A stretch of DNA of 64,000 bases from Ignavibacteria bacterium (GTDB taxonomy: Bacteria > Bacteroidota > Ignavibacteria > Tepidaquicellales > Tepidaquicellaceae): contig DATAJP010000002.1 of the NCBI GenBank assembly GCA_036262055.1, positions 186,001-250,000 on the forward strand. The letters run 5' to 3'. This document shows positions 1 through 64,000 of the stretch, piece after piece (positions within the stretch are counted from its first letter, which is position 1; every line of letters starts with the position of its first letter). A model generated the notes under the pieces. It ran no database searches. It saw only the letters and a program-made list of their open reading frames with translations, and was not told where the DNA came from. The position numbers and the translations under genes were made by a program.

Positions 1-2
1 TT

Positions 3-620
3 ATTGTGCTGAGTTCGTGTAATAAAAAAGAAGAGCCGCAGTTTGTTCCTCCGAATCAGGAATTTAATGCCGATGCTGAAAAAGAAAGATTAGCGCGTGA
101 GGAATTTGAACGGCTGAAAAAGCTTCAGGAGATTACGGGTGATTCTACTACTCACATTGATTCCATTACATCGCATATTGATTCGACTGCAATAAGAGAT
201 TCACTTGCCGCCGCAGAGAAAAAAAAGAAAGACGCAAAGGTTGTTCAGAAAGAAAAAGAGCTTAACAAGAAGGTTACCAATCCGAAAACCACAATCGATG
301 ATTATCTTGAATACATAAAACGCGGAACAGATGAGGACGGCAACTTTGACAAGAACATGAATAACGCTGCAAGCTTGTGGGAAGGACGCTCCAAAGAAAA
401 ATTCAAGTCTGCGTATAAAAACGTAAAGAAGTTTGTAATACTTTCCGAACCTGAAGTTGTTTCGCAGAAAGGAAACAGCTCAACGGTTAAAGTTAAGCTG
501 AAGCAGGTTGAAGAAGTCAACGGCAAGGAGCAGGAAACCGAGATGACGGTAACATATAATCTTGTTTCAGACGATACAGGAAAATGGAAAATCAAGAATA
601 ACAAAATTTCAAAAAAATAA
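3..620 (+). CDS. Lipoprotein of unknown function, 5' end cut by window
   Basis: The reading frame is already open at the left edge. It begins with Ile-Val-Leu-Ser-Ser-Cys, which looks like the end of a lipoprotein signal peptide with Cys as the lipidated residue, so the true start lies outside the window. After the Cys comes a highly charged, probably helical linker of about 90 residues rich in Lys/Glu, then a compact C-terminal domain of about 110 residues. The layout of that domain (helical start, then strands ending in KWKIKNNKIS) resembles NTF2-like or DUF4878-type lipoprotein domains. That family assignment is inference. The role is unknown. The protein is probably anchored on the periplasmic side of a membrane. 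Confidence 0.7.
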   Translation: MVLSSCNKKEEPQFVPPNQEFNADAEKERLAREEFERLKKLQEITGDSTTHIDSITSHIDSTAIRDSLAAAEKKKKDAKVVQKEKELNKKVTNPKTTIDDYLEYIKRGTDEDGNFDKNMNNAASLWEGRSKEKFKSAYKNVKKFVILSEPEVVSQKGNSSTVKVKLKQVEEVNGKEQETEMTVTYNLVSDDTGKWKIKNNKISKK

Positions 621-663
621 ATAAGCTAACTTAAAACATATTACATAACATACAAAATACTAA

Positions 664-1680
664 ATGAGCATTCTTGTTAATAAAAAGACTAAAGTTGTTG
701 TTCAGGGAATTACAGGCGGTGAAGGAACATTCCACGCAAACCAAATGATTGATTACGGAACAAAAGTTGTTGCAGGCGTTACACCGGGAAAAGGCGGAAC
801 GAAATTCAATGACAAGATTCCGATTTATAATACAGTTAAAGATGCAGTTAATGAAACAGGAGCAGATGCGTCGGTTATTTTTGTTCCTGCGCCTTTTGCT
901 GCCGATGCAATTATAGAAGCAGCTGATGCGGGTATCGATGTGATTGTTTGCATCACCGAAGGAATTCCCACCAAAGATATGATTAGAGTTTACGATTATA
1001 TTAAACACTTAAATACAAACGGCAGAAGTGTTCGATATATAGGACCAAACTGTCCGGGGATAATAACTCCTGATGAATGTAAAATCGGCATAATGCCGGG
1101 GTTCATTCACAAAAAAGGAAGAGTGGGGTTGATTTCAAGAAGCGGAACGCTGACTTATGAAGCTGTAAATCAATTAACAAAGCTTGGTATCGGACAGTCA
1201 ACATGTATCGGTATCGGTGGCGACCCTGTGATTGGAACACGATTCATTGATGCAGTAAAATTATTCAATGAAGATAAAGATACTGATGCGATTGTTATGA
1301 TAGGTGAAATCGGCGGAAGCGCTGAAGAAGAGGCGGCATATTACATAAAGAAGAATGTAAAGAAACCTGTTGTCGGATTTATTGCAGGGAAAACTGCTCC
1401 TCCCGGAAGAAGAATGGGACACGCGGGAGCGATTATTTCAGGAGGCAAAGGAACTGCCGATGAAAAACTTGCGACTATGCGTGAGTGCGGAATCATTACT
1501 GTTGATTCTCCTGCTGACATCGGAGCAGCAATGCAGAAAGCTCTGGAGAAGTTGTATAAAAAGTCTTCGAAAAAAACTTTAAAGAAGTCAGGTAAGAAAG
1601 TTACTAAAAAATCTTCTGCAAAGAAGACGAAGAAGGTTGTTAAGAAAATGACAAAGAAAACAGCAAAGAAGAAAAGATAA
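664..1680 (+). CDS. sucD: Succinyl-CoA synthetase alpha subunit with Lys-rich tail
   Basis: This is the alpha subunit of succinyl-CoA synthetase (ADP/GDP-forming), which interconverts succinyl-CoA and succinate with substrate-level phosphorylation in the TCA cycle. The N-terminal CoA-binding Rossmann domain shows [12 protein letters not shown]. The ligase domain carries the phosphohistidine in GHAGAI at about residue 254. The family normally ends near residue 295. Here about 40 more residues follow, almost entirely Lys, Ser, Thr and Val ([14 protein letters not shown]), like a histone H1-type tail. The tail is in frame and runs to the stop. No sucB/sucC partner lies in the window. The enzyme assignment is secure; the tail's role is unknown. 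Confidence 0.93.
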
Positions 1681-1684
1681 GAAT

Positions 1685-1710
1685 GGGATTCCCGCCTTCG
1701 CGGGAATGAC
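1685..1710. repeat. Dispersed palindromic repeat, family A
   Basis: The stretch reads GGGATTCCCGCC-TTC-GCGGGAATGAC; ATTCCCGC pairs with GCGGGAAT around a short loop. Nearly the same sequence recurs at about nine intergenic sites in this window, in both orientations. It lies 5 bp after the sucD stop and may also work as a stem-loop at the mRNA 3' end. Confidence 0.85.
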
Positions 1711-1727
1711 TTCAACAAAATAATTAA

Positions 1728-2087
1728 TTGACCAAGATTAAAATAAATAATGCGAAGTTTTATGCTTATCACGGAGTGCTTGAGTATGAGAAGGAATACG
1801 GCAACCAATTTGAAGTAGATATCGAGATGGACTGCTTCCTGCCGGGATTGAAAATGACTGATGACCTGAACAATACAGTAGATTATCTTGCTGTGTATAA
1901 ATTAGTTGAGAAGATTTTTACGACACATAAGTTTAACCTGATTGAAACCGTGAATGAAATGATTGGAACGGAAATACTAAATAACTTCGATAAGGTTTAT
2001 GAAGTGACCGTGCGAATAAGAAAACCAAACGCACCGCTTGGCATTATCGACAACGTTGAGATTGAACAAAAATATACACGTGAATAA
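1728..2087 (+). CDS. folB: Dihydroneopterin aldolase
   Basis: FolB converts 7,8-dihydroneopterin to 6-hydroxymethyl-7,8-dihydropterin and glycolaldehyde in folate synthesis. At 119 residues it has the usual length. It shows the FolB opening (KFYAYHGVLEYEKEYGNQF), the conserved TVDY segment and the RKPNAPL motif with the likely catalytic Lys near residue 97. The start is a TTG, chosen because the strand beginning TKIKINNAKF is the normal N-terminus. folK follows 41 bp downstream with a repeat between them, so the two steps of pterin synthesis are probably co-transcribed. Confidence 0.93.
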   Translation: MTKIKINNAKFYAYHGVLEYEKEYGNQFEVDIEMDCFLPGLKMTDDLNNTVDYLAVYKLVEKIFTTHKFNLIETVNEMIGTEILNNFDKVYEVTVRIRKPNAPLGIIDNVEIEQKYTRE

Positions 2088-2096
2088 AATTTTTCT

Positions 2097-2126
2097 TCCC
2101 CCTTCGGAGGGGGATTGAGGGGGAGG
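2097..2126. repeat. Dispersed G-rich repeat, family D, abutting folK
   Basis: The sequence TTCCCCCTTCGGAGGGGGATTGAGGGGGAGG fills almost the entire folB-folK gap. Inverted versions occur at 7075-7105 and 31136-31166. The terminal GAGGGGGAGG lies directly before the folK start, so the repeat probably supplies its ribosome binding site. Confidence 0.75.
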
Positions 2127-2128
2127 AT

Positions 2129-2614
2129 GTGAAAGTATTTTTAGGGCTTGGTTCTAATTTAGGCAACAGGGTTGAATATATCGAGAGAGCGATTGAAGAA
2201 ATTGGTTCTTTAAAAGATACGAAGATTATAAAGAAAGCATCGCTTTATGAAACCGAACCGTGGGGTTTCAAGGAACAGCCCGATTTTATAAACTCTGCGG
2301 TTGAGATTGAAACAATGCTTTCTGCTGAAGAATTGTTTAATGAAGTAAAATCAATTGAACAGAAGCTCAAACGGAAAAGCAAAGGCAAGTGGCAGGAGCG
2401 GGAGATTGACATAGATATTTTGTTTTATGGAAACGAAATTATTAAATCGGAGAGAATAAACATTCCTCACAAAGAAATTGAGAAAAGAAAATTCGTTTTA
2501 ATTCCCATGTATGAGCTTGCACCGGATTTTGTTCATCCGGTTTTTAATGAAACAATAACTGAGCTTTTGAGTAAGAGCGGAGATGCTTTGGTAGTAAAGA
2601 AATATGAAAATTAA
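2129..2614 (+). CDS. folK: HPPK (pterin pyrophosphokinase)
   Basis: FolK transfers pyrophosphate from ATP to 6-hydroxymethyl-7,8-dihydropterin, the step after FolB. It is 161 residues, normal for the family. Visible motifs are GLGSNLGNR at residues 6-14, ETEPWGF and the metal- and ATP-binding EREIDIDILFYG near residue 92. The GTG start follows the end of a G-rich repeat (GGGGGAGG) by two bases; an overlapping ATG two bases earlier is closed at once by TGA. The frame runs straight into the kinase gene after the stop. Dihydropteroate synthase is not in the window. Confidence 0.94.
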   Translation: MKVFLGLGSNLGNRVEYIERAIEEIGSLKDTKIIKKASLYETEPWGFKEQPDFINSAVEIETMLSAEELFNEVKSIEQKLKRKSKGKWQEREIDIDILFYGNEIIKSERINIPHKEIEKRKFVLIPMYELAPDFVHPVFNETITELLSKSGDALVVKKYEN

Positions 2615-2621
2615 CACGATC

Positions 2622-2647
2622 GGGGTTTCCGTTTATACGGAAATGAC
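2622..2647. repeat. Diverged family A palindromic repeat
   Basis: The sequence GGGGTTTCCGT-TTAT-ACGGAAATGAC is a diverged copy of the GATTCCCGC..GCGGGAATGAC element. It lies between folK and the kinase gene, just upstream of the kinase ribosome binding site. Confidence 0.7.
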
Positions 2648-2661
2648 TTCCCAGAAAACAC

Positions 2662-2666
2662 GGAGG
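2662..2666 (+). promoter_or_regulatory. Ribosome binding site selecting an AUA start
   Basis: GGAGG lies eight bases before ATA at 2675. No ATG, GTG, TTG or CTG occurs in this frame between the folK stop and the kinase P-loop, so this site points to AUA (or, less well spaced, ATT at 2669) as the initiation codon. Confidence 0.6.
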
Positions 2667-2674
2667 ATATTAAT

Positions 2675-3322
2675 ATAAAATATATTGCAATAGAGGGGGT
2701 TATAGGCGCAGGAAAGACTTCGCTTGCAAAAAAGCTTTCAGCGCGATTGAATGCGAAGCTTGTCCTCGAGAACTTTGATGAGAACCCTTTTCTTGAAAGA
2801 TTTTATGAAAGTCCCCAGCAATATGCATTTCATACTCAAATGTATTTTTTGCTCAGCCGCTACAGGCAGCTTGCGGATTTGCGTCAGCCGGATTTGTTTC
2901 ACGAATATATTGTTGCCGATTATATTTTTGAGAAAGATAAAATCTTTGCTTATCTGAATCTTGCAGATGACGAACTTAAGCTTTATGAAAAAATTGCAAC
3001 ACTCATAGAGAAAAATCTCGTCGTCCCTGATTTGATTATATATCTGCAATCAAGCATGGACAGGTTGATGTTTAATATCCGTCACAGAGACCGGGAGATA
3101 GAAAAAGAAATCAGAGAGGAGTATATAAAAGATTTAAATGAAGCATATAATTATTTCTTTTTCAGATTTAAGACAACAAAAGTAATGATAGTAAACTCTA
3201 CCGAGATTGATTTTGTCAATAATGATGAAGATTTTGAAAAATTAGTAACTGAAATTTTGAAACCTGAACGTCCGGCGATGGAATTTTATGACCCGGGCGC
3301 AAGCAAGTCCGCAGAAAAATAG
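2675..3322 (+). CDS. Deoxynucleoside kinase, apparent non-standard start codon
   Basis: This P-loop kinase phosphorylates deoxynucleosides for nucleotide salvage (dNK/dGK/dCK family, about 210 residues). From ATA at 2675 it reads MKYIAIEGVIGAGKTS, matching the usual family N-terminus with the Walker A motif at residues 8-15. Other family marks are ENFDENPFLERFY, FLLSRYRQL and the lid-like RHRDREIEKE. The first conventional start (TTG 2747) would remove the whole P-loop and give an inactive protein. A real ORF starting there is therefore unlikely. folK lies directly upstream and a small membrane protein follows after 3 bp. Substrate preference cannot be read from the sequence. Confidence 0.88.
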   Translation: MKYIAIEGVIGAGKTSLAKKLSARLNAKLVLENFDENPFLERFYESPQQYAFHTQMYFLLSRYRQLADLRQPDLFHEYIVADYIFEKDKIFAYLNLADDELKLYEKIATLIEKNLVVPDLIIYLQSSMDRLMFNIRHRDREIEKEIREEYIKDLNEAYNYFFFRFKTTKVMIVNSTEIDFVNNDEDFEKLVTEILKPERPAMEFYDPGASKSAEK

Positions 3323-3325
3323 ACA

Positions 3326-3514
3326 ATGGGTAAATTTTCATTTATAATAATATTAATTCTTATTTTTTTGATTTTGCTTGTAGTGAGGACTGTTTTAAAA
3401 GGGATGCGTGGAAATCCTAATCCTCCGCAAAACAACAATCTTAACAGACAGGCAAAAAAAGAAAATTTGGACGGCTCAAAAATAATCGATGCCGACTTTG
3501 AAGAAATAAAATAA
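3326..3514 (+). CDS. Small single-pass membrane protein
   Basis: This 62-residue protein has one N-terminal transmembrane helix (about residues 5-25, almost all Ile/Leu/Val/Phe), a short Asn/Pro linker and the acidic C-terminal motif KIIDADFEEIK. Small Bacteroidota proteins of the DUF4834 type have this shape and ending; I assign that by resemblance only. It starts 3 bp after the kinase stop, so it is probably co-expressed. The function is unknown. Confidence 0.65.
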   Translation: MGKFSFIIILILIFLILLVVRTVLKGMRGNPNPPQNNNLNRQAKKENLDGSKIIDADFEEIK

Positions 3515-3540
3515 CCTTCCTTTTAGTTTCCTTATACAAT

Positions 3541-4629
3541 TTGGAATTATTAAAACTATTCTTAAAAGCCAAACCTCTTAACTCTTCCGAACTACCGGAC
3601 GTGAAAAATATTTTAATAGTCCGCCAGCATAACCAGCTTGGCGATATGCTGTGCTCCGTCCCGCTGTTTGAGGCAATAAGGATAAAATATCCGGGCGCAA
3701 GAATCACACTCGTTGCATCACCGATAAATTATGAAATTCTTTTCAGCGATATAAATCCGTTCATTGATGATGTGCTTGTTTATGACAAATCTTCTGTTAA
3801 AAAAATTCTAAGCTTCATAAAAAAATTACGAAGCAGGCATTTCGATTTAGGATTTGTCCCTTCGACTGTTTCACTTTCGAGAACTTCACATCTTATAAAT
3901 TATTTCAGCGGAGCAAAAGTAAAAATCGGGGTAAAAAGTATAGATGGGAAACCGAACGGGTCGGAGTTTCTGCTTAACATAAAATCGGATTTTGAATGGG
4001 ATAAAAAACAGTTTCATCAGATTGAACGGAATCTCGATATCGGAAGACAGATTGGATGCGACCTTCCTCCTCAGGAAAGAAAAATAAAAATCATACTTCA
4101 TAAAAACGAGAATGAGTTTGCAGAAGAATTTATTTCAAAAAACTTTCCTGATAAATCGAAATTATTGATTGCGTTTCATCCCGGCGCAGGAAAAATTGCA
4201 AATCGCTGGTCCGTTGAAAATTTTTCTGAACTCATTTCTAAGCTTTATGAAAAATACGGGAATTATATATTGATAACATCGGGTTTTATAGATAAGGACG
4301 TTACACGCAATCTGTCTGATTTATTGAACGAAAAAAACATTCCTCATACTATTCTGGAAAATACTCCGATTAGAAAAGTCGGTGCTGTTTTGAGCAAGAC
4401 GGATTTATTCATAACTAACGATACCGGTGTTATGCATGTTGCCGGAGGGGTTAATGCAAACGTGCTGTCTTTATTTGGTCCGACAAACGGTTTTGAATGG
4501 GCACCTTATGGAGAAAATAATATTTATATAAAATCAAAAACAGTTAACATAAATGACATTTCATTGAGTGAGGTTTTTGATACAGCTGTTTCAATGATTA
4601 ACATGATTAAAAATAAAACTAACGAGTAA
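3541..4629 (+). CDS. Glycosyltransferase family 9 (heptosyltransferase-like)
   Basis: The protein has a GT-B fold typical of ADP-heptose:LPS heptosyltransferases that build the lipopolysaccharide inner core at the cytoplasmic face. The N-terminal domain begins NILIVRQHNQLGDMLCSVPL, the standard GT9 opening. The C-terminal nucleotide-sugar half has AFHPGAG, the ITNDTGVMHVA motif and FGPTNGFEWAP. Its 362 residues are normal. The start is TTG at 3541, chosen because no ATG precedes the conserved strand. It lies 3 bp upstream of the Ppx/GppA gene. The sugar donor and acceptor cannot be read from the sequence. Confidence 0.85.
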   Translation: MELLKLFLKAKPLNSSELPDVKNILIVRQHNQLGDMLCSVPLFEAIRIKYPGARITLVASPINYEILFSDINPFIDDVLVYDKSSVKKILSFIKKLRSRHFDLGFVPSTVSLSRTSHLINYFSGAKVKIGVKSIDGKPNGSEFLLNIKSDFEWDKKQFHQIERNLDIGRQIGCDLPPQERKIKIILHKNENEFAEEFISKNFPDKSKLLIAFHPGAGKIANRWSVENFSELISKLYEKYGNYILITSGFIDKDVTRNLSDLLNEKNIPHTILENTPIRKVGAVLSKTDLFITNDTGVMHVAGGVNANVLSLFGPTNGFEWAPYGENNIYIKSKTVNINDISLSEVFDTAVSMINMIKNKTNE

Positions 4630-4632
4630 CTT

Positions 4633-6189
4633 ATGTTGAAAAATGATGTACTTGCTGCGATGGATTTAGGGACAAACTCCTTTCATCTTGTCGTTGCAAA
4701 AATATTGGGAAAAGAACGGTTTAAAATCTTAACGAGAGATAAGGAAGTCGTACGCTTGGGGAGCAGTTCAAAAGACATGAAGTATCTTACTCCGGATGCA
4801 ATTGACAGAGCAATTGATGCCGTCAGAAGATTTAAGAAAGTGAGTGATTCTTTTAATGCTCGCATAAGAGCGGTTGCAACGAGTGCAACGCGTGAAGCTG
4901 TCAATAAAGAAGAATTTATTTCCCGTGTAAGAAAGGAAACAGGAATAGAAATTGAGGTTATTTCAGGTTATGAAGAAGCGCGCTTGATTTATCTCGGAAC
5001 TCTTCAGGCGCTGCCGATATTTAACAAAAGAATTGTAATGATTGATATCGGAGGCGGAAGCACTGAAATTCTAATCGGTGAAAAAGGAAATATTATTCAT
5101 GGCAATAGCGTCAAAGTAGGTGCCGTTAGACTGACAATGAATTTCTTTCCAGATGGGAAAGTAAAAGAGAAAGCCGTTGAAGAGGCAAGAATATATATTA
5201 AAGGAGCTATAAATCCCGTTATTCGCGCAATTAAAAATGAAAAATTTGACCTGGCAGTTGGTTCTTCAGGCACGATTTCAAATATTGGTCTGATGATTTA
5301 TGCATTCGACAAGCCAAATATTGAAGATGAATTTAATCTTAATAATTTCACTTACAGCAAAGATTCGCTTGATAAAATCATCAAAAAAATTCTGAAAGCA
5401 GAGACAATTGAAGACAGGAAAAAAATTCCGGGGCTTGATGAAAAACGCGCAGATATTATCGTTGCAGGCGCATTGATACTTGAACAAATATTCAACGAGC
5501 TTGAGCTTCCTTCCATAACAGTATCGAACTTTGCTTTACGTGAGGGAATAATTCTTGATACTATAAACAAAGAACTTGGAAATGAACACCTCGGGCATTT
5601 AAGCAATGTCCGCCGTAACAGCATTTTGCATCTTGCCGAACTTTGTAATTATGAAAAAGAACATGCCGAACAAGTAACACATATTGCCTTAAGAATTTTT
5701 GATTTTTTGAAATTGAAATTTGAACTTGACGACCGGGCAAAGGAATATCTCGAAGCAGGTACGCTATTGCATGATATCGGATATCATATCGGACATACAC
5801 AGCATCACAAACACTCATATTATTTAATAAGAAATTCCGAGATGCTTGGGTTTACGGATAATGAAATTGAAATCATAGCAAACATAGCGCGCTACCACCG
5901 CAAGTCTCACCCTAAGTCCAAGCACGAGGGATATCATAAGCTCAGCCCAAAAGATAAAGAGCTTGTAAGAAGACTTTCAGGAATTTTGCGCGTAGCTGAC
6001 GGGCTCGACCGTGGTCATAAATCGGTTGTGAAGAATGTTGATATGTCGGTTAATAACGATATACTGGAAATGAAACTTGAAACGACGACTCCTGAAAACC
6101 CAGAGCTCGAACTTTGGGGCGCAAACCGAAGAAAAGAACTATTTGAAGAAAGCTTTGAGTATAAGCTGGAAATTGGAGTGAAGAAATAA
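4633..6189 (+). CDS. Ppx/GppA phosphatase with C-terminal HD domain
   Basis: This exopolyphosphatase / pppGpp phosphohydrolase has an ASKHA fold. Lobe I has AAMDLGTNSFHL near residue 10, the second phosphate-binding segment is IDIGGGSTEIL at about residue 140, and lobe II has GSSGTISN. Residues about 330-518 form an HD phosphohydrolase-like region with LLHDIGYH and IARYHRK, as in long Ppx proteins. At 518 residues it is full length. It would degrade polyphosphate or pppGpp. Polyphosphate kinase begins at the far right edge of the window but in a separate unit. Substrate choice is unresolved. Confidence 0.9.
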   Translation: MLKNDVLAAMDLGTNSFHLVVAKILGKERFKILTRDKEVVRLGSSSKDMKYLTPDAIDRAIDAVRRFKKVSDSFNARIRAVATSATREAVNKEEFISRVRKETGIEIEVISGYEEARLIYLGTLQALPIFNKRIVMIDIGGGSTEILIGEKGNIIHGNSVKVGAVRLTMNFFPDGKVKEKAVEEARIYIKGAINPVIRAIKNEKFDLAVGSSGTISNIGLMIYAFDKPNIEDEFNLNNFTYSKDSLDKIIKKILKAETIEDRKKIPGLDEKRADIIVAGALILEQIFNELELPSITVSNFALREGIILDTINKELGNEHLGHLSNVRRNSILHLAELCNYEKEHAEQVTHIALRIFDFLKLKFELDDRAKEYLEAGTLLHDIGYHIGHTQHHKHSYYLIRNSEMLGFTDNEIEIIANIARYHRKSHPKSKHEGYHKLSPKDKELVRRLSGILRVADGLDRGHKSVVKNVDMSVNNDILEMKLETTTPENPELELWGANRRKELFEESFEYKLEIGVKK

Positions 6190-6191
6190 AA

Positions 6192-6214
6192 AATTCCCGC
6201 TTGCACGGAAATGA
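6192..6214. repeat. Family A palindromic repeat (diverged)
   Basis: AATTCCCGC-TTGC-ACGGAAATGAC lies between the converging Ppx/GppA and crotonase genes. It is a shorter, diverged copy of the element at 1685-1710. Confidence 0.65.
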
Positions 6215-6216
6215 CC

Positions 6217-7062
6217 TTACTTAGACTTTTTCTCCCGGATTTTTTTGTAATTTAATTTTTCTTTTTTGTTGAAAGCTGTTATTCCTTCTTTCACCTCATT
6301 TGAAAGATTATGAATTGAAAGCCAGTCGCGGGCATGACCTATTGTCAGATGCCACGATAAATCTCTCCAGAAGTTTAACTGCTGCTTGGCATATCTTAAA
6401 CACACAGGTAATTTGTTATATAATTTTTCTGCTAAAACATCGACAGCTTTATCAAGCTGTGCATAAGGCACAACCTCATTTACAAGTCCCCACTCAAGAG
6501 CTTTCTTTGCGGGAATGTCTTCACACAACATAATTATTTCACGTGCTCTTCTGTCGCCAACAATAAGCGGAAGGAATTGTGTTGCCCCTGCAGCCGGAAC
6601 ACTTCCCATTCTGGGACCGACCTGCTTAATCGTGATATGGTCGGCTGCAATTGCAAGGTCACAGCTCATGTTAAGCTCGTTGCCGCCTCCGACAACCATT
6701 CCATTTAGACGGGCAATTGTCGGTTTGCCTAAATCTTTCATTACTTGATGAAGCTCAATGAACTCATACATCCATTTATAATAATCATCGGGATTGTTTA
6801 TGAAATAATCACCCTGTTCTTTTACATCTGCGCCCGTGGAAAATGCTCGCTTGCCGGCACCGGTTAAAATTACAACCGCTACATCATCATCCCACGCAGA
6901 CTGCTTAAAAGCATTTTTTAACTCCTGAATAGTTTCAAGGTTAAGGCAGTTCAGCTTATCTTCGCGGTTAATCGTAATGGTCGCCTTATAGCCGTCTTTT
7001 TTATATTTTATGAATTTAAACCTGTGTGATTTTGGTAAGTATGATTGGTATTTTTTGCTCAA
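6217..7062 (-). CDS. Enoyl-CoA hydratase/isomerase family (MenB-like crotonase)
   Basis: This 281-residue crotonase-fold protein acts on an acyl-CoA thioester. The oxyanion-hole segments AFSTGADVKEQGDY and GGGNELNMSCDLAIAAD are clear. The first catalytic Glu of classical hydratases is kept (GGGNEL), but the position of the second is GPRMGS rather than a Pro-Glu, which resembles the MenB/BadI branch of the family (GPKxGS) rather than short-chain hydratases. The exact reaction (isomerase, hydrolase or ring-cleaving type) is therefore open. It is a single gene facing the Ppx/GppA gene, with a G-rich repeat upstream. Confidence 0.82.
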   Translation of the reverse strand: MSKKYQSYLPKSHRFKFIKYKKDGYKATITINREDKLNCLNLETIQELKNAFKQSAWDDDVAVVILTGAGKRAFSTGADVKEQGDYFINNPDDYYKWMYEFIELHQVMKDLGKPTIARLNGMVVGGGNELNMSCDLAIAADHITIKQVGPRMGSVPAAGATQFLPLIVGDRRAREIIMLCEDIPAKKALEWGLVNEVVPYAQLDKAVDVLAEKLYNKLPVCLRYAKQQLNFWRDLSWHLTIGHARDWLSIHNLSNEVKEGITAFNKKEKLNYKKIREKKSK

Positions 7063-7074
7063 GTTTTCTTATTT

Positions 7075-7105
7075 CTCCCCCTTAATCCCCCTCCAAAGGG
7101 GGAAA
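7075..7105. repeat. Dispersed G-rich repeat, family D (inverted copy)
   Basis: TCTCCCCCTTAATCCCCCTCCAAAGGGGGAAATT is the reverse-complement type of the element before folK and closely matches 31136-31166. It lies in the gap between two minus-strand genes. Confidence 0.75.
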
Positions 7106-7167
7106 TTAATTATATTCGTTACAATTTAATTATTAAATTTTGCGGATTAAAGTCGAAAGATTTTAAG

Positions 7168-8604
7168 TTATTTAAATGATTTTTCTTTTTCTTTTATTTT
7201 TTCAATAAGCCAGCGTTTGTCAGGAACAAACCGCTTTTCTTTTTTCAAAAAGTTTTTCAGTTCAATGTAGCTGTCTTCATCGTTTGAGTCATAAATCTTA
7301 ATCAATCTTGTCATGTAAAAATTAAAAATGTTAATGTTATCAATTAAATCTTTATTAATCTGTTTGTTGCGTGATTTATAATGCTTGAGATTATCAAGAA
7401 TATATTCAAGCGACTTTATATCATTTTGCTCGAAGAATGATTTACCAAATATGAAGTTTATATTTACATAATAAATCGGGCTTGAAGATTTTACCTTTGA
7501 AGCAAAAGAAATTGCTTTTTCAAAATCATTCTTGCGGAAATGCAGACGCGCAAGGGCAAGATTCACCAAATCCTTTCTTATTTCTTTGTCAAGATAACTG
7601 CCGTATTTATAAATGAAATTTTCAAGCCAGTCATATTTTTCAAGATGAAGCCCGACAAGAACAATGCAGTTAAAATCAGCAGCAAAAATTTTATTGTACA
7701 TTATTAAGCTTTCGGCTTTCATCATTGAATTATAAATACTGAACAATGGGGCTATGACTGATAAGTCACCCTTATTATAAAATTCCCAATAAAAAGCAGC
7801 GGCGAAGGTATAATAAAAATTTAATTTTTCTTTGTTGAATTTCCGGGCATTTTTCCTGATGTAATTAATCAATTCCTTAACGTATGCAAATTCGTCCGAA
7901 TGCTTATACATTAAGGTTCTGAGATAAATTACATATAAGTCAGGATGTTTACGTTTTATTTCAGTTTCATTCTGCTTAACAAAACCCATAATGCTGTCAT
8001 AATATGAATAATCAAAATCAAGTTTCTTCTTCATTGCTGTTTCGATATTCAAAACTTCATTATATATGTGAAGCTTCATAAATGCAAACAAGAAGTCAAC
8101 GTCCTTTGATTTATCTTTTATGATTTTAGGTATACCGGGTTTATACGAATCAAAGTTTGCATAATAAACATCATTTTCAATTTTATATTTGTAATAATAA
8201 TAATCGTTATCGCGGTTAAAATTATTATCAAAGTCTGTAAGGATTTTTTTGGCAGTAAAATTGAAAAGTTTCTGGTCGCCCGCTTCCTTCAGCGAAGTGG
8301 AAAGATACGAATTATAAGCTGATTTATACTTTTCAAAGCTTTTATATGCAAGATATTTTTCAAAAATTCTGTTAAAGTCGGAAATAAGTTTCCGTGCGTT
8401 CTGGTCGTCATATTTTTTCCCGGAATTAATCGCTTTGAAAATATTTTCGCGGGATATTTTCTCTTCTGTTATCCCGGGATATAAACTCTTTAAATAAAAA
8501 AATAGTTTTGTGACGCGTTCGCTTGTATTAAAGAAGGGAGATTTGATGAACTTTTCAAATTCTAAAAGTTCTTTATAAGTAAATTTGTTTAGCAGTAGCA
8601 GCAT
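7168..8604 (-). CDS. Large helical hypothetical protein
   Basis: I do not recognise a named domain. The protein has 478 residues, is rich in Lys, Phe, Tyr and Asn and looks all-helical. It has no signal peptide or membrane segment. It opens with LLNKFTYKELLEFEKFIKSPFFN, a start I associate with a large paralogous family in Ignavibacteria-like genomes. The helical pairs (for example KYDWLENFIYKY and FRKNDFEKAISFASK) are reminiscent of TPR-type repeats. It starts 21 bp downstream of the DUF389 gene and is probably in its transcript. Function unknown. Confidence 0.7.
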   Translation of the reverse strand: MLLLLNKFTYKELLEFEKFIKSPFFNTSERVTKLFFYLKSLYPGITEEKISRENIFKAINSGKKYDDQNARKLISDFNRIFEKYLAYKSFEKYKSAYNSYLSTSLKEAGDQKLFNFTAKKILTDFDNNFNRDNDYYYYKYKIENDVYYANFDSYKPGIPKIIKDKSKDVDFLFAFMKLHIYNEVLNIETAMKKKLDFDYSYYDSIMGFVKQNETEIKRKHPDLYVIYLRTLMYKHSDEFAYVKELINYIRKNARKFNKEKLNFYYTFAAAFYWEFYNKGDLSVIAPLFSIYNSMMKAESLIMYNKIFAADFNCIVLVGLHLEKYDWLENFIYKYGSYLDKEIRKDLVNLALARLHFRKNDFEKAISFASKVKSSSPIYYVNINFIFGKSFFEQNDIKSLEYILDNLKHYKSRNKQINKDLIDNINIFNFYMTRLIKIYDSNDEDSYIELKNFLKKEKRFVPDKRWLIEKIKEKEKSFK

Positions 8605-8625
8605 TATCTCGGCGGATTTAGAATT

Positions 8626-9957
8626 TTAATTTTCAATGACAATAAGAGAATCTGAATTCAGTTTATTCTTGATAAACGCTGTGATTCTTTCCTTTATGGT
8701 ATTCTTATTTGCAATATTCACACTTGAATTGAATTTTACAAACAATGTTTTAAGCGTATCGGTCTTTAAGGAATCTTTATTATTTACGTTTACTGTATCG
8801 TCTTGAACTTTATATTGTTCGCCTATGCTGAATTCTTCTATCTCGGGAAACACCAGTTTTATTTCATTATAAATTTCTCTAAGCAGGTTATTTTCGATAA
8901 CGGGTTCGGAGGATTTTGCATTAAGCTCAATGGTCTTTAACATTTCGCGTGTTATGTCTTCGCTTACCTGTTTAATTTCATCTTTTGAAACGTTAATAGG
9001 AACAAGGTTTATCTTAAAATTATCCAGTCCTGAATTAATTAATATTTCATTATATTTTTTTTTATCAACATCGTTAATTCTTCTTCCAGCATAAAAAATA
9101 TTTATGGAATTTACCGAATCAGTTTCACGGATATTCCATTTAATTATTTCCCTTTCAGGAGTAATCATCGAAACTATTATATTGTCATTGATAATATGAT
9201 TTATCTGAGATTTTTGATACACCGTATATAAAAAATAAATACTTGGGAATAATGCTATAATCAACACAATAGCCATATATACCTTCACTTTTTTTTCATA
9301 TGCTTTATTCATGTAGGATTTTAACGGAAATCTTAATAGCTTAACAATTAAATATGTGGAAATACTTATGAAAACTGCATTTATAAAGAAAAGATAAAAT
9401 GCTCCGCCATAAATATTAAATGAACCAAGAGACAGTCCATATCCTGTTGAACAAAGGGGAGGCATCAATGCCGTTGCGATTGCCACACCAGGTATAGCGC
9501 TAGTCTTTTTAATTCTTGAGATTGAAATTATGCCTGCAACACCGCCAAAAAATGCCACGAGAACATCAAGTAAGGTAGGGCTTGTCCGGGCAAGAAGTTC
9601 AGACGTAGCATCACCCAATGGTGTGAATTTAAAATAAATAAAACTTGAAATTAAAGTAATTATGACCGCAAAGGAAAGACTTTTTATGGAACGTGAGAAA
9701 ACATTTGAATCATTAATTCCGATCGATAGACCTATCCCCAGAATCGGAAACATTAAAGGAGATATTAACATACCCCCAATAATAACCGCCGCAGAGTTTG
9801 TGTCGAGACCAATGCAGGTGAGGATTGCGGAGCAAAACAGAAGCCAGATATTGACGCCTTTTAAGTCAACACTACCGGTAATTTCCGTAATTGTCGTTTC
9901 TTCATCGGAACCTCTTTTAATGTTAAAAATATATTTTAAGTATCTCGATAAAGTCAT
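8626..9957 (-). CDS. DUF389 family membrane protein
   Basis: The N-terminal half (about residues 35-250) holds six or so transmembrane helices with the DUF389 core, including LDTNSAAVIIGGMLISPLM and ATALMPPLCSTGYGL. The C-terminal roughly 190 residues are soluble and contain two related alpha/beta segments that may be a sensor or periplasmic domain. The family is widespread and has no settled function. It sits directly downstream of nhaA (13 bp gap) on the same strand, so a link to ion or stress physiology is possible but only inferred. Confidence 0.85.
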   Translation of the reverse strand: MTLSRYLKYIFNIKRGSDEETTITEITGSVDLKGVNIWLLFCSAILTCIGLDTNSAAVIIGGMLISPLMFPILGIGLSIGINDSNVFSRSIKSLSFAVIITLISSFIYFKFTPLGDATSELLARTSPTLLDVLVAFFGGVAGIISISRIKKTSAIPGVAIATALMPPLCSTGYGLSLGSFNIYGGAFYLFFINAVFISISTYLIVKLLRFPLKSYMNKAYEKKVKVYMAIVLIIALFPSIYFLYTVYQKSQINHIINDNIIVSMITPEREIIKWNIRETDSVNSINIFYAGRRINDVDKKKYNEILINSGLDNFKINLVPINVSKDEIKQVSEDITREMLKTIELNAKSSEPVIENNLLREIYNEIKLVFPEIEEFSIGEQYKVQDDTVNVNNKDSLKTDTLKTLFVKFNSSVNIANKNTIKERITAFIKNKLNSDSLIVIEN

Positions 9958-9970
9958 TTAATGTTTTTTA

Positions 9971-11146
9971 CTAATCGGACGGTATATTTCTACCGTTCTT
10001 TTTTAAAATAATAAAACCTATTATACCGGACAATAAGGAAGCAATTAATATTGAAAATTTAGCTCTTTCAATAATACTAAAATCAGTGAAAGCAAGGGTA
10101 GTAATAAAAATTGACATCGTGAATCCTATACCTGCGAGAAAACCAACTCCTATAATCTGTGACCATTTTGCACCGTCAGGAAACTGCGCAATTTTTGTTT
10201 TGATTAACAGCCATGTTGAAATTAAAACACCTATCGGCTTTCCGAAAAACAATCCGAACATAATTCCAAATGAATAATTGGATAATAAACTTGTTATAAA
10301 ACTGCTGTCAAGAACAATGCTGGTATTTGCAAGAGCAAATAACGGCATGATTAAAAAATTCACCGGCTTGTGCAATGCGTGTTCAAGACGGTGCAAAGGT
10401 GACACATCTGTATTTTTAAAAATCGGAATCATAAGCGCAAGCAAAACACCTGCAATTGTTGCATGAATACCTGATAAGAAAATAAAATACCATAAAAATA
10501 TTCCCGGAATGAAATACAAGAAAATATTCTTAACCTTAAGCTTGTTCATTGCAAATAAAGCCACGATACATATTCCCGCATAAAGTAAGTTTACCAATGC
10601 AAGATTAGATGTATAAAAAATTGCAATCACAATGATTGCACCTAAGTCATCAACAACTGCTAGAGCAACAAGAAAAACCTTAAGCGAATATGGCACAGCT
10701 TTTCCGGCAATTGAAATTATTCCAAGCGCAAAAGCAATATCGGTTGCCATTGGAATTCCCCATCCTGAAATTGTATCAGTGCCGGCATTAAACATCACGA
10801 ATATCAAAGCAGGGAAAATCATTCCCCCAAGCGCAACACCGATTGGCAGAACTCCTTTTTTGAAGGAAGAAAGTTCACCGCAGACAAACTCGCGTTTTAT
10901 TTCAAGCCCGACAAGCAGAAAAAATATTGACATCAGTAAATCATTTATCCACAACAAAACGGGCTCGCGCAAATGTAATGATTCAATGCCGAATGTAAAA
11001 TTAAATATGCTTAAATAAGCTGAAGATAAAGGTGAATTTGCAAGTAATAATGAAATTGCAGTGCAGATAATTAGAAGAACTCCGGAGCTTTTTTCCGATT
11101 CTAAAAATTCATTAAAGTAATCTACTGGAGTCTGTTTTTTAACCAT
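9971..11146 (-). CDS. nhaA: Na+/H+ antiporter NhaA
   Basis: NhaA exchanges cytoplasmic Na+ for protons across the inner membrane, giving pH and salt homeostasis. The 391 residues give about 12 membrane helices. The signature ALAVVDDLGAIIVIAIFY contains the paired Asp residues of the ion site. Other marks are the LLVGLEIKREF segment and the PMATDIAFALGI loop with the helix-IV motif. The ATG overlaps the end of glmM by 8 bp, so translation of the two is probably coupled. Confidence 0.95.
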   Translation of the reverse strand: MVKKQTPVDYFNEFLESEKSSGVLLIICTAISLLLANSPLSSAYLSIFNFTFGIESLHLREPVLLWINDLLMSIFFLLVGLEIKREFVCGELSSFKKGVLPIGVALGGMIFPALIFVMFNAGTDTISGWGIPMATDIAFALGIISIAGKAVPYSLKVFLVALAVVDDLGAIIVIAIFYTSNLALVNLLYAGICIVALFAMNKLKVKNIFLYFIPGIFLWYFIFLSGIHATIAGVLLALMIPIFKNTDVSPLHRLEHALHKPVNFLIMPLFALANTSIVLDSSFITSLLSNYSFGIMFGLFFGKPIGVLISTWLLIKTKIAQFPDGAKWSQIIGVGFLAGIGFTMSIFITTLAFTDFSIIERAKFSILIASLLSGIIGFIILKKNGRNIPSD

Positions 11147-12542
11147 TAATTAAACTTTTAATATAACTTACAAATGCACTCTGGACTGTTTCTGCAGATT
11201 CTTTGTCTTTAGCTTCAGTAATAATTCTTATGATGGGCTCAGTGTTGGATTTGCGAAGATGAATCCAGTAATCCTCGAAATCAAGCTTTACACCATCAAG
11301 AGTATTTACGATGCATCCGTTTTCAGCATAATCACCCGCAACAATATTAAGTACTGTATCCGGGTCAGAAACGTTTTCTATTTTAGCTTTTGAAATAAAA
11401 TATTGCGGAAGCTGATTTTTGTAATCGCTCAGCTTTCCTTTCTTCTTTCCCTGTTTTTCAGAAAAATCTGCAAGCTCATTCAAAAACAATGCCAAGCCGA
11501 CAATTGCATCTCTTCCATAATGAAGTTCAGGATAAATTACTCCGCCGCTTCCTTCACCACCAATGACAGAGTTATTCTTCATCATTTCCTTGACAACGTT
11601 TATTTCCCCGACTGCGCTTCTGAAAACTTTTCCGTCAAACGGCTTAGCAACATCATCAACAGCTCTTGTTGTTGATAAATTAACTACAGCGGTCTTATCT
11701 TTATTTTTAGTTTTTCTTAAGACAAAGTTAACAACAGATGTAATCGTGTTTTCTTCGATGAACGGCTCTCCTTCATCTGTGATCAGTACCATTCTGTCGC
11801 TGTCCGGGTCAATGGCAACTCCGAAATCCGCCTTGTGTTTCTTAACAGCTTTGCTTAGCTGCGTAAGATTTTCAGGAAGCGGTTCGGGAGTGTGAGGGAA
11901 GACTCCGCTTCCGTCACAAAATAATTCTATAACTTTACATCCGAGCTTTTCAAGTAAATCGGGAACGATTTTAGAACCGGCAGAATTAACCGTATCTACA
12001 ACAACTTTAAATTTTCTTTTGCGGATTTTTGCTTTGTCCAGAATTTTCAGTTTTAAAACTTTGGCAACATGTTTTTTTAACCATGAAAAATCATTTACCT
12101 CAGAGCCGATGTTATCAATATCGGCATATTGAAACTTTCCGCTTTCGGCAATGTCGATAAACTCTTTCACCTGAAGTTCATCAAGAAACGTTCCGTTTGA
12201 ATTTAAAAATTTCAGACCATTCCATATCTGAGGATTATGAGAAGCGGTAATCGAAATTCCGCCTGCAGCTTTAAGGTCTTCGGTTGCAATCTGAACAGTC
12301 GGGGTCGGAACAACACCAATGAACGTCACATTAAATCCTGCAATTTTAAGAATGTTTATTACCATATCGGCAATAATCTCGCCATGCAGGCGTCCGTCTC
12401 TTCCGACAATTATGCTTTTACTTTTAGAATTTAACCTGCAATATTCTGCAAACGCAGAAACATATTTAGCAATGTTCTGCGGAGTCAATGAATCACCGAC
12501 TATTCCACGCACTCCTGAAACTGAAACTATTATGTCAGACAT
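11139..12542 (-). CDS. glmM: Phosphoglucosamine mutase / phosphohexomutase
   Basis: This alpha-D-phosphohexomutase (467 residues) has the active-site phosphoserine in TASHNP near residue 100, the Mg-binding DPDSDRM, the sugar-binding GEGSGGVI and the phosphate-binding RKSNTEPIIRI. I name it GlmM because it is preceded, with a one-base stop/start overlap, by a GlmU-type uridylyltransferase. That makes a glucosamine-6-P to UDP-sugar unit for peptidoglycan and LPS. The sugar-binding loop (GEGSGG) would also suit a phosphomannomutase, so the substrate is not certain. Confidence 0.85.
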   Translation of the reverse strand: MSDIIVSVSGVRGIVGDSLTPQNIAKYVSAFAEYCRLNSKSKSIIVGRDGRLHGEIIADMVINILKIAGFNVTFIGVVPTPTVQIATEDLKAAGGISITASHNPQIWNGLKFLNSNGTFLDELQVKEFIDIAESGKFQYADIDNIGSEVNDFSWLKKHVAKVLKLKILDKAKIRKRKFKVVVDTVNSAGSKIVPDLLEKLGCKVIELFCDGSGVFPHTPEPLPENLTQLSKAVKKHKADFGVAIDPDSDRMVLITDEGEPFIEENTITSVVNFVLRKTKNKDKTAVVNLSTTRAVDDVAKPFDGKVFRSAVGEINVVKEMMKNNSVIGGEGSGGVIYPELHYGRDAIVGLALFLNELADFSEKQGKKKGKLSDYKNQLPQYFISKAKIENVSDPDTVLNIVAGDYAENGCIVNTLDGVKLDFEDYWIHLRKSNTEPIIRIITEAKDKESAETVQSAFVSYIKSLING

Positions 12543-13303
12543 TATTTAGCTCCCGTCAAATATAAATTTTCCAAATCCTGCAATTGTTCTATAGTATTTA
12601 TTCCGGTAATCTCGTGATTTTTATCTACGGGAATTGCGCCTATATTATAATCCATATCACGGAAATATTTGAAAATGTCCGTGAGATAATATTCACCCTG
12701 CGAATTATCCGTCTTCAAAGTTTTTAATGCTTCAAATAATTTTTTGTTATCGACAATATAAATTCCGGAGTTGATTTCTTTTATTTTTAACTGCTCATCA
12801 TTCGAATCCTTATGTTCAATGATGTCAATGAAATTTCCCTCATTGTCGCGTATAATTCTACCGTAACCTGAAGGGTCATCGAATATTGCTGATAAAAGCG
12901 ACGCATCAAAATTATTTGCCTGATGGAATTTCAGAAATTTATCAACAGTCTCAAATGAAAGCAAAGGAACGTCGCCCGATAGAATCAAAACATCACCATC
13001 AAAGTCCTCCATGTGCAGATTTGTCTGCATTACAGCATGTCCTGTTCCCAGCTGTTCATCCTGATGAGCATATTTTAATTTACTTGAATGAGCATCAAAC
13101 TTTGTATTTAAAAAAGTTATGACTGCATTTTTTTGGTGACCAACGATGGGAATAATTAAATCAGAATTTATTTTTAGTGCAAGGTTGATAACGTATTCAA
13201 TCATCGGTTTCCCGCCAAGCTCAAACATAACTTTTGACTTATCGGGGTTCTTCATACGTTTACCTTTACCGGCAGCAAGTATAACGGTAGCTAATTTTTT
13301 CAT
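12542..13303 (-). CDS. GlmU-type uridylyltransferase domain, no acetyltransferase half
   Basis: This nucleotidyltransferase resembles the N-terminal half of GlmU, which makes UDP-GlcNAc from GlcNAc-1-P and UTP. Visible motifs are VILAAGKGKRMKN at the N-terminus, the QLGTGHAV motif, SGDVPLL with the metal-binding Asp, and EINSGIYI. At 253 residues it stops where bifunctional GlmU (about 450) would enter its left-handed beta-helix acetyltransferase domain. The stop is followed at once by glmM, not by remnants of that domain. It therefore works as a single-function enzyme, or the acetylation is done elsewhere. Confidence 0.85.
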   Translation of the reverse strand: MKKLATVILAAGKGKRMKNPDKSKVMFELGGKPMIEYVINLALKINSDLIIPIVGHQKNAVITFLNTKFDAHSSKLKYAHQDEQLGTGHAVMQTNLHMEDFDGDVLILSGDVPLLSFETVDKFLKFHQANNFDASLLSAIFDDPSGYGRIIRDNEGNFIDIIEHKDSNDEQLKIKEINSGIYIVDNKKLFEALKTLKTDNSQGEYYLTDIFKYFRDMDYNIGAIPVDKNHEITGINTIEQLQDLENLYLTGAK

Positions 13304-13328
13304 TTAGTATGTTAAGCGTTTAAAAAAG

Positions 13329-13382
13329 AATCCGCTTGACTGAAGTCATTCCGGTGAAAACGGGAATCCCAGCACAAGCGGA
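13329..13382. repeat. Family A repeat nested in a longer inverted repeat
   Basis: The core GTCATTCC-GGTGAAAAC-GGGAATCCC is flanked by AATCCGCTTG on one side and CAAGCGGAAT on the other, so two nested palindromes fill the panD to glmU gap. Confidence 0.7.
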
Positions 13383-13402
13383 ATAAAAGAGGACTACTTC
13401 AA

Positions 13403-13783
13403 TTATACATCTATAAGCTCAAGGGAGCTTTTTTCTTTTATGATTTTGTTATTTTTATCCACATGAATAGCTTTCGGTTCAAAACCTACAAGCTCATGTT
13501 CATCGAATAATCCATAATTAATAATAATTATCTGGTCACCGACCTGACCCTTGCGGGCAGCAGGACCGTTCAGGCAGACTATACCTGAATTTCTCTCACC
13601 TTCAATTAAATATGTTTCAAATCTTTCACCGTTATTTACATTAACAATTTGAACCTGCTCATATGGAAGCATACCCGCCGCATCCATCAATGCAGAATCA
13701 AGCGTAAGTGAGCCCTCATAATGAAGCTCCGCTTGTGTTATGGTTGCTCTATGAACCTTTGATTTAAACATTATGCGTTTCAT
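13403..13783 (-). CDS. panD: Aspartate 1-decarboxylase proenzyme
   Basis: PanD decarboxylates aspartate to beta-alanine for pantothenate and CoA. It is made as a proenzyme that cleaves itself to form a pyruvoyl cofactor. The cleavage site is the Gly-Ser in HYEGSLTLD, around residues 24-25. The 126-residue length, the opening MKRIMFKSKVHRATIT and the GPAARKGQVGD segment are typical. AAAGGA lies upstream of the ATG as a ribosome binding site. panC is the next gene upstream on the same strand, separated by a repeat, so the two arms of pantothenate synthesis meet here. Confidence 0.96.
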   Translation of the reverse strand: MKRIMFKSKVHRATITQAELHYEGSLTLDSALMDAAGMLPYEQVQIVNVNNGERFETYLIEGERNSGIVCLNGPAARKGQVGDQIIIINYGLFDEHELVGFEPKAIHVDKNNKIIKEKSSLELIDV

Positions 13784-13798
13784 TTTTCAATCCTTTTT

Positions 13799-13873
13799 GT
13801 CATCCTGAACGAGGTGAAGGATTCCTTGAGTAAAAATTCGGGGATTCTTCGTCGCAAGCTCCTCAGAATGACA
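13799..13873. repeat. Dispersed repeat, family B
   Basis: GTCATCCTGAACGAGGTGAAGGATTCC, then GGGGATTCTTCGTCGCAAGCTCCTCAGAATGACAC, form an imperfect long inverted repeat. Related copies occur at 14776-14856, 16911-16989, 42688-42779 and, as a half unit, 41798-41826. Confidence 0.8.
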
Positions 13874-13894
13874 CTTTATAAAACTTATATTTTT

Positions 13895-14761
13895 TTAATT
13901 CTTTGAAAAAACAATATTATCAATAAGCCGTGTTTTTCCCATTTTTACGGCAAGTGAAATCAATACTTCACCCTTATAACCATTTATATCCTTAATTTCG
14001 TTCAAAAGTTCATTGTCAGTTATTGCAATATACTGTACTTTTGCATCTTTTACGGTTTCATCAATTACATCTCTCATTAATTCTTTTATTTCTTCAGTTG
14101 TTAAGTCTTCGCTTCTTTTAAGCACCCAATCTTTTCCTTTTTCAAGCGCGGCGTATAAAATCGCAGCATCATTTCTTTCTGCATCGGTCAGGTAAGTATT
14201 TCGCGAGCTTTTTGCAAGACCGTTTTCTTCGCGTATTGTGGGGCAGGTAATTATTTCGACATCAAGATTCAAATCATTTGTCATGCGTTTCAGAACTACA
14301 ACCTGCTGTGCATCTTTTTGTCCGAAGTATGCTTTATGAGGTTTAACAACGTTGAAAAGCTTCAGAACAATTGTAGCAACTCCGATAAAATGTCCCGGAC
14401 GAATTTCTCCTTCGAGTCTGTTTGTAATTGTTGAAATCATTATGTTAGTCATATGATTTCTTTTATACATCTGAAGATTATCGGGATAAAAAATATAGTC
14501 CGCTCCCGCGTTCTTACACATTTCATAATCCTTATCGAAATCTCGCGGATAAGTTTCAAAATCTTCTCCCTGCAAAAACTGTGTCGGGTTGACATAAATG
14601 CTCACAACAACAATGTCACATTCTTCTTTTGCTTTCAGAATCAAAGAAGTATGTCCTTCGTGAAGATAACCCATTGTGGGAACGAAACCGATTTTCTTGT
14701 AAGTCAAACGGTTGAACTCCGAAATTTCCTGCATTGCCCTGACTTCTTTGACTACTTTCAT
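13895..14761 (-). CDS. panC: Pantoate--beta-alanine ligase
   Basis: PanC joins pantoate and beta-alanine with ATP to make pantothenate. It has the HIGH-type nucleotide motif in PTMGYLHEGHTSL, the pantoate-binding IYVNPTQF, the VATIVLKLFNVVKP segment with YFGQKDAQQ, and the KMSKS-like SSRNTYL. Its 288 residues are normal. It lies upstream of panD, which makes its beta-alanine substrate. panB is not in the window. Confidence 0.95.
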   Translation of the reverse strand: MKVVKEVRAMQEISEFNRLTYKKIGFVPTMGYLHEGHTSLILKAKEECDIVVVSIYVNPTQFLQGEDFETYPRDFDKDYEMCKNAGADYIFYPDNLQMYKRNHMTNIMISTITNRLEGEIRPGHFIGVATIVLKLFNVVKPHKAYFGQKDAQQVVVLKRMTNDLNLDVEIITCPTIREENGLAKSSRNTYLTDAERNDAAILYAALEKGKDWVLKRSEDLTTEEIKELMRDVIDETVKDAKVQYIAITDNELLNEIKDINGYKGEVLISLAVKMGKTRLIDNIVFSKN

Positions 14762-14775
14762 ATTTTTTTAAGTTT

Positions 14776-14856
14776 GTCATTCTGAGCGTAGCGAAGAATC
14801 CCCTGAGATAAAACGAATGGGATTCTTCACCCGATGAATCGGGTTCAGAATGACAC
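14776..14856. repeat. Dispersed repeat, family B
   Basis: GTCATTCTGAGCGTAGCGAAGAATCCCC..GGGATTCTTC..GGGTTCAGAATGACAC is a second full unit of the inverted repeat seen at 13799-13873. It fills the gap between accD and panC. Open reading frames over it only translate the repeat. Confidence 0.8.
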
Positions 14857-14863
14857 AAGTGTT

Positions 14864-15703
14864 TTAATTCTTTATCAAATTCAAAATCTGCGAAAGCTTT
14901 GCTTTCATGTCTTTTCTTTCGACAATCAAATCAATAAATCCATGGTCGAGCAAAAACTCTGACTTCTGAAATCCCTTTGGCAAATCTTTTCCTGTTGCCT
15001 GCTTAACGACACGAGGACCTGCAAATGCAATCAAAGCATCTGGTTCTGCAATATTAAAATCACCCAGCATAGAAAATGAAGCGCTTGCTCCGCCCGTTGT
15101 CGGGTTAGTCAAAATCGATATATAAGGTACTTTTTCCTCATCAAGCTTTGCAAGCTTGGAGCTTGTTTTCGCAAGCTGCATAAGGGAAAGGACGCCTTCC
15201 ATCATTCTTGCGCCGCCGCTAGATGAAATTATAATTAACGGATTTTTTGTTTTTATGGACTTATCTATTGCTCGTGAAATTTTTTCGCCGACAACGCTTC
15301 CCATACTGCCTCCGATGAAATCAAAATCCATGCATCCGAAAACAATGTCGTGTCCTTCAAGCTTTCCCGTGCCTGTTTTTATCGCATCATATAAATCAGT
15401 CTTGTTGAAAGTTTCATCAAGACGTTTTTTGTATGGCTTTGTATCCGTGAAGTTCAATGGGTCAATGGATTTCATTTTTTTATCCATCTCCTTAAACGTT
15501 CCTTCATCGATAAGAATTTTTATGTATTCATCGCTTCCGATTCTGAAATGAAGTCCGCATTTAGGGCAGGTATAAAAATTCGATTCCCATTGTTTGCGGT
15601 GAATAAGCTCTCCGCATCCGTCGCATTTTATCCATTGGCCGTCGGGAACGCCTTTCTTTTCATCGGTTGTTATGTTTTCCTGTTTTCTCTTAAACCAAGC
15701 CAA
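14864..15703 (-). CDS. accD: Acetyl-CoA carboxylase carboxyltransferase beta subunit
   Basis: AccD, with AccA, transfers the carboxyl group from biotin to acetyl-CoA, the first step of fatty acid synthesis. The N-terminal zinc ribbon has two Cys pairs, KCDGCGELI and YTCPKCGLHF. The carboxyltransferase core has SSSGGARMMEG and TNPTTGGASASF. The 279-residue length is usual. accA is not in the window. Family B and other repeats flank it on both sides. Confidence 0.95.
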   Translation of the reverse strand: MAWFKRKQENITTDEKKGVPDGQWIKCDGCGELIHRKQWESNFYTCPKCGLHFRIGSDEYIKILIDEGTFKEMDKKMKSIDPLNFTDTKPYKKRLDETFNKTDLYDAIKTGTGKLEGHDIVFGCMDFDFIGGSMGSVVGEKISRAIDKSIKTKNPLIIISSSGGARMMEGVLSLMQLAKTSSKLAKLDEEKVPYISILTNPTTGGASASFSMLGDFNIAEPDALIAFAGPRVVKQATGKDLPKGFQKSEFLLDHGFIDLIVERKDMKAKLSQILNLIKN

Positions 15704-15735
15704 ATTATTTTTCTCTCTCTTCTGTTTATTTTCTC

Positions 15736-15790
15736 ATTGTAACCGACCCCTTCAGGGTTCGTTCACGAAAGCTGAAGCTTTCGGCTACAG
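15736..15790. repeat. Short intergenic inverted repeats
   Basis: GAACCCTGAAGGGGT-type and CGAAAGCTGAAGCTTTCGGCTAC hairpins lie together between tsaB and accD. The second is a near-perfect stem (GAAAGCT/AGCTTTC). I saw no other full copy in the window, so membership of a repeat family is a guess from its form. Confidence 0.5.
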
Positions 15791-15798
15791 CAATTGAA

Positions 15799-16425
15799 TT
15801 ACTTTTCTGTTTTTGCTTTTAGAGGAATAAATTCTTTCATATAAAACGGTTCTGCCGTTTCATAATTCTCAAATTTATTTTCATCGATTGCTTTTAAACT
15901 CAACTGCAATAACGATTCAATTGAACTAATATTTGAAGAACTAAAATCTTCCTCTGAAAAAATCTTTAAATTCAACTTCTTAATGTCATCAAGCAATCCT
16001 ATCTTATAATCATCTGTTCGTTTCAACTCTCCACCGGATTTGTTATAAACCGTATAATAATATTCGTTTAGTTTCGTGTTTGCGGAAATTATCGCAATAA
16101 AATCTTTATCCGATTCCCCCTTATTTGCGAGAACATCGAGCGATGAAACAAGCACAAGTTTTGCTCCGGTTGAGAAACAAATGCCCTTCGCTATTGCAAG
16201 CCCGATACGCAATCCCGTGAAAGAACCCGGTCCGTTTGAGACCGAAACACATTCGACATTCTTTAAAAATAACCCTTTTTTATCTAATTCAATAGCTAAA
16301 TTGTAAATTAACGAATCTGCATTATTATCTCTATCCAGTTTTTTGTTGATTACCAAGCGGGAATCGACATAATAACCGAATTCAACGTGTTTTCCTGAAC
16401 AATCTATTAAAAGAAGGTTATTCAT
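15799..16425 (-). CDS. tsaB: tRNA t6A37 synthesis protein TsaB
   Basis: TsaB is the partner of TsaD and TsaE in making N6-threonylcarbamoyladenosine at position 37 of ANN-decoding tRNAs. The fold is ASKHA-like. Visible motifs are LLIDCSG at the N-terminus and SVSNGPGSFTGLRIGLAIAKG near residues 60-80. At 208 residues it has the usual size. Its start overlaps the end of tsaE by 8 bp, showing a translationally coupled pair. tsaD is not in the window. Confidence 0.92.
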   Translation of the reverse strand: MNNLLLIDCSGKHVEFGYYVDSRLVINKKLDRDNNADSLIYNLAIELDKKGLFLKNVECVSVSNGPGSFTGLRIGLAIAKGICFSTGAKLVLVSSLDVLANKGESDKDFIAIISANTKLNEYYYTVYNKSGGELKRTDDYKIGLLDDIKKLNLKIFSEEDFSSSNISSIESLLQLSLKAIDENKFENYETAEPFYMKEFIPLKAKTEK

Positions 16426-16843
16426 GCAGATTAATTATTCTTTCATTATCGGCATTTCCAAAACCGAGTTCAACGAGATGATTGGGATTTATTATGTCGC
16501 TTCCGTTTTCAATCCATTCAATTAAGCAAATGGATTCATTTGTGAAATAGTTATCCAATCCGAGATTTATTAATTCATCGGGATTATTAAGGCGATATAA
16601 ATCAAAATGAAAAATCTTCATAGGTTTGTTATCATGCTGCCCTTTGTATTCATTAACGATTATGAACGTGGGACTGTTAACGGGTTCTTTAACCTGAAAA
16701 TAATTACAGATGCCTTTTATGAATCGTGTTTTACCTGCGCCTAAGTCACCTGATAAGCCGACAACGTCACCGGGAGTTAAATTTTTTGCAAATTCAAATC
16801 CGGCGTTAATCGTTTCATCTTCATTTTGCGTAACTATTTCCAT
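16418..16843 (-). CDS. tsaE: tRNA t6A37 synthesis ATPase TsaE
   Basis: TsaE is the small P-loop ATPase of the bacterial t6A37 complex. Walker A is GDLGAGKTRF near residue 40. The family marks NSPTFIIVNEY and FHFDLYRL are present, followed by the LIEWIENG segment. Its 141 residues are typical. It is directly upstream of tsaB and overlaps it. Confidence 0.94.
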   Translation of the reverse strand: MEIVTQNEDETINAGFEFAKNLTPGDVVGLSGDLGAGKTRFIKGICNYFQVKEPVNSPTFIIVNEYKGQHDNKPMKIFHFDLYRLNNPDELINLGLDNYFTNESICLIEWIENGSDIINPNHLVELGFGNADNERIINLHE

Positions 16844-16910
16844 ATAAACAAATTTCGGAAAATAAAACCGCTTTATAAACTCTGAAAAATTTACCGAAAT
16901 GATTCTTTGG

Positions 16911-16989
16911 TGTCATTCTGAGCGAAGCGAAGAATCCCCCGAGTTAAAATGAATGGGATTCTTCGTCACTACGTTCCTCAGAATGACAC
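16911..16989. repeat. Dispersed repeat, family B
   Basis: TGTCATTCTGAGCGAAGCGAAGAATCCCCC, then GGGATTCTTCGTCACTACGTTCCTCAGAATGACACA, are the two arms of an imperfect inverted repeat between porX and tsaE. It is the best-preserved copy of the family in the window. Confidence 0.82.
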
Positions 16990-16999
16990 AGATAAAAAA

Positions 17000-17034
17000 C
17001 AAAAAGCTCACTGAAATATTTTCAATGAGCTTTG
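17000..17034 (-). terminator. Rho-independent terminator after porX
   Basis: On the minus strand AAAGCTCATTGAAA pairs with TTTCAGTGAGCTTT, followed by TTTGTTTTTT. It lies about 25 bp after the porX stop. Confidence 0.75.
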
Positions 17035-17059
17035 CTAAGTAAAAAATATTTATCTAAAT

Positions 17060-18655
17060 CTAAGTCTTTGATTCCAGCGATATAACCGGCAGTATCATTT
17101 CTTCCAGAGAAATGCCACCGTGCTGGAATGTATCGTTATATTGATTCAAGTATTTATGATAATCGGTCGGATACACAAAATAGAAATCTTCTTTGGCAAT
17201 TATGTAATTCACCATACCGTTCCTTACGGGAAGTCTGTAATCGGTCGGCTTTGTTATCAACATCGAATGCTTCGGCTCTGCTTTAACATTGCGTCCATAT
17301 TTGTAACGTAGATTCGGAGATGATTCCCTGTCGCCAAATGCCTTAACGCCATGCAGACAGCGGATGCTTCCGTGGTCAGTTGTGATAATCACCTTCACAT
17401 CAGGCTTATTCGCAAGCTGGCGAAGCATTCCAAAGAACGATGAATGCTCAAACCATGAAGTCGTGAGCGAACGAAACGCAGAATCATCGGGAGCAATTTC
17501 TTTTAAGATTGCATAATCGCTTCGCGAGTGAACCATCATATCGAGGAAGTTAATCACGATTGTGTTCAGATGATTATTCAGATAAGACGGAATTTTACTT
17601 TCAATTCCGCGACTGAACTCGGAATCCATTATTTTTGTGTAACGGAATTCATTTCTTAGTTTTATTCTTTTTCTTTCGAGAAGCTTTGCAAGAAATTCCC
17701 GCTCAAAATTATTTTTGCTGTTTTCGTTATCATCATCCTGTTTCCATAAGTTCGGATAATGTTTTTCAAGCTCTGATGGATATAATCCCGCAAAGATTGC
17801 GTTACGGCTGTAAGGTGTAGCAGTCGGAAGAAGCGAATAATAATAATCCTTTGAAATTCTGAAATACTGATGCAAATATTTTTCCATTTCGAGCCATTGG
17901 TCAAGACGCATGCAGTCAACTAAAAAGAAGAACACCGATTTATATTTATCAAGCTCAGGGAAAACATATTTTTCCATTATCTGATTTGACAGAACCGGTT
18001 TATTATTAATGTCTTCAGTATTTACCCAGTCTTTGTAATTCTTCTCAATATATTTACCAAACTCAACGTTAAATTCTTTTTTCTGGTCTGTTAAGGTTTG
18101 TTTTAATCCAAGTTGGGGGTGTTCATCAAGCTCAAGTTCGCGGTTAGTAACCTTTGTATAAAGCTCAATCCAGTCTCGCCAATCGGGATTTTCCATCAAC
18201 GCCATTGAAGTCTGGTTAAACTCCTGAATATAATCACGTGAAAGCTGGTCGCCTTCTATTTTTCTTGAATCTAGAAGTTTTTTACAGACAAGCAGAAGCT
18301 GTCCGGGATTTACAGGTTTTAATAAATAATCCGAAATCTTTTTGCCGATTGCATTTTCCATCAGGCTTTCGGTTTCGTTCTTCGTTACCATCACAACCGG
18401 AAGCGCGGGCTTGACGTCTTTTATTTTCAAAAGAGTTTCAAGACCTCCCATGCCGGGCATCATTTCATCCATGAAGACTAAATCGTAATCCGATTTCTCA
18501 ATCATGTTCACAGCATCTTCACCATTAGCTGCTTCTTCAACATCATATCCCTTTTGTTTAAGAAACATAATGTTCGATTTAAGAAGGTCTATCTCGTCAT
18601 CTACCCAAAGTATTTTACTCATAAAATTGTTTGCTATATTATTGCTTGCTGACAT
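17060..18655 (-). CDS. porX: PorX-type response regulator with PglZ domain
   Basis: PorX is the response regulator that, with the sensor PorY, controls T9SS genes in Bacteroidota; its PglZ domain is an alkaline-phosphatase-fold phosphodiesterase. Residues 12-130 are a CheY receiver (KILWVDDEID, phosphoacceptor Asp about 63 in FMDEMMPG, VMVTKNE, Lys in YLLKPVN). A helical linker follows, then the PglZ domain with FFFLVDCMRLDQW, LLPTATPYSRN, NFLDMMVHSRSD and IITTDHGS. It is 531 residues from the ATG at 18655, preferred because AGGAG lies just upstream; an in-frame start 48 bp earlier has no such site. Eight T9SS cargo genes lie in this window. Confidence 0.92.
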   Translation of the reverse strand: MSASNNIANNFMSKILWVDDEIDLLKSNIMFLKQKGYDVEEAANGEDAVNMIEKSDYDLVFMDEMMPGMGGLETLLKIKDVKPALPVVMVTKNETESLMENAIGKKISDYLLKPVNPGQLLLVCKKLLDSRKIEGDQLSRDYIQEFNQTSMALMENPDWRDWIELYTKVTNRELELDEHPQLGLKQTLTDQKKEFNVEFGKYIEKNYKDWVNTEDINNKPVLSNQIMEKYVFPELDKYKSVFFFLVDCMRLDQWLEMEKYLHQYFRISKDYYYSLLPTATPYSRNAIFAGLYPSELEKHYPNLWKQDDDNENSKNNFEREFLAKLLERKRIKLRNEFRYTKIMDSEFSRGIESKIPSYLNNHLNTIVINFLDMMVHSRSDYAILKEIAPDDSAFRSLTTSWFEHSSFFGMLRQLANKPDVKVIITTDHGSIRCLHGVKAFGDRESSPNLRYKYGRNVKAEPKHSMLITKPTDYRLPVRNGMVNYIIAKEDFYFVYPTDYHKYLNQYNDTFQHGGISLEEMILPVISLESKT

Positions 18656-18659
18656 AACT

Positions 18660-18664
18660 CTCCT
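18660..18664 (-). promoter_or_regulatory. porX ribosome binding site
   Basis: AGGAG (minus strand) lies four bases before the ATG at 18655 and decides that start over the upstream in-frame GTG-type start at 18703. Confidence 0.6.
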
Positions 18665-18689
18665 GTTTAGATTTATAAAAATTTTATTT

Positions 18690-18742
18690 GGTAGGACAGA
18701 CATTCTTGTCTGTCCCGACAGGCAGAAATGCCTGTCGTACCC
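18690..18742. repeat. Dispersed repeat, family C
   Basis: GGTAGGACAGACATTCTTGTCTGTCCCGACAGGCAGAAATGCCTGTCGTACC contains two adjacent hairpins (GGACAGAC/GTCTGTCC and GACAGGCA/TGCCTGTC). A second copy with a small insertion is at 50677-50743. It lies in the porX leader region. Confidence 0.82.
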
Positions 18743-18803
18743 AAAGTTTAAACAGAAGAGATATTCGATAATAAAAATTTTAGTTCTAAAAAGTTTTTAG
18801 CTT

Positions 18804-18844
18804 AGATTCCCGCCTTCGCCACACGGTGGCAAGCTGGGAATGAC
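18804..18844. repeat. Family A repeat with inserted hairpin
   Basis: AGATTCCCGCCTTCGCC, then ACACGGTGGCAAGCTGGGAATGAC: the family A ends are kept while the loop is lengthened by CACACGGTGGC. It lies just after the RlmD-like gene stop. Confidence 0.7.
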
Positions 18845-18857
18845 ATTCATATTGATT

Positions 18858-20258
18858 TTAGTTTGCTAATACCTCAACAACATTTTCAACGTGGTATGTA
18901 TGCGGGAACATGTCAACCGGCTGAATTCTGCCAAGCTTATAATTTCCCTTGTTACAAATTATCTTTAAATCCCTTGCCTGTGTTGAGGGGTTACAACTTA
19001 TATACACGATTTTCTCTTTTCTTGTTTCAGACAAAATTTCGCAGATTTCAGGATGCAATCCCGCTCTCGGCGGATCAAGAATGATTTTATTGAATTGCTC
19101 AATAGATGAGCTTTTCAAAAAATCTTTGATGTCTGAAAGCTCAAAGTCGCAATTTGCAACTCCGTTTAGCTTTTTATTCTTGTTTGCGTTTGCAATTGCA
19201 TCGGCAACAAGCTCAACTCCCTTAACGTATTTTACTGAATCTGAAATAAATAAAGAAATCGACCCGGCACCGCAATATAAATCAATAACATTATCTTTTC
19301 CATTAAAATCCCCGTATTGCATTCCTATATTGAACAGGTTTTCCGCCTGCAAAGTGTTCGTCTGGAAAAACGAATTTGCGGAAATTTTGTATGTATGCTC
19401 GTTGCCGTTCAGATTCGTGAGCTTCTCATAAATCACCCCGTCACCATATATAACAAACTCTTGTTCCCCGAAAGCAACCTGCGCTTTTTTCGATGTTATC
19501 GCATTTATAATCGTAGTGATTTCAGGAACTGCATATCTCAAAGCGTTAGCATATTCTTTGATTAATTCTTCATCGTAATTTTCAGTAATAAGATTCACCA
19601 TCAAGTCAGGTGTATGCTTCGATTGACGAATAATCAAAAATCTTAAATATCCCGAATGAGTTTTAGTCGAATAAATACTCGTGCCTCGTTCCTTGAAAAA
19701 GTCACGTGTGAAATTTAAAATTTTATTTGACTGCTCCGATTGCAGGAAGCAGTATTTTATGTTGAGAATCTTTGAATGAAATTTCGGAACATGGAGTCCG
19801 AGCGCAAATTTTTCCGTTCCTTTCAAACTTGGGTCTTCAAGCCATACATCATCGGAAAATGAAAACTCCATTTTGTTTCTGTAATAAAAAACCTCGGGAC
19901 TTGCGAGGCAGTCATTTACTTCGATGTTGTCAAACTCACCAATCCGCAAGAAAGCATTTTTTACAACGTTGGTTTTGAACTCAAGCTGTTTGTTGTAAGC
20001 AAAGTTCTGAATTTTGCAACCGCCGCAAACACCGAAATGCATACTATATGGTGCAACACGATCGGGCGATTCATCGAGAAGCTCGACTAATTTTGCTTCC
20101 GCATAATTAGATTTTTTTTTATTAATCTGCGCAATTACCCTGTCGCCGGGCAAAGTTTGCGGAATAAAAATCACAAAATTATCTTCAATCTTGGCAATAC
20201 CCATCCCCTCGGAACTCAACTCCGAAATCGACAGCTCTAACTCATCTCCCTTTTTCAT
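18858..20258 (-). CDS. rlmD: RlmD/TrmA-family RNA (uracil-5-)-methyltransferase
   Basis: This SAM-dependent enzyme makes 5-methyluridine in RNA; the RlmD type acts on 23S rRNA. The N-terminal TRAM domain (GDELELSISELSSEGMGIAK) is followed by an Fe-S cysteine cluster region (GVCGGCKIQNF). The catalytic domain shows NSFFQTN, the SAM motif VIDLYCGAGSISL, ILDPPRAGL and the nucleophile Cys in YISCNPST, with the general base Glu in the final HVENVVEV. At 466 residues it is full length. The symbol is by family; a tRNA target cannot be excluded. Confidence 0.88.
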   Translation of the reverse strand: MKKGDELELSISELSSEGMGIAKIEDNFVIFIPQTLPGDRVIAQINKKKSNYAEAKLVELLDESPDRVAPYSMHFGVCGGCKIQNFAYNKQLEFKTNVVKNAFLRIGEFDNIEVNDCLASPEVFYYRNKMEFSFSDDVWLEDPSLKGTEKFALGLHVPKFHSKILNIKYCFLQSEQSNKILNFTRDFFKERGTSIYSTKTHSGYLRFLIIRQSKHTPDLMVNLITENYDEELIKEYANALRYAVPEITTIINAITSKKAQVAFGEQEFVIYGDGVIYEKLTNLNGNEHTYKISANSFFQTNTLQAENLFNIGMQYGDFNGKDNVIDLYCGAGSISLFISDSVKYVKGVELVADAIANANKNKKLNGVANCDFELSDIKDFLKSSSIEQFNKIILDPPRAGLHPEICEILSETRKEKIVYISCNPSTQARDLKIICNKGNYKLGRIQPVDMFPHTYHVENVVEVLAN

Positions 20259-20361
20259 ATTAATAAATCAGAAATTAATTTAACTTTGCAGTAATCTGTT
20301 TGTCTAAATGGTAAAATACTCTTAATAATACCTAAAGAAAATTGACAAAAATTAACAAAAA

Positions 20362-21348
20362 TTGAGCAAAACAAGCGAAGATGTTATCAAAAATGCCAGG
20401 AAAGTAATTTCAATCGAGAAAAAAGCTATCAGTGACCTCGAACGTAGATTCAACAATGCTGAGTTTTCCGACAGTTTCCGGCAGGCGGTCGATGCGATTT
20501 TCAAATGCAAAGGAAAAATTGTGATTACGGGAATCGGTAAATCAGGTATCATTGCGCAAAAAATTGTTGCGACTTTTAATTCAACAGGAACGTATTCGAT
20601 TTTTTTACACTCGGCTGATAGCATTCACGGTGATTTGGGAATCGTACGTGAAGATGATGTAGTGATTTTGATTTCAAAGAGCGGTGATACAAGCGAAGTC
20701 AAACAAATTATTCCAACGTTGCGCGACCTCGGCGTGAAGATGATTGGAATTTTAGGCAACACAAAATCCGACCTTGCGGATGTTTGTGATATAATAATAG
20801 ATGCTTCAGTGAAAGAAGAAGCATGTCCGCATAATCTTGCTCCGACATCATCGACGACGGTTGCGCTTGTAATCGGTGATGCGCTTGCCGTTTCGCTTCT
20901 GCAAAAAAGAAATTTCAGAAAAGAAGATTTTGCATTCATTCATCCCGGCGGTTCGCTTGGTAAAAAGCTTATATTGAAAGTCGAAGACATTATGAGTGAA
21001 GGTGATGATGTTCCGACTGTGAAAGAATCAACGGGAATGAAAGATATTATTTATGCGATTTCATCAAAACGTCTCGGATGTGCAGTTGTTGTAAACGGAA
21101 GCACGGTTAAAGGAATTATCACCGATGGTGACATCAGACGCTTGCTTGAAAAAACTCTTGAGATAAAAAATCTTACTGCAAAAGATGTGATGAGCAGAAA
21201 TCCTAAGTTGATTCCGAAAGATACTCTTGCAAAACGCGCATTGGAAATTATGGAAGACAATAAAATTACATCACTAATAATTGCCGACAAGAAAAACAAG
21301 CTTCAGGGGATTTTACATATACATAAGTTGATTGAATTGGGACTTTGA
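20362..21348 (+). CDS. kdsD: D-arabinose 5-phosphate isomerase
   Basis: KdsD converts ribulose 5-phosphate to arabinose 5-phosphate, the precursor of Kdo in lipopolysaccharide. The SIS domain covers residues about 30-190 (VITGIGKSGIIAQKI, SADSIHGDLG, ISKSGDTSEV, SSTTVALVIGDALA, HPGGSLGKKL). Two CBS domains fill the C-terminus. At 328 residues it is full length. The start is TTG at 20362. lptC follows on the same strand after 128 bp containing a family A repeat, as in many LPS operons. Confidence 0.93.
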   Translation: MSKTSEDVIKNARKVISIEKKAISDLERRFNNAEFSDSFRQAVDAIFKCKGKIVITGIGKSGIIAQKIVATFNSTGTYSIFLHSADSIHGDLGIVREDDVVILISKSGDTSEVKQIIPTLRDLGVKMIGILGNTKSDLADVCDIIIDASVKEEACPHNLAPTSSTTVALVIGDALAVSLLQKRNFRKEDFAFIHPGGSLGKKLILKVEDIMSEGDDVPTVKESTGMKDIIYAISSKRLGCAVVVNGSTVKGIITDGDIRRLLEKTLEIKNLTAKDVMSRNPKLIPKDTLAKRALEIMEDNKITSLIIADKKNKLQGILHIHKLIELGL

Positions 21349-21402
21349 TTTTTTATAGTTCTTTGATTGCTTAATTTTTTATTTCCAAATAAATATTTCT
21401 TT

Positions 21403-21427
21403 GGATTCCCGCCTGCGCGGGAATGAC
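21403..21427. repeat. Dispersed palindromic repeat, family A
   Basis: GGATTCCCGCCTGCGCGGGAATGAC, identical in its core to 39972-39996, lies between kdsD and lptC. Confidence 0.85.
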
Positions 21428-21476
21428 ATTTTTAATTTATTAGTTTTAAAATCATACTAAATCATAATATTCAGCG

Positions 21477-22016
21477 TTGTTCAGTGTTAAAAAAGTTTTC
21501 TTTCTTCTCTTTATTCTCTGCGGCTCTATAATAATCGGATGCGGTGAAGGAGGATATATTCCTCAAAAGACGGATTTCACTGCAGGCGACTCCCCCGACC
21601 AGCAAAGCTGGAATGCGACCGTGTCGTTTTCCGATTCCAATCAGGTAATTGCAATTCTCAAAGCTAAATATATTGCTTATTACAGCCAAAAAGGGCTCAC
21701 TATAATAGACAGCGGCGCGGTGGTTGATTTTTTTAAAGAAGGAAAAAATGTTTCGACCTTAACAGGCAAGCGCGGAGTTGTTCATGATGATACAAAAAAC
21801 ATCGAAATGCAGGACAGCGTTAAAATCAGAAGCGTTGAAGGAAATGAATTGATTACACAAAAGCTTTTATGGACAAACAAAACTCGAAGAGTTTCGTCGG
21901 AGGAATACGTAAAGATAACGACAGCAAAAGAGATTATTGAAGGAATTGGATTTGAATCAGACCAGGAATTGAAAAATTATACTATTTATAAAGTAACGGG
22001 AACGTTTAGTAAGTAA
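21477..22016 (+). CDS. lptC: LPS export protein LptC (lipoprotein form)
   Basis: LptC is the bitopic bridge component of the Lpt pathway; with LptA-type proteins it guides LPS through the periplasm. The N-terminus is a hydrophobic helix ending in IIIGCGEGG, which could act as an anchor or as a lipobox. The rest is a beta-jellyroll stretch with the LptC pattern (NQVIAILKAKYIAYYSQKGLTIIDSGAVVDFF and the VHDDTKNIEMQDSVKI region). Its 179 residues are usual. The start is TTG. lptA/lptB do not follow; instead a foreign-looking gene pair does. An OstA-like gene is found 20 kb away. Confidence 0.85.
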   Translation: MFSVKKVFFLLFILCGSIIIGCGEGGYIPQKTDFTAGDSPDQQSWNATVSFSDSNQVIAILKAKYIAYYSQKGLTIIDSGAVVDFFKEGKNVSTLTGKRGVVHDDTKNIEMQDSVKIRSVEGNELITQKLLWTNKTRRVSSEEYVKITTAKEIIEGIGFESDQELKNYTIYKVTGTFSK

Positions 22017-22060
22017 ATATCCCTTGTTTTTCTCAACTTATCCTTAAATATTTAAGGGCA

Positions 22061-23143
22061 ATGTCGAAGGAATTCCATAATAAAGAATTTTATGAAGGTA
22101 CCTTATTTAAATTAAGTATACTTGAAGGATATTTTAAAGAATGGTTACCTGTTTTCACCGTTACTAAATTTGCTGACTATCCTCAAATAAATATATTTGA
22201 TTTTTTTGCAGGACCGGGACGAGATGTAAAAGGTAACAAAGGAAGTCCCTTAATATTTATTGAAAATATTAATAAATACAAAGATTTAATTCTAAAAAAT
22301 GAAATCAAAATAAATCTTTTCTTAAATGAACTTAATAAGAACAAATACAATTTATTATTAAAAAATGTTAAAACCGAGATTAATAATTTATTTAAAGTAG
22401 AAATACTAAATTCTGATTTCTTTAAATTATTTAATGAAATAAATAAAACCTTTGACAAATCAATAAACTTTATTTTTTTAGATCAATGTGGAGTTAGATT
22501 TGTATCCGAAGAAATCTTTAAAGAAATAATAAAGCTACCTAAAACTGATTTTTTATTCTTTATTTCTTCTTCATATTTTAAAAGATTTAAAGATGATCCT
22601 AACTTCAAGAAGTATTTAGGAATTAATCCTGATAGTATAAAACAATCTGATTATTATAAAATACACAATGAAATTTTTAATTATTATAAATCGCTAATTA
22701 GTATTAATACAAAATATTTTTTATCAAAATTTTCAATTAAAAAGGGTGCAAATATATACGGTCTAATATTCGGAACCAATCATCCTTTAGGGATGGAAAA
22801 ATTTTTAAAGATTTGTTGGGAAAAAGACAAAATAACTGGAGAAGCTAACTTTGATATTCATAGAGAAAATATTAGTTTAGAACAACCAAGTTTATTTAGT
22901 GAACACAATAAATCTCAAAAAATAAAAATTTTTGAAGATGAAATTAAAACTAAAATTGTAGCTGGAGAATTAAAAACCGATGTTGAAGTATTATTATATG
23001 CTTTAGAAAATGGGTTTTTAGCACAGCATTACAAAGACGTTACAAAACAATTAGTAAAAGAAGGTAAAATTGAAAAAATAACTTTCAAATCTAATTGTAA
23101 AAAAATCAAAGATTATACACCTCAAGCAATTAAAGTTAAATAA
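22061..23143 (+). CDS. tcmP: Three-Cys-motif partner protein TcmP
   Basis: The protein resembles the TcmP family, which usually sits beside a DUF5131/Gp37-Gp68 three-Cys-motif gene, as here. The N-terminal part has a SAM-methyltransferase-like motif I (INIFDFFAGPGRD, then KGSPLIF) and a possible motif IV (FIFLDQCGVRF, where relatives often have a Pro). The C-terminal roughly 70 residues look like a winged helix (ALENGFLAQHYKDVTKQL). It has 360 residues and is very AT-rich: 22261-22320 holds only 7 G/C of 60, against 23 of 60 in part of lptC (21721-21780). The stop touches the next ATG. Biochemical function is unknown; transfer is likely. Confidence 0.82.
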   Translation: MSKEFHNKEFYEGTLFKLSILEGYFKEWLPVFTVTKFADYPQINIFDFFAGPGRDVKGNKGSPLIFIENINKYKDLILKNEIKINLFLNELNKNKYNLLLKNVKTEINNLFKVEILNSDFFKLFNEINKTFDKSINFIFLDQCGVRFVSEEIFKEIIKLPKTDFLFFISSSYFKRFKDDPNFKKYLGINPDSIKQSDYYKIHNEIFNYYKSLISINTKYFLSKFSIKKGANIYGLIFGTNHPLGMEKFLKICWEKDKITGEANFDIHRENISLEQPSLFSEHNKSQKIKIFEDEIKTKIVAGELKTDVEVLLYALENGFLAQHYKDVTKQLVKEGKIEKITFKSNCKKIKDYTPQAIKVK

Positions 23144-23863
23144 ATGGCAAAATCATCTATAGAATGGACTCAAATGACATGGAATCCTACTACAGGATGC
23201 AGCAAACTTTCAGCTGGTTGCAAAAATTGTTATGCAGAGATAATGTCTAAGAGATTGCAATTAATGGGCGTCGAGAAATATTCCGCTGGATTTAAAAAAG
23301 TTAGAATACATCCAGAGTCCCTAAATATTCCAAAATCATGGAAAAAACCAAAAATGATTTTTGTTAATAGTATGAGTGATTTATTTCAGAAAGACGTTCC
23401 TTTGGATTTTATTCAAAAAGTTTTTGATGTAATGAATGAATGTCCACAGCATGTATTTCAAGTTTTAACAAAACGATCTGAAAGATTGTTAGAATTAAAT
23501 AAATTTTTAAATTGGTCTCCTAATATTTGGATGGGGGTGTCTGTTGAAGATGAAAAGGTAGAATTTAGAATCGATGATCTAAGAAAGACTGATGCTAAAA
23601 TAAAATTTCTATCCTTAGAGCCTTTGCTTGGACCTTTAGATAATTTAAATTTAAAGAAAATTAACTGGGTTATAGTAGGTGGGGAATCAGGATTTAAAGC
23701 AAGACCTATTGAAGAAGATTGGGTTACAAGTATTAAACAACAATGCTATTTAAATCATGTCCCATTCTTTTTCAAACAATGGGGTGGTTTTCATAAGAAA
23801 AAGAATGGTAGATTACTCAAGGGAAAAACTTACAATCAGATGCCTATTAAATTAGTTGCTTAA
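23144..23863 (+). CDS. DUF5131 / phage Gp37-Gp68 family three-Cys protein
   Basis: The 239-residue protein opens with [16 protein letters not shown] and then GCKNCYAE: Cys 19, 26 and 29 form a CX6CX2C motif likely to bind an Fe-S cluster, reminiscent of a radical-SAM protein with altered spacing. The TIM-barrel-like remainder has [43 protein letters not shown] and VGGESG, all family landmarks. The ATG is adjacent to the tcmP stop, so the two are co-translated. The family also occurs on phages and mobile elements. Substrate unknown; its end nearly touches the convergent methyltransferase gene. Confidence 0.88.
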
Positions 23864-23864
23864 T

Positions 23865-24515
23865 TTATCTTTTTCTCGCTAGCATCAAGCCATCTCTTAA
23901 GGGAAGCAAAACATTTTCAACACGATTATCGTTGTTTATAATTTCATTGAACTTATGAAGTGCTTTTGTGTCTTCATCAGCTTCTCTTCCTTCTGCGGCA
24001 TCGAGAACTTTACCCGACCATAGAACATTATCAGCGATGATTAATCCTCCCGTTCTCATCTTCGGCAGAACAGCTTCGTAATAATTTATGTAATTAATTT
24101 TATCGGCATCGATAAAAACCATATCGATTGTTTCGTTGAAGTTTGAAATTATATCAAGAGCATTCCCAAGAAGCGGAACGATTTTATTTTGATACTCAGA
24201 TTTTTTGAAATATGAATTAGCAATATTAATATTTTCTTCGCTTATGTCTATCGTATAAATTTTTCCGTGATGACTTAGTCCTTCAGCAAAACATAAGCTC
24301 GAATAACCTACATACGTTCCTATTTCAAGAATGCAATGCGGCGACATTAACTTGCTGAGCATTGCAAGAAATCTTCCCTGATGAAATCCCGAAAGCATTG
24401 CAGAATCATCACGGTTTTGGGTCGTATTCAGTCTGATTTCTTCAAGAAGCTCGCTTTCCTTGCTTGTAAAACCGTCTGAATATTCTTGAATTTTTTGGTC
24501 TAATAAAATCATCAT
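23865..24515 (-). CDS. Class I SAM O-methyltransferase (family 3)
   Basis: The sequence belongs to the caffeoyl-CoA/catechol-type O-methyltransferase family. It has GFHQGRFLAML, motif I ILEIGTYVGYSSLCFAEGL, GKIYTIDIS, the metal-binding FIDADKINYINYYE, and GGLIIADNVLWSGKV. The 216 residues are usual. The substrate cannot be told; bacterial members act on small hydroxylated or other acceptors. It faces the DUF5131 gene with one base between their ends and has its own upstream region containing two repeats. Confidence 0.9.
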   Translation of the reverse strand: MMILLDQKIQEYSDGFTSKESELLEEIRLNTTQNRDDSAMLSGFHQGRFLAMLSKLMSPHCILEIGTYVGYSSLCFAEGLSHHGKIYTIDISEENINIANSYFKKSEYQNKIVPLLGNALDIISNFNETIDMVFIDADKINYINYYEAVLPKMRTGGLIIADNVLWSGKVLDAAEGREADEDTKALHKFNEIINNDNRVENVLLPLRDGLMLARKR

Positions 24516-24525
24516 AACAAAGACT

Positions 24526-24551
24526 GGGATTCCCGCCTTCGCGGGAATGAC
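24526..24551. repeat. Dispersed palindromic repeat, family A
   Basis: GGGATTCCCGCCTTCGCGGGAATGAC is the same sequence as 1685-1710. It lies just upstream of the O-methyltransferase start. Confidence 0.85.
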
Positions 24552-24570
24552 TTCAAATTATTTTCAAAAT

Positions 24571-24642
24571 TAACAATTTTAACGCAGATAATCGCTGATT
24601 TAATTATGATTTCATAAGAAATCATAAAAATCAGCGTTGAAA
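24571..24642. repeat. Nested palindrome upstream of sigma factor gene
   Basis: The arms CGCTGATTT and AAATCAGCG enclose an inner stem ATGATTTC-ATAA-GAAATCAT. It lies 70-140 bp before the ECF sigma gene. Form and setting fit another dispersed intergenic element, but only one copy is in this window, so an operator cannot be excluded. Confidence 0.55.
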
Positions 24643-24710
24643 CAGCATCAAAAAATTATGTTTGCGACTTTTTGGGTTGCTTTGCGTCTAATATATAAAA
24701 CAAGTACTTG

Positions 24711-25307
24711 ATGTCACGTGATTCTCAGAAATTTCTTGAACTGCTTAAGCCGGTTTATTCCGATATTGTAAAATTCTGCAAATATCTCTGCAGGGATATT
24801 TCTGCGGATGATGCAAAAGACGTTTTGCAGCATTCAATGCTGAAAGCATTTGAGAATTTCAGTTCATTGAAAGACGAAACAAAATTCAAAAGTTGGATTT
24901 TCACGATTGTATCAAGAGAGACAAAAAATTTTTACAGAAATAATTTCTGGAAAAAATTTCTTCCGCTTGATTTCAGCGAGAAAGAACACGACATACCTGT
25001 TGATTTTAAGCAGGATGAAAAGTTCGACAATCACAATGCTTTATCAGTTGCCTTAAGTAAGTTATCAGTAAAAGAGCGTTCCTCGATTCTTCTTTTTGAA
25101 GTTGCCGGCTTTTCGATTGAAGAAATTAAGGACATCCAGAATGAGTCGAGTATTTCAGCAGTGAAATCACGACTCAGCCGCGCGCGGCAAAAAATGAAAA
25201 AAACGATTGAAGAAATTCAGTCGGATAAAAAAGTAAGTGCAAACATTAATTCAGGAGAAATTGAAAATGAAACCATCAAGCTCATTTCAGAATCCAATGT
25301 CAGATGA
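24711..25307 (+). CDS. ECF-family RNA polymerase sigma factor
   Basis: The protein (about 198 residues) has a region 2 (DAKDVLQHSMLKAFENFSSL and SWIFTIVSRETKNFYR) and a region 4 helix-turn-helix (LSVKERSSILLFEVAGFSIEEIKDIQ with SAVKSRLSRARQKM), the normal extracytoplasmic-function sigma layout. ATG 24711 follows a TTG in the same frame. The last 13 codons overlap the next gene, a membrane protein, which is the usual place for a regulator of sigma activity. The target promoters are unknown. Confidence 0.9.
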   Translation: MSRDSQKFLELLKPVYSDIVKFCKYLCRDISADDAKDVLQHSMLKAFENFSSLKDETKFKSWIFTIVSRETKNFYRNNFWKKFLPLDFSEKEHDIPVDFKQDEKFDNHNALSVALSKLSVKERSSILLFEVAGFSIEEIKDIQNESSISAVKSRLSRARQKMKKTIEEIQSDKKVSANINSGEIENETIKLISESNVR

Positions 25308-26232
25308 TACAGATAAAAATATGAATGAATTATTTAAAAATGTAAAATCGGAAAGTTACGATTCATCGTATGATGAATTCGATTTCTGGTTTCGCAAAAA
25401 AACTCTAAACAATCAATCAAATCAAACAATGAAAAATTCTTTTAATCTAAAATATTTCCTTTCACACAACCGTATTAAACTTGCAATCATTGCGTTTTTA
25501 CTTTTAACAATTGCAGCGTGCAACATGCCTGTTACTTCGACTAACACACTGGGATATTTGCTTTCATGGGAATCGCCAAGAGAAAGCTCATCAATCATGA
25601 TGGAAGAAGTCGGAAAGATTGACAAAAAATTTATATCAACACATGAAATTTCAGGCAGTAATGATGGTAAAACAGAATTACATCACATGATTTTACAAGA
25701 CTTAACGGGAGCGGAAGCTGAGAACATAAGCAATAAAATTCGTTCTGTTGCTGGAGTTTCAAATGTGAAGCTTACGCCAATGACCGACAGCGAAACAATG
25801 CCATTATATTCTTATGCTCTGGAAAATTTCCTGAAGATTGAAATTAACAGAGAAGGAAAAACCGATGAAGAAGTTACTGCGGAAATTTATAAACAGCTTG
25901 AACAATCAGGTTTCAAAGGGGCAAAAGTGAGTTATGAAAATATAAACGGAAAGAAAAGACTCATGGTTACTGATTTTAATATGCCTGAAGGAGGTCAATT
26001 AGAAATTAACGTTGACAACAATAACGGTAGTGAAGTTATTAAGCTTAAAAAAATGCCTCTTGGTGATGAGAAACCGTTTGAAAATATGACAGATGAACAA
26101 ATCAGAGAACAAGTTAAAAAGGACAATCCCGGAGTGCAAGATAAGGACATAACAATTGAAAGAACTATAGGAAAAGATGGAAAACCGGAAGTTAAAATAA
26201 AAGTCGAAAGAGACGAAGAAGTTACAAAGTAA
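25267..26232 (+). CDS. Single-pass membrane protein coupled to ECF sigma (possible anti-sigma)
   Basis: The start is ATG 25267, chosen because AGGAG lies 9 bases upstream; an in-frame start at 25237 lacks such a site. It overlaps the sigma gene by 41 bp. The first roughly 70 residues would be cytoplasmic, then one membrane helix (LAIIAFLLLTIAACNMPV) and about 230 residues outside, with repeated alpha/beta segments (EAENISNKIRSVAGVSNVKL, EEVTAEIYKQLEQSGFKGAKV). The gene order suggests an anti-sigma role. The classical zinc HxxxCxxC motif is absent, so this is inference. A strong terminator follows. Confidence 0.65.
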   Translation: MKPSSSFQNPMSDDTDKNMNELFKNVKSESYDSSYDEFDFWFRKKTLNNQSNQTMKNSFNLKYFLSHNRIKLAIIAFLLLTIAACNMPVTSTNTLGYLLSWESPRESSSIMMEEVGKIDKKFISTHEISGSNDGKTELHHMILQDLTGAEAENISNKIRSVAGVSNVKLTPMTDSETMPLYSYALENFLKIEINREGKTDEEVTAEIYKQLEQSGFKGAKVSYENINGKKRLMVTDFNMPEGGQLEINVDNNNGSEVIKLKKMPLGDEKPFENMTDEQIREQVKKDNPGVQDKDITIERTIGKDGKPEVKIKVERDEEVTK

Positions 26233-26265
26233 ACTCTTAATTTAAAAGTTTTAGCACTAATTATT

Positions 26266-26288
26266 AAACCCGCTTCGGCGGGTTTTTT
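26266..26288 (+). terminator. Rho-independent terminator of sigma operon
   Basis: AAACCCGC-TTCG-GCGGGTTTTTTT: an 8-bp stem with a stable tetraloop and a T run, 33 bp after the stop of the membrane protein gene. Confidence 0.92.
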
Positions 26289-26370
26289 TGTTTTTATTTA
26301 ATAATATTTAATCTATTTTTTTAGAATAAATTTAAAACGTCTTATTAAATAAAGACATATAAAACATAGA

Positions 26371-27501
26371 ATGAAAAAATTTTATCTATTAATACCTGTA
26401 GTAATATTAATTACAATTTATTTTGTTTCATGCTCCAATTCACCCGTTACTTCCCAAAAGGCACCGACAAGCTTTTATGAAGGATATAACGATGATGAAT
26501 CAGCCGCGTGCATGACACTTGCTTCACTTGCTTATGTGAATGAAAATAATCCTGTTTATATGAGGGATTCGCTCATAGTCCAGCTTTCAAACAGCAATTA
26601 TGAAACGGGAGGAAACTGGAAGCTTGAATGGGGACCTGCTTTAACACCGGACAAGGCAAACATGCTTTATGTAGTTAAAGATACTCTTAAAAATCCCGAT
26701 ATGTATGCGATTGCAATACGCGGAACAGATTGGTGCTTTTTAACTAACATTAAAGAAGATATTCTTGTTTACAGCATGGTGCCTTATACATATAGCGGTA
26801 ATGTGAACGATTCGATTTCTGAAGGTGCTTCGCTGGGGTTATCTAAAATATTAAGCTTGCTTGACCCGTTATCACATAAAACTTTTCTTCAATACTTAAC
26901 TGCTATAAAAAGACCAATTCCGTCAGGCAAACATGATTTATTCATAACAGGACATAGTCTTGGCGGAGCGCTTGCAACCGTTCTGACTTCCTGGATGCTT
27001 GATAACGGAATGGGTCATGTTTTTAACATAAAATCTTATACTTTTGCAGCGCCGACAGTCGGCAATAAAGGTTATGTAGAACATTTTAACAGCATAGTAA
27101 ATTCTGCTGGTGCAGAAAGTCATAGAGTTGTTAATCCGAGAGACATCATTCCTCGCTTTATAAGCGAGATTGATACAATTTTACTTAAGCAATACCCTAC
27201 TCTGCTTCCTTTATCCATTGAAACAGCTTTCTTTGCTATGTATAGTTATTTCACCTATGAAGGTATATATTACCATCATGTTGGTGAGGTAAGATATCTG
27301 GGGCAAGCAATTCCGGGAAACTGTCCGTCAGGTTCACCGTCTTTTGACCAGTACAGCTGCTGGGTAGGATTTGAGCATGACCATAACACGTATCTAAGAT
27401 TACTGAATGCGCCCGAAACGAATTTTTATTATGCACCGTGTGAAATGGAGCAGCCTGATACAACGGGATTATCTTCCTTTATAAAAACTCACCGGAAATA
27501 A
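26371..27501 (+). CDS. Class 3 lipase-like lipoprotein
   Basis: This alpha/beta hydrolase would hydrolyse lipid esters at the cell envelope. The signal peptide ends in a lipobox, IYFVSCSNSPV. The nucleophile elbow is ITGHSLGGALATVL with Ser near residue 194. The likely catalytic Asp is in VNPRDIIPRF and the His in HDHNTYLRL. The pocket strand is YAIAIRGT. At 376 residues it fits lipase_3 domains with an N-terminal lid region. It is a single-gene unit between two terminators. The natural substrate is unknown. Confidence 0.85.
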   Translation: MKKFYLLIPVVILITIYFVSCSNSPVTSQKAPTSFYEGYNDDESAACMTLASLAYVNENNPVYMRDSLIVQLSNSNYETGGNWKLEWGPALTPDKANMLYVVKDTLKNPDMYAIAIRGTDWCFLTNIKEDILVYSMVPYTYSGNVNDSISEGASLGLSKILSLLDPLSHKTFLQYLTAIKRPIPSGKHDLFITGHSLGGALATVLTSWMLDNGMGHVFNIKSYTFAAPTVGNKGYVEHFNSIVNSAGAESHRVVNPRDIIPRFISEIDTILLKQYPTLLPLSIETAFFAMYSYFTYEGIYYHHVGEVRYLGQAIPGNCPSGSPSFDQYSCWVGFEHDHNTYLRLLNAPETNFYYAPCEMEQPDTTGLSSFIKTHRK

Positions 27502-27516
27502 TTTGATATAACATAA

Positions 27517-27552
27517 AAAGAGACGCAAAAAAAAATTTTGCGTCTCTTTAAA
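27517..27552. terminator. Bidirectional terminator, AGAGACGC hairpin family
   Basis: AAAGAGACGCAAAA pairs perfectly with TTTTGCGTCTCTTT across five bases. It separates the lipase gene from the convergent DinB gene. Related AGAGACG stems occur at 30204 and 35400. Confidence 0.88.
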
Positions 27553-27571
27553 TTTGTTTATTTTAATAAAA

Positions 27572-28072
27572 TTAATTCATCGGATTGTCTGCAGTCGGTC
27601 CATAGACAGAAGGAAGCGGAACATCGTGAAGACGAAGATAAACTGATAGTTGTCCTCTGTGGTGATATAAATGGCTGTATGCCATTGTCCTCAAAGCGGC
27701 AACCTTTGGCAATTCAAAGAAAATCTGGTCTCCGGCTCTTAACTTCCAGCCTTTCATAAGCTCTTCGTCCGTAGTGTTCTCAAGCGACTTAATTGCCCCT
27801 GCAAGAGTATCATCAAAAATCTTCATTAATTCTTCATTAGACTTAGCAGTTTTTTCAGAATAGTTTTCTTTTACAAAATCATACTCATCTTTATCAACAA
27901 CCAGCGATATCCATTTGTTAGTGTTTGCAACATGTGATGCAAGCTCCCCAAGAGTCATGGATTTTTCATGAGGTTTTTTTTCAAAGTCTTTTTCGGGAGA
28001 TCTCTTAAGCATTTCTCTTGTTGATTTCATTTCCTGCTCAAGTTCTGCTTTTAATGCTTCTTTTAATGCCAT
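27572..28072 (-). CDS. DinB-fold protein
   Basis: The protein is a four-helix DinB/YfiT-like fold of 166 residues that normally binds a divalent metal through three His. The candidates are His in ELASHVANT and the pair in YSHLYHHRGQL. DinB-fold proteins often act as metal-dependent thiol transferases or hydrolases, but most have no known reaction. A second DinB-fold gene is divergently placed 142 bp away, giving a pair that may have arisen by duplication, though the two sequences are quite different. Confidence 0.85.
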   Translation of the reverse strand: MALKEALKAELEQEMKSTREMLKRSPEKDFEKKPHEKSMTLGELASHVANTNKWISLVVDKDEYDFVKENYSEKTAKSNEELMKIFDDTLAGAIKSLENTTDEELMKGWKLRAGDQIFFELPKVAALRTMAYSHLYHHRGQLSVYLRLHDVPLPSVYGPTADNPMN

Positions 28073-28214
28073 GTGTTTGTATTTTAGATTTTTTAAAAAA
28101 AGGTAAAGTTTGTTGGGAAAGCTTAATCTAACAATAATATACGAAAGATTAAAGTTTAAGGTTTATTGTTTTTAAAATTTAAAGATTTGGTTATTTTACG
28201 GTTAACAAAAAGCT

Positions 28215-28706
28215 ATGAATTCGAAACGCGGTCAAATTTTATTCGAGCAGTTTAATGCATGTTACAATGAGGAAAACTGGTTTATTCCGCTGACTAAAGC
28301 TCTTGAAGGGCTTACCGATGAGCAGTTTAACCGGAAACCGGGTGATAATGTTCATTCCATAAGACAGCTTGTTGACCATCTGCTTTTCTGGAATGAAAGA
28401 TATTTAATGAGAATAAAAGATGTTCCTCTTGATACAATTAAAATTGAAAAGGATAACGACCCGACATTTAATATGTACGACAGTTTATCTAAAGACGAAC
28501 TGATAAAAAAAATGTATCAGGTTTTTGATGAGCTTTCGGATATTATAAAAAATATTTCCGATGAAAAACTTGATGAAAATGTTTTTAAAAATTTTCCTGA
28601 CAATCAAAGTAAATGGTGGGAAATTTTTGAAAACATAAACATACATAATGCATATCATACCGGACAAATAATGTTAGTTCGTAAACAATTAAATTTAAAT
28701 AAATGA
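28215..28706 (+). CDS. DinB-fold protein
   Basis: A second four-helix DinB-superfamily protein (163 residues). The metal-site His residues appear to be in IRQLVDHLLFWNERYL and in NIHNAYHTGQIMLVRKQ. It is divergent from the DinB gene at 27572-28072. Its stop overlaps the start of the following T9SS protein gene by 4 bp (ATGA), an arrangement that couples translation although the products go to different compartments. The reaction is unknown. Confidence 0.87.
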   Translation: MNSKRGQILFEQFNACYNEENWFIPLTKALEGLTDEQFNRKPGDNVHSIRQLVDHLLFWNERYLMRIKDVPLDTIKIEKDNDPTFNMYDSLSKDELIKKMYQVFDELSDIIKNISDEKLDENVFKNFPDNQSKWWEIFENINIHNAYHTGQIMLVRKQLNLNK

Positions 28707-30109
28707 AAAAGTTTTTTTTATATAACGTGATTTTAGGTTTTATTTTATGCTGTTCTCAAATTATTGCGCAGGATTTTAACAATAATTTTTATGATGTAAA
28801 CTGCGGATTTTGGAGAACCGGAAATTCTTCAACAAATAACAATCAAACAAATTCGAGCGCGCCGTTTTTGTGGCAATTCGTTTCGACTCCCGTAACTTCA
28901 CAGATAGTTGATATGATATTTGTTGATTCTCTGTATGGATGGTGCAGTCATACGGGTAATGGCGGTATCCGGACAACAAACAGCGGAGCAACATGGACAT
29001 CTTTTAGTTTTGCCGATACGACATTCACTACTGCCTATAACGGAATTTATTTTATAAACATAAACACGGGATGGTGTGTTGGCGGTTCAATACAGATAAG
29101 AAAAACAACTAATGGCGGATTGAACTGGTTTAAACAATATGGTCCTCCCGTATCGGGAATCAACCGCTCGGTTTGGTTTGCAAATGCAAACACCGGTTAC
29201 ATCGCAGGAAGCAAAGGTTTTCCTTATCAGCCATTTCTTGCAAAAACGACTAATGGTGGAAATAACTGGACAGAAATAACTCCCTCTGTGCCAACAGCAC
29301 AGGAATTAAATGATATGCATTGGCTGAATGTTACAACAGGATGGATTGCAGGATACGATGTTTTGCTTTATACAACAAATGCAGGAGCAAGTTTTGAAAA
29401 TCGTTTTGCGAATGTGCCCCCAACAGGCAACGGACATAACTCATTGCTTTCGGTTTCATTTGTACGCCAGGAAACAGGATGGATTGGCGCGGCAAATCTT
29501 GAAAGGAATAATATTTACAAAACCACAAATGGAGGTTTGAACTGGATTTTCCAGAATAATGCAGTATCACAGGCAGGATGGAACCAGATAAATGATATTC
29601 AATTTATGTCTGTGTTTGCTGATACGGGATGGGCGGTTCACGGAACGCCAACAACCGGAGCAATTATGTTCACAAGCAACGGAGGCACAAATTGGGTTAT
29701 GGACAACACAACTTACAGCTGGTATGATTGTCTGGAAATTTATAACAGAAAAAAAGTGTGGTCAGGTGGAAGCAGCGGAAGAGTATGGTGGACATTTGTT
29801 CAATCCATTCCATCAGGAATAAATCCTATCTCGAATGAAATTCCGGAAAAATTTTCTCTTGGACAAAATTATCCGAACCCGTTTAATCCTGTGACTGATT
29901 TCGAATTTCGGATTGCTGATTTCGGATTTGTGAAGCTGAATATTTATGGCATAAAAGGAAGCATTGTTGCAACATTGATTAATCAAAATTTAAATGCCGG
30001 CGCTTATAAAATTAATTTTGATGCAAACGGCTTAAACAGCGGAGTTTATTTTTATAGATTGGAAACTAATGGGTTTGTTGAGACGAGGAAAATGATATTA
30101 TTGAAGTGA
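28703..30109 (+). CDS. Secreted YCF48/BNR-repeat protein with T9SS sorting domain
   Basis: An Sec signal peptide (MKKFFLYNVILGFILCC) is followed by about 340 residues of beta-propeller repeats of the YCF48/BNR kind, each ending near a TTNGGxNW turn (TTNGGLNWF, TTNGGNNWT, TSNGGTNWV). Residues about 385-468 are a type A T9SS C-terminal domain: GQNYPNPFNPVTDFEF, then AGAYKINFDANGLNSGVYFYRL and the basic end RKMILLK. The protein would cross the outer membrane by T9SS and be anchored or released. Its ligand is unknown. Its ATG overlaps the DinB stop. Confidence 0.88.
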   Translation: MKKFFLYNVILGFILCCSQIIAQDFNNNFYDVNCGFWRTGNSSTNNNQTNSSAPFLWQFVSTPVTSQIVDMIFVDSLYGWCSHTGNGGIRTTNSGATWTSFSFADTTFTTAYNGIYFININTGWCVGGSIQIRKTTNGGLNWFKQYGPPVSGINRSVWFANANTGYIAGSKGFPYQPFLAKTTNGGNNWTEITPSVPTAQELNDMHWLNVTTGWIAGYDVLLYTTNAGASFENRFANVPPTGNGHNSLLSVSFVRQETGWIGAANLERNNIYKTTNGGLNWIFQNNAVSQAGWNQINDIQFMSVFADTGWAVHGTPTTGAIMFTSNGGTNWVMDNTTYSWYDCLEIYNRKKVWSGGSSGRVWWTFVQSIPSGINPISNEIPEKFSLGQNYPNPFNPVTDFEFRIADFGFVKLNIYGIKGSIVATLINQNLNAGAYKINFDANGLNSGVYFYRLETNGFVETRKMILLK

Positions 30110-30147
30110 AAAAGCAAAAGTAAAAAAGCAAAAACAATGTTTGCTTA

Positions 30148-30173
30148 GCAGTCAGGAGTTAACTCCTGACTGC
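30148..30173. repeat. Perfect 26-bp palindrome
   Basis: GCAGTCAGGAGTT is followed immediately by its exact reverse complement AACTCCTGACTGC. It lies 38 bp after the YCF48 gene stop. A degenerate half (GTAACTCCTGAATAC) occurs near 35444. Probably another dispersed element rather than an operator. Confidence 0.7.
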
Positions 30174-30203
30174 ACGGAAAAAATATTTTATAAGTTTTAT
30201 CGT

Positions 30204-30233
30204 AGAGACGCAATATTTTCCGTCTCTTTTTTT
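30204..30233 (+). terminator. Terminator, AGAGACGC hairpin family
   Basis: AGAGACG-CAATATTTTC-CGTCTCT followed by TTTTTTTG. It ends the plus-strand transcript of the YCF48 gene and shares its stem with 27517 and 35400. Confidence 0.82.
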
Positions 30234-30243
30234 GTGTAAAAAC

Positions 30244-30274
30244 AAAAAGCAGTATCTTTTGGAAACTGCTTTTT
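30244..30274 (-). terminator. Hairpin terminator, likely for the tRNA-like gene
   Basis: AAAAAGCAGT pairs with ACTGCTTTTT. With T runs on both sides it can act in either direction; it lies about 57 bp downstream of the minus-strand tRNA-like gene. Confidence 0.75.
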
Positions 30275-30330
30275 GGGGTTAGCCGGGATTTTACTCCTGC
30301 CGAATGAACATTTTTTTTGGCTTTACGAGC

Positions 30331-30443
30331 TGTAGGGGAAGGAGTCGAACCTTCATGGAGCGGTTAGCCCTGAATCCAGAATTTCTCCCGAACTCTCCAC
30401 CCTCGAGACCGGAGGGTATGTCTGCCTGTTTCACCACCCTACA
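30331..30443 (-). tRNA. Atypical 113-nt tRNA or tRNA-like RNA
   Basis: Read on the minus strand this has a perfect 7-bp acceptor stem (TGTAGGG/CCCTACA), TG at positions 8-9, a leucine-type D arm (GTGAAACAGGCAGACAT), and a canonical T arm (GAAGG-TTCGACT-CCTTC). The anticodon-stem position folds as CCCTC-CGGTCTC-GAGGG, but its loop lacks U33 and has T at 37, so a nominal GTC anticodon is not credible. The variable region is 45 nt, far beyond the usual long arm, and folds as TGGAG/CTCCA with an inner hairpin. CCA is not encoded. It could be a tRNA with an insertion, a decayed gene or a non-decoding tRNA-like RNA; isotype unresolved. Confidence 0.65.
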
Positions 30444-30572
30444 GAGTTAATACAAAATTAAGCATCCCCACCATTTATTGCAATATTAATATTTAATTAA
30501 GTAAATTTTTGCTATATTAATAATAAATCAACATATTTATTATAAATTTGTTAATTTAATATCAAATATCAA

Positions 30573-31064
30573 ATGGAAAATTATCAAGTTAGCAATGAAA
30601 AGTTTGCGACAAAAATCGATGTTGATGAACTCGATTTAAAAATTCTTTCCATCTTAATGAAAGATGCGACTGTTCCTTATACCGATATTGCAAAAAAGTT
30701 GTTAGTATCGGGCGGAACGATTCATGTGCGGATGAAAAAATTAAACGAGATGGGAGTTGTGAAAGGTTCTGAGCTTATCATAGATCCTTCAAAAATAGGA
30801 TTCGATATTTCCGCATTCATCGGAGTATATCTCGAGAAAGGTTCTTTGTATCATAATGTTGCAAAAGAGCTGAGTAAAATTCCGGAGGTTGTCGAGCTTC
30901 ATTATACAACGGGCATATACAGCATGTTTGCAAAGCTTGTGTGCAAGAACACACAAAACCTGCGCGACGTACTGAACGAAAAAATTCAGTCAATCAAAGG
31001 GATTCAGAGAACGGAGACTTTTATTTCGCTTGAAGAAAGTTTTAAAAGACAGGTGAAGATATAA
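30573..31064 (+). CDS. Lrp/AsnC-family transcription regulator
   Basis: The protein (163 residues) has an N-terminal winged HTH (LDLKILSILMKDATVPYTDIAKKL, GGTIHVRMKKLNEMGVV) and a C-terminal RAM ligand-binding domain (AFIGVYLEKGS, VVELHYTTGIYSMFAKLVC). Members sense amino acids as feast/famine regulators. It is divergent from the tRNA-like gene. The effector and targets are not evident; the kynurenine genes lie 20 kb away, so no link is claimed. Confidence 0.92.
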   Translation: MENYQVSNEKFATKIDVDELDLKILSILMKDATVPYTDIAKKLLVSGGTIHVRMKKLNEMGVVKGSELIIDPSKIGFDISAFIGVYLEKGSLYHNVAKELSKIPEVVELHYTTGIYSMFAKLVCKNTQNLRDVLNEKIQSIKGIQRTETFISLEESFKRQVKI

Positions 31065-31073
31065 GACTCATTT

Positions 31074-31099
31074 GTCATTCCTGCGTAAGCAGGAATCCC
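31074..31099. repeat. Dispersed palindromic repeat, family A (inverted)
   Basis: GTCATTCCTGC-GTAA-GCAGGAATCCC lies between the converging Lrp and BNR genes. The stem has C-to-T changes matched on both arms relative to other copies, so pairing is kept. Confidence 0.8.
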
Positions 31100-31135
31100 A
31101 GTATTATTTGCAAAATACTTTCAAGTCTCATATGT

Positions 31136-31166
31136 CCTCCCCTTACTCCCCCTCCAAAGGGGGAAT
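31136..31166. repeat. Dispersed G-rich repeat, family D
   Basis: CCTCCCCTTACTCCCCCTCCAAAGGGGGAATC ends one base before the stop codon of the BNR gene. It is nearly identical to 7075-7105. Confidence 0.75.
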
Positions 31167-33719
31167 CTACTTTATTAAGACCATCGAACGTGTCTGCGAA
31201 AAATCTCCTGCGGTTAGTTTATAAAAATAAACACCGCTCGATAAATTGTTTCCGTTGAATTGAACTCTATAAGTTCCCTGATTCAAATTTTTATTGATTA
31301 AATTTGCAATCACTTTTCCTGAAATATCATAGACGGTGAGCTTTACCAATTCCGTTTTTGGAATTTGAAATTCTAAGTTCGTACTTGGATTAAACGGGTT
31401 TGGATAATTTTGTTTTAACTCATAACTGTTTGGAATTTCTGAAGCAGAATTTTCTGTATTTAATACCACGGGCAACGTTATCTGAAACGCGCTTCTGCCG
31501 TGAGTCCATACTACAAGCTTTCGAGTCGGGTTATGCAATGTCAAATCATGACACGGGACGTTAGACGGGATTCCCTGCGCAAGCACTGACCAGGTTGTTC
31601 CCCAGTTGGTCGAGACCATAACATTAATATCCGTTCCGATAAATAGCGTGCCTGTGAAGTTTGGATCAATAATAACATCGTTAATCGGAGCGTCGGGCAG
31701 ATTGCCTCTTACCGAAGTCCAGTTAGTACCAAAGTTTGTTGTTCTGAAAATATGTGAGCCGGTTGAATCAACTTTGTAGCCTGATAAAGTTACATAACAA
31801 ACATTTGCAGAATCAGGATGAACTGCAACCCTCGTAACCCACCTGTAAGGAAGACCGTTGTTTATCTTTGTCCAGTTTGTTCCGCTGTTTTGCGTTACCC
31901 AAACGTTTGCATCATCTGTTCCGCAGTAAATTACATTCGGATTTGATTTTGAGACATCGACTGTTGTTATTGTTCCGAGATTCTGAACATGACCATTTGT
32001 CAAGTCAGGACTTATTGCAGTCCAGCTTTGCATGCGGTTTGTTGTTTTGAAAATTTTGTATGTCCCGCAATATAAAATCTGCGGATTATTTTTATCCATA
32101 ACATAAGGAGTCATCCAGTTTGTGTAGGTCAAATCAAGTCCTGAGGTTGCTCCGAGAAATGAACTTCCGCCATTTGTTGATCTTCCAAGTCCGCCGCTTT
32201 GAGATGATGCATATACATATTGCTGGTTTGAATAATCAACAAGAGCATAAAATCCGTCACCTCCGTAAATTTCATTCCATACTAATCCGCCTGTTGTTCT
32301 TATTGTTCCGTTATCCTGTGTTCCGCCAAGTATTGTTGATGGATTGAGATAGCTTATATCACCCGCATAAAATTGTGTAATGGGCAGAGTTGTGCTTTCG
32401 TTCCATGTTAAACCCGCATTAGTTGTATAATCTATTCCGCCGTCATTCCCTAATACAAGAAAACCGGGGTTTGACGGAGCAAAAGCAACTGCGTGTTCAT
32501 CGACATGTGATGCCGGTAATGTTGAAAATGATGTGCCTCCATTTACTGAAGCTTCCATATTTAATCCTCCGCATATTACAACATCAGGATTTGTCGGATG
32601 AACTTTGCAGATCCTGTTAAACCATGCATAGTTAGATGAAGCGGCACCCGAAGCATTTACCTGATTCCAATTCACTCCATCATTCGTTGATTTATATAAT
32701 CCCCGCGAGTTGCCGTTTGCAAATGCTGTGAGAGCATACATTATTTGCGGAGAGTTTCTGCATATATCAAAAGAAATTCTTCCGAGCGTTGCATCATTGA
32801 TGGGAAATCCCCCCGATACCTGCGACCAGCTTGCGCCTGAGTTTGTTGATAAATATAAACCTGATTTTATTCCGCCGTATTTAACATAATCTTCGCGTCT
32901 TTGTCTTTCCCACATTGCAGCAAATACACGTGAAGGATTTGACGGGTCAATTGCAACATCAATTGCTCCGACTGAGTCTGCAATAAAAAATGAACGCGAC
33001 CAATTCACTCCGCCGTTTGTTGATTTATAAATTCCGCGCTGGTCATTTTTTCTGCGTGTCCATCCCATCGATGCAACATATACTTCCTGCGAGTTTGAAG
33101 GATTGATTGCAATGTTGCCGATGCAGAACGAACTATCCAAGCCAATGAATGTCCAGTTAGCACCACCGTTAACGGATTTATACATTCCTGTTCCGGGATA
33201 ATAACTGCGTAGAGAATTTGCTTCACCCGTTCCGCAATAAATTATGTTTGGATTGTTCGGGTCAATTGCAAGAGCACCGATTGATGATGTATTCTGATTA
33301 TCGAAAATGCTTGTCCACGTCTGGCAGAAGTTCGTTGATTTCCAAACTCCGCCGTTTGCAGAGCCGCAATAAACTATCTGAGGATTAACCGGGTCAATTA
33401 CTGCAGTTGTTATTCTTCCTTCGATGTTGATTGGTCCGGCAAGAGTCCAGTCGACAACATCACGGTTGCTTGAGTACGGCATTTCATTCTTGACATACTC
33501 AACCGATTTCAGATATTCATCTTGCGGAATTTCATCAAAAGGAAATGCGCGCTGTTTGGCAAACCAGTCCTGAGCAGGAACAAATCCGGGTCCGGATTTT
33601 TCTTCCTCCTCATCCTTTTGGTTCACATTTACATCTTTAAAATTTTTATCTTTATTTAGATTAATCCCAACTAATAATACTGCACATACAAAAAAAGAAA
33701 AGATAAGAAGAAATTTCAT
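31167..33719 (-). CDS. Large BNR/VPS10-type propeller protein with T9SS sorting domain
   Basis: This 850-residue secreted protein has an N-terminal signal peptide (FLLIFSFFVCAVLLVG), an acidic linker, then about 650 residues of BNR/sortilin-like propeller repeats with many IDPxNP and STNGGxNW turns (IDPVNPQIVYCGSANGG, IDPNNPNIIYCGTG, KSVNGGANWTF). Residues about 765-850 are a T9SS C-terminal domain (KQNYPNPFNPSTNLEFQIP, LSSGVYFYKL, RSMVLIK). Such propellers bind glycans or proteins or act in glycosidases (GH74-like), but I see no catalytic pair to claim. It starts 3 bp after the lipocalin-like gene and is in its operon. Confidence 0.9.
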   Translation of the reverse strand: MKFLLIFSFFVCAVLLVGINLNKDKNFKDVNVNQKDEEEEKSGPGFVPAQDWFAKQRAFPFDEIPQDEYLKSVEYVKNEMPYSSNRDVVDWTLAGPINIEGRITTAVIDPVNPQIVYCGSANGGVWKSTNFCQTWTSIFDNQNTSSIGALAIDPNNPNIIYCGTGEANSLRSYYPGTGMYKSVNGGANWTFIGLDSSFCIGNIAINPSNSQEVYVASMGWTRRKNDQRGIYKSTNGGVNWSRSFFIADSVGAIDVAIDPSNPSRVFAAMWERQRREDYVKYGGIKSGLYLSTNSGASWSQVSGGFPINDATLGRISFDICRNSPQIMYALTAFANGNSRGLYKSTNDGVNWNQVNASGAASSNYAWFNRICKVHPTNPDVVICGGLNMEASVNGGTSFSTLPASHVDEHAVAFAPSNPGFLVLGNDGGIDYTTNAGLTWNESTTLPITQFYAGDISYLNPSTILGGTQDNGTIRTTGGLVWNEIYGGDGFYALVDYSNQQYVYASSQSGGLGRSTNGGSSFLGATSGLDLTYTNWMTPYVMDKNNPQILYCGTYKIFKTTNRMQSWTAISPDLTNGHVQNLGTITTVDVSKSNPNVIYCGTDDANVWVTQNSGTNWTKINNGLPYRWVTRVAVHPDSANVCYVTLSGYKVDSTGSHIFRTTNFGTNWTSVRGNLPDAPINDVIIDPNFTGTLFIGTDINVMVSTNWGTTWSVLAQGIPSNVPCHDLTLHNPTRKLVVWTHGRSAFQITLPVVLNTENSASEIPNSYELKQNYPNPFNPSTNLEFQIPKTELVKLTVYDISGKVIANLINKNLNQGTYRVQFNGNNLSSGVYFYKLTAGDFSQTRSMVLIK

Positions 33720-33722
33720 TTG

Positions 33723-35303
33723 TCAGGTTTTCTTGAAAATTGTTCTTATGAATAAAATTATAAAGGTAATTAATGCTATCACTGTTAAGATACTAACCAG
33801 CAGGCTTGGCAATCCTTTCGAGAACGGAAGCTGAGTATATGAACTGAACATTGCAATGTTTTGTGCATTAACCTGAAGTCCCATTCCTTCGAGAACATTT
33901 GATGTGTATTGTGCTTCAGGTGCAAACTGGTTTGCTTCCATAAATCCTGTGCCGACTAATTTTCCAGTTGAATCATAAACCAAAGCCGAGCCGTTGTAAT
34001 GCAGATTGTTCGTTAAGTCTATGCTGACCGAATGCGGGAATTTTGTTGCGTCTAAAATATAGACTTCGTCAGGTGTATTGATTTTATATTTTATCGGGAA
34101 AGTTATGCCCTCTGTTGTAAGAGTATCAAGGACTTCCGCAGTTACTCCATTTATTTTCCATTGAACATCATCATTCGGACCGTAACGATTTGTGTTTGTC
34201 GGGAAAACTGTGCCTTTGGTTATCGGAACTTCAGGACCAAAGTTTCCTGAGACCATATACTGCAAATCATTTCCAAGATGAAGATTGAGCCAGACATATT
34301 TTCCGAGTCCGCGGGTTTCGGATTCAAAAACGTTCATTACATTTGCAAGCAGCGAATAATAAACTGTTGTTACCTGCCGGTTAAGCCATTGCCTGTCAAC
34401 CCATCCTGTTCCGTTTTTACATGCGACTGAAGAGTCATTCAATGTTATGTTTCCGTTCGTTGCAAGCTGTGTATATGAAAAATACAAAGTCCCTGCTCCG
34501 CCTGCGCAAGGTGTGCATCCGCCGGGGTTGTCGAGATACGGTCTTCTTACCGCATCCATATTGGCTGAAAATCCGTTTTTCTTTCCGGTGCTGTCTGTCC
34601 AGCCGGATTCCACGATGAAGTTTCCAACTCCGTCCATGCTTAAGTTTGAAGTCCACCCATCAGGCGCATCGATTGCTTTGAATGAAAATGATGAATCGGA
34701 ATTTATTTTATACTCTCCGCGAACGAACATAAACGGTGAGTATTTCCATTCGTTTCCTCTTCCGACACCTGTCGAAATAAAATAATAAGTTGTCGAGCCC
34801 ATAGGAAGGTTCATTTGCTTTCGCAGTTCAGGAGGAAACATATCCATTCTAATTAAATAATACATGAACGATGCGGTATTGCCTGTGCTGTCGATGAACG
34901 TTCCGTAAATCCAGAACCACCCTGTCATTCCCTGCTCAAACTGAAATGATGAAAGAACTTTAGGATCCTGCTTTATAGGAGCAATCTGGTAATATCCCAG
35001 TTCAATATTCGGAACACTTGCAAGCATAAGAAACTTTTGCATGTCGTTCACGCTGCCGATGTTCTGCTGAATGAACTCAAGTTTTTCTTTATTATATGGC
35101 TCGAGAAAAGTGCTTTTGTCTTTTGTGTATTCAATGCGCTGAGGAATGAGCTTGTTGAATTCGACATAAGGCATTGAAGTATATGTACCGGGCTGTTCGA
35201 CTTGTGCGACAGGGTCGGTTAAAGTCGGTGAGCGTTTCCAGAGCAGGAAAAGAATAAGAGCTATAATTAAAACAATGTAAATGAAAAGCTTCAGGAATTT
35301 CAT
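33723..35303 (-). CDS. Membrane-anchored lipocalin-like (CrtC/AttH-type) protein
   Basis: The protein runs about 526 residues from ATG 35303. It has an N-terminal membrane helix (FLKLFIYIVLIIALILFLLW) and a C-terminal one (SLLVSILTVIALITFIILFI), so a large beta-rich domain is held outside the membrane. The core contains GMTGWFWIYGTF, a SFSFKAID strand, TLYFSYTQL and GTGWVDRQW, the last typical of the CrtC/AttH double-lipocalin family that hydrates or carries hydrophobic compounds. Upstream in-frame sequence to 35462 lacks signal-like features and is not used. It sits between two T9SS cargo genes. Ligand unknown. Confidence 0.75.
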   Translation of the reverse strand: MKFLKLFIYIVLIIALILFLLWKRSPTLTDPVAQVEQPGTYTSMPYVEFNKLIPQRIEYTKDKSTFLEPYNKEKLEFIQQNIGSVNDMQKFLMLASVPNIELGYYQIAPIKQDPKVLSSFQFEQGMTGWFWIYGTFIDSTGNTASFMYYLIRMDMFPPELRKQMNLPMGSTTYYFISTGVGRGNEWKYSPFMFVRGEYKINSDSSFSFKAIDAPDGWTSNLSMDGVGNFIVESGWTDSTGKKNGFSANMDAVRRPYLDNPGGCTPCAGGAGTLYFSYTQLATNGNITLNDSSVACKNGTGWVDRQWLNRQVTTVYYSLLANVMNVFESETRGLGKYVWLNLHLGNDLQYMVSGNFGPEVPITKGTVFPTNTNRYGPNDDVQWKINGVTAEVLDTLTTEGITFPIKYKINTPDEVYILDATKFPHSVSIDLTNNLHYNGSALVYDSTGKLVGTGFMEANQFAPEAQYTSNVLEGMGLQVNAQNIAMFSSYTQLPFSKGLPSLLVSILTVIALITFIILFIRTIFKKT

Positions 35304-35399
35304 ATGAGGATGAGTTTTATTTTGAGTGAAGTTAAGGTGAAAAGTAAAAATGCAAAAGGCAAAAATGGGAAAAGAGTAAAGTGAAAAGAAGTAATAAAA

Positions 35400-35429
35400 C
35401 ATAGAGACGCAAGATTTTGTGTCTCTATG
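35400..35429. terminator. Hairpin, AGAGACGC family
   Basis: CATAGAGAC-GCAAGATTTTGT-GTCTCTATG. It lies between the T9SS gene and the lipocalin-like gene on the minus strand. T runs are weak, so it may attenuate rather than stop the operon transcript. Confidence 0.55.
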
Positions 35430-35469
35430 TTTATTGCATTCTTGGGTAACTCCTGAATACAAAGCAATA

Positions 35470-36802
35470 TTATTTTATCAATACCATTGACTTTGTTTCG
35501 GAAAATCCATCAATAAAGATTTTATAAAAATATACTCCCGATGAAAGACCTGATGCATTGAAACTGACCGAATAATATCCCGCTTTATGAAATTGATTTG
35601 TCAGGGTGGAGACTTCCTGTCCTGAAGAATTATAAACCTTAATTATAACATAACCATTTTTAATTAAATTATAATTTATAGTTGTCGATGGATTGAACGG
35701 ATTAGGATAATTCTGATAGAGCTCGAATGAATTTACGACGGGATTTCCGAGACTTGATATTCCTGTTGTTCCGCCGCCGTTTGACGTTTTATAAATTGCA
35801 CCATTGCCGCATCCGACATAATAAGAATTATCAATCAAAGGGTTATCTCCATCCGAGCTTCCTTTTACAATTGTATTGATTCCATTATTTGCAGGCGGCT
35901 GAAAAGTTGTTGGTGTTGCAGTGTTTGAACCTGCAGGCATTTTATATACGGATCCGTCAAGACCGGCTACATAAACGTTTCCTAATCCATCACCTGTAAT
36001 AGCTTCAAAACTGCTTCCAATTTGTATCGGAGGATTTACAGTCATAGGGCTAAAATTATCTCCGCCATTAGTTGACCTGTATAAACTTCCATCGCCTGTT
36101 GCAGCAATTATTGTAGATGTTCCGGGAATAACATATGCTGCAGTAATATAATCGTTTAACGCAAAACCAGCTGTTATCTGGTTCCAGGTGGCACCCATAT
36201 CAGTGGAAACAAACACCTTAGTTTCAAACGGAGGAACAAAATTCCCCCCGAAGGCAAAAAGTTTTGTATTCGGACCCGATGTAACTGAAGTTATTGATGC
36301 TGTAAAGTCCATTAAAAAATTTACATTAACCTGAGTCCAGTTTAATCCTCCATTAGTTGATTTAAACATGTTTGAACCTCCTGCCGCAAACACAATATTT
36401 GGATTTTGAGGAAGAAAATGCGCAGCAGTTAATATAGAGCCGTTTATGTTCATTGCCGGAAACCAGTCTTGCCCCGAATTGGTTGTAATAACAATTTGAG
36501 ACGTTGCCTCAAGCACGAATGAACCGCCGACTGCAATACCTGTTGTGCTGTTTCTGAAAGTTATATCGGTGAGAGACGGCACTCCGGTCGCTCTTGAAGT
36601 AAAATTTGTGCCTGCATTGGTTGTAACTAGAACGCTTCCGTTTCCGGTTGTGAACCACAGGTTATTTCCGCTGCCGGGCACCGAAGCAGAACCTGTGATA
36701 TTGCTTGTTGTACCTGAACTCAGCGTTATCCATTGCGCGCTTATTGAAGTATTTAAAAAAACCGAAAAACAAAAAAAAAAAATATTGTGTGAATGTTTTC
36801 AT
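35470..36802 (-). CDS. Secreted YCF48-type T9SS protein, frame broken in poly-T tract
   Basis: The body (from about 36760) is an intact YCF48/BNR propeller (KSTNGGLNWTQV, VSTDMGATWNQI, RSTNGGDNFSPM) ending in a T9SS domain (YQNYPNPFNPSTTINYNL, LSSGVYFYKI, KSMVLIK). The only signal-peptide start, ATG 36802 with AGGAG 8 bases upstream, reads in another frame and stops near 36664. A run of 12 T (minus strand, 36771-36782) lies between. Eleven T would give one continuous protein starting MKTFTQYFFFCFSVFLN, a good signal peptide. So it is either an assembly error or a slipped-strand on/off switch. Confidence 0.8.
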
Positions 36803-36810
36803 TTTTATTG

Positions 36811-36815
36811 CTCCT
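36811..36815 (-). promoter_or_regulatory. Ribosome binding site fused to upstream stop codon
   Basis: On the minus strand TAGGAG contains both the TAG stop of the LuxR-HTH gene and the AGGAG site of the next T9SS gene, 8 bases before ATG 36802. This indicates translational coupling and supports that start. Confidence 0.7.
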
Positions 36816-37092
36816 ATATTTTAGTTAAGTAATTATGTAATTGAGTTTTTAAGGGAATTTTTAATTTTTTTGAAATCTTATTGTAAAATGCTTTGAGAGT
36901 GTTATCTGAAAGCGATAACAAATGTTTTATTTTTGCATCATCAAGATTGGATTTTACAAGAGCGCAGATTTTAAGCTCATCATGCGTAAGATTTCTGAAT
37001 CTTACTCTTAATTTCTTAACAAGCTCTTTATTTAAATTAAGAATGAGCTGATCCTGTATTGATGCAAGGTTGTAAGAGTTTTTACTTTTCAT
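36814..37092 (-). CDS. Small LuxR-type HTH protein
   Basis: The protein (92 residues from ATG 37092) is almost only a DNA-binding domain of the GerE/LuxR type: FRNLTHDELKICALVKSNLDDAKIKHLLSLSDNTLKAFYNKISKKLKI matches the end of the TPR regulator just upstream in form (LTPIQLKICSLLKINLSNKEISNLL). It lacks any sensor domain. It lies between that regulator and the frameshifted T9SS gene, with its stop codon overlapping the latter's ribosome binding site. It may be a detached copy of the neighbour's HTH. Confidence 0.7.
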   Translation of the reverse strand: MKSKNSYNLASIQDQLILNLNKELVKKLRVRFRNLTHDELKICALVKSNLDDAKIKHLLSLSDNTLKAFYNKISKKLKIPLKTQLHNYLTKI

Positions 37093-37184
37093 TTTTGTTA
37101 AACAGTTGAACAAAACTGCCTAACAGAAAAGGTTTATACAACAGGTTTCTGCGGATAGAGTATAAATAGAGTATGTGAGAAGTA

Positions 37185-38696
37185 TCAGAAAGTATTAATA
37201 AATGTGGTTAGTGACTGTTTACGCGGAAGCTTCAGTTTCTGAATTATTTTATAACGCTGATTCTGAACTGTGCGGTTTGAAATATGCAGAAGATTTGAGA
37301 TTTCTTTGTTTGATAAATTAATTTTCAGAAGAGAGCAAATCTTTAATTGGATGGGAGTAAGTGCAGAATATTTTTTTGAAAGCTTATTAATGAACGCAAA
37401 GTTAAGAGTGTCGAGATTTTTCTCAAAGATTATTACATCATCCGTGAGGCGGTTATTTATTTCTATAGTTTTCAAGAACTCGTCAAATTCTCTGAAATCT
37501 ACCTTTGATGTTTTAAAATTACGGGAATATTTTTTAATATCTTCAGTAAGTTTTTTTATAAGATCATTTTTCTGAACAAGGTAATTTGCCATCAGGTTCA
37601 TTTCCTTTGTTTTGGAATCAACTTCTCTTTTTAGCTCAAGTGTTTTCAACCGCAAAATCTCGGCTTCTTTTTCTGCCTGAATTCTTTCGAACACTGCCTT
37701 AAGCTCGTTTGTTTTTCTTTGCAGTTCTTCGCCGTTTATTTCAGAATAAACATAATGATACTTCATAAAATAATCCAGCGCCATGGCAGGATTTTCAGCC
37801 GAATAAATTTTTGAAAGCTCTTTATAAAAATCTCTCAATGCCAGACGGTCATCAATCTTTTTTTCTATTTTCTTTGCCTCATTGATATAATGCAATACAT
37901 GCTTACTGTCTTTCAGCTTATAGTAAATGAGAATAATATTGCCAAGCGCAATGAACATTATATTATAATTTGCAAAATTTCTTCCGGCATCCAAAGATTT
38001 CATTGCATATTCCAATGACTGCTGATATTTTTTGAGAGCAAAATAGCTTTTGGTAAGTCCTTCATAAGCGCCAACTTTATAATAATCATCTTTTTGCTCC
38101 TCAATTAGTTTTAGGCAATGTTTATAAAAAGCAATGCTCTTTTTGTAATTTCCTGATTCGTAATAGCAGTCAGCCAATGCACCGGTTGTCAGAGCTTCAA
38201 ACCTCTTGCTTTTTGCAAGCTTGCTGATTTTATTTGCTTTTGAAAAACACGCTGAAGCTTTTTTAATGTCATCTTTATTAAGATAATAAACATTCCCGAT
38301 GCGAATGAGGGTGAGGCACTCACCGCGCCTGTCGCCAATGCTTTGCTGAATTTTTAATGCAGACAGAAGATACTCGAGAGCGCTCTTTGTATTGTAAATT
38401 TTGTAATAAGTATTTCCTATTAAAGAAAGTATCTCGGAATGTTTTTCTTCGTCCTTAATTGCAGCGGGAGTTTTTTCCGCTTTAAAAAAATATTCAAATG
38501 CCTTGTCATGGCAGCCCCTGTTTGAATAAATCAGTCCGATTTTTTTATAAATGTCATACCTTCTGTAGTCTGTTTTTGAGGCAAGTTTTTCGGCAATGCG
38601 GAGTTTTTTAATTACACCGGCGGGAGCATTGTTCTGATGCTTGTCGGCATAATCAATAATTTCATCAATCTTCCTTCCGGTTTCCGAGGCATTCAT
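37185..38696 (-). CDS. TPR-repeat regulator with LuxR-type HTH
   Basis: Residues about 40-330 hold some seven tetratricopeptide repeats (for example ALADCYYESGNYKKSIAFYKH, EGLTKSYFALKKYQQSLEYA). Residues about 335-390 form a coiled coil (EEL...EKEAEILRLKTLELKREV), and the last 65 residues a LuxR HTH (YSALTPIQLKICSLLK, SNKEISNLLHISNRTVQNQR). Many relatives in Bacteroidota have a membrane helix between TPRs and HTH; none is seen here, so this is a soluble regulator. The gene lies 4 bp after the YdeI-like gene. The signal and targets are unknown. Confidence 0.85.
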   Translation of the reverse strand: MNASETGRKIDEIIDYADKHQNNAPAGVIKKLRIAEKLASKTDYRRYDIYKKIGLIYSNRGCHDKAFEYFFKAEKTPAAIKDEEKHSEILSLIGNTYYKIYNTKSALEYLLSALKIQQSIGDRRGECLTLIRIGNVYYLNKDDIKKASACFSKANKISKLAKSKRFEALTTGALADCYYESGNYKKSIAFYKHCLKLIEEQKDDYYKVGAYEGLTKSYFALKKYQQSLEYAMKSLDAGRNFANYNIMFIALGNIILIYYKLKDSKHVLHYINEAKKIEKKIDDRLALRDFYKELSKIYSAENPAMALDYFMKYHYVYSEINGEELQRKTNELKAVFERIQAEKEAEILRLKTLELKREVDSKTKEMNLMANYLVQKNDLIKKLTEDIKKYSRNFKTSKVDFREFDEFLKTIEINNRLTDDVIIFEKNLDTLNFAFINKLSKKYSALTPIQLKICSLLKINLSNKEISNLLHISNRTVQNQRYKIIQKLKLPRKQSLTTFINTF

Positions 38697-38700
38697 GAAA

Positions 38701-39312
38701 TTACTTTTTCTTATATTTATCGTGTCTTCCTTCGCCTTTTGAAATCATTTGAACGGCTTTTGCAATTCTTTCTTTGCGGGTTTCTTCACGCTTCGCTTCG
38801 GTAATCCATTGAACGTATTCTTTTTTATGCGAGTAACTTTGCGCTTCGAATCCTTTTAGAAGCTTTCCTTTGTTAAGAGCTGATTTAAAATCATCGGGAA
38901 TGACAACGGTCTTGTCTTTTACGACAACTTTAATTCCTTTTTTATTAAGCTCGATTGCCTCTTTAACATATTCAATAATCGCACTTTCATTTATATCTTT
39001 TACATCGTACAGGTAAATTCTTCTGTTGTGAACTGTTGTTTCGGTGCATGCTTCCATTATGCCGTAAGGGTCTTTCATTGCAGCTCCCTGAAAAAATGCA
39101 AGCGCAACATGTTTTTTGAAACCGCCGTAGCCACAAATCATTCCTTCGTAATAATAGTTCGGTCCCCACTTCCAGTCTTCGATGATTCCCTTGTCAGCTT
39201 TCAAAATCAACGTGCGAAGTTTCTTGCAGATTGCTTTTGAAAATGGTGGAAGCGCATTGATATATTCATCAATTAATTTTTTTGCATCAGGGTTATGCTT
39301 TATTTTTGCCAT
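38701..39312 (-). CDS. YdeI/DUF1801 family protein
   Basis: The N-terminal half (residues 1-115) is a DUF1801-like domain (KKLIDEYINALPPFSKAI, EDWKWGPNYYYEGMICGYGGFKKHVALAFFQG). The C-terminal half has the YdeI segment (VVIPDDFKSALNKG, FEAQSYSHKKEYVQWITEAKREETRKERIAKAV) known from YdeI/OmpD-associated proteins. The 203 residues are typical. No reaction is established for the family. It is on the same strand as, and 11 bp after, the rhodanese gene. Confidence 0.85.
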   Translation of the reverse strand: MAKIKHNPDAKKLIDEYINALPPFSKAICKKLRTLILKADKGIIEDWKWGPNYYYEGMICGYGGFKKHVALAFFQGAAMKDPYGIMEACTETTVHNRRIYLYDVKDINESAIIEYVKEAIELNKKGIKVVVKDKTVVIPDDFKSALNKGKLLKGFEAQSYSHKKEYVQWITEAKREETRKERIAKAVQMISKGEGRHDKYKKK

Positions 39313-39323
39313 TATGGTTTTGT

Positions 39324-39875
39324 TTAAGGATTATAATCTATATAAAGTTCTTGTCCGCCTTCGGGATTTTTGTTTTCCCATTGTGAAATTCCGTCAGCCA
39401 TGTTGCGGACTTTTATGAAACCGTTTTTATTAAGAATATAACTTGCGCGTCTGCTTCTGTGGCTGTGAGTGCAATAAACAATAATTTCTCTATCTTTATA
39501 TTGTTCAAGCTCACTAACTCTTTGCGGAAGCTCTTCTATGTTTATATTAATTGCATTTTTAAGAGCGCCAATTTTCAATCTTCCTTCGATTGTTCCGTTA
39601 TGCTCTTCGGGACTGCGAACGTCGAGAATAATTATTTCTTTATTTGATGCAACGGTTTTAGGAACTTCGTCGATTGCAATGTCAGTGAACAGCACAGTAC
39701 TTTTATCTACAAGCTCCATCTGGCAGTGCGGACATTTGCCTGGAGCATCATATACCTGCGTGTCGCAATCAATATCGCAAGGCGAGCAGACATATTCTGT
39801 CTGAGCATTTGCAGAAACCGAAAAGAAAAACAAAACAATTAAAATCGGGGAAACTATGGAAAGTTTTTTGAGCAT
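39324..39875 (-). CDS. Periplasmic rhodanese with metal-binding N-domain
   Basis: The signal peptide (MLKKLSIVSPILIVLFFFSVSANAQ) directs export. Residues 28-60 are a small Cys-rich domain (YVCSPCDIDCD and KCPHCQMEL) like the heavy-metal-binding domain fused to metal transporters. A rhodanese domain follows (IIILDVRSPEEH, the active-site loop VYCTHSHRSRRA with Cys near residue 134, and NMADGISQW). It may handle sulfur or metals in the periplasm. It appears to be the first gene of a long minus-strand run that reaches 31167. Confidence 0.85.
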   Translation of the reverse strand: MLKKLSIVSPILIVLFFFSVSANAQTEYVCSPCDIDCDTQVYDAPGKCPHCQMELVDKSTVLFTDIAIDEVPKTVASNKEIIILDVRSPEEHNGTIEGRLKIGALKNAININIEELPQRVSELEQYKDREIIVYCTHSHRSRRASYILNKNGFIKVRNMADGISQWENKNPEGGQELYIDYNP

Positions 39876-39971
39876 AAAGTTTTTTTGTAGATATATACGA
39901 AATATAATTCGCTAAGTTCTTCTTATATTTGTTTGATTATAAAATACTAATTTCTATAATTATAGTTACCT

Positions 39972-39996
39972 GGATTCCCGCCTGCGCGGGAATGAC
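39972..39996. repeat. Dispersed palindromic repeat, family A
   Basis: GGATTCCCGCCTGCGCGGGAATGAC, the same as 21403-21427, lies in the 268-bp space between the divergent rhodanese and phosphoesterase genes. The rest of that space is AT-rich without an open frame. Confidence 0.85.
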
Positions 39997-40143
39997 ATTA
40001 ACATTCATATTGGAATTAAAATAAAAATTGTCTGTTATTAAAACAATTGAGTTTTAATTTTATGTTTGAAATATTATGTTGAAATCTAATTTGAAAAGCG
40101 GAAACTCATTCTGCTGATACTTATTTGATACTCATTACCTTTT

Positions 40144-41778
40144 ATGAATAAATTTTCAAGACGTGATTTCCTGAAGCTTGCCGGAAGTTCAATTGCGCTT
40201 GGCACAATCGGAAACAATATGCCGCAGCTTTTTCAAAATCAGGAAGTTGTTAACAATCTTGATAAGTTTGACCACGTAGTTGTTCTTATGATGGAAAACC
40301 GCTCGTTCGACAATATGCTCGGCTATTTATACACACCTCAAAATCCACCGCCTAACGGGCAAAGCTTTGAAGGAGTAGCATTCGGAAATCATACAAACCC
40401 TATTCCTTCTTATGCAGATTCGGCAAAGTTTATTGACAGCATCAGGACTTATCCCGATTCAATAATGAATAATCCGAATCCTGACCCGGGTGAGACGTAT
40501 CCTCATATTAATACGCAACTTTTCGGAACGGTGATTCCTGATACAAACAGGTTTCTTACAACATACAATATGTTTTCTCCATATAACGAACCTGACCCGC
40601 TTCCGGAAAATATTCCGATGGACGGTTTTGTTAAGGATTACATAAATAACTTCCGCGCAACTCAGGGAAGAATGCCGACTTACTCCGAATATAAAATCAT
40701 AATGAGCTGTTTTCCGCCGACTGCAGTACCCGTCATCAGCCAGCTTGCGAAAAGTTTTGCCGTATGCGATAACTGGCATTGCGCTGTGCCGTCGCAGACA
40801 TTTTGCAACAGGGCATTTTTTAACTGCGGTTCGTCATGGGGTTATGTAAATAACGAACCCTATGAAAAATGGCTTTTGAATTTTCAGGAAACGATTTTTG
40901 AACGTCTTGAAAACAACGGACATACGTGGAGAATTTATTTTGACCATAAAGATATCATTCCGCTTACTTTACTGATTCATTTTCCGAGGTTAATAAAATA
41001 CGCAAGCTCTAACATCTGCAACTTTGAAAATTTTGAACACGACGTCGAGAAAGGATTGCTTCCAAAGTATTCTTTCATAGAACCAAGACTGATCTTCTTT
41101 CATAATGATGAACATCCGCCTGCACCATTGATTGGAAGTATTGTTTTACCGTCGAGTGTTTTACCCGGTGAACAGTTAATCAGCAAAGTTTATAACGCAA
41201 TTAGAAAATCAAACAGTTCAACGGGCAACAACTGGAAAAATACTTTACTCATTATTACATACGATGAACACGGAGGATGCTACGACCACGTTCCTCCGCC
41301 GCTTGCAGAGCCGCCTTATATATTTCAGCCAAACACGGAAATGAATTTTAAGTTCAATCGTTTGGGAGTGCGTGTTCCGGCTGTTTTTATTTCCGCATAT
41401 ATAAAGAGCGGGACAGTTTTTTCCGAGCAAATGACTCATACATCGGTCATAAAAACTATGTCTGATAAGTGGAATCTCGGGCATCTGACCAACAGAGATT
41501 TAACGTCACCTTCTTTTGTAAATATTTTTAATTCTACAACTCCCAGACCACAGGAAGACTGGCCTGTTACGGTTCCGAGAGAATCCGAGATTGAAGCAGA
41601 TAAGAATTATTTTCTCTGCGAAGATTTGGCTCCGCTTCAGATGGATATAATTAAACTGGCTAACGCTGCAGCTTACGGCAATCAGGCTCTTCCGCCCGGA
41701 ATAAATGCGGTTGAAGATGGTCTCGATTTTCTTAAACAGGTAAAAAAAGATTTAAAGATTTCTTATTCGTGTGAATAA
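40144..41778 (+). CDS. Tat-exported phosphoesterase (phospholipase C/AcpA family)
   Basis: The twin-arginine signal is FSRRDFLKLAGSSIALG at residues 4-20. The phosphoesterase domain opens with FDHVVVLMMENRSFDNMLGYL, where the Asn and Glu belong to the metal site. Further family marks are VPSQTFCNRAFF, LIITYDEHGGCYDHVPPP with the Asp/Glu/His metal ligands, and TSVIKTMSDKW. At 544 residues it matches phospholipase C or acid phosphatase AcpA-type proteins. It would release phosphate or head groups in the periplasm. Substrate is not determined. Its end overlaps the alternative upstream start of the next gene. Confidence 0.9.
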   Translation: MNKFSRRDFLKLAGSSIALGTIGNNMPQLFQNQEVVNNLDKFDHVVVLMMENRSFDNMLGYLYTPQNPPPNGQSFEGVAFGNHTNPIPSYADSAKFIDSIRTYPDSIMNNPNPDPGETYPHINTQLFGTVIPDTNRFLTTYNMFSPYNEPDPLPENIPMDGFVKDYINNFRATQGRMPTYSEYKIIMSCFPPTAVPVISQLAKSFAVCDNWHCAVPSQTFCNRAFFNCGSSWGYVNNEPYEKWLLNFQETIFERLENNGHTWRIYFDHKDIIPLTLLIHFPRLIKYASSNICNFENFEHDVEKGLLPKYSFIEPRLIFFHNDEHPPAPLIGSIVLPSSVLPGEQLISKVYNAIRKSNSSTGNNWKNTLLIITYDEHGGCYDHVPPPLAEPPYIFQPNTEMNFKFNRLGVRVPAVFISAYIKSGTVFSEQMTHTSVIKTMSDKWNLGHLTNRDLTSPSFVNIFNSTTPRPQEDWPVTVPRESEIEADKNYFLCEDLAPLQMDIIKLANAAAYGNQALPPGINAVEDGLDFLKQVKKDLKISYSCE

Positions 41779-41797
41779 AGTTTATATAATAAAAAGA

Positions 41798-41826
41798 ATG
41801 GGGTTCTTCGCTACGCTCAGAATGAC
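41798..41826. repeat. Half unit of repeat family B inside a coding start
   Basis: ATGGGGTTCTTCGCTACGCTCAGAATGACA matches one arm of the family B elements. Here it encodes the first residues MGFFATLRMT of the following secreted protein. Confidence 0.82.
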
Positions 41827-42679
41827 AATTGTGGTCATTGTATCTTTTTTTTCTCTCACCACTTCATATGCACAATTCGTCAAGTTTGAGGAAACATTCG
41901 ACACTGGAAACATTCAATCACGGGGATGGCTTGAAGTAAACAACGACAGCAGTTTTGTTGTGCCTCAGATACGAAGTGCATTTACCTTTCTAAATCTCGG
42001 CTATCAGAATGCATACGATGGGAATAATTTTTATCTGTTCAATTTTGATAATGCAAATCCTAAGAACGTAATAGACGACTGGCTCGTTACTCCATATCTG
42101 ACCAATATAGAATCCGGTGACACAATGTCTTTCTGGTGCGGTTCAATTGACGGTGAGTTTAAGGACACTATAAGAGTTTTAATCTCCACAACAAACAATA
42201 ATCTCAGCAGCTTTGTAGAAATAGACCAATTCAAGGTGAACGGCTCGGCGGGAGTCTGGCATAAAAAAAGCTATGACCTGTCGGCATACAGCGGACAGAA
42301 TATTTATTTCGCTGTAAACTACAGTTTGCAAAACGGCGGCGCGCTTGGAACTTCGTCTGATTATGTCTGGATTGATTATTTTTTGCTCACGAGCAAATAC
42401 TCAACCAGCCTACCGGAGACTTATGAGCTTGCACAGAATTTTCCTAATCCGTTCAATCCCGGAACGGAAATAACATTCAGTTTGCCTGAAGCATCAAATG
42501 TTTCATTGAAAGTATATGATGTAACAGGAAAAGAAGTCTCGGTTTTAGCAAACGGATTTCATCAGCGCGGGAGATATCATGTAACTTTCAATGGAAACAA
42601 TTTCGCAAGCGGGATATATTTTTATAAGCTGGTCACTCCTAAATTCACTCATACAAAAAAGATGGTGTTGAAGAAATGA
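41798..42679 (+). CDS. Secreted protein with choice-of-anchor J-like domain and T9SS sorting domain
   Basis: The signal peptide MGFFATLRMTIVVIVSFFSL ends before QFVKFEETFD. The ATG and n-region come from a repeat; an in-frame GTG at 41771, inside the previous gene's end, would add nine residues. The middle domain (about residues 30-200) has the choice-of-anchor J pattern: RGWLEVNND, NVIDDWLVTPYL, SFWCGSIDG, DYVWIDYFLL. The final roughly 80 residues are a T9SS domain (AQNFPNPFNPGTEITFSLP, FASGIYFYKL, KKMVLKK). Its partner or substrate is unknown. Confidence 0.85.
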   Translation: MGFFATLRMTIVVIVSFFSLTTSYAQFVKFEETFDTGNIQSRGWLEVNNDSSFVVPQIRSAFTFLNLGYQNAYDGNNFYLFNFDNANPKNVIDDWLVTPYLTNIESGDTMSFWCGSIDGEFKDTIRVLISTTNNNLSSFVEIDQFKVNGSAGVWHKKSYDLSAYSGQNIYFAVNYSLQNGGALGTSSDYVWIDYFLLTSKYSTSLPETYELAQNFPNPFNPGTEITFSLPEASNVSLKVYDVTGKEVSVLANGFHQRGRYHVTFNGNNFASGIYFYKLVTPKFTHTKKMVLKK

Positions 42680-42687
42680 CCTAAGTG

Positions 42688-42779
42688 TGTCATTCTGAGC
42701 GAAGCGAAGAATCTTTTCTTTAAAAACGAGATCCTTCACTTCGTTTCCCAAAGTGACACCTTTGGTGCAGGATGACACT
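42688..42779. repeat. Dispersed repeat, family B
   Basis: GTGTCATTCTGAGCGAAGCGAAGAATC, then GATCCTTCACTTCGTTTCCCAAAGTGACACCTTTGGTGCAGGATGACAC. The right arm carries an extra small hairpin. It lies between the T9SS gene and the OstA-like gene. Confidence 0.8.
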
Positions 42780-42841
42780 CTATCTTCCTCTCCCCTTTTT
42801 ATTGAACATTTTAAACATTCAAAATTAATTAAATTAGTTTT

Positions 42842-44257
42842 GTGAAAATATTTTTTCTCATATTATTCTTTCTTCCATTTTCTCTTTTTGCGCAGGAAGT
42901 TGTCGAGCTTAAGAATGCGGACAGGTTAACGGGCAAGGTTATTGATGGAAAATCGGTGCGTGAAGCGGAGGGCAACGTCCAGTTTGTTCAGGGAAACATT
43001 CGCGTATTCTGCAATTCCGCTACGCAGTTCATAGATGAAAACAGAATCATACTTGTCGGAAATGTGAGAATTTATCAAGATACTCTAACGCTCACTACAT
43101 CTCGCGGTGTTTATTATGGAAATGAAAAACGCGCGACAGGTGAAGGCGGTGTCACACTAAAAGACCCCAATGCAACACTGCGTGCCGATTATGGAACATA
43201 TTACTTCAACGAAGCAAAAGCAATTTTCAACGGGGATGTAATCATAAGAAACCCGCAATATCAAATCACATCAAAGGAACTAACATATTATAGAAACTCG
43301 GAAGATTCTTACGCAAAAGGGAACGTGAAAGTCGAGACGGATTCTGCAGTTATAACGGCTGAAAACGTGGACTTTTTGAAACGTCAGGGACTATCATTTG
43401 CATATCAGAATGCAAAGCTGGTTTCGGATTCAACGGTTATAACTGCAGATACGTTAAGAGATTTTTCATTCGAAAACCGTTCGGAAGCATCAGGAAACGT
43501 TACAATAGTAAGTGAGAATAACAACACTGTCATCACCGGAAATTTTTTAGAAAATTTTGAAGATAGAAACTACACAAAGATAACCGGTAATGCGAAGCTT
43601 CAGCAGATTGAACAAAACGCAAACGGCATAAACGACACTTTGTTTATTTACAGCAGTATGATGGAAGCATTCAGGGATAAACCTGAAAAATATACTGCAA
43701 GCGGAAACGTCGAGACGATAAGAACTGAATTTATGTCACGTTCGGAAAATGCATTTTATTTTCGTGATGCTGAAACTATTTCCCTTACAGGCAACCCCGT
43801 GGTATGGCAGAATAATTCTCAGATGACGGGTGATTCTATTTATGCCGAGCTTCCGGGTAAACAACTACAGACAATTTATGTAATGAAATTTGAAGCATCC
43901 GAAAGACCTTCATTTCTTATTTCGCAATCAGATTCTGTTTATTTCAAAGAAAGATATAATCAGGTTACAGGTGATAATATCATAATCAATTTTCTGAACG
44001 ACAAAGTAAACAATGTCTTCTCAGATAATAACTCAAGCAGTATTTATTTTCTGTATGAAGAAGACGGCAAAGCAAATGGTGTGAATAAAATATCAGGCGT
44101 AGATATGAAGGTTTTATTTGACAGCACCGAACAGGTTGAAAAAATCATAATAGAGCAGGATCCAACCGGTCAATATGCCTCTGAGAACAACATTTCCGAG
44201 ATAAATTTGCGTCTTCCGGGATTTATGTGGCGAGATGATAAACCCATTAGAAAATAG
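42842..44257 (+). CDS. OstA-like LPS transport protein
   Basis: The protein has a signal peptide (FFLILFFLPFSLFA) and then 450 residues of repeating short beta strands in the OstA/LptA pattern, with turns such as AEGNVQFVQGNIRVFCNSA, GNVRIYQDTLTLTT, ADYGTYYFNEAKAIFNGDV and GNVKVETDSAVITAENVDFL. This beta-jellyroll stack matches the periplasmic LPS-bridge domain. At 471 residues it is much longer than LptA and lacks the LptD barrel, like the OstA-like proteins of Bacteroidota. The start is GTG. It would work with LptC, encoded 20 kb away. Confidence 0.85.
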   Translation: MKIFFLILFFLPFSLFAQEVVELKNADRLTGKVIDGKSVREAEGNVQFVQGNIRVFCNSATQFIDENRIILVGNVRIYQDTLTLTTSRGVYYGNEKRATGEGGVTLKDPNATLRADYGTYYFNEAKAIFNGDVIIRNPQYQITSKELTYYRNSEDSYAKGNVKVETDSAVITAENVDFLKRQGLSFAYQNAKLVSDSTVITADTLRDFSFENRSEASGNVTIVSENNNTVITGNFLENFEDRNYTKITGNAKLQQIEQNANGINDTLFIYSSMMEAFRDKPEKYTASGNVETIRTEFMSRSENAFYFRDAETISLTGNPVVWQNNSQMTGDSIYAELPGKQLQTIYVMKFEASERPSFLISQSDSVYFKERYNQVTGDNIIINFLNDKVNNVFSDNNSSSIYFLYEEDGKANGVNKISGVDMKVLFDSTEQVEKIIIEQDPTGQYASENNISEINLRLPGFMWRDDKPIRK

Positions 44258-44365
44258 GTTTTTAATTAAATTTTAAGATACAAAATGTATTTTATCTGAG
44301 CAAAATAAATCTTAACTTATTTCTTTGCTAACCTCAAAAATAACCTTTATTAATTATTTTTTATC

Positions 44366-47300
44366 ATGAAACTAAAAAACCTTTTACCAATTCTTTTTAT
44401 TGTTATCGTCACCGCGCTGTTAATTTCTTCAGGCGGGAAAACCATCGGTGAGAACAACAATAAAACCAACTTTCATTACGACCAGAATTATATCGAAGAC
44501 GAGCTTATCGTAATGCTTAAAGAAGGAGTGGATGCAAATAATTTTGCTTCACAATATAACAGATCTAACAGTATTGGTCTCGAACCCAAAGAAGTTTTAT
44601 TCGAGCCGTATAATATATGGCTGTTTAAATTTGACAGAACTAAAAGCGAATCTGTTAACGCATTGATGGATGTTATGGGTGAGCCAAATGTTAAGCTTGT
44701 GCAGTTTAACCATAAAGTACAATCAAGACAACAGGTTTTTCCTAATGACACGAGATTCAATGAGCAATGGGATATGCATAATACAGGGCAGACAGGCGGA
44801 ACACCTGATGCAGACATTGATGCTCCTGAAGCTTGGGCAATCGCAACCGGCGGTCAAACTGTATTTAACGATACCGTTGTTTGTGCCGACGTTGACGACG
44901 GTTTTTTCTTAACTCATCAGGACGGAAGTTATTGGAAGAATACACGTGAAATTCCAAGTAATGGAATTGATGACGATGCAAACGGATACGTAGATGATTA
45001 TGATGGATGGAGTGCTTACACAAACAGCGGTGTAATAACCAGTGCATCACACGGAACACACACTTCCGGAACAATCGGTGCAGTTGGTAACAATAACCAG
45101 GGTGTCACCGGTGTTAACTGGAAAGTCAAAGTTATGGCAGTTCAAGGGTCATCCGGAACTGAAGCAACAGTTGTAAAAGCATACGGTTATGTTCTTAAAC
45201 AAAAAATGCTTTATCTGCAAACGAACGGACAAAAAGGCGCATTTGTAGTTTCAACAAATTCTTCATTTGGTGTTGATAACGGTCAGCCGGCGAACTATCC
45301 TTTATGGTGCGGATTTTATGATTCACTTGGTGCATGGGGAATTTTAAATTGCGGTGCAGGTCCTAACAATAATGTTAACATTGACATTGTTGGTGATATT
45401 CCGACAGCATGCCCTTCTGATTTTATGATTTCAGTAACAAACACAACGAACACAGACGTTAAAAACTCAGGAGCAGGCTTTGGTCCTATAAATATGGACA
45501 TTGGAGCTCCGGGCACAAGCATCCTTTCAACTACTCCAAATAATAATTATGCAAACAATACCGGAACATCAATGGCGACACCTCACGTGGCAGGAACAGT
45601 GGGCTTGATGTATGCTGCGGCAGGGGCGCCGTTTATAACTTTAGCAAAAAACGACCCTGACTCATGCGCAAGATTATTTAAGAAGTTTATAATGGAGGGT
45701 GTTGATACTTTAGCATCGCTTCAAAGTTTAATTTTATCTAAAGGAAGACTGAATTTATTTAAAACAATTTCAAAAGTTAAAATTCAGAATGTTCCTGTCC
45801 TTAATGCATATAACTTGACTTCACCTGCAGCAGGTGTTACAATTAATACTTTGCCCGGTTCAAACACTCCTATTACTTTTAACTGGGATACTTCGGCAAC
45901 GGGCGCTTCATATAGATTTATTTTTGGCTCACCAAATGCTACATCAAGACAAATTTCGGTTCCTGCTGGATTAAATTCAGTGACATTTACATCAGGACAG
46001 TTAAATTCAATGCTTGCAGCACTTGGAGTTGCAACAGGCGGTCAGCTTGTTGGTCAATGGGATGCATGGGCTTACAGAACACTTCCTGTAAACGATTCTT
46101 TAAAAGCTGCTAACGGTCCGAGAGCAGTTACATTAAGAAGGCAAACCCCGGTTTTGTCCGCTTTCAATCTTAATGCACCTGCAAGCGGCACTACAATTGT
46201 AACTTCAGTCTTTAATACGGGTAATGTTTTATTTAACTGGAGACGTTCAGGCGAAGGAACAACATATAAAGTTTATTATGATAGTCCGACATTCACAGGT
46301 CCACCGATTTTTGGAATGGCATCGAATAATGGCGGAACAGATACAACACTAACTATTCAAAATTCTGCACTCGATGCAATATTGGGAAGCTTAGGTTTAA
46401 ATCCGGGTGATTCATCCGTTGGTCAATATGCTGTATGGGCTTATAATGGGGCTGATTCACTTAAATCAACACAAACTTATAACATTACTTTCAAACGCCA
46501 GGCAAAAGGCGATGTAATAGTTTTATACGATTCAACAGTCGCAAACTGCAGAATTTCAAAAGACTCAATCATTGCAGGTCTTAACTCAAGAGGCGTTACT
46601 TATGATTTATTCAATAGAGGCGGAAATACTGCAACTACAGGTATTTCTTTCAGAGGTTACAAAAAAGTAATTCTTCTTGGTGAAGGAACTTCAGTTGCTT
46701 CGAACAGAGTAAAAGATTCTTTAAAGACATATCTTGCTTCAGGCGGAACTTCAATTGCAACAAAATCAAAGCTTATAATTTTTGCTGAGGATGCCGGTTA
46801 TCACTGGGGCAGAACCGGCTCAACATATATTGATGTTGATTTCGTTTCAAACACACTCGGATGGACATTCGTTGCCGACAGACCTACCGGAAGCACAGGT
46901 CCTGAGGGATTAATGGGTGATAGAATAAACGCAGGATTAAAAGACAGCACTTCAGGTCCATGGCCTGATGTGATTGCAAAATCAACTGTTCCAAGCTTGT
47001 CACACTTATATGCATTTACAAGAGTAGCCGGTAACTATAATGGTGTTGGAAGAATGGCAAATAACTTTAACGTTGCAACATTCTGTGTTGACTTTGAATC
47101 TCTTAAAAATGCAGTCGGTGGTGCAAGCGGTTCACCTCAGAGAAGATGGATACTCGGAGCATTGGATTATGTTGACCAGATAAATCCGACCAACATAGAA
47201 GACCCGAATGCTATTCCAACTGTTTATGAATTAAAACAGAACTTCCCGAATCCGTTCAACCCTGTAACAAAAATAAACTTCTCAATTCCGAAACAGGGAT

Positions 47301-47482
47301 TTGTATCTATGAAAGTTTATGACATAACAGGAAGACTGATTGCAAGTCTTGTTAACGAAATGAAGTCACCCGGATACTACTCGGTTGATTTCAATGCAAC
47401 AAATCTTGCATCGGGAGTTTACTTCTATAGATTGGAATCAAAAGAATTCATTGACGTAAAACGAATGATGCTTATCAAGTAA
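44366..47482 (+). CDS. Secreted subtilisin-like (S8) protease with T9SS sorting domain
   Basis: This 1038-residue protease begins with a short membrane/signal segment (LLPILFIVIVTALLISSG), then an inhibitor-like propeptide (DELIVMLKEGVDANNF). In the S8 domain the catalytic Asp is in VDDGFFLTHQD, His in ASHGTHTSGTIG, the oxyanion Asn in STNSSFG, and Ser in GTSMATPHVAG. Two fibronectin-like segments follow (PVLNAYNLTSPAAG and PVLSAFNLNAPASG), then a further domain, and the last 80 residues are a T9SS domain (KQNFPNPFNPVTKINFSIP, LASGVYFYRL, RMMLIK). It would be active outside the cell. Confidence 0.92.
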   Translation: MKLKNLLPILFIVIVTALLISSGGKTIGENNNKTNFHYDQNYIEDELIVMLKEGVDANNFASQYNRSNSIGLEPKEVLFEPYNIWLFKFDRTKSESVNALMDVMGEPNVKLVQFNHKVQSRQQVFPNDTRFNEQWDMHNTGQTGGTPDADIDAPEAWAIATGGQTVFNDTVVCADVDDGFFLTHQDGSYWKNTREIPSNGIDDDANGYVDDYDGWSAYTNSGVITSASHGTHTSGTIGAVGNNNQGVTGVNWKVKVMAVQGSSGTEATVVKAYGYVLKQKMLYLQTNGQKGAFVVSTNSSFGVDNGQPANYPLWCGFYDSLGAWGILNCGAGPNNNVNIDIVGDIPTACPSDFMISVTNTTNTDVKNSGAGFGPINMDIGAPGTSILSTTPNNNYANNTGTSMATPHVAGTVGLMYAAAGAPFITLAKNDPDSCARLFKKFIMEGVDTLASLQSLILSKGRLNLFKTISKVKIQNVPVLNAYNLTSPAAGVTINTLPGSNTPITFNWDTSATGASYRFIFGSPNATSRQISVPAGLNSVTFTSGQLNSMLAALGVATGGQLVGQWDAWAYRTLPVNDSLKAANGPRAVTLRRQTPVLSAFNLNAPASGTTIVTSVFNTGNVLFNWRRSGEGTTYKVYYDSPTFTGPPIFGMASNNGGTDTTLTIQNSALDAILGSLGLNPGDSSVGQYAVWAYNGADSLKSTQTYNITFKRQAKGDVIVLYDSTVANCRISKDSIIAGLNSRGVTYDLFNRGGNTATTGISFRGYKKVILLGEGTSVASNRVKDSLKTYLASGGTSIATKSKLIIFAEDAGYHWGRTGSTYIDVDFVSNTLGWTFVADRPTGSTGPEGLMGDRINAGLKDSTSGPWPDVIAKSTVPSLSHLYAFTRVAGNYNGVGRMANNFNVATFCVDFESLKNAVGGASGSPQRRWILGALDYVDQINPTNIEDPNAIPTVYELKQNFPNPFNPVTKINFSIPKQGFVSMKVYDITGRLIASLVNEMKSPGYYSVDFNATNLASGVYFYRLESKEFIDVKRMMLIK

Positions 47483-47818
47483 CCTCGTAAAAAAACATTG
47501 ATTTATTTTAAAAAAGCCGTCTTTTGACGGCTTTTTTATTTACATTTCTATATTTCCACAAAATCCTCAAAAAATAAACTTAAATAGCCAATAATTGTAA
47601 GTATAATTAAGTGTTTTAACTTAGAATTAACGACTTATTGAGGATAAATAAGTTATATCTAAGCTAAATTAATAATTATTTTTATCAGTCTTGATTTTAT
47701 TGTTTGGGTTCTTTATAATTGTAGTGTAAAAACTATCTTAAAACGTAGTTTTTTGTTTTACCCTGAAAGAGAAAAACCCCTGATTTTAAATAATATTCAT
47801 AAAACTAAATTAACTGCT
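47483..47818. other. 336-bp leader region
   Basis: After the terminator at 47511-47537, about 280 bp of strongly AT-rich sequence precede the next ATG. There is no open frame with coding character. It should hold the promoter and a long leader of the first YCF48 paralogue. I could not pick out a specific promoter with confidence, and the second paralogue has a shorter, different upstream region. Confidence 0.6.
47511..47537 (+). terminator. Rho-independent terminator after the S8 protease gene
   Basis: AAAAAGCCGTC-TTTT-GACGGCTTTTTT, about 28 bp after the stop codon. Confidence 0.9.
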
Positions 47819-49093
47819 ATGAAAAAAATTTTTATGGTTTTAGCAATGATGTTTTTAACTGTAACCATTGCAAATGCTCAACCATGGACAGCCTACAATA
47901 CGGGACAGCCGTATTCATTATTCGGTGTTGACTTTAAAGATGCAAACACCGGTGTTGCTATCGGTCAGGGCGGAACAGTATTGAGAACCACGGATGCAGG
48001 CGCAAACTGGGAAGTTGTCTGGCAGCATTTAACAATCTGGCTCAATGATGTTAAATGGCAAGGCGCAGGAAATCCGACATGGGTTTGGGCGGTTGGCTTA
48101 CACGGTGTAATTTTAAAATCTGTTGATGACGGTGTTACATGGACCATTTCAAGAGATTCTTCTGATGTATTGCATACATTAAGAGGACTTGAGACATGGG
48201 GAACAGACAACGTTCTTGCAGTTGGTTATGCAGGAGCAATGTTCCAGACAAACAATGGTGGTGGAGTTTGGGCTCAGCGAACCGATATCCCTTGGACAAT
48301 GCATTCAATTGCATTCTCACCTAACTTCTTAGTTGATGGTAGAGCTATTATCTGCGGAACAGACGGTTTAATCTGGAGGTCAACAAACTTCGGAGCAAAC
48401 TGGGTATCAAGACCTTCAGGCAGATATGATTACCTGAATGATGTTGTTTTCTTAGATCCGGATGTCGCAATGATTTGCGGTAACAACGGAACAGTTTTAA
48501 GAAGCACCAACTGGGGATTCAGCTGGTCGCTTATTGATTTCTCATCAATTACAATTGAGCATTTGCGTTCAATTGACCAGTTCTTTGACGGTATTGCCCG
48601 CAAAGTTACTGTAGTTGGTGACCATGGAAAAATCCTGACATCAAACGATAATGGTTTCGTTTGGTTTGATCAGTTAAATGCTGACGGAAGACATTTATAC
48701 GGAGTTTCTTTATACTCATTAACAAATGCAACTGCAGTAGGTGAAGTCGGAACAGGCGTTACCGGCGCAATGTTCGTAACATTCGCAAACGGTGCAGTAG
48801 GCATCAGCCAGAACGGAACAACAGTTCCTTCAAAATTTGAGTTGAGCCAGAACTATCCTAATCCGTTCAACCCAAGCACTAAAATTAATATTTCAGTTCC
48901 TTTCACAAGTCCTGTTAAATTAACTGTGTTTGACATAACAGGAAAAGAAGTTGCTTCATTGTTTAACGGAACATTGAGCGCAGGAAATTATACATATGAT
49001 TTCAATGCAACAAATCTTGCCTCAGGAATTTATATGTATCAGTTGACAACAAACAACTTTGTTGAAACGAAAAGAATGACTCTTATTAAGTAA
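47819..49093 (+). CDS. Secreted YCF48-repeat protein with T9SS sorting domain (paralogue 1)
   Basis: From ATG 47819 (signal MKKIFMVLAMMFLTVTIANA) the protein has 424 residues. It contains a YCF48-type propeller (ANTGVAIGQGGTVLRTTDAG, WAVGLHGVILKSVDDG, CGTDGLIWRSTNFGANW, CGNNGTVLRSTNWG) and a T9SS domain (SQNYPNPFNPSTKINISVP, LASGIYMYQL, KRMTLIK). Upstream in-frame residues to 47753 do not look like a signal peptide and are rejected. The downstream gene encodes a close tandem paralogue. YCF48-family proteins serve as assembly factors in phototrophs; that role is not implied here. Confidence 0.9.
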   Translation: MKKIFMVLAMMFLTVTIANAQPWTAYNTGQPYSLFGVDFKDANTGVAIGQGGTVLRTTDAGANWEVVWQHLTIWLNDVKWQGAGNPTWVWAVGLHGVILKSVDDGVTWTISRDSSDVLHTLRGLETWGTDNVLAVGYAGAMFQTNNGGGVWAQRTDIPWTMHSIAFSPNFLVDGRAIICGTDGLIWRSTNFGANWVSRPSGRYDYLNDVVFLDPDVAMICGNNGTVLRSTNWGFSWSLIDFSSITIEHLRSIDQFFDGIARKVTVVGDHGKILTSNDNGFVWFDQLNADGRHLYGVSLYSLTNATAVGEVGTGVTGAMFVTFANGAVGISQNGTTVPSKFELSQNYPNPFNPSTKINISVPFTSPVKLTVFDITGKEVASLFNGTLSAGNYTYDFNATNLASGIYMYQLTTNNFVETKRMTLIK

Positions 49094-49125
49094 GAATTTC
49101 CAAATATACTTTTTTCATAGTAAGG

Positions 49126-49151
49126 AAGCCCCGTGAAAACGGGGCTTTTTT
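49126..49151 (+). terminator. Rho-independent terminator after YCF48 paralogue 1
   Basis: AAGCCCCGT-GAAA-ACGGGGCTTTTTT, about 33 bp after the stop. Confidence 0.92.
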
Positions 49152-49325
49152 ATTTTAATTCATTAGTAAAAATGCTTATTTACAAACAAAAGTCTTGATT
49201 TTTATTTTTATAATCGCAATTTTGTAGTAAATAAACTCGCTCAGTTACCCTACTTCGCCTGTTTATCACACCCTGAAAAAATCACCCTGAAGCTTAGAAT
49301 TATTTTCTAAATTAAATTTTTTGCT

Positions 49326-50597
49326 ATGAAAAGATTTTTCTTCGCTTTATTTTTGGTGTTTGCCACAGTCGAAAGCACCCAAGCACAACCCTGGACATTA
49401 TATCAAACCGGAGTTCCATATTCGCTTTTTGCAGTCGATTTTAAGGACGCAAATACCGGTCTTGCTGTAGGTCAGGGAGGAACCATCATAAGAACAATAG
49501 ACGGCGGTCAAAGCTGGAATCTTGTATACCAGCATTTAACAATCTGGCTTAATGATGTTAAATGGCAGGGCGCGGGGAATCCGACCTGGGCTTGGGCAGT
49601 CGGTCTTAACGGGGTTATCTTAAAAAGCACTAATGATGGCGCAAATTGGACAGTCTCAAAAGACTCGACGGATGTTTTGCATACCTTGCGGGGTCTTGAA
49701 ACATGGGGAGTTGATAACGTTCTTGCTGTCGGTTACGCAGGAGCAATGTTTCAGACTAATAACGGTGGTGCGGTGTGGACACAAAGAACAGACATTCCGT
49801 GGACAATGCACTCGATTGCTTTCTCGCCGAACTTTGCAATTGACGGAAGAGCAATAATAAGCGGGACTGACGGATTAATATGGCGTTCAACCAACTTCGG
49901 AGTTAACTGGGTATCACGACCTTCCGGAAGATTTGATTATCTTAATGACGTTGTTTTCATAAATCCGGATGTAGCAATGATATGCGGAAACAACGGAACG
50001 ATTTTACGTTCAACAAATTGGGGGCATACCTGGTCGGTTAATCTGCAATTTCTTACAAGCGAACATCTTCGCTCTATAGATATGTTCACTGACGGAATAA
50101 ACACTAAGATTACCACCTGCGGAGACCACGGAAAAATTATGACTTCGAATGATTTGGGTTTTACATTCATCGACCAGCTCAACCTTGAAACACGTCACAT
50201 GTACGGTGTATCATTAAGGTCATTGCTTGAAGGTACTGCAGTTGGTGAAATAGGAAGCGGGGCTGCAGGAGCAATGTATGTTACAAGCGCTAACGGTGCA
50301 GTTGGAATTTCTCAAATCGGAACCGGCGTACCGGATAAATTTGAGCTTAAACAAAATTATCCTAATCCCTTTAACCCAAGCACGAAGATAAATTTTTCAA
50401 TTCCTTTTGCAGGACCTGTTAAGCTGGCAGTATATGATATATCCGGGAAAGAAATTGCCTCATTGGTAAATGAAAAATTAAACGTTGGAACTTATGAATA
50501 TGAATTTAAAGCAGGTAATCTTGCAAGCGGAGTTTATTTCTACAAACTGATTACAAATGATTTTGTTCAGACAAAAAAAATGACTCTTATTAAATAA
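49326..50597 (+). CDS. Secreted YCF48-repeat protein with T9SS sorting domain (paralogue 2)
   Basis: This 423-residue tandem paralogue has the same architecture as the gene at 47819: signal peptide (FFFALFLVFATVESTQA), YCF48 propeller and T9SS domain (KQNYPNPFNPSTKINFSIP, LASGVYFYKL, KKMTLIK). Long stretches match its neighbour exactly, such as LNDVKWQGAGNPTW and AVGYAGAMFQTNNGG, while the signal peptides and 3' parts of the propeller differ. Each copy has its own terminator, so they are separately transcribed. The duplication may allow antigenic or functional variation. Confidence 0.9.
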   Translation: MKRFFFALFLVFATVESTQAQPWTLYQTGVPYSLFAVDFKDANTGLAVGQGGTIIRTIDGGQSWNLVYQHLTIWLNDVKWQGAGNPTWAWAVGLNGVILKSTNDGANWTVSKDSTDVLHTLRGLETWGVDNVLAVGYAGAMFQTNNGGAVWTQRTDIPWTMHSIAFSPNFAIDGRAIISGTDGLIWRSTNFGVNWVSRPSGRFDYLNDVVFINPDVAMICGNNGTILRSTNWGHTWSVNLQFLTSEHLRSIDMFTDGINTKITTCGDHGKIMTSNDLGFTFIDQLNLETRHMYGVSLRSLLEGTAVGEIGSGAAGAMYVTSANGAVGISQIGTGVPDKFELKQNYPNPFNPSTKINFSIPFAGPVKLAVYDISGKEIASLVNEKLNVGTYEYEFKAGNLASGVYFYKLITNDFVQTKKMTLIK

Positions 50598-50628
50598 TGT
50601 AGTGAGAACAATAGAGAGAAATATGTAA

Positions 50629-50659
50629 CAAAAAAGCCGCTTGCTCAGCGGCTTTTTTG
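50629..50659. terminator. Rho-independent terminator after YCF48 paralogue 2
   Basis: AAAAAAGCCGC-TTGCTCA-GCGGCTTTTTT. It has T runs on both strands and lies between this gene and the convergent kynureninase gene. Confidence 0.9.
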
Positions 50660-50676
50660 TTTGTAAACATTAATAT

Positions 50677-50743
50677 GGTAGGACAGACATGACCCAAAGG
50701 GTACCCCTTGTCTGTCCCGACAGGCAGGAATGCCTGTCGTACT
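50677..50743. repeat. Dispersed repeat, family C
   Basis: GGTAGGACAGACATGACCCAAAGGGTACCCC, then TTGTCTGTCCCGACAGGCAGGAATGCCTGTCGTAC: the same double hairpin as 18690-18742, with a 14-bp insertion (itself palindromic) in the first loop. It lies next to the kynU stop. Confidence 0.82.
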
Positions 50744-50752
50744 AAATTCAAA

Positions 50753-52027
50753 TTAATTTTTTTCTTGCTTAAACAATATCTCCACAAAACAATATACATC
50801 CTCAAAAGTATTATATAACGGAACAGGAGCAACGCGTATTACATCCGGTTCACGCCAGTCACAAAAAACGCATTCCTTAATCAATCTGTCATGCATAATT
50901 TTTCCGTTTTCTTTTGCTCTTAATGACAATTGACAGCCCCGCGCATCGGGATTTGCGGGTGTAATAATTTCTATTAAATTATTATGTTCCTTATTTTTTT
51001 CGTTTATTAGATACTCCATATAACCAGTAAGCTGCACACTTTTTTCTCTCAGTTTTTCTATATTAGCTTCATAAAAAACATCAAGAGATGCTTTTAATGC
51101 CGCTAATTGAAAAATCGGAGGATTGCTTAACTGCCAACTTTCAGCAGTTGGAATCGGAATATATTTCGAGTCCATTAAGAATCTTGTTCCCTTATCATGT
51201 CCCCACCATCCTAGAAATTTCGGAAGTGTTGCATCCTGAACGTGCTTTTTATTTATAAAAGCTCCGCCTATTGCGCCGGGACCGCCATTCATATATTTAT
51301 AATTACACCACACAGCAAAATCAACATCCCAGTCATGCAAATACAATGGCACATTTCCTATTGCATGAGCCAAATCAAAACCAACAATGCATCCTTTTTT
51401 ATGTCCTGCCTCAGTAATTCCTTTCATGTCGAACAATTGCCCGGAGTAATAATTCACTCCTGCAATCATTATCAAAGCAATCTTATCTCCTTCCCTGTCA
51501 ATGATTTCCAAAATGTCATCCATTCTTGTGATGGATTCGCCTTCTCTCGGCTTTGCTTCAATCAATGCATCCGCAACACCGAAACCATGAAATCTTATCT
51601 GTGATTGAACTGCATAATGGTCGGAAGGAAAACAATTTCCTTCAATTAATATTTTATAACGTTCATTTGTTGGTCTGTAAAATGATACCATCATTAAATG
51701 CAGGTTGACCGTAAGCGAGTTCATGTTCACAACTTCCTCGTTTTCTGCTCCCGCAAGCGCAGCGGTTTTTTCGGTTAAGAACTCGTGATACGGCAGCCAC
51801 GGGTTTTGCGCATGAAGATGACCTTCGACGCCAAGGTTTTTCCAGTCTTCCAGTTCTTGTTCAACATATGCTTTAGTTATGAACGGCTGAAGTCCAAGTG
51901 AGTTTCCGCAAAGATAAATAACTTCATTACGGTCTTTATCACGGGGAATATGAAACCGGTTGCGGAATTCCCTCAGCGGGTCGTTTTTGTCAGCGTCTTT
52001 TGCGTAATTTTTATCTGTTGTGTACAT
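50753..52027 (-). CDS. kynU: Kynureninase
   Basis: KynU is a PLP enzyme that splits kynurenine into anthranilate and alanine. The 424 residues are usual. Family marks are YLCGNSLGLQP at the N-terminus, LTVNLHLMMVSFY, the cofactor-binding FDLAHAIGN, and the Schiff-base Lys in WCNYKYMNGGPG near residue 240. It lies 66 bp after the cyclase gene that would supply its substrate. Tryptophan 2,3-dioxygenase, the first pathway step, is not in the window. Confidence 0.95.
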   Translation of the reverse strand: MYTTDKNYAKDADKNDPLREFRNRFHIPRDKDRNEVIYLCGNSLGLQPFITKAYVEQELEDWKNLGVEGHLHAQNPWLPYHEFLTEKTAALAGAENEEVVNMNSLTVNLHLMMVSFYRPTNERYKILIEGNCFPSDHYAVQSQIRFHGFGVADALIEAKPREGESITRMDDILEIIDREGDKIALIMIAGVNYYSGQLFDMKGITEAGHKKGCIVGFDLAHAIGNVPLYLHDWDVDFAVWCNYKYMNGGPGAIGGAFINKKHVQDATLPKFLGWWGHDKGTRFLMDSKYIPIPTAESWQLSNPPIFQLAALKASLDVFYEANIEKLREKSVQLTGYMEYLINEKNKEHNNLIEIITPANPDARGCQLSLRAKENGKIMHDRLIKECVFCDWREPDVIRVAPVPLYNTFEDVYCFVEILFKQEKN

Positions 52028-52093
52028 TTTACAATTTAATTACGAATTTCACAAATTAATACGAACTTTTAAAAACAAAATTAATTAAAAAGG

Positions 52094-52900
52094 TCATTGC
52101 AAATTGTAAAGAAATACTCTGCTTGGTGCGGCATCTGATTTCCAATCGGGAATCTGAATACTCACCAAATATTTTCCATCAGTTATTTCATTTGATGCAT
52201 AAATCATTTCAGTAATTGTTTTCAATGAATGATTATTCTTTTCGACATCGTGACTTTCTTGTTTAACGTTCCAAAAAATATGATGATTAGACAGCTTGCC
52301 TTCGTCAAATGTTCTGTCAACTGAAGGCAAATCTGCAAGCAGATGCTCAATGCCGAGTTCATTAATATAACTCATCGCGCCATTAGAAAAAAATGGCGGT
52401 TCGTTTTGCATGTATCTTCTGATTTTTTTGGAATCATCGTTCGGCAAAGTTCTTATCATTAAAGCTTTTACGTTATCATTTTTTTTAATTTTTTTCTCTA
52501 TGCTTTCTCGTGTAATGACTTTATCTGTGCCGTTGAACTTTGGGTCATAATTATCTTTAGTCTTATCTGCATTAACAGGTTCTACGGTAATTAATTCCCC
52601 AATCATAAAAATATTTTTCAGAACATCATTTACATAAATTCTTTTATCGGTTATGTGACCGACGCATTCGGTGTGTGTGCCGTTGCAATGAGGGATAAGG
52701 GTAACTTTTTCAAAGTTACAGCTTCCGCCCTGACGTGTATCGCCGATTATATCACCCGCCTGATATGGGAATGAAGTCGCAAGCTCGACATCATATGTGT
52801 TCGGCTGTTCTGCGTTGAAATTAACAGGTATGGATATTTCAAGAGGTGCTGAAACATCAACTGAATAATTTTTATTATTTATTTCAATGGATAACTTCAT
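52094..52900 (-). CDS. Cyclase-family protein, probable kynurenine formamidase
   Basis: This metal-dependent cyclase/hydrolase has the zinc motif HCNGTHTECVGH, the variant of the family HxGTHxD signature. Other family features are the SIPVNF opening and the ADLPSVDR segment near residue 195. KynB-type formamidases (hydrolysing N-formylkynurenine) belong to this family, and the next gene is kynureninase, so formamidase activity is the best guess. At 268 residues it is longer than typical KynB (about 210). Its ATG directly follows the stop codon of the channel gene. Confidence 0.78.
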   Translation of the reverse strand: MKLSIEINNKNYSVDVSAPLEISIPVNFNAEQPNTYDVELATSFPYQAGDIIGDTRQGGSCNFEKVTLIPHCNGTHTECVGHITDKRIYVNDVLKNIFMIGELITVEPVNADKTKDNYDPKFNGTDKVITRESIEKKIKKNDNVKALMIRTLPNDDSKKIRRYMQNEPPFFSNGAMSYINELGIEHLLADLPSVDRTFDEGKLSNHHIFWNVKQESHDVEKNNHSLKTITEMIYASNEITDGKYLVSIQIPDWKSDAAPSRVFLYNLQ

Positions 52901-53974
52901 TTAGTATGCCTCAAGATATTTATACTCAATTCTGCTGTATTCTTCAGTATCAATTACCTGGAGCAATGAACTATTAATAAAATCTCTGATGGGACTATTA
53001 TGTTTCATTCCGAATGAAAACGAAACCTGCTCTGCCCGCATAGGGTAAAGAATAACGTCATCGTAATTCATTGTCTTTATGTCATATCTCAGCATATATT
53101 CATTTGAGACAAAAGCATCGATTTGTCCGTCTTTCAATGCTCTAAAACCGTCGTTACTGCTGTCATAAGTTTTTAATTTTGCTCCAAGGTTTTTAAAATT
53201 ATAATCATCAATGTCTTTCAGCAGCCCCAAAGATTTGCCTGAAAAATCTTTTTTGTTAAGTATCATCGGCTGGTTTATATCCTGATTTATGATATTCGTA
53301 ACTGTTGCAGTAAAAAAACTTACCGCAATGACACTGATGAACATCCATACAAGAGTTACAATTCTTCCGCCGGTTGTCGAAGGATTTTTTTCACCTGCAA
53401 TAGTAGTGAAAGTTGTGCCTGCCCAGAAAACTCCCATCCCGAAACCCTTTCGCCATTTACCGCCATAATCGCTTTTGTCTGATTTTCTTTCAAACAGCCA
53501 GATTAAAATTCCGACAGGAATTATGCTTAACACGAATATTAATGCAAGCTTTAGAAAACTCCATGATATAACAATATCGAAAACACTTACCAGAGGATCT
53601 TTGCCCGTTGTGCTTTTTGTAGCATATGCGAGGGATGAAGTATAAAAAGGATATGTCAGCTCAATATCTTTGTATGTATTGTCGCTTAAGATTAAGCTGT
53701 TAGCAACAACGTCAATTTTTCCCGAGTTCAGAACGGCTGCAATCGAATCCTGGTCTATCTCAATTATATTGTATCGTACATCTTTCTTTTGAGAAATGAG
53801 AAGCCACAAGTCAACCGCGATACCTGTCCATCTTCCAAGCTCATCCTTGTGAGCAAACGGAGGATTTTCATAAACCCCTACATATATTGTATCTTTGCCG
53901 GGAGTTAATTGCTGCGAATAAATGCTTTGCGAAACAGTTAGAAGCAATAATATAAATAGAAGAAATTTTTTCAT
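52901..53974 (-). CDS. Glutamate-receptor-like ligand-gated ion channel (GluR0 type)
   Basis: The layout is signal peptide (MKKFLLFILLLLTVSQSIYS), first half of a family-3 solute-binding domain (IYVGVYENPPFAHKDELGRWTGIAVDL), a channel block and the second half (GKSLGLLKDIDDY, DAFVSNEYML). The channel block has M1 (LALIFVLSIIPVGILIWLF), a pore loop (FWAGTTFTTIAGEKNPST) and M3 (IVTLVWMFISVIAVSFFTATVTNII). This is the prokaryotic ionotropic glutamate receptor fold. No K+-type TVGYGD filter is seen, and the Arg that usually grips the ligand carboxylate seems replaced (LSDNTYKDIELTYPFY). The start is ATG 53974, which gives the signal peptide. It is directly joined to the cyclase and kynU genes. 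Confidence 0.85.
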   Translation of the reverse strand: MKKFLLFILLLLTVSQSIYSQQLTPGKDTIYVGVYENPPFAHKDELGRWTGIAVDLWLLISQKKDVRYNIIEIDQDSIAAVLNSGKIDVVANSLILSDNTYKDIELTYPFYTSSLAYATKSTTGKDPLVSVFDIVISWSFLKLALIFVLSIIPVGILIWLFERKSDKSDYGGKWRKGFGMGVFWAGTTFTTIAGEKNPSTTGGRIVTLVWMFISVIAVSFFTATVTNIINQDINQPMILNKKDFSGKSLGLLKDIDDYNFKNLGAKLKTYDSSNDGFRALKDGQIDAFVSNEYMLRYDIKTMNYDDVILYPMRAEQVSFSFGMKHNSPIRDFINSSLLQVIDTEEYSRIEYKYLEAY

Positions 53975-54115
53975 ATAATGCAAAATATTTAACGGATTCC
54001 ACGAAATAAACATAAAAATTATGGAAAAATGGCAATTCAATTTATCTTTAATCTCGGAAACAATTTAGGTATTTTTAAAAATTAGAATATTATAGAGAAA
54101 ATTTAAGAATTTATT

Positions 54116-55432
54116 TTGATAGAAGTTAGAAAAGAACAGGAAAGAGCGGTTTTGGTGTGTTATTCAAACAAATTTGCTGAAAAACATAACCTTTCTGAAA
54201 AATCTCTTGAGGAATTGCAGCTGCTTGCGGAAACTGCAGGCGCAAAAGTGGTGAAAACCTTTTTTCAGCAAAACAGTTTTTTTGACTCAAGATATTTGAT
54301 AGGCAAAGGCAAGGTCGATGAGATTGCGGATTTTGTTCAGAACAATAACATACAGCTTGTAATTTTTGAGAACGAACTCGGGTTCACGCAGTTCAGAAAT
54401 CTTGAGGTTGCTTTTAAGACAAAAGTTCTGGATAAGACGAATTTAATTCTCGACATCTTTGCATCGAACGCAAGAACTGCGCAATCAAAACTTCAAGTTG
54501 AGCTTGCGCAGCTTGAATATCTGAGACCGCGTCTGACTAGACAATGGACTCACCTTTCAAAACAGTTCGGCGGTATCGGAACAAAAGGTCCGGGTGAAAC
54601 TCAGATTGAAACTGACAGACGTTTAATCGACAAAAAGATTTCCGTTCTGAAAGAAAAGCTCGTGAAACTTGAGGCACAAAGGAAAACACAGGCAGCAGAA
54701 AGAAAAAATTATTACAGGATTTCTCTTGTCGGATATACCAACGCAGGGAAATCGACGCTGTTAAATTCTTTGACGGACTCTGATGTATATGTAAAGAATA
54801 AGCTTTTTGCAACACTTGATACTTCGACAAGAGCTTTAAGCATTAAAGACAAGAAAACCAAAGACGTTATATCAAGATTTCCGAAAAAGATTTTGATTTC
54901 TGATACGGTCGGATTCATAAAAAACCTTCCTCATATGTTAGTTGAATCTTTCAAGTCAACTCTTGCTGAGGTTGTTGAATCTGATATTTTATTGCATGTG
55001 ATTGATGTTTCAAACGAGGATTTCAGAGAGCAGATGGAAGCAGTGATGACAACATTAAAAGAAATAAAAGCGGATAACAAAAAAATTATTAATGTATTCA
55101 ACAAAGTTGATGCTCTGCGTGAGCATACCTCTGCTGAAGTAAGTAAAGAGTTAATGAATGACTTAAAAGTTATGCATCCGAACTCGGTTTTTGTTTCTGC
55201 AGAGAAAGGAATGAACTTAAACAACCTCATTGATGCAATAATAAAAGAACTGACTGCAAATAATTTTGATAAAACCGTGAAGCTGAAAGCAGGTGACTAT
55301 AAAGGACTTAGTGATTTATACAATCTTGCGGAAGTGAAAGACATAAAATACTTGAAAAACAGCATAAAAGTGAAGATAAATACCACCGAAAAGAATTACT
55401 CAAAATTGGAGAAGATGTATGATTTCGCGTGA
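54116..55432 (+). CDS. hflX: GTPase HflX
   Basis: HflX is a ribosome-associated GTPase that splits stalled 70S ribosomes under stress. The N-terminal HflX domain (FDSRYLIGKGKVDEI) is followed by the coiled helix with the family GGIGTKGPGETQIETDRR. The G domain has G1 GYTNAGKSTLLN, the G2 segment around FATLDTSTR, G3 DTVGF and G4 FNKVD. At 438 residues it is full length. The start is TTG 54116. The stop overlaps the next gene by 14 bp. Confidence 0.95.
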   Translation: MIEVRKEQERAVLVCYSNKFAEKHNLSEKSLEELQLLAETAGAKVVKTFFQQNSFFDSRYLIGKGKVDEIADFVQNNNIQLVIFENELGFTQFRNLEVAFKTKVLDKTNLILDIFASNARTAQSKLQVELAQLEYLRPRLTRQWTHLSKQFGGIGTKGPGETQIETDRRLIDKKISVLKEKLVKLEAQRKTQAAERKNYYRISLVGYTNAGKSTLLNSLTDSDVYVKNKLFATLDTSTRALSIKDKKTKDVISRFPKKILISDTVGFIKNLPHMLVESFKSTLAEVVESDILLHVIDVSNEDFREQMEAVMTTLKEIKADNKKIINVFNKVDALREHTSAEVSKELMNDLKVMHPNSVFVSAEKGMNLNNLIDAIIKELTANNFDKTVKLKAGDYKGLSDLYNLAEVKDIKYLKNSIKVKINTTEKNYSKLEKMYDFA

Positions 55433-55841
55433 TTATTTGATGAGACAAATTGAGACGACCACTGCAGTCATTTTAAAGATGCTGATGAATAAAGATGTGT
55501 TCAGCAGGGCTGAAGCAGAAGAAAACTTAAACGGAGCATGCAAAGGAATACTCGGAGTTGATTATGGTTTTATAAAAAGTCTTCCTGTTGAGACGGTTTC
55601 GGCAATGCTAAGCTTCAATGCCGACATTGATATAAATAAATTTTTTGCGGTTGCAAAGTTGTTTGAGCTTGACAGCATGATAACCGAAGATGAAGCTTCA
55701 AAAAATAATCTTAAAGAAAAATCGATTTATTTTTATAACATAGTCTTGAGTGAAATGGAAACGCTTGCGATTGACAACGTCGAGATGAAACAGGAAATCA
55801 TTAAAAGTCTTACTTCACTTAGTGAAGCTCAATCAAACTAA
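55419..55841 (+). CDS. Small helical protein, DUF6483-like
   Basis: The 140-residue, mostly helical protein opens with ISRDYLMRQIETTTAVILKMLM, similar to DUF6483-type proteins (which start with DYxxRxIEQ). There is no signal or membrane segment. It overlaps hflX by 14 bp, so it is co-translated, but I know no functional link. Function unknown. Confidence 0.65.
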   Translation: MISRDYLMRQIETTTAVILKMLMNKDVFSRAEAEENLNGACKGILGVDYGFIKSLPVETVSAMLSFNADIDINKFFAVAKLFELDSMITEDEASKNNLKEKSIYFYNIVLSEMETLAIDNVEMKQEIIKSLTSLSEAQSN

Positions 55842-55870
55842 AAAGAAATTAAAATTAATTTAAAAATATA

Positions 55871-57052
55871 ATGTCAACTACAACTACATACAAAGGCGTG
55901 GATTATTATGACCTCGATGAGTTATACACCGATGAAGAGAAATCTATCCGCGATACCATAAGAGATTTTGTTAATGAAGAAGTTCTGCCGATTATCGAAG
56001 AGTATAACCAGGAAATGCAGTTCCCTACTCAGCTTGTTCCAAAAATGGGAGAGCTTGGAGTGTTCGGTCCGACTTTGCCGGAGGAATACGGCGGAATGGG
56101 CGTGAACAATATTGCATACGGTTTGATTATGCAGGAGCTCGAGCGCGGCGACAGCGGAGTGAGAAGTTTCGCATCAGTGCAGTCATCGCTCGTTATGTAT
56201 CCGATTTATACTTTCGGAAGCGAAGAGCAAAAGAAACATTGGCTTCCAAAGCTTGCGAGGGCAGAAGCAATCGGATGTTTCGGATTGACCGAACCTGATT
56301 TCGGAAGCAACCCGGGCGGTATGATTACAAAAGCGGAAAAAGTTGACGGCGGATATTTATTGAACGGAGCAAAGATGTGGATTACAAACGGAACGGTTGC
56401 AGATGTTGCGGTTGTATGGGCAAAGCTCGATGGAAAAGTCCGCGGCTTCTTAGTTGAAAAAGGAACGAAAGGATTTACCGCTCCTGAAATGAAAGGAAAG
56501 CTTTCACTAAGAGCATCAATTACATCTGAATTGGTTTTTGAAGACTGCCTGATTCCCGAAGCAAACCTGATGCCGAACAGCAGCGGTTTAAAATCACCTC
56601 TTATGTGTTTAACACAGGCGAGATACGGAATTGCGTGGGGAGTAACGGGAATGGCGATGGAATGCTACAATACAGCGCTTAATTATTCCAAGTCAAGAAT
56701 AATGTTTAACAAACCTCTCGCAGCGTTTCAGATTACACAGGAAAAGCTTGCATATATGCTTACTGAAATTACAAAAGCACAGTTGTTGAATTACCGTCTT
56801 GGTAAATTAAAAGATTCAGGAAAAATGAGACCTCAGCAGGTTTCACTTGCAAAGAGAAACAATTGCGAGATTGCAAAAAACATTGCATCGATGGCACGGG
56901 AAATGCTCGGCGCTAATGGTATTCTTGATGAATATCCGATAATGAGGCACCTTAATAATATCGAATCCGTAAAAACATACGAGGGCACACATGAAATGCA
57001 CACGCTAATTCTTGGCGAAGACGTAACGGGAATAGCCGCGTTTGAAGGGTAA
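55871..57052 (+). CDS. Acyl-CoA dehydrogenase, glutaryl-CoA dehydrogenase type
   Basis: This FAD enzyme oxidises an acyl-CoA. The closest pattern is glutaryl-CoA dehydrogenase, which oxidises and decarboxylates glutaryl-CoA to crotonyl-CoA. Marks are SVQSSLVMYPIYTFGSEEQ, CFGLTEPDFGSNPGGM, WITNG, and the catalytic base Glu in YEGTHEMHTLILG near residue 375. At 393 residues it is normal. Glutaryl-CoA arises from lysine or tryptophan; the tryptophan-degrading kynU genes lie nearby, but no intermediate steps are seen. Gene symbol withheld because subtype is inferred. Confidence 0.83.
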   Translation: MSTTTTYKGVDYYDLDELYTDEEKSIRDTIRDFVNEEVLPIIEEYNQEMQFPTQLVPKMGELGVFGPTLPEEYGGMGVNNIAYGLIMQELERGDSGVRSFASVQSSLVMYPIYTFGSEEQKKHWLPKLARAEAIGCFGLTEPDFGSNPGGMITKAEKVDGGYLLNGAKMWITNGTVADVAVVWAKLDGKVRGFLVEKGTKGFTAPEMKGKLSLRASITSELVFEDCLIPEANLMPNSSGLKSPLMCLTQARYGIAWGVTGMAMECYNTALNYSKSRIMFNKPLAAFQITQEKLAYMLTEITKAQLLNYRLGKLKDSGKMRPQQVSLAKRNNCEIAKNIASMAREMLGANGILDEYPIMRHLNNIESVKTYEGTHEMHTLILGEDVTGIAAFEG

Positions 57053-57075
57053 AATTTCAGAATTAAAAGTGAGTA

Positions 57076-57990
57076 GTGCAAATAATAGAAACACAAAATC
57101 TTTCCAAGTCTTTCGATAATAAAACTTACGCTGTAAATAATTTATCGTTTTCTCTTTCAGCAGGCGAAGTCCTTGGGTTTTTGGGACCTAACGGCTCAGG
57201 AAAAACCACAACCGTCAGATTACTTAACGGCATACTAAATCCAACTGCAGGAAAAATTTTCATAAAAGGAAAAGAATTAAGTTACGATAATGCTTCCGAT
57301 GTTCATTCCATTTCCGGTGTATTAACCGAGAATGCCGAATTTTATAATTACCTGACCGGTTATGAAAATCTAGTTTTCTTTGGAACGTTGTTTGGAATAA
57401 ATTCAACTGAACTAAAATCCAGGTGCAGTGAGCTTCTAAAAAGATTCGATATATATGATGAAAAAGATAAACAGGTAAAAAATTACAGCACGGGAATGAA
57501 AAAGCGTTTGAAGCTTGCGCGAGCATTTTTGAACAATCCCCAGATTGTTTTTCTTGATGAACCAACCTCCGGGCTTGACCCTGAAGGCGCAAAGATGGTA
57601 AATGATTTCATCAAACAGGCAGCTGAAGATTTTCACGTTACGGTTTTTCTTTGCACGCATCAATTAAAATATGCAGAAGATATTTGTTCAATTTATGGAT
57701 TTATAGATGAAGGCAAATTAATTGCTTTTGGAAAATTTAGTGAGTTGTCTAATGGTGTGGATAATTCTGTTTATCTTGAAATTAAAGGAGAAAACTTCCC
57801 TGCCGGATTTAAAGCAACTAATAATTTTTTGTCCATAAAGATTGAAGACAATAAAGATGCTGACCGAATAATCCGAGAGATTATTTTAAATAACGGCAAG
57901 ATATATGAGGCAGTCCAAAGAAAAATAAACCTTGAAGAACTTTACTTTGCAATTCAGAAAAGGAACAGCATAAACAATAATGCAGAATAA
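57076..57990 (+). CDS. ABC transporter ATP-binding protein
   Basis: The ATPase subunit of an ABC-2-type transporter. Walker A is GPNGSGKTTT near residue 39, the signature is YSTGMKKRLKLA and Walker B is IVFLDEPTSGLDPEG, followed by the H-loop CTHQL. About 90 extra residues form a C-terminal domain. At 304 residues it resembles CcmA/DrrA-type exporters. The GTG start lies 23 bp after the acyl-CoA dehydrogenase stop. It overlaps the permease gene by 11 bp, so the two form a transporter. Confidence 0.92.
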   Translation: MQIIETQNLSKSFDNKTYAVNNLSFSLSAGEVLGFLGPNGSGKTTTVRLLNGILNPTAGKIFIKGKELSYDNASDVHSISGVLTENAEFYNYLTGYENLVFFGTLFGINSTELKSRCSELLKRFDIYDEKDKQVKNYSTGMKKRLKLARAFLNNPQIVFLDEPTSGLDPEGAKMVNDFIKQAAEDFHVTVFLCTHQLKYAEDICSIYGFIDEGKLIAFGKFSELSNGVDNSVYLEIKGENFPAGFKATNNFLSIKIEDNKDADRIIREIILNNGKIYEAVQRKINLEELYFAIQKRNSINNNAE

Positions 57991-58765
57991 TTTATATAGG
58001 GCAATAGTCGGAAAAGATTTAAAAACGGTGTTCAGCGACAGGCTTATTTATCTGCCGTTTATACTTGTCCCAATTATATTTTGCCTGCTTCTTCCTGCAG
58101 GAATTTATATCGGCACAATTTTTTCAAATTCAATGAAAGAGGATTTTAATTCAATTCCGTTTCCTGACATAAATGATACATTTACGGACAAAGATAAGCT
58201 GGTTGCATTTGCATTGGGATTTATGTTCCCGCCATTATTCTTGATTATACCGATTATGACTGCAAGCATAATTGCGGGGACAGGATTTGTCGGAGAGAAA
58301 GAAAACAGAACAATAGAGTCCATTTTATATACCAACGTTACAATCAATCAATTGTTTAAGGCAAAAATATTATCGGCATTAGTACCCTCACTGTCCATAA
58401 CATTTGTATCGTTTATCTTATTTTTTATTGCAAACATTTTAGGAATATACATTGTCGGTTCTCAGTATGAGTTTCCGTATGCAAAGTGGATTGTTTTAGT
58501 TTTATGGTTGTGTCCGGCAGTTACATTACTTGCAATATTCATGATGGTGCTTGTTTCCGCCAAAGCAAAAACATTTCAGGAAGCTCAGCAGAGAACAGTT
58601 TTTATTATTTTACCTATTATTTTTCTCATTTTGGGACAGGTTTCAGGATTATTTTATTTGAATTCTTTGATAATATTTACAATAGGTTTGTTTATTTTTA
58701 TATTAAATTATTTTTTATTCAAAAAAGCGGTTAGTTCATATACACCTGAAAAGCTTGTAGCATAA
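57980..58765 (+). CDS. ABC-2-type permease
   Basis: The membrane partner of the preceding ATPase. It has six predicted helices (LPFILVPIIFCLLLPAGIYI, LFLIIPIMTASIIAGTGFVG, LSITFVSFILFFIANILGIY, LLAIFMMVLVSAKA, TVFIILPIIFLILGQVSG, IFTIGLFIFILNYFL). The segment GEKENRTIESILYTNV is the family coupling region. At 261 residues it is a usual ABC-2 permease. Substrate unknown; export is assumed from the family type. Overlaps the ATPase gene by 11 bp. Confidence 0.88.
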   Translation: MQNNLYRAIVGKDLKTVFSDRLIYLPFILVPIIFCLLLPAGIYIGTIFSNSMKEDFNSIPFPDINDTFTDKDKLVAFALGFMFPPLFLIIPIMTASIIAGTGFVGEKENRTIESILYTNVTINQLFKAKILSALVPSLSITFVSFILFFIANILGIYIVGSQYEFPYAKWIVLVLWLCPAVTLLAIFMMVLVSAKAKTFQEAQQRTVFIILPIIFLILGQVSGLFYLNSLIIFTIGLFIFILNYFLFKKAVSSYTPEKLVA

Positions 58766-58768
58766 TTT

Positions 58769-59995
58769 ATGAAAACATTTGACATCCCGATATTTTACAG
58801 AAGCCCGGTTATTTCAAAACTGAAAAACATCCGGAAGGTTTCCGATCCGAGGAAAAAAGATTACTCACCAACCAAACTCGATTTCGGTCCGGTAGTGTTT
58901 TATATCGCGCGTCATTTCGGATTTTGTTACGGTGTCGAGAATGCAATTGAAATTTCATATAAAGCGCTTGCTGAAAATCCCGATAAAAGAATTTTTCTTT
59001 TGAGTGAGATGATTCATAATCCTGAGGTCAATAAAGATTTAATAAACCGCGGAGTGAAATTCTTAACAGAAACATCAGGAAAGCAATTGATTGACTGGAG
59101 TGAATTAAAGCCCGAAGATATTGTTATTATCCCTGCATTCGGAACTACACTTGAAATTGAAAACAAACTTTCATCAATCGGCATTGACCCGTTGAAATAT
59201 AACACGACTTGTCCTTTTGTGGAAAAAGTCTGGAACCGCGCCGAAACACTGGGAAAATCAGGACATACAATAATCGTTCACGGAAAATACAAGCACGAGG
59301 AAACCCGCGCAACTTTTTCGCATAGCGAAGAAAATGCTCCGACAATGATTGTCCGTGATATTGACGAAACAAAAATTTTAGCTGATTACATTTTAGGAAA
59401 AATTTCGACGGATGAGTTTTATGATTTCTTCAAGAACAGGTTCTCGAATAACTTTGACCCTGAAAAACATCTCGATAAAATCGGGGTTGTGAATCAAACT
59501 ACAATGCTTGCAACTGAAACGCAGTCAATTGCAGATTATCTGAAGCAAGCAATGATTCAGAAATACGGCGATGAAAACATAAAAGAACATTTTGCGGACA
59601 CCCGCGATACGCTTTGTTATGCAACTCATGATAACCAGAATGCAACTTACGGCTTGCTTGAACAGGATGCGGATATTGCCATCGTTGTGGGAGGGTACAA
59701 CAGTTCAAACACATCACATATCGTTGAGCTTTGTGAAGAAAAACTTCCGACATATTTCATAAGCTCTGCTGAAAAAATTCTTGACAGAAATACAATCACG
59801 CATTACAACATACACACGCACGAGTTTTTAACCACAAAGAATTTCATTCCTGAAAAAAATCCGGTGAAAATTATCCTGACAAGCGGAGCGTCTTGCCCCG
59901 ACTCTATTGTAGATGACGTGCTTCAGAAAATACTTTCATATTTTCCTGAGCACAAAACTTTGGACGAGGTTTTAACTTCTATTAGTTTAAATTAA
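58769..59995 (+). CDS. ispH: 4-hydroxy-3-methylbut-2-enyl diphosphate reductase
   Basis: IspH is the last enzyme of the MEP isoprenoid pathway, reducing HMBPP to IPP and DMAPP with an Fe-S cluster. The three cluster Cys are in FGFCYGVENAI, TTCPFVEKVW and SGASCPDSIVDDV. HGKYKHEETRAT and GGYNSSNTSHI are also conserved. At 408 residues it is the long cyanobacterial/Bacteroidota type, with an N-terminal extension and an insertion. It follows the permease by 3 bp. Confidence 0.95.
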   Translation: MKTFDIPIFYRSPVISKLKNIRKVSDPRKKDYSPTKLDFGPVVFYIARHFGFCYGVENAIEISYKALAENPDKRIFLLSEMIHNPEVNKDLINRGVKFLTETSGKQLIDWSELKPEDIVIIPAFGTTLEIENKLSSIGIDPLKYNTTCPFVEKVWNRAETLGKSGHTIIVHGKYKHEETRATFSHSEENAPTMIVRDIDETKILADYILGKISTDEFYDFFKNRFSNNFDPEKHLDKIGVVNQTTMLATETQSIADYLKQAMIQKYGDENIKEHFADTRDTLCYATHDNQNATYGLLEQDADIAIVVGGYNSSNTSHIVELCEEKLPTYFISSAEKILDRNTITHYNIHTHEFLTTKNFIPEKNPVKIILTSGASCPDSIVDDVLQKILSYFPEHKTLDEVLTSISLN

Positions 59996-59998
59996 ATC

Positions 59999-61273
59999 TT
60001 AAGTAAGTTTTTTCAATGCAGTTTCGAGGTTTTTAATCACATCGTTAATCTCATCTTTCTTGACCGTTCCGACACTCAATCTGAACCAGTGTGAAGCTTC
60101 GGACGTTCCGAATGCATAAAAAGGAACAAGCCCCATTTTTGCTTCATTGATTAAATAACGTGTGATGTCGTGTGAATCATTTATGATATTTCCATCAGGT
60201 TTAATTCTGCCGTTTAGATCAAATTTCACGGTTAGATAAATTGCTGCCTGCGGAGGAATGACCTCAATTGGGTACCCTTTCGCTTTTAGTGATAACAACC
60301 CTTCATAAAATTTATTCAGGCGGTAGCTGACTTCGTCTTTCAAGTTATCAAGATAACCGTCAACTGCTTCATCATTTTTTAAGAAATGCGAAGTTGCAAT
60401 CTGCTCGGGCTTCGGAGCCCATGCGCCCATATGGGCAATGAATGTTTTCATCCTGTCGGTGATTGAAGCAGGGGCAAGTGACCATCCTAAACGCACACCG
60501 GTTGCAGCAAAATATTTTGAGATACCGTCAACATAAACGGTATAATTTTTCATTTCAGGATATACATGAACAGGGCTGACGTGCTCAACACCGTTATATG
60601 TCAACGCCCAATAAATCTGGTCGAACATAAGATAAACTGGCTTTTCGTCATCTCCGCGTCTGTCATTTTCTTCGAGAATAACTTCACAGATTTCTTTCAT
60701 CATGTCGTACGTTAAAACAGTTCCCGTCGGATTTAAAGGTGAACATAATGAAATTAAAGCTGTATCTTTAATAAACGGCTTTATGTCACTTGCAGTCGGC
60801 ATGAAATTATTTTCAGGGAACGTCTCAATGACTATATGCTCTGCAAAAGAGATATGAGCATAGTGATTATTATTCCAGGAAGGAACAGGATAGATTACAT
60901 TCTCACCCGGGTTTACAAGTGTTGAAAATGTTGAAAAAATTAACGGACGCGCACCACTTGCAACGGTTATTTCATCAGGTGAATAATGCAGGTCTTCTTT
61001 GCGTTGAATAAAAGTGGATATTGCTTTTTTTAATTCAGGCATTCCGCCGGCAATAGGATAGTTTGTATCGTGACGCTGATACGCTTTTATTATTTCTTCT
61101 TCAAGAAGCTTGGGAATTGGAAAAATGTGTGAGTTAAAATCGCCGATGGTGAGATTAAAAACTTTCTCGCCGTTTCTAATTTTTTCGTTAAGCTCATTTG
61201 CAAGCTTTACAATTTCGGAGAAAATTAAATTCTCCGCCATATCGGAAACTTTTAAGTTCAGTTCTTTTTCCAT
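59999..61273 (-). CDS. PLP-dependent class I/II aminotransferase
   Basis: A fold type I aminotransferase of about 424 residues (start ATG 61273, selected because the upstream in-frame stretch overlaps the previous gene and looks non-conserved). It has PIAGGMPELKKAI, SGARPLIFSTF, the cofactor-binding SPLNPTGTV, FDQIYW and the Schiff-base Lys in VDGISKYFAATGVRLGW. The substrate amino acid is unknown. It lies 29 bp after the deoxyhypusine synthase-like gene on the same strand and may be in one operon with it. Confidence 0.88.
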   Translation of the reverse strand: MEKELNLKVSDMAENLIFSEIVKLANELNEKIRNGEKVFNLTIGDFNSHIFPIPKLLEEEIIKAYQRHDTNYPIAGGMPELKKAISTFIQRKEDLHYSPDEITVASGARPLIFSTFSTLVNPGENVIYPVPSWNNNHYAHISFAEHIVIETFPENNFMPTASDIKPFIKDTALISLCSPLNPTGTVLTYDMMKEICEVILEENDRRGDDEKPVYLMFDQIYWALTYNGVEHVSPVHVYPEMKNYTVYVDGISKYFAATGVRLGWSLAPASITDRMKTFIAHMGAWAPKPEQIATSHFLKNDEAVDGYLDNLKDEVSYRLNKFYEGLLSLKAKGYPIEVIPPQAAIYLTVKFDLNGRIKPDGNIINDSHDITRYLINEAKMGLVPFYAFGTSEASHWFRLSVGTVKKDEINDVIKNLETALKKLT

Positions 61274-61302
61274 TAAATAACTTTTATTGAATAAAAAATT
61301 AA

Positions 61303-62340
61303 TTATGCGTTTACTGATTCGTTCTGAAACATCTTGCTGAATTCTCTTTTCTTTCTGTTCTTCCAATTGCCTTTATGATAAGCATATCCTGAAATCAACG
61401 GCATCGCAATTGTTGCTTCGCAGTAGACCATTTGTTCGTAGGTCATGTCAACTTTTCCCCATGAGCTTGCTTCTTTCAATGTTGAACCTGAAAGCGCACC
61501 ATCTCTATCGTCTGCAACAGTAACCTGAATTGCATACTTGTGCATCGGGACATCTTTGCCTAATATCTCTGCTGCAACAACAGTATCCTGCGCAAAGTTT
61601 TTCGGGACACCTCCGCCAATCATGTATAAGCCGGTTTCAAAAGCATCAAGCTTTAATTTTGTAAGCTCAAGAAAATCTTTTGCCGAGTCAATAGAAACAT
61701 GCGAATCGGGATTATGAAACTGATGATGAACCAATCCGAATCCTGCAGAACAGTCCGAGAACGCAGGCACAAAAATCGGAACATTGTGTTCATATGCAGC
61801 AAGCACAACAGAGTCTTTATTCTTTCCGTTCTTTGAGAGATACTCACCCATGTGCCATATAAACTCACGTGATGAGTATGGTCTTCTTTCAAGAGTGTCA
61901 CATAGATTTCCGATTATCATATCGCACTCTCTTAAGTCTTCTTCATCGATATATGTATCATAAATTCTGTCAATCATTAATTCACGCAAAACATTATCAT
62001 CTGCAAACTGATTTCCTTTATAATGTTTGAAGCCAAGTCCTTCAAAGAAATCCTGGTCAACCATAATAGCGCCCGTTGAAACGATTGCATCAACCATGTT
62101 ATTGCGAACCATGTCCACTACAACATTTTTTAATCCTGCTGAAAAAAGTGAGCCTGCTAAACACAACATAACTGAACAATTAGGGTCAGAAAGCATCATG
62201 TCATAATACTCGGCAGCTTTTGCCAAATCTCTCGATGAAAAAGCCATGTCTTTCATGTCATCAACAAGCGGAACTACATTATGTTTTTTGATGTCAATGT
62301 GCTGGATTGTCTCTTTTAGGAAGTCTTTCTTTGTCGCCAT
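61303..62340 (-). CDS. Deoxyhypusine synthase-like protein
   Basis: The 345-residue protein has the deoxyhypusine synthase fold: CLAGSLFSAGLKNVVVDMV, STGAIMVDQDF, VPAFSDCSAGFGL, GGGVPKNFAQ and the active-site Lys in ASSWGKV, as in the human enzyme's SWGK. Bacteria lack eIF5A, so the true substrate differs; bacterial relatives are thought to act in polyamine metabolism (for example homospermidine-type reactions). The paired aminotransferase may supply or use a partner. The native reaction cannot be told from the sequence. Confidence 0.85.
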   Translation of the reverse strand: MATKKDFLKETIQHIDIKKHNVVPLVDDMKDMAFSSRDLAKAAEYYDMMLSDPNCSVMLCLAGSLFSAGLKNVVVDMVRNNMVDAIVSTGAIMVDQDFFEGLGFKHYKGNQFADDNVLRELMIDRIYDTYIDEEDLRECDMIIGNLCDTLERRPYSSREFIWHMGEYLSKNGKNKDSVVLAAYEHNVPIFVPAFSDCSAGFGLVHHQFHNPDSHVSIDSAKDFLELTKLKLDAFETGLYMIGGGVPKNFAQDTVVAAEILGKDVPMHKYAIQVTVADDRDGALSGSTLKEASSWGKVDMTYEQMVYCEATIAMPLISGYAYHKGNWKNRKKREFSKMFQNESVNA

Positions 62341-62408
62341 ATCTCGATAAATTTAAATAAATTAATGTTTGATAAATATATGTATTTTAAAAGGTTTAAT
62401 AAATGAAA

Positions 62409-62427
62409 AAGGGGCTTCCCGCCCCTT
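62409..62427 (-). terminator. Rho-independent terminator for the Omp28-like gene
   Basis: On the minus strand AAGGGGC-GGGAA-GCCCCTTTTT, 24 bp after the stop codon. Confidence 0.9.
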
Positions 62428-62450
62428 AAATAATTGTAAAATTTAGGAAA

Positions 62451-63494
62451 TTATTTTAGCAACATCATTTTCTTTACATCTGAGAAATTGTTTGATTCGA
62501 GTTTGTAAATATAAACTCCCGAAGCTAAGTTTGATGCGTTGAAATCAAAGTCATATGTTCCTGCAATGAGGTTTTCGTTTATTAGAGTTGCAACCTCTTT
62601 GCCGAGTGAGTTATAAACTTTCAGCTTTACGTGTCCTGTTACGGGAACTTCGAACTTAATCGAAGTGCTCGGATTGAACGGATTAGGATAGTTCTGATGA
62701 AGCTTGAAGCTTGCAGGAACTTCAGTTGATGTGTTTACGATTCCTGTCGGGTTATCGGCGCCTTCACCAACATTCAAAACTTCTTTTTGCCCGCTTGCAT
62801 CATTCTGAACGAATGCAACTGTAGAAACAAGAGAGTCAATCCATGATGCCTGTCTTTTATATTTAAATATAAACTGATGCGTTCCTGCGCTTGTCGGCAA
62901 TGTTGTTCCGGTCATATCAGGCAAACCCAATAAAAATACATGCGGAAAATACATTTCGCCGTTTGAACCGGGAGGAGTAACATATTGAATATATTTCTGC
63001 GTTGCCATTACTCTCAGCTTATAATCACCTGCAGGCAAATTTGAAGGAATGTTTATTGTAACTGTCGCTCTTATTGTATCTCCGGCAATCCTCTGGTCTA
63101 TAACTGTAATCAAAACCTGCGGAGTAATTGCTTTCCTTGTGTTAAATGCATTATCAAGATTTGTCTGGTTGAATGGCCAGATATCAGCAAAGCAATTTCC
63201 GTCACCTTTAAGCCAAGGAACAGCATTAACGTCTGAATAATATCCTCCCCTTCTTTGTTCTACTTGGGTCGGATTTGCATTATACATCGGGTCAAAGCCG
63301 GGAAAGTTTGTATGATATTTTATTCCGATTATGCTGTCACCTTTGGATTCCATATATGCTCTCAACGTCGGGTTACTTGCAGCGCATGGTCCGCATGAAG
63401 CATTTGTAAACTCTTCAAATAAAACTTTTTTATTTTGTGCATAGCCTGTACCGGATACTATGACCACAATCAAAATCAGTAATAATTTTTTCAT
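62451..63494 (-). CDS. Secreted Omp28-like/thioredoxin-type protein with T9SS sorting domain
   Basis: The signal peptide (MKKLLLILIVVIVSGTGYA) is followed by a thioredoxin-like domain with a CGPC redox motif at residues 34-37 (EEFTNASCGPCAASNP) and the Omp28-type YHTNFPGFDPMYNANP segment. A beta domain comes next, then a T9SS domain (HQNYPNPFNPSTSIKFEVP, LASGVYIYKL, KKMMLLK). The 347 residues fit. It may assist disulfide chemistry at the cell surface. It forms its own unit with a terminator. Confidence 0.9.
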   Translation of the reverse strand: MKKLLLILIVVIVSGTGYAQNKKVLFEEFTNASCGPCAASNPTLRAYMESKGDSIIGIKYHTNFPGFDPMYNANPTQVEQRRGGYYSDVNAVPWLKGDGNCFADIWPFNQTNLDNAFNTRKAITPQVLITVIDQRIAGDTIRATVTINIPSNLPAGDYKLRVMATQKYIQYVTPPGSNGEMYFPHVFLLGLPDMTGTTLPTSAGTHQFIFKYKRQASWIDSLVSTVAFVQNDASGQKEVLNVGEGADNPTGIVNTSTEVPASFKLHQNYPNPFNPSTSIKFEVPVTGHVKLKVYNSLGKEVATLINENLIAGTYDFDFNASNLASGVYIYKLESNNFSDVKKMMLLK

Positions 63495-63664
63495 AGCAAG
63501 ATATTTAATTTATTAAAACTTAGTGAAAATTTATCAAAAATTAAAGATTTTAAACCATTAAAATTTAACATTATATTCCCATTTTATGAATAGAAAGTAA
63601 TATATAGAAAATATAAATTATGACCGTAAAATATGAATAAAATACTGTAAATACAGATATTTTT

Positions 63665-64000
63665 ATGCAAAAGCGAAAAGAGTTTTTTTTCAATAGAGAG
63701 TTAAGCTGGATTGAATTTAACCGAAGAGTCCTCGAGGAAGCTCAGGATATCACAAACCCTCTTCTCGAAAGAGTAAAATTTCTTTCAATATTCTCAAACA
63801 ATCTCGATGAGTTTTTTATGATTCGCGTATCGGGATTGAAACGTCAGATTGTCAGCGACGTGAACGAACTTTCTGTTGACGGAATGAGCGCGCAAGAGCA
63901 GATTACCGAAATCTGGAATAAACTTGTTCCGCTTGTCGATGAACAATACAAAACTTTTAACGAAGTCATTACCCCGCAGCTCAGAGAAAACAACATCAAC
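63665..64000 (+). CDS. ppk1: Polyphosphate kinase, 3' end cut by window
   Basis: Only the first 112 codons are present. The start is ATG 63665. The protein begins FFFNRELSWIEFNRRVLEEA and has NPLLERVKFLSIFSNNLDEFFMIRVSGLKRQI, the unmistakable N-terminal region of Ppk1, which polymerises the gamma-phosphate of ATP into polyphosphate. The catalytic His domains would lie to the right of the window. A Ppx/GppA gene is present at 4633-6189. Confidence 0.93.
   Translation, partial: MQKRKEFFFNRELSWIEFNRRVLEEAQDITNPLLERVKFLSIFSNNLDEFFMIRVSGLKRQIVSDVNELSVDGMSAQEQITEIWNKLVPLVDEQYKTFNEVITPQLRENNIN

Follow-up and report, generated by a model that had tools for sequence, protein, structure and literature searches.

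The window analysed here, a 64-kb stretch of DNA, comes from an organism of the same family as Ignavibacteria bacterium UBA6667. Its minus strand carries three consecutive genes, which encode a channel related to ionotropic glutamate receptors (iGluRs), a cyclase, and a kynureninase, and hflX lies upstream of the channel gene in divergent orientation. The features to which we refer below are as follows:

52901..53974, minus strand: iGluR-like channel gene (357 aa), comprising a signal-peptide-like N-terminus, S1 lobe, M1, P-loop, M3, and S2 lobe
53675..53677, minus strand: codon of T100, which aligns with the ligand-binding Arg (R in all 39 relatives; T/N/N in the window channel and its two sister-genus counterparts)
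53381..53407, minus strand: pore-loop filter TTIAGEKNP (residues 190-198), which takes the place of TTVGYGDKAP
53102..53104, minus strand: codon of N291, which aligns with the amine-binding Asp (D in 38 of the 39 relatives; N/S/S in the same three channels)
52094..52900, minus strand: PF04199 cyclase (268 aa), a probable kynurenine formamidase, with the metal motif H71-x-x-G-T-H76-x-E78-x-x-G-H82 and a homologue in the G063 kynurenine gene cluster
50753..52027, minus strand: kynureninase (424 aa), with an intact PLP-lysine motif, NYKYMNGGPG

An earlier sequence-only reading had described these genes as lying on one strand and joined with no gap. All three open reading frames were found in that place on the minus strand, and the missing gap is real between channel and cyclase (the TAA stop of the former abuts the ATG of the latter, 0 bp) but not between cyclase and kynureninase, which are 66 bp apart. 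We regard the channel and the two enzymes as one operon-like cluster that would be co-transcribed, and the tight junctions between channel and cyclase (0 bp, or a 4-bp overlap in the sister genus) suggest that these two may be translationally coupled. Beside the cluster, at window positions 47753-50597, are tandem YCF48-like proteins with T9SS sorting tails, of which three copies occur at about the same place in two sister-genus genomes (G003 and G017).

The channel scored above the curated Pfam cut-offs for SBP_bac_3 (56 bits), Lig_chan (38 bits), and Ion_trans_2 (25 bits). The Lig_chan match (residues 146-247) is nested within that of SBP_bac_3 (residues 32-355), and the SBP_bac_3 domain is interrupted by a pore loop and two markedly hydrophobic segments, i.e., the layout of bacterial iGluRs; the N-terminus, judged by eye, is hydrophobic and typical of a signal peptide. 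An AlphaFold model of moderate confidence (pLDDT 63.5), built from three sequences, has helices at residues 138-163, 179-195, and 201-233 between the lobes, and its Foldseek matches include periplasmic amino-acid-binding proteins, GluD, NMDA, AMPA, and GluR0. At this pLDDT, the model is too weak a basis for pocket modelling or docking. With lobes split around an M1-P-M3 pore, the protein falls within the ionotropic glutamate receptor superfamily in its broad sense, and as a whole it matches Bacteroidota-type bacterial channels far better than eukaryotic receptors.

We aligned the window channel with 41 full-length channels from ~690 genomes of the phylum. Two of them, from the sister genus (G003 and G017), share its oddities, and the other 39 form the comparison set. 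Four positions that are near-invariant among these 39 relatives (the binding Arg, a Thr/Ser, a lobe-2 Ser/Thr, and an Asp), which we take to be the established amino-acid contacts of SBP_bac_3 proteins and iGluRs, are gone in all three members of the subfamily. The Arg is T100 in the window channel, a correspondence also visible in its alignment to AncQR, and N in the two sister-genus channels; five residues earlier, a Thr/Ser found in 39/39 relatives has given way to I/G/G, and the lobe-2 Ser/Thr (37/39) to I/F/Y. Thus, the Arg and Asp clamp for alpha-carboxylate and alpha-amine of GluR0-type (Group 1) channels is missing (R100 to T/N/N, D291 to N/S/S). None of the three members has a new basic residue at the clamp positions, and the residues newly fixed in the lobes (Y35, E36, Y108, and Y293) are aromatic and acidic. 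The ligand-contact roles of R, T, and D/E are stated in PMC7882480.

The pore loop has changed as well, with TTFTTIAGEKNP in the window channel where relatives carry TMTTVGYGDKAP. Among the 39 relatives, 37 have TVGYGD and one has TTGYGD; the K+ filter TVGYGD, by which Group 1 is recognized, is lacking in the subfamily, all three members of which carry TIA-GEKN. This filter is one residue shorter than TVGYGD, and a Glu replaces the Asp of the others. In a search of the PDB with the isolated pore, plant GLR3.4 and NMDA GluN2B ranked first (best E 7e-5), whereas the pore of a K+-type relative, used as a control, ranked Kv channels first (E 1e-11). The GluN2B alignment crosses the filter without a gap, and the position of E195 would fit the '+4' acidic site of eukaryotic receptors (discussed in PMC12226733); however, the similarity is weak, and the eukaryotic receptors possess a third transmembrane helix. 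Collectively, the three structural claims of the sequence-only reading, namely an ionotropic glutamate receptor fold, no K+-type filter, and no Arg to hold the carboxylate, are borne out by these analyses.

Group 1 prokaryotic iGluRs, which include GluR0, and Group 2 have been described by Ger et al. 2010 (PMC2950845). The window channel resembles Group 1 in its S1-M1-P-M3-S2 order, SBP_bac_3 lobes, signal peptide, and nature as a bacterial membrane channel, but Group 1 has the K+ filter and the Group-1-like relatives in our alignment keep the amino-acid clamp, whereas the window subfamily has neither. With Group 2 (PMC2950845), it shares the topology of bacterial iGluRs and a non-K+-type pore loop, the two features compared; Group 2, however, has been proposed to be glutamate-sensitive (PMC2950845). 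Non-K+ bacterial iGluRs as such are already known from that group. Most insect chemosensory IRs, which are likewise iGluR relatives, have lost the R, T, and D/E contacts and come to sense other molecules (PMC7882480, PMC2924276), and the same contacts are lost in the window channel. IRs are animal proteins with co-receptors, whereas the whole window protein matches bacterial channels, and the likeness is one of loss pattern.

In the channel tree, the three subfamily members are monophyletic (100/100); their stem, at 3.38 changes per site, is the longest of the tree, and the branches beyond it are of ordinary length. The channel is under purifying selection overall, with a dN/dS of ~0.06 between the two sister-genus genomes, for which dS is near saturation; the membrane part of these two channels is 91% identical and the lobes 66-73%. 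A long stem with later constraint is what a phase of rapid change and subsequent conservation would leave behind, and missing intermediates would also lengthen the stem. The subfamily comprises three known sequences, and "conserved" refers to those three; within that scope, the alignments and rates mark the channel as a genuine bacterial iGluR variant that is unusual and under constraint.

The clamp loss could also mean that the channel is no longer ligand-gated, i.e., that the lobes bind nothing now and channel activity is either constitutive or under the control of voltage or ions. All four canonical contacts are lost and the lobes diverge faster than the membrane part, as this would lead one to expect, but the gene as a whole is held by purifying selection, and the newly fixed Y35, E36, Y108, and Y293 are what a rebuilt pocket would be expected to show. 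We consider a channel without a ligand unlikely.

With regard to the enzymes, the kynureninase is a clear member of TIGR01814 (480 bits against a cut-off of 246). The cyclase has a Pfam score of 45 bits for PF04199, and its metal motif HxxGTHxExxGH is kept in 30/30 relatives, but it belongs to another PF04199 branch than KynB (TIGR03035; 23 bits against a cut-off of 223). It is the sole PF04199 match in the window genome, and in G063 a row of genes on contig C36 reads 3-HAO, amidohydrolase, cyclase, kynureninase, KMO, TDO, with the cyclase homologue in the formamidase slot. Given this role in the cluster, the window cyclase is predicted to be, and probably is, a kynurenine formamidase. A cyclase ~50% identical to it occurs in G011 (99% complete; L091:6793-7614) without TDO, KMO, 3-HAO, or kynureninase, and this branch may have another role there.

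Elsewhere on contig C2 of the window genome, we found genes for TDO (512935), KMO (852237), and 3-HAO (841940); an ACMSD-like amidohydrolase adjoins 3-HAO, and NadA is also encoded, so that the kynurenine pathway is complete but dispersed. The gene divergent from KMO was considered as a kynurenine aminotransferase, which would make kynurenate, and rejected, as it encodes a glycine C-acetyltransferase. On the same strand, after 3-HAO, the amidohydrolase, two small putative lipoproteins, and a methyltransferase, there is a gene for a periplasmic LIVBP-type binding protein (ANF_receptor/Peripla_BP_6; G000:C2:845137-846348, i.e., L188:9137-10348), in an order partly kept in G003 (L190). Searches of the open-access literature for bacterial iGluRs associated with kynureninase, and for the kynurenine pathway in Ignavibacteria, turned up nothing relevant.

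The sequence-only reading had suggested, from the linkage of channel and enzymes, a possible receptor-metabolism link, and conservation of the gene order was accordingly examined. The three-gene order, with the same losses in the channel, recurs in the two sister-genus genomes, where channel and cyclase overlap by 4 bp, but not in other relatives that have cyclase and kynureninase. Among 44 genomes of the order, 41 lack the subfamily channel (G011 carries one of K+ type), and many of the channel-less genomes carry cyclase and kynureninase, either adjacent or with intervening genes. In several genera of the family, cyclase and kynureninase are separated by two similar-looking proteins of ~345 aa without matches in Pfam (L080:7012-9117; also L082, L083, L099, and L100). 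A strict pattern scan of GTDB r220 contigs matched only the two sister-genus genomes, a search of viral contigs found no homologues, and neither cyclase nor kynureninase was present within the 1.5-kb flanks of ~40 other iGluR-like channels of the phylum. In a marker tree carried by TDO, 3-HAO, and NadA, with KMO left out, the window genome is placed next to the sister genus, a position that the kynureninase tree supports weakly (83/81); the linkage therefore most simply arose once, in these two sister genera, and was then inherited.

As a control for adjacency, we compared ~400 kb of the window genome with ~300 kb of G003, taking consecutive genes with reciprocal best matches in both genomes. 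Of 87 gene pairs, 73 (84%) were still neighbours, as were 46 of 51 (90%) operon-like pairs, in stretches biased towards collinear regions. The persistence of the trio thus matches what is seen for neighbouring genes in general, and, given this background and the single origin supported by the trees, we did not accept the conserved linkage as an argument for function. The background favours the view that these are neighbours without a shared task, i.e., that the rebuilt-pocket channel serves something unrelated, such as ion or osmotic stress, and merely shares a transcript. A role in volume regulation under KCl stress is reported for cyanobacterial GluR0 (PMC13099474), and the cyclase-kynureninase pair occurs across the class without a channel. 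The tight junctions, with the coupling that they suggest, and the channel-side flank, where genes changed between genera while the three stayed together, speak against it. These two points, together with the coincidence of linkage and rebuilt pocket in one and the same subfamily, are what is left in favour of a tie. We put the chances of neighbours without a shared task at about even.

The sequence-only reading also suggested that a tryptophan-derived compound may be the ligand. With every contact of the alpha-amino-acid clamp gone, glutamate, alanine, tryptophan, kynurenine, and 3-hydroxykynurenine are unlikely candidates, and since no new basic residue has appeared there, anthranilate or kynurenate is not favoured; no feature of the sequence points to a kynurenine-derived acid. 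If Y35, E36, Y108, and Y293 line the pocket, a neutral or cationic ligand would be better accommodated than anthranilate or kynurenate. In animal receptors, kynurenate is held through the same Arg, and the analogy with them is weak because that Arg is missing in the window channel.

A channel gated by a metabolite of the pathway (anthranilate, kynurenate, an amine, or a neutral aromatic) would tie tryptophan breakdown to membrane potential. Every known subfamily member is directly upstream of cyclase and kynureninase, which none of the ~40 other channels has within 1.5 kb; the linked subfamily is also the one without the amino-acid clamp, and the genome encodes the pathway remainder (TDO, KMO, 3-HAO, and the ACMSD-like amidohydrolase). 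Against this, the linkage is a single evolutionary event kept at the background rate, most of the relatives that possess these enzymes are without the channel, the pocket offers an acid no new basic residue, and kynurenine and 3-hydroxykynurenine are themselves alpha-amino acids. In addition, the enzymes are cytoplasmic and the pocket is periplasmic, so that a metabolite would need to cross the membrane, outwards or inwards. We judge such gating improbable. Overall, the earlier interpretation stands as to the iGluR-type channel, its non-K+ filter, the lost Arg, and a linkage that extends to two more genomes, but the linkage does not support a receptor-metabolism link.

The best reading, which we hold to be reasonably probable, is a cation channel that is gated by a ligand bound in a rebuilt pocket, does not select for K+, and is expressed along with two kynurenine enzymes; the view of neighbours lacking a shared task is compatible with this and would be its likeliest version. 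It starts from the channel anatomy, losses, single origin, selection, and gene order established above. The first gene would encode an inner-membrane ligand-gated cation channel of the bacterial iGluR family, its periplasmic two-lobed binding domain split around M1, pore loop, and M3, probably made together with kynurenine formamidase and kynureninase. Before two sister genera of one Ignavibacteria family split, the channel would have landed upstream of the cyclase-kynureninase pair and then diverged strongly, losing the residues that hold an alpha-amino acid and exchanging the K+ filter for a shorter, eukaryote-like one, after which purifying selection would have kept the altered channel. Its likely ligand class is a small molecule other than an alpha-amino acid; lobe closure would let cations pass without K+ selectivity, and the cell would be depolarised.

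A bolder version makes the channel a bacterial counterpart of insect IRs, i.e., an iGluR that lost clamp and K+ filter in an event of its own and turned into a cation channel responding to a non-amino-acid compound derived from tryptophan, with the enzymes that make or consume this compound produced alongside it; we regard it as quite a long shot. The gene neighbours of the channel nevertheless provide a concrete first list of ligands to try. Bacterial iGluRs serve as the model for the origin of animal glutamate receptors from a K+ channel and a binding protein, and a lineage whose filter lost one residue and whose pocket was rebuilt offers a natural experiment on each of these steps. Another iGluR-like channel, in G601 (L170), has an altered filter, IGSSDGYP, and keeps the binding Arg.
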